From contig SLGR01000119.1 of NCBI GenBank assembly GCA_007136585.1, forward strand, positions 1 to 8,699: a stretch of 8,699 nt of DNA, written 5' to 3'. This DNA is from Candidatus Sumerlaeota bacterium (GTDB taxonomy: Bacteria > CG03 > SLGR01). Both the position numbers and the translations under genes were made by a program. Of the stretch, positions 1 to 8,699 are shown piece after piece. Each line of letters starts with the position of its first letter. Positions within the stretch are counted from its first letter, which is position 1. A model generated the notes under the pieces. That model saw nothing but the letters and a program-made list of their open reading frames with translations. It had not been told where the DNA came from and made no database searches.

Positions 1-210
1 ATAGAAAGTTACGAGATCGCGGATATATGGGAACCGACCCCCTCTCTTTCGGAACCGGGGGTGCTGCAGTCACAGGTTCAGGTTAAAATTCTTGGAAGGT
101 TTCCCGGAAACAGATCCGATAGCGGAATTTTAATGACTTTTATGCAGAAGGACGGAAACTGGTTTCTTTACAATATGGTTGAAATCCCCGATATGTTTGA
201 ACCGCTTTAA
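1..210 (+). CDS. Partial CDS, C-terminal 69 aa of a protein of unknown function
   Basis: An open frame runs from the left edge to a TAA at 208-210; the 5' end lies outside the window. The visible 69 residues hold alternating polar and hydrophobic strands, a 'GxWxLYxMV' pattern (GNWFLYNMV) near the end, and a short acidic C-terminus (EIPDMFEPL). This resembles the last two strands of an NTF2-like or DUF4440-like alpha+beta barrel, a fold often found in small exported proteins, but the fragment is too short to name a family. It converges on the minus-strand gene at 235-603 with only 24 nt between the two stops, and no clear hairpin terminator is visible there. Coding is supported by the uninterrupted frame and sensible composition. 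The function is unknown. Confidence 0.6.
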   Translation: MESYEIADIWEPTPSLSEPGVLQSQVQVKILGRFPGNRSDSGILMTFMQKDGNWFLYNMVEIPDMFEPL

Positions 211-234
211 ACTCCCCGGGATAAAATAATATCT

Positions 235-603
235 TCAGTTCTTAATTCTGTTCTTGAGTTCAGAGATTAAAATTTCCGTATCGGATTTGTTTTTAGCTGC
301 AAGAAAACCGGATGATAACAGCAAACCGTTCTTATTCCAAACAATCTTTAATACAGTATGACCCAGAGCCCATTTCCCCGAATGCCATTTGCCTGTTTTA
401 AATACCTTTATATCTTCAAAAGGGATGCTTATCGGATCCCTTGTAAGATACCTTAGGAAATAAAAGGTCTTCTCATCGTTCCAGTACCTTCCGTTTCCCC
501 GAGCAAGCATATTATCCCTGGTATACCTTTTCCACCATTTCCCGTATATTTCACTCCCAAGGTATAAACCCGTTTTAGTATTTATATCCGGTTTCAGTCT
601 CAT
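235..603 (-). CDS. Small PH/GRAM-like domain protein (hypothetical, 122 aa)
   Basis: This is a complete minus-strand frame from ATG (603-601) to TGA (237-235). A stop sits five codons upstream in frame and no other start is available, so the start is fixed. No convincing Shine-Dalgarno sequence precedes it. The protein has no signal peptide or membrane segment, so it is probably cytoplasmic. The pattern is mostly beta: 'GLYLGSEIYGKWWKRY', an aromatic stretch with YWN and FYFLRYLT, 'ISIPFEDIKVFKTGKWHSGKW', 'VLKIVWNKNG', then a C-terminal amphipathic helix (SDTEILISELKNRI). Seven strands plus a closing helix and an 'IPFEDI' turn are typical of PH/GRAM-like domains, as in many uncharacterised bacterial proteins. 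That assignment is inferred from pattern only. By hand count the gene is about 39% G+C, lower than much of the operon to its right, and it is divergent from that operon. Confidence 0.65.
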   Translation of the reverse strand: MRLKPDINTKTGLYLGSEIYGKWWKRYTRDNMLARGNGRYWNDEKTFYFLRYLTRDPISIPFEDIKVFKTGKWHSGKWALGHTVLKIVWNKNGLLLSSGFLAAKNKSDTEILISELKNRIKN

Positions 604-662
604 TTTTTCATTACATTATTATTTCCAGAACTTTTAATGCTGCAAAAACCTTAAAAAGAATC

Positions 663-676
663 CTGTAAACTTACAG
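663..676. repeat. 14-bp palindrome CTGTAA-AC-TTACAG
   Basis: A perfect 6-bp inverted repeat with a 2-nt centre lies in the AT-rich region between the divergent genes, about 60 bp from the minus-strand start and about 95 bp before the -35 box of the operon promoter. Its size and symmetry suit a dimeric repressor or activator site. The stem is too AT-rich for an intrinsic terminator. There is no direct evidence of function. Confidence 0.4.
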
Positions 677-739
677 TTTAATTATATAAAATTTCATCAA
701 TTACCGGTACCGTTCTCTAAGAGGCGTAAATGCTTCTCT

Positions 740-763
740 CCTGTGATACTTACACCTGTGATA
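740..763. repeat. Direct repeat CCTGTGATA x2 upstream of -35
   Basis: The 9-mer CCTGTGATA occurs at 740-748 and 755-763, start to start 15 bp apart, ending 6 bp before the -35 box at 770. Tandem half-sites just upstream of -35 are a common activator arrangement. The core TGTGA resembles a CRP/FNR half-site, but no proper inverted partner is present at the usual spacing. It may be a binding site or chance. Confidence 0.3.
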
Positions 764-769
764 TTTTCT

Positions 770-798
770 TTGACAAAAACACCCTTTGGTGTTATTAT
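770..798 (+). promoter_or_regulatory. Sigma-70-type promoter for the 812-8699 operon
   Basis: A consensus -35 box TTGACA (770-775) is followed after exactly 17 bp by TATTAT (793-798), one mismatch from TATAAT. A perfect TATAAT also lies at 796-801, but with a 20-bp spacer. Transcription would start near 805, only about 7 nt before the ATG at 812, so the mRNA would be nearly leaderless. This fits the absence of a Shine-Dalgarno sequence there. An inverted repeat occupies the spacer (778-793). Confidence 0.65.
778..793. repeat. Inverted repeat AACACC-CTTT-GGTGTT in the promoter spacer
   Basis: Perfect 6-bp arms with a 4-nt CTTT loop lie between the -35 and -10 boxes and overlap the first base of the -10. 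A protein bound here would block RNA polymerase, so it is a candidate operator. It lies upstream of the predicted transcription start, so it would not form an RNA hairpin in the mRNA from this promoter. Confidence 0.4.
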
Positions 799-811
799 AA
801 TTTCATAAATT

Positions 812-3697
812 ATGAGCAGAAGATACACTGATAATACCTGGATTTCAAGCGCCCTTTTCTTTACTTTAAGGGCGCCCCTTAAACTTATTTCTGTCTCCGC
901 CCTCGCCGCCTGTATCCTGTTATTCGGAAGCCTGGCAAAGGCCAGTAGTTGGGAGTACGATTTTGGAACGGATACCGGGACTTTTGTTCAGGAAAATACA
1001 GTAAGCGAAGATTTTCTGCCCCAGCCCCAGGAAAACGGAGGAACCGCAAGGGTCCGGGTAGGAACCGGCGGAGGCGGCTTTTATCTTGAAAACCCCGGCA
1101 TAGCAGGTCTCGGAGACGGGGCTGAACTGAGGATTAAGGCCCCTACGGGAGGTTCAGTAAATAAATTCAGTATTTATGAACGTTTCCCGGGGAAGACTTT
1201 TTACACTAAATTTAAACTCAAACTTGGAGATTCTGACGGCGGAGGTACTGCGGAGGACGGCAGAATTATTTTTATGCAGGGTGCCGGTGGAAGGTATTCT
1301 GATAATTTAGTGATAGCGCATGACCAGACGTTCACCGGGTTGAGGTGGGATTTCGGAGGGGGCGGAGTGATAACTACATCTCATGCCAGTGGCGGGTCCT
1401 GGAGCGAACTTGGAGGGGATCCTTTCGTTCAGGGGAGTACTTTTACGGTTGAGATTTACGGGAATAATACCCTTGCTGAACAGGGTTATTCAAGGAACGG
1501 TTCAGATTATTCCCTGGGGGCAGGAACATATGACTTATGGGTAAATGATACATTGGTAGGAGATAACCTGCCTAAAGGGGAGATGGAGTCCGATGCTTTT
1601 ATTGACTCGTTTCTGTTTTACGGAGTAAACAGTAGCGAAAACCAGGCCAATATTTTTCTTGATGATTTTGAGTATACCAACGCATTGGACCCAGACGCGC
1701 CCCAGCTGTTTCCCGAACTTGTGTACTATAACCTGGATGACCCCGGGGATATCACCGCAAATATAATCTGGAACGAGGCAGATTCCGTAGTATCGGTCAG
1801 CGATAACGGAGATACCCTTAACGTAGGAACTGATTATGAGGTTGTCGGAGATACCCTTACCATAAAGAACGATTACCTGGATGATACCCTTAAGGTTGCC
1901 GGAAGCAGCGTTACTCTTAAAGTGGAGTTTGATGAGAGTTCGGAACTTAAGCTGGATATAATGGCTGCGGCTTCTCTTCCTTCAGGGGAGAACTGGGTTG
2001 AGAACTGGGACTTTGACGGACCCTGGGAAGGGACAGCAGCTTCAGGGAACCCCGAGCACTGGGTATGGGGAAAGAGGGGAGAGCGGTCAACCGATACCGC
2101 CAAAGTGCTTGTCGGGGAAGCTTCTTTCGTGCATGAACCTTATTTAGGGTATGAGTATCTTGAACAGACCGGGAAACTGCTTACGAATAAAGAGTACCAC
2201 CTGGCCGTATACGCAAAAGGGACCGGTATGGTGCGCCCTGGTATAATACACTCCGGGGGAACAAGTTACGTGGGCCCCGCGGGGCGTCTTATCATAGAAG
2301 ATTCGGACTGGGAAAGAGTGGATTTCAGTTACGAGAGCCCGGGCTCTATATTTGACGGAGGCATCAGTATCGGGTTACAGAGAAAGGAGGCCCGCGGGGA
2401 AGAGTTGGTTCTCGGGGCCGTATGGTTCAGCGATACGCCGCCCCCGGGGGACTGGCCCTCACCGCCCCAGCCGGTAGACGATCTTGCCGCATCATCCACG
2501 GATTCCGTTCAGGGAGCGGCCCTTGAGTGGACGGTTCCTTTTACGCCTCATCCCCCGGATTCCTACGAGCTCAGGTACGCCACGTACTCAGTGGCGGTCT
2601 CTACCTACTCCGACTGGTGGGACTCTATTCCCGAGTCTGAAGGCCTGTACGAGGGGAGAAGGATCATAGAAGCAACCGAGCCCGAGGGAGGTACCGAATC
2701 CCATATCATAGACGGGCTCTACCCGAACCTTACTTACTGGTTCGCGGTAAAGGTCTTTGACGAGGAGGGGTATTCTTCAGAGATAGATTATAACGCCCGT
2801 AACGAGGCATCCCAGGCCTCGGCTGAGATAATTAACCTGGCACCGCTCCCACCGACGGGCCTCACCGTGCCGGAGATAACCCTGGACCCGGTTGAGGTCA
2901 AGTGGGATCCGAATGAAGAGGTTGATGTCTCCAGGTACCTTCTTTACAGGGCTGAGAGGGATGAGGCAGGCCCCGTACCTTCTGTTGAGGGGGTATTTAT
3001 CGCCACAGTCTCCGCTACTTCCTATAATGATACCGGAATTGACACCTCAAAGTACTATACATACTGGGTGCGGGCCCTGGATGATTTCGGGCTAAAGAGT
3101 CCCTTATCCGCCCCGGCGCAGACATCCCCCGATTTAGACCCCCCTGTCATAGGGCATACCCCGCTTACCGACAGGGCGCTTGGACGGGATAGAATATTCG
3201 TGGAGTTCAGCGTTTCGGATAACCGTGAGGTATATGAGGCGGGTATTATATTTCAGGCCCTTCCGGACGGGGCCGAGACCGATATCCCCTTTTCCTTTAC
3301 CCCTTCGGATTACGTCGAAGGAGAGGTGGAGATAGATAAATCAAGTATAGGTCCCGGGGGTTTCAGGTACCGTATATACGCCTCGGACGGGCCGAACTTG
3401 AGCTTTTATCCCGGTGAGGATGAGTGGATAACTTTGCAGTTGAGAGCCGATGCGGATCCGGAGCAGAGATTCGTTACCCCGTCAAACCCCGAGGTCGTCT
3501 TCGGTACGGATGCAGAGTCGGTCCTTATAACCGATACCAGGGGAAACGAGGTGTTCAAGGCATCCAGAGGCGGATCGGATTTCATAGTCTGGAACCCGGC
3601 TGAGAACGGAAGTATAGCCATTGAGTCGGGGCTTTACATATACAGGGTAAAGACACAGAACGGGTACAGTTACGGGACCGTTGTGATAGTTAAATGA
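812..3697 (+). CDS. Secreted multidomain surface protein: beta-sandwich, X2, CBM-like, FN3 repeats, FlgD/T9SS-like C-terminus
   Basis: This 961-aa exported protein is the first gene of the operon. The ATG at 812 is the only standard start, because an in-frame TAA lies at 806-808; no ribosome-binding site is visible. Residues 1-44 form a long signal peptide ending AKA|SS. About 46-292 is a Gly-rich beta-sandwich resembling an N-terminal domain seen in secreted Bacteroidota proteins (FGTDTGTF, ARVRVGTGGGGF, NKFSIYERF). About 299-384 matches the X2 Ig-like module of glycan-degrading enzymes (GTDYEVVGDTLTI, a YL turn, then VTLKVEF). About 393-542 resembles a CBM4/9-type carbohydrate-binding jelly roll. 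About 551-670 and 677-772 are fibronectin type III domains. About 775-880 is another Ig-like module. About 885-961 is a FlgD-like domain ending 'GLYIYRVKTQNG...VVIVK', like T9SS sorting domains. No catalytic domain is recognisable, so binding, adhesion or scaffolding is likely. Its stop overlaps the next start by 4 nt (ATGA). Confidence 0.85.
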   Translation: MSRRYTDNTWISSALFFTLRAPLKLISVSALAACILLFGSLAKASSWEYDFGTDTGTFVQENTVSEDFLPQPQENGGTARVRVGTGGGGFYLENPGIAGLGDGAELRIKAPTGGSVNKFSIYERFPGKTFYTKFKLKLGDSDGGGTAEDGRIIFMQGAGGRYSDNLVIAHDQTFTGLRWDFGGGGVITTSHASGGSWSELGGDPFVQGSTFTVEIYGNNTLAEQGYSRNGSDYSLGAGTYDLWVNDTLVGDNLPKGEMESDAFIDSFLFYGVNSSENQANIFLDDFEYTNALDPDAPQLFPELVYYNLDDPGDITANIIWNEADSVVSVSDNGDTLNVGTDYEVVGDTLTIKNDYLDDTLKVAGSSVTLKVEFDESSELKLDIMAAASLPSGENWVENWDFDGPWEGTAASGNPEHWVWGKRGERSTDTAKVLVGEASFVHEPYLGYEYLEQTGKLLTNKEYHLAVYAKGTGMVRPGIIHSGGTSYVGPAGRLIIEDSDWERVDFSYESPGSIFDGGISIGLQRKEARGEELVLGAVWFSDTPPPGDWPSPPQPVDDLAASSTDSVQGAALEWTVPFTPHPPDSYELRYATYSVAVSTYSDWWDSIPESEGLYEGRRIIEATEPEGGTESHIIDGLYPNLTYWFAVKVFDEEGYSSEIDYNARNEASQASAEIINLAPLPPTGLTVPEITLDPVEVKWDPNEEVDVSRYLLYRAERDEAGPVPSVEGVFIATVSATSYNDTGIDTSKYYTYWVRALDDFGLKSPLSAPAQTSPDLDPPVIGHTPLTDRALGRDRIFVEFSVSDNREVYEAGIIFQALPDGAETDIPFSFTPSDYVEGEVEIDKSSIGPGGFRYRIYASDGPNLSFYPGEDEWITLQLRADADPEQRFVTPSNPEVVFGTDAESVLITDTRGNEVFKASRGGSDFIVWNPAENGSIAIESGLYIYRVKTQNGYSYGTVVIVK

Positions 3698-4656
3698 CAG
3701 TTGCGTGTAAATTTAAAAAATACGGGTTGATTTTTATAGTTGCCGCCGGGATGGGTCTCCTTCCGGGAGTATCCTCCGCAGGGTTTATGGACCCGGGGTG
3801 GGGGGCCAGGGGAGCCGGCAAGGGAGGAGCTTTCATAGCCTCCGTTGACGATGTGTCGGCCGTGATGTGGAACCCCGCGGCCCTCTCGGAAGTTTATATG
3901 AGGGAAGCGCTTCTTTCCTATCATAAGCCTTACGCCGGGCTGGACGGGGTAAACCTGAATATGGGGTTTGCCTCTTTCGCTTACCCCGTGGAGGGGATCG
4001 GGAATTTCGGGGCTTCTTTTACATCTTTTGACGGGGACGGAAAGTACAGGGAGACCACCTTCCAGGTTTCGGGGGCAAGGGAGTTTTCGGAACTTCTTAA
4101 TATTGAGCCGATGATGCTCTCTGCCGGTGTAAACCTTAAGTACCTTTTAAGCAGGTATTACTGGGACAGCGAGATAAAGGCCCTCGGGGACCCGGTTACG
4201 GAGAAAGACGGAGCCGGGGCTTTTACCGCTGATATCGGGGTTCTATTTCAGCCCTCATACAGTATCCCCGTTGGGATAACCGTAAAGAATATTATCCCCG
4301 CGGATGTTGGTCTGGCGGGAGAGGATATAGTGCCGCTTGAGTTTAAGGCGGGGGCCGCATACCGCCTGGGAACTGTAAGAGGGGTTGAGAGCCTGACCCC
4401 CGAGATTATGGTGGGGTACAGGGACCATGAGTATGACGACGGGAAGGTGAGCTGGGCGGTTGGTGTGGAGGGCTGGGTGCTGGATCACACCCTGGGTCTC
4501 CGGGCCGGGATAAATGATAACGAGGGCGCGCTGGGAGCGAGTTTTGAGAAGTTTATAGGGGATTTCATACTCCGTATTGATTATGCCGTCCTTATCTCCA
4601 GTACGCTGGGTGATAACCTGGGCAGTCACAGGATATCAACTAACCTGAGGTTCTGA
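3694..4656 (+). CDS. PorV/FadL-like outer-membrane beta-barrel protein
   Basis: This 320-aa protein starts at an ATG that overlaps the previous stop (ATGA). There is no clear Shine-Dalgarno sequence, which suggests translational coupling. Residues 1-29 form a signal peptide ending VSSA|GF. The mature N-terminus has the PorV/PorQ/UPF0164 signature: GARGAGKGGAFIA (about 37-49), then DDVSAVMWNPAAL (about 52-64), equivalent to the 'D...A...NPAGL' element of that family and of FadL. The rest alternates Gly/aromatic amphipathic strands expected of a 14-strand-type barrel. The final residue is Phe (STNLRF), matching the C-terminal signal recognised by the BAM complex. In T9SS, PorV shuttles cargo from the translocon to the attachment complex. 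Lying directly behind a gene with a sorting-like C-terminus, this barrel may handle that cargo. It could instead be a generic hydrophobic-solute channel. Confidence 0.8.
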   Translation: MTVACKFKKYGLIFIVAAGMGLLPGVSSAGFMDPGWGARGAGKGGAFIASVDDVSAVMWNPAALSEVYMREALLSYHKPYAGLDGVNLNMGFASFAYPVEGIGNFGASFTSFDGDGKYRETTFQVSGAREFSELLNIEPMMLSAGVNLKYLLSRYYWDSEIKALGDPVTEKDGAGAFTADIGVLFQPSYSIPVGITVKNIIPADVGLAGEDIVPLEFKAGAAYRLGTVRGVESLTPEIMVGYRDHEYDDGKVSWAVGVEGWVLDHTLGLRAGINDNEGALGASFEKFIGDFILRIDYAVLISSTLGDNLGSHRISTNLRF

Positions 4657-4657
4657 T

Positions 4658-5854
4658 ATGCTTATGATTCGCGGTATAGGCGGAAAAAGGTTTTTGATTC
4701 GGAGCGCCGGGGTATTGCTGGGGGTATTGCTTTCAGCAGGGTGTCTCTTCGCGCAGGAGATATCCGTGACCTCGGTAAGCATAGATAACTCCCATGCCCA
4801 TATAATAATAAATGAGGTAATACAGATTAACGAGATCCTTATAAAAGAAGACGAACTTGAGTTTCCGGTCTTTGTTTCCCGGTCAGGTCAGGTATTCCCC
4901 CAGGTGAGTTTCAGGACAAGTCAGGCGAGGGATACGGTGTTTGAGGCTGTGAAGACAGGGCGCCCCAGCGAGGAAAGGATAAGGAGGATCACCTACAAGA
5001 TAACCGATCTCTCCACATACAGGCAGGAAGGGTCCTCCCTGAGGGGGTTTGCCACCGTAACTTTTAACGGGGTGCTGGATATAGAGTGCCGTATAATGCA
5101 GTCCCGGCACGACGGCTCATACTGGGTCTCGTGGCCGGCCCGCCCCCCTGATGAGGATAGAGACGAGGATTCCTGGGTGGACCAGGTCTCTATAATAAAC
5201 AGGAGGGTCAGGGATATAGTTGAGCAGGATATTATAGAGCAGTACAGGGAAAAAACTGTAGATGAAGAGGCGGAAATCCCGGACCGGGATGTTTCTGTAA
5301 GAGTGGTTGAGGGGCCCGTTGATACCCCGGTTACGGTAACTGACGTAAAGGTTGAGCCGGTTACGGGAGAGGGGAGCCGGGTTGCTTCGGCCGAGGTGGA
5401 GTTAAACTATTCAATCAGGATTATGGATATAAAGGTTCATTCTCGGCGGGGAGAGATTTTCCTTGAGTACCCCGTGAGCGTGGCAGCCTCGGGGAGGGAG
5501 TTTGACCAGATGAGGGTGCTTTCCCGGGAACTCGGAAGGGAGATAAGAAGGGCGGTCGAGACCGGTGAACCTTCGGAGGAGAAATACGCCGAGGTTGGGT
5601 TTGAGATAACCAAGTTCGAGAGGTTTGACTCCGATAGCGCCCTTAAGTATTTCTGCGGGGTTACAATAAACCAGGTTATTGAGATAGAATGCGCGATAAT
5701 TGACGGGCCCGGGTACGATGCTTTTGTCAGCTGGCCCTCGCGCAGGGAGAACGGGGATTACGTAGATCAGATAATCCCTGTAAACAGCGATTTCCGGGAT
5801 GCCGTTGAAAGAGCTCTTCTTTCAAAATACCAGAGAGAGTTAAGAAGCCGGTAA
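4658..5854 (+). CDS. Exported protein with four tandem SpoVG-like domains
   Basis: This 398-aa protein starts at ATG 4658, one base after the previous stop, with GAGG (4647-4650) 7 nt upstream. Residues 1-32 are a signal peptide (cleavage LFA|QE). A lipobox-like LSAGC at 25-29 also allows a lipoprotein. The mature part reads as four SpoVG-like domains: A about 34-101, B about 111-198, C about 226-302, D about 315-397. Domain D is clearest: CGVTINQVIEIECAIIDG, then FVSWPSRRENGDYVDQIIPVN, then a helix with ALLSKYQREL. These align with B. subtilis SpoVG (ASIT...F.VHDIRVIDG, FVAMPSKR..DGEFRDI.HPIN, AVL.EYH) as I recall it. B shows VSWPARP...WVDQVSIIN. A and C lack the tryptophan strand and are more diverged. 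An acidic linker (about 199-224) separates A-B from C-D. SpoVG family proteins are normally cytoplasmic, about 85-100 aa, and bind DNA/RNA; an exported array is unusual. Its partner here is unknown. Confidence 0.8.
   Translation: MLMIRGIGGKRFLIRSAGVLLGVLLSAGCLFAQEISVTSVSIDNSHAHIIINEVIQINEILIKEDELEFPVFVSRSGQVFPQVSFRTSQARDTVFEAVKTGRPSEERIRRITYKITDLSTYRQEGSSLRGFATVTFNGVLDIECRIMQSRHDGSYWVSWPARPPDEDRDEDSWVDQVSIINRRVRDIVEQDIIEQYREKTVDEEAEIPDRDVSVRVVEGPVDTPVTVTDVKVEPVTGEGSRVASAEVELNYSIRIMDIKVHSRRGEIFLEYPVSVAASGREFDQMRVLSRELGREIRRAVETGEPSEEKYAEVGFEITKFERFDSDSALKYFCGVTINQVIEIECAIIDGPGYDAFVSWPSRRENGDYVDQIIPVNSDFRDAVERALLSKYQRELRSR
4757..5845 (+). repeat. Internal duplication: two copies of a two-domain SpoVG-like unit
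   Basis: The two units are residues 34-198 (about 4757-5251) and 225-396 (about 5330-5845). Each is an A/C-type domain followed by a B/D-type domain. The hinge is the best-conserved mark: 'AVKTGRPSEERIRRITYKIT' at about 97-116 and 'AVETGEPSEEKYAEVGFEIT' at about 299-318. Later equivalents are VLDIECRIM with VIEIECAII, and VSWPARP with VSWPSRR. This implies duplication of a two-domain unit after the two domains had already diverged. At DNA level the copies are not obviously similar, so the event is old. Confidence 0.7.
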
Positions 5855-5860
5855 AGGAAA
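5855..5860 (+). promoter_or_regulatory. Ribosome-binding site AGGAAA that decides the start of the PLD gene
   Basis: AGGAAA directly follows the TAA (5852-5854) of the previous gene and lies 6 nt before CTG 5867, an ideal spacing. No ATG, GTG or TTG exists in frame between 5855 and 5995, yet that stretch encodes a clear signal peptide. The site therefore favours the CTG as start. Confidence 0.6.
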
Positions 5861-5866
5861 CCTGCC

Positions 5867-7261
5867 CTGAATAAAACCGTTTTAAAGAACACTCTGAAGA
5901 TATTCTTCGCGGCCTCTATCCTGGCCGTTTTATTAACCTGCAGCTCCTCTGCCGCCTCGGAGAATATAAGGGTTTTCTTTAACCAGCCGGAGCATTTGTC
6001 CGGTAATATCCGGGGATCCCATCCCGGGATGTCGGTGGAAGAGCCTTTGTTTTTTCTTATAGAGTCGGCTCAATCCGGTGATACCCTCTATGCCTGTTTC
6101 TACCGGATGAGCTGTGTGGATATCGCTGAGGCTTTCAATGATGCCACAGACAGGGGGGTATCGGTATATTTTATCACCGATGACGACTACGGGAATACGG
6201 GCGCTTACAGCATGCTTGACTCCACTAACGTAATGATGGGAAACAGTTCGAATTTTATGCATAACAAGTTCCTTGTTCTTAAAAGCAGCGCTGTCTGGGT
6301 CTCTTCTGCCAACCTCACCGAAAACGGGCTCTTAAATGAAAATAATAACGCTCTTCTGATTTATTCCCGTGAACTTGCCGATGTATACGAGAGGGAGTTT
6401 CTCCATATGTGGGAGGGTAACTTCTCAGGAGACAAGGACCTTGATGAGCATACGCCGGCAAGAGTAACCGTTGACGGGGTTGATATTGAGGTTAATTTTT
6501 CGCCCTATGTAACGGCAACTCACAACAGTTCAAGTCTTATTGAGCGCTTGATAGATTCTGCCTCAGATTCGGTCTTTTTCAGTATCTTTACTTTTTCCTT
6601 TAACGAGACAAGGATAAAAAACGCCCTGCGCCGGGCACGTTTGAGGGGAGTGGAGGTTAAGGGAGTAGTGGATAGCTCCCAGGGTACCTCGCGTGAAACC
6701 CGGAGGAGGCTTATTAAGGACGGGATGGATATTCTGCTGGACGGAAACCCCTATAACCTGCACCACAAGTTTGCCGTTATTGACCACGGCACTGAAGATG
6801 CTCTGGTTATAACCGGATCCTATAACTGGACCCCGGACGCAAACAGCGTACACGACGAGAACTTTCTTGTAATACACTCAACTGCCGTTGCTTCCCTTTA
6901 CTGGCAGGAGTTTCAGAATAACTACTCCGTTGCGGTAGGGGGTGAGGCGACGCGGGGCGATTCGGCGGTAGATGATGTGATAGTATACCCGTCTCCGGCG
7001 CGGGATACGGAGAAGGTTACCTTAGGGTATACTCTTTCCTCGGCTGTTTCCGAAGTTGAAGTAAGAGTGTACACCCTTTCAGGTGAAGAGGTGATTTCAA
7101 TCTCCCCCGGGTTCTACCCGGGAGCGGATAACGAAATTATCTGGGATCTTAAGAACTCTTCCGGGAATAGTGTGGCAGGCGGGCTTTATTTCCTTAAGGT
7201 GACGGCCACTACAGGGGACGGGGATTTCTCGGAAACAGAGAAATTCGCGGTTATAAGATGA
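5867..7261 (+). CDS. Exported phospholipase-D-superfamily (HKD) protein with T9SS/FlgD-like C-terminal domain; CTG start proposed
   Basis: This is a 464-aa reading from CTG 5867. The first standard start, TTG 5996, gives 421 aa but loses an in-frame signal peptide (LNKTVLKNTLKIFFAASILAVL..., cleavage near SAAS|EN) and the first strand ENIRVFF. AGGAAA lies 6 nt before the CTG. The protein has two PLD-like halves. The second has a full motif: H299-x-K301-x4-D306 (HHKFAVID), then TGSYNWT (G317, S318, N320) and HDENF. The first keeps H132-N-K134, but the Asp is Lys139 and the GS is SS (SSANLT), so it is partly degenerate. PLD enzymes form a pseudo-dimeric site from both His residues, so activity is plausible. 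Substrates in the family include phospholipids and DNA/RNA (Nuc type). About 367-464 is a FlgD-like C-terminus (DDVIVYPSPA, GGLYFLKV, FAVIR) typical of sorted surface proteins. The stop overlaps the next start (ATGA). Confidence 0.8.
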   Translation: MNKTVLKNTLKIFFAASILAVLLTCSSSAASENIRVFFNQPEHLSGNIRGSHPGMSVEEPLFFLIESAQSGDTLYACFYRMSCVDIAEAFNDATDRGVSVYFITDDDYGNTGAYSMLDSTNVMMGNSSNFMHNKFLVLKSSAVWVSSANLTENGLLNENNNALLIYSRELADVYEREFLHMWEGNFSGDKDLDEHTPARVTVDGVDIEVNFSPYVTATHNSSSLIERLIDSASDSVFFSIFTFSFNETRIKNALRRARLRGVEVKGVVDSSQGTSRETRRRLIKDGMDILLDGNPYNLHHKFAVIDHGTEDALVITGSYNWTPDANSVHDENFLVIHSTAVASLYWQEFQNNYSVAVGGEATRGDSAVDDVIVYPSPARDTEKVTLGYTLSSAVSEVEVRVYTLSGEEVISISPGFYPGADNEIIWDLKNSSGNSVAGGLYFLKVTATTGDGDFSETEKFAVIR

Positions 7262-8172
7262 GAAGAGCGCTGTTCGTACTTTGTTTATTCGCCTCTCTGG
7301 TTACCGGGGAGGTTTACGCCGGGGCCGGGACCACGGCGGCGAACTTCCTGAAACTCCCGTTCGGGGCGAGGAGTTCGGCCCTGGGGTCCAGTTTTACGGC
7401 CTTTGCCGAAGGGCCGGAGGCCCTTTACCATAACCCGGCCGGGCTGGCAAACGGTGTATTCAACGAGGGCAGGGCCGTATTCAGTAAATGGATACAGGGG
7501 ACTTATTTCGGGCAGGCCGCCTATAGGCACGGTCTGGACTCCGGCGGGTTCGGGGCGGGGATAACTTATTTTAACTCGGGGGAGATAACCCGGAGAGACC
7601 TTGGAAGGAGAAAGACCGGGAGCTACAGTTTTCAGTCCGCTGCCATTGACGCGGGGCAGGGGCTCAGGGTCTCGGAATCCCTGAACCTGGGACTTGCTCT
7701 CAGGTTCATCTGGGAGTCTGTTGACGGGGAGCAGGTTAACGCACTTGCCGGAGGGATGGGGGCTCAGTATACCCGGCAGCTTAGCGAGGCGCATCTCCTG
7801 CGGGCGGGGGTTTCACTGGAAAACCTCGGGACGGAGATGGGGCATGACGGGAAGTACCCTCTTCCGGCTGTTCTTAGGGTAGGGGTTGGAGATATTCTTT
7901 TTGACGGATTACTCAGCGCTTCCACGAGTATAAACTACTATTTCAATGAAGAGAACTTCAGCGGGGGAGTTGGAGTGGAATATTCCCCGGTGGAACTTCT
8001 TGACCTGAGGGCCGGGTACCGGTTCGGGGAGGGTTCCCCGACACCGTATGGTTTTACCGCAGGGATAGGGATAAGATATGTTGATGATATGGAATATGTT
8101 TTTGATATCAGTTCCGGATATATGGGTGATCTCGGGTTTACGGTTATGGCTGGGACAGGGGTAGCTTTCTGA
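7258..8172 (+). CDS. PorV/PorQ family outer-membrane protein
   Basis: This 304-aa protein has its ATG inside the ATGA overlap with the PLD gene, so coupled translation is likely. The signal peptide is residues 1-21 (EVYA|GAG). The mature start is classic for PorV/PorQ-type proteins: GAGTTAANFLKLPFGARSSA with LGSSFTAFA following, then EALYHNPAGLA (about 55-65). Repeated Gly/aromatic amphipathic strands follow, and the chain ends with Phe (GTGVAF), fitting BAM-assembled barrels. The family includes PorV, the T9SS cargo shuttle, and PorQ, an attachment-complex component. The protein matches the family pattern better than the barrel at 3694-4656, to which it is a distant paralogue. Its place directly behind an exported protein with a sorting-like domain suggests that protein is its cargo; that link is inferred. 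Confidence 0.87.
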   Translation: MRRALFVLCLFASLVTGEVYAGAGTTAANFLKLPFGARSSALGSSFTAFAEGPEALYHNPAGLANGVFNEGRAVFSKWIQGTYFGQAAYRHGLDSGGFGAGITYFNSGEITRRDLGRRKTGSYSFQSAAIDAGQGLRVSESLNLGLALRFIWESVDGEQVNALAGGMGAQYTRQLSEAHLLRAGVSLENLGTEMGHDGKYPLPAVLRVGVGDILFDGLLSASTSINYYFNEENFSGGVGVEYSPVELLDLRAGYRFGEGSPTPYGFTAGIGIRYVDDMEYVFDISSGYMGDLGFTVMAGTGVAF

Positions 8173-8699
8173 TGATTAAGTTCTTAAAAGTACTGTTAAT
8201 TGCGCCGTTTATTGGTTTTTTTCTCTTTGATCCGGCCTTGCCGGCCGGAAACAGAGGCCCACGTGAGGAGCTCAGCGCAAGAAGAGGAAGCCCCTCGGAT
8301 TACGAGGTCTCGGAAGATGATATGGTCGTTACCTTTATTGATGTCGGGCAGGGTAACGCGGTTCTTGTTGAAGCTCCTTCCGGGAAGACTCTTCTTTACG
8401 ATGCCGGGGGGCGTCCGGAATGGATGACCTCCTCCTGGGACCCGGGAATGGAGATCGTGGTTCCTTTTTTGCGGGAACTCGGAATAGAGAGGATAGATTA
8501 CGCGGTGATGTCCCACGCTCACGGGGACCATATCGGCGGGTTCCCGGCAGTTTTATATAACTTTGAGGTCGGGGAGTTCATTGATCCGGGGTTTCCCCAC
8601 CAGAGCAGCCTATATGAGGAACTGCTTGAAATAGTTGAAGAGCTTGAGATTACCTACAGGGTCCTGAGAGAAGGGGACGGGGAGAAGATAGACCTAGGG
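8172..8699 (+). CDS. Exported ComEC/Rec2-type metallo-beta-lactamase protein (5' part, truncated by window edge)
   Basis: The first 176 codons are present; the gene runs off the right edge. ATG 8172 overlaps the preceding TGA by one base (TGATG), with AGGGG (8157-8161) 10 nt upstream. Residues 1-25 form a signal peptide (ALPA|GN), followed by a polar linker to about residue 50. The MBL domain then starts with the ComEC-type strand VVTFIDVGQGNAVLVEAPSG (about 52-71), LLYDAGG (74-80), VVPFLRELGIERIDYAVM (96-113) and the metal-binding motif SHAHGDHIGG (114-123; H115, H117, D119, H120). Such domains occur as the C-terminal nuclease-like part of the DNA-uptake channel ComEC, and as stand-alone exported proteins, often with a lamin-tail domain. 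No ComEC membrane helices precede it, so this is a stand-alone form. A nuclease or phosphodiesterase role is likely but unproven. Confidence 0.85.
   Translation, partial: MIKFLKVLLIAPFIGFFLFDPALPAGNRGPREELSARRGSPSDYEVSEDDMVVTFIDVGQGNAVLVEAPSGKTLLYDAGGRPEWMTSSWDPGMEIVVPFLRELGIERIDYAVMSHAHGDHIGGFPAVLYNFEVGEFIDPGFPHQSSLYEELLEIVEELEITYRVLREGDGEKIDLG

Follow-up and report, generated by a model that had tools for sequence, protein, structure and literature searches.

The protein of 398 aa encoded at positions 4658-5854 of the analysed DNA (the whole stretch of 8,699 nucleotides, called here the window) is built of four domains of the SpoVG fold behind a signal-peptide-like N-terminus, and these domains form two copies of an A-B pair. 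The fold, the pairing, the conservation of the protein and its gene neighbourhood were computed, and export was judged by a heuristic. The best explanation, to which roughly an even chance is given, is that the tandem handles DNA outside the cytoplasm, as part of a system for DNA uptake or for the processing of extracellular DNA; we infer that this protein binds DNA, that it sits in the periplasm or at the outer membrane, and that it acts in uptake or digestion. A wider proposal falls somewhat short of even and is put forward tentatively: exported SpoVG tandems of several lineages may be an unrecognised extracytoplasmic DNA-binding component of an uptake or processing machine, and this would be the first known case of a SpoVG fold at work beyond the cytoplasm. 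Such a machine would comprise a ComEA-type helix-hairpin-helix (HhH) protein, a ComEC-type metallo-beta-lactamase (MBL), the SpoVG tandem and ComEC, together with outer-membrane partners. If this is true, a fold known from a cytoplasmic DNA-/RNA-binding regulator has been recruited for extracellular DNA, and the DNA-uptake systems of poorly studied diderm phyla gain a new testable component, the two-domain members of which are small and should be easy to express and assay.

Domain architecture and family assignment

The gene and its parts are located in the window as follows:

4658-5854, plus strand: exported four-domain SpoVG protein, 398 aa; ATG open reading frame, PF04026 E=1.1e-24, orthologues in the phylum
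4658-4753, plus strand: signal-peptide-like N-terminus (by heuristic), residues 1-32; basic n-region, hydrophobic core, cleavage-like site between LFA and QE, likewise in homologues
4754-4969, plus strand: SpoVG-fold domain A, A-type, residues 33-104; no Pfam match when alone, profile match to C (E=3e-22), fold present in models
4985-5266, plus strand: SpoVG domain B, B-type, residues 110-203, loop WVSWPARPP; PF04026 3.4e-7, 2ia9 Z 10.4
5327-5575, plus strand: SpoVG domain C, A-type, residues 224-306; PF04026 5.7e-7, profile match to A
5588-5851, plus strand: SpoVG domain D, B-type, residues 311-398, loop FVSWPSRR; PF04026 2.4e-9, 2i9z Z 9.0

The whole protein scores 86.8 bits against PF04026 in three separate stretches, the gathering score being 29.6 bits, and with this score passed and the fold matched it belongs to the SpoVG domain family. 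Domains B, C and D each exceed the gathering score when excised and run alone (30.7, 30.0 and 37.6 bits respectively); excised domain A has no PF04026 match and is tied to the family through its profile match to C. The original prediction of four SpoVG-like domains is supported by these separate runs for B, C and D and by the profile match for A, and the structural models agree with it. In profile comparison (hhalign), A pairs with C and B with D (E=7e-33), and cross-type comparisons are far weaker. A and C have no WPSR-type loop and a short helix; in B and D the W-V-S-W-P loop is present and the C-terminal helix is long. From the profile pairing it follows that the protein is (A-B) x 2, so that the four repeats of one pattern described originally are indeed four SpoVG-fold domains, but in reality two A-B pairs, and an arrangement of four equal domains was dropped. 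A single duplication at the base of the phylum is no more than compatible with the module tree, in which the AB modules make up one side of a branch with a support of only 76/33 and the CD modules do not. A chance repeat or a frame artefact was ruled out by end-to-end conservation at 32-54% identity in ten full-length orthologues.

Membership of the domain family does not make the protein a SpoVG orthologue, because the equivalog model NF009749 of NCBIfam gives it 63 bits against a cut-off of 108; it is a SpoVG-domain protein, and its signal-peptide-like N-terminus and four domains depart from the cytoplasmic single-domain septation regulator that this model describes. Known SpoVG proteins are single-domain, cytoplasmic and about 85-140 aa long, whereas the tandem carries two or four domains in one exported chain and has two diverged domain types, and in most of its domains the DNA-contact doublet is incomplete. 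The fold is the same as in the SpoVG proteins of B. subtilis (2ia9) and S. epidermidis (2i9x, 2i9z), with a significant profile match for B, C and D.

Export is supported by the heuristic reading of the N-terminus, MLMIRGIGGKRFLIRSAGVLLGVLLSAGCLFA followed by QEIS, which has a net charge of +4, then a hydrophobic core and then GCLFA directly before QEIS, and has the typical look of a signal peptide. All 25 tandem homologues listed begin with a similar hydrophobic stretch, again by the heuristic and not by SignalP, in agreement with the signal peptide proposed at the outset; two exported-tandem members of family f35 possess a lipobox. The single-domain SpoVG proteins of the phylum, in contrast, start directly at the domain. 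Reuse of the SpoVG fold outside the cytoplasm, as originally suggested, is supported.

Predicted structure

The AlphaFold2 model of the four-domain protein, obtained with 11 orthologues, has a mean pLDDT of 83.8 and repeats the order strand-strand-strand-loop-helix four times; the domain borders proposed earlier fit it. Its pTM is 0.49, and the model does not fix how the A-B and C-D pairs are placed with respect to each other. Predicted by itself, with 36 relatives, the A-B module reaches a pLDDT of 96.6 and a pTM of 0.90, that is, it is confidently predicted to be one rigid two-domain unit. Foldseek ranks three crystal structures of SpoVG, 2ia9, 2i9x and 2i9z, first for the model (probability 1.00), and in VIA the best structural match of domain B (Z 10.4, rmsd 2.4 A, 89 residues aligned) and of domain D (Z 9.0, rmsd 2.4 A, 85 residues aligned) is also SpoVG. 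SpoVG is again the best match in the structure search with the A-B module, aligned on the B half. Each A-B or C-D module would probably work as a single-chain counterpart of a SpoVG dimer.

Distribution

The four-domain protein was found whole or partial in 13 of the 16 genomes examined of the phylum, the search of which returned none in G002, G003 and G008, and the matching public records are Elusimicrobia MAGs. The own genome of the window (88% complete) contains no second SpoVG gene. The exported array is not unique to the window, as it occurs in the orthologues and in two-domain families; exported two-domain versions are present outside the phylum in at least eight families (f35, f62, f71, f121, f148, f190, f203, f223), in five of five genomes examined of the phylum of G380 and in three of three of the phylum of G044. 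No description of an exported or tandem SpoVG was found in the literature searched (subscription journals were largely outside this search), which accords with the original remark that no function is known for such an array; within that literature neither the tandem in its exported form nor its association with DNA-uptake genes seems to have been described.

Operon and gene neighbourhood

Six genes at 812-8699, all in one orientation and with no overlap or gap between neighbours above 12 nt, form one tight operon. Besides the tandem gene it contains:

812-3697, plus strand: large exported surface protein, first gene of the operon, with CBM_X2, fn3 and a sorting-domain-like C-terminus (Pfam); 4-nt overlap with the next gene
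3694-4656, plus strand: PorV/PorQ-family outer-membrane protein directly upstream of the SpoVG tandem; NF033709 6.9e-18, below cut-off; upstream gene conserved
5867-7261, plus strand: exported protein of the PLDc_2 type (phospholipase D/nuclease superfamily), ending in FlgD_ig, with a probable CTG start; PLDc_2 4.3e-41, on the reading frame from TTG 5996
7258-8172, plus strand: second PorV/PorQ-family outer-membrane protein; NF033709 5.6e-39, above cut-off
8172-8699, plus strand: ComEC-type MBL, incomplete at the contig end; Lactamase_B 3.9e-14, TIGR00361 ComEC_Rec2 6.6e-16, below cut-off; SHAHGDH motif

The arrangement of the operon is kept in related families, and longer contigs of these families add LTD proteins and ComEA-type HHH_3 proteins. 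A ComEA-type HHH_3 gene is located 0.95-5.7 kb from the tandem in eleven genomes (G015, G009, G010, G004, G006, G007, G082, G224, G353, G253 and G380), and less than 6 kb away in seven of the nine families with usable contigs (f1, f2, f3, f6, f71, f190, f203), the two without such a gene in this range being f35 and f62. The chance of meeting HHH_3 within 7 kb of a random site is 0.6-4.6% per genome; at 4.6% the binomial estimate for the linkage is roughly 1e-8, a rough and partly post hoc figure, since the pattern was spotted on some of the genomes and then counted. A ComEC-type MBL adjoins the tandem or lies within about 3 kb in five families (f1, f2, f3, f203, f71). ComEC, on the same strand as the tandem, is adjacent or near in four: it is the next gene in G082, and is about 7 kb away in G224 and, in G009 and G010, about 16 kb. 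In this sense the tandem has the conserved link with comEA-type and comEC-type genes that a natural-competence or DNA-uptake component would show.

One genome, G082 (family f71), has the order ComEA, ComEC-type MBL, small protein, SpoVG pair and ComEC, where ComEA scores 60.4 bits in TIGR00426 (cut-off 53.1) and ComEC 45.9 bits in TIGR00360 (cut-off 36.5). In f203 the order is MBL, SpoVG pair, membrane protein of 263 aa and HHH_3 protein, close or overlapping, and in f190 it is PLDc_2, SpoVG pair, LTD, outer-membrane protein and HHH_3, with ComEC 7 kb off. Two observations count against the DNA-uptake reading: exported pairs of f35, f62 and f223 have no competence neighbours, and three genomes of family f6 contain ComEC and no SpoVG array. 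As a control, the single-domain SpoVG genes of two Elusimicrobia genomes sit among housekeeping genes, not competence genes.

According to the mechanism proposed, two copies of the rigid module (A-B and C-D) in the periplasm or at the outer membrane would hold or guide incoming extracellular DNA beside ComEA-type helix-hairpin-helix proteins and would pass it to exported nucleases (ComEC-type MBL, PLD) and to ComEC, so that DNA could be taken up for transformation, or extracellular DNA digested as a source of nutrients or for repair. The MBL domain of ComEC is a DNase degrading the non-translocating strand (PMC12455585). ComEC and stand-alone ComEC-type MBLs are genomic partners of the tandem and candidates for the downstream nuclease or channel, and are not homologous to the SpoVG protein. 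The tandem would resemble ComEA, the exported or membrane-anchored HhH DNA receptor of competence, in the proposed extracytoplasmic DNA binding, and both occur near ComEC in the same clusters; their folds, however, are unrelated, and in clusters containing both, the tandem stands beside the HhH protein rather than in its place.

The same operon can be read in another way, with the tandem as a periplasmic or surface accessory (scaffold or sorting factor) of a PorV-type (type IX-like) secretion or display cluster, of which the nuclease and the MBL are cargo. In most orthologous loci, as in the window, the tandem gene is found immediately 3' of a PorV-family gene, and proteins encoded nearby, including S8 and C10 proteases, have FlgD_ig, CHU_C or Por_Secre_tail-like C-termini. 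Nevertheless this reading is considered unlikely: in f203 and f71 no PorV gene adjoins the tandem, but MBL, ComEA-type HhH or ComEC is still there, and SpoVG has no known secretion role. The PorV/PorQ family and type IX cargo share the operon of the tandem in the home phylum, are not homologous to it and are absent beside it in other families.

Nucleic acid binding and other possible ligands

Cytoplasmic SpoVG binds DNA via a doublet of basic residues, both of them required, that lies next to the C-terminal helix (Jutras 2013, PMC3688583), and in S. aureus SpoVG this doublet is K50-R51 (PMC3688583); binding of RNA is reported in PMC4959528. The equivalent of K50-R51 is RR in domain D (WPSRR) and R-P in domain B (WPA-RP), and in the alignment most orthologues keep one basic residue of the doublet. 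With a net charge of -22 and a pI of 4.8 the window protein is acidic, and the same holds for its f1 and f4 relatives and for other proteins of the operon (median -5.7 per 100 aa); most homologues are basic, with a net charge up to +50, and charge is not conserved. For the nucleic acid binding suggested in the original prediction the backing is indirect and comes from the recurrent neighbours (ComEA-type HhH, ComEC, MBL, PLD); the acidity of this copy and its partly kept doublet weaken the case.

It is improbable, though conceivable from the strong basicity of many orthologues, that the ligand of the tandem is some other polyanion or a polymer of the envelope (lipopolysaccharide, capsule, polyphosphate, RNA) and not DNA for uptake. 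The surface protein of the operon has CBM_X2 and fn3 and an additional weak CBM_4_9 match in Pfam, and in f62 the members have diguanylate cyclase genes next to them and no competence genes. Against this reading stand the acidity of the window copy and the recurrent neighbours, which belong to nuclease and competence families, not to polysaccharide enzymes. Slightly less probable still is a SpoVG fold that has lost nucleic acid binding and acts in the envelope only as a protein-protein interaction module, for while the doublet is incomplete in most copies, A-type domains are entirely without the WPSR motif, net charge is not conserved and the structure weakly resembles polo-box and RseB/MucB binding domains (Z about 4), the linkage to DNA-handling genes runs across several families and conservation of the W-[VI]-x-W-P-[AS] motif is strong.

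Other observations

PHROGs gave no match that would point to a phage origin, and Rfam none that would indicate an RNA element within the window. For the PLDc_2 gene the probable start is CTG 5867, preceded by the ribosome-binding-site-like AAAGGAA, rather than TTG 5996, and this start would give the protein a lipoprotein-like signal (..AVLLTCSS..); the first of its HKD motifs looks degenerate (HNKFLVLK) and the second intact (HHKFAVID).

Several genes of other loci have unusual forms. A 1089-aa ComEC with an SNase domain inserted ahead of the channel domain (L135:2599-5865, minus strand) directly follows a SpoVG pair gene, and a ComEC-type MBL homologue of the same locus (L135:6774-7658, minus strand) is seemingly devoid of the HxHxDH metal-binding stretch. 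At L063:2355-3938 (minus strand) a PorV/FadL-type outer-membrane domain is fused to ComEA-type helix-hairpin-helix repeats. In f62 (L136, L138) the exported SpoVG pair overlaps or abuts the diguanylate cyclase (GGDEF) genes. A multi-pass membrane protein of 258-268 aa, with no Pfam match, is encoded 3' of the tandem in f5, f6, f203 and f148 with 30-42% identity between families, at the following loci:

L068:6347-7147, minus strand
L069:5333-6112
L133:5181-5972
L134:4592-5383, minus strand
L139:6053-6859

Two kinds of ComEC, of about 700 aa and about 985 aa, are present in most genomes of the phylum (G009:C54 L158, G010:C11 L159, G000:C214 L160); the ~985-aa kind is followed by a PD-(D/E)XK nuclease and is found near the SpoVG array in G009 and G010 (16 kb).
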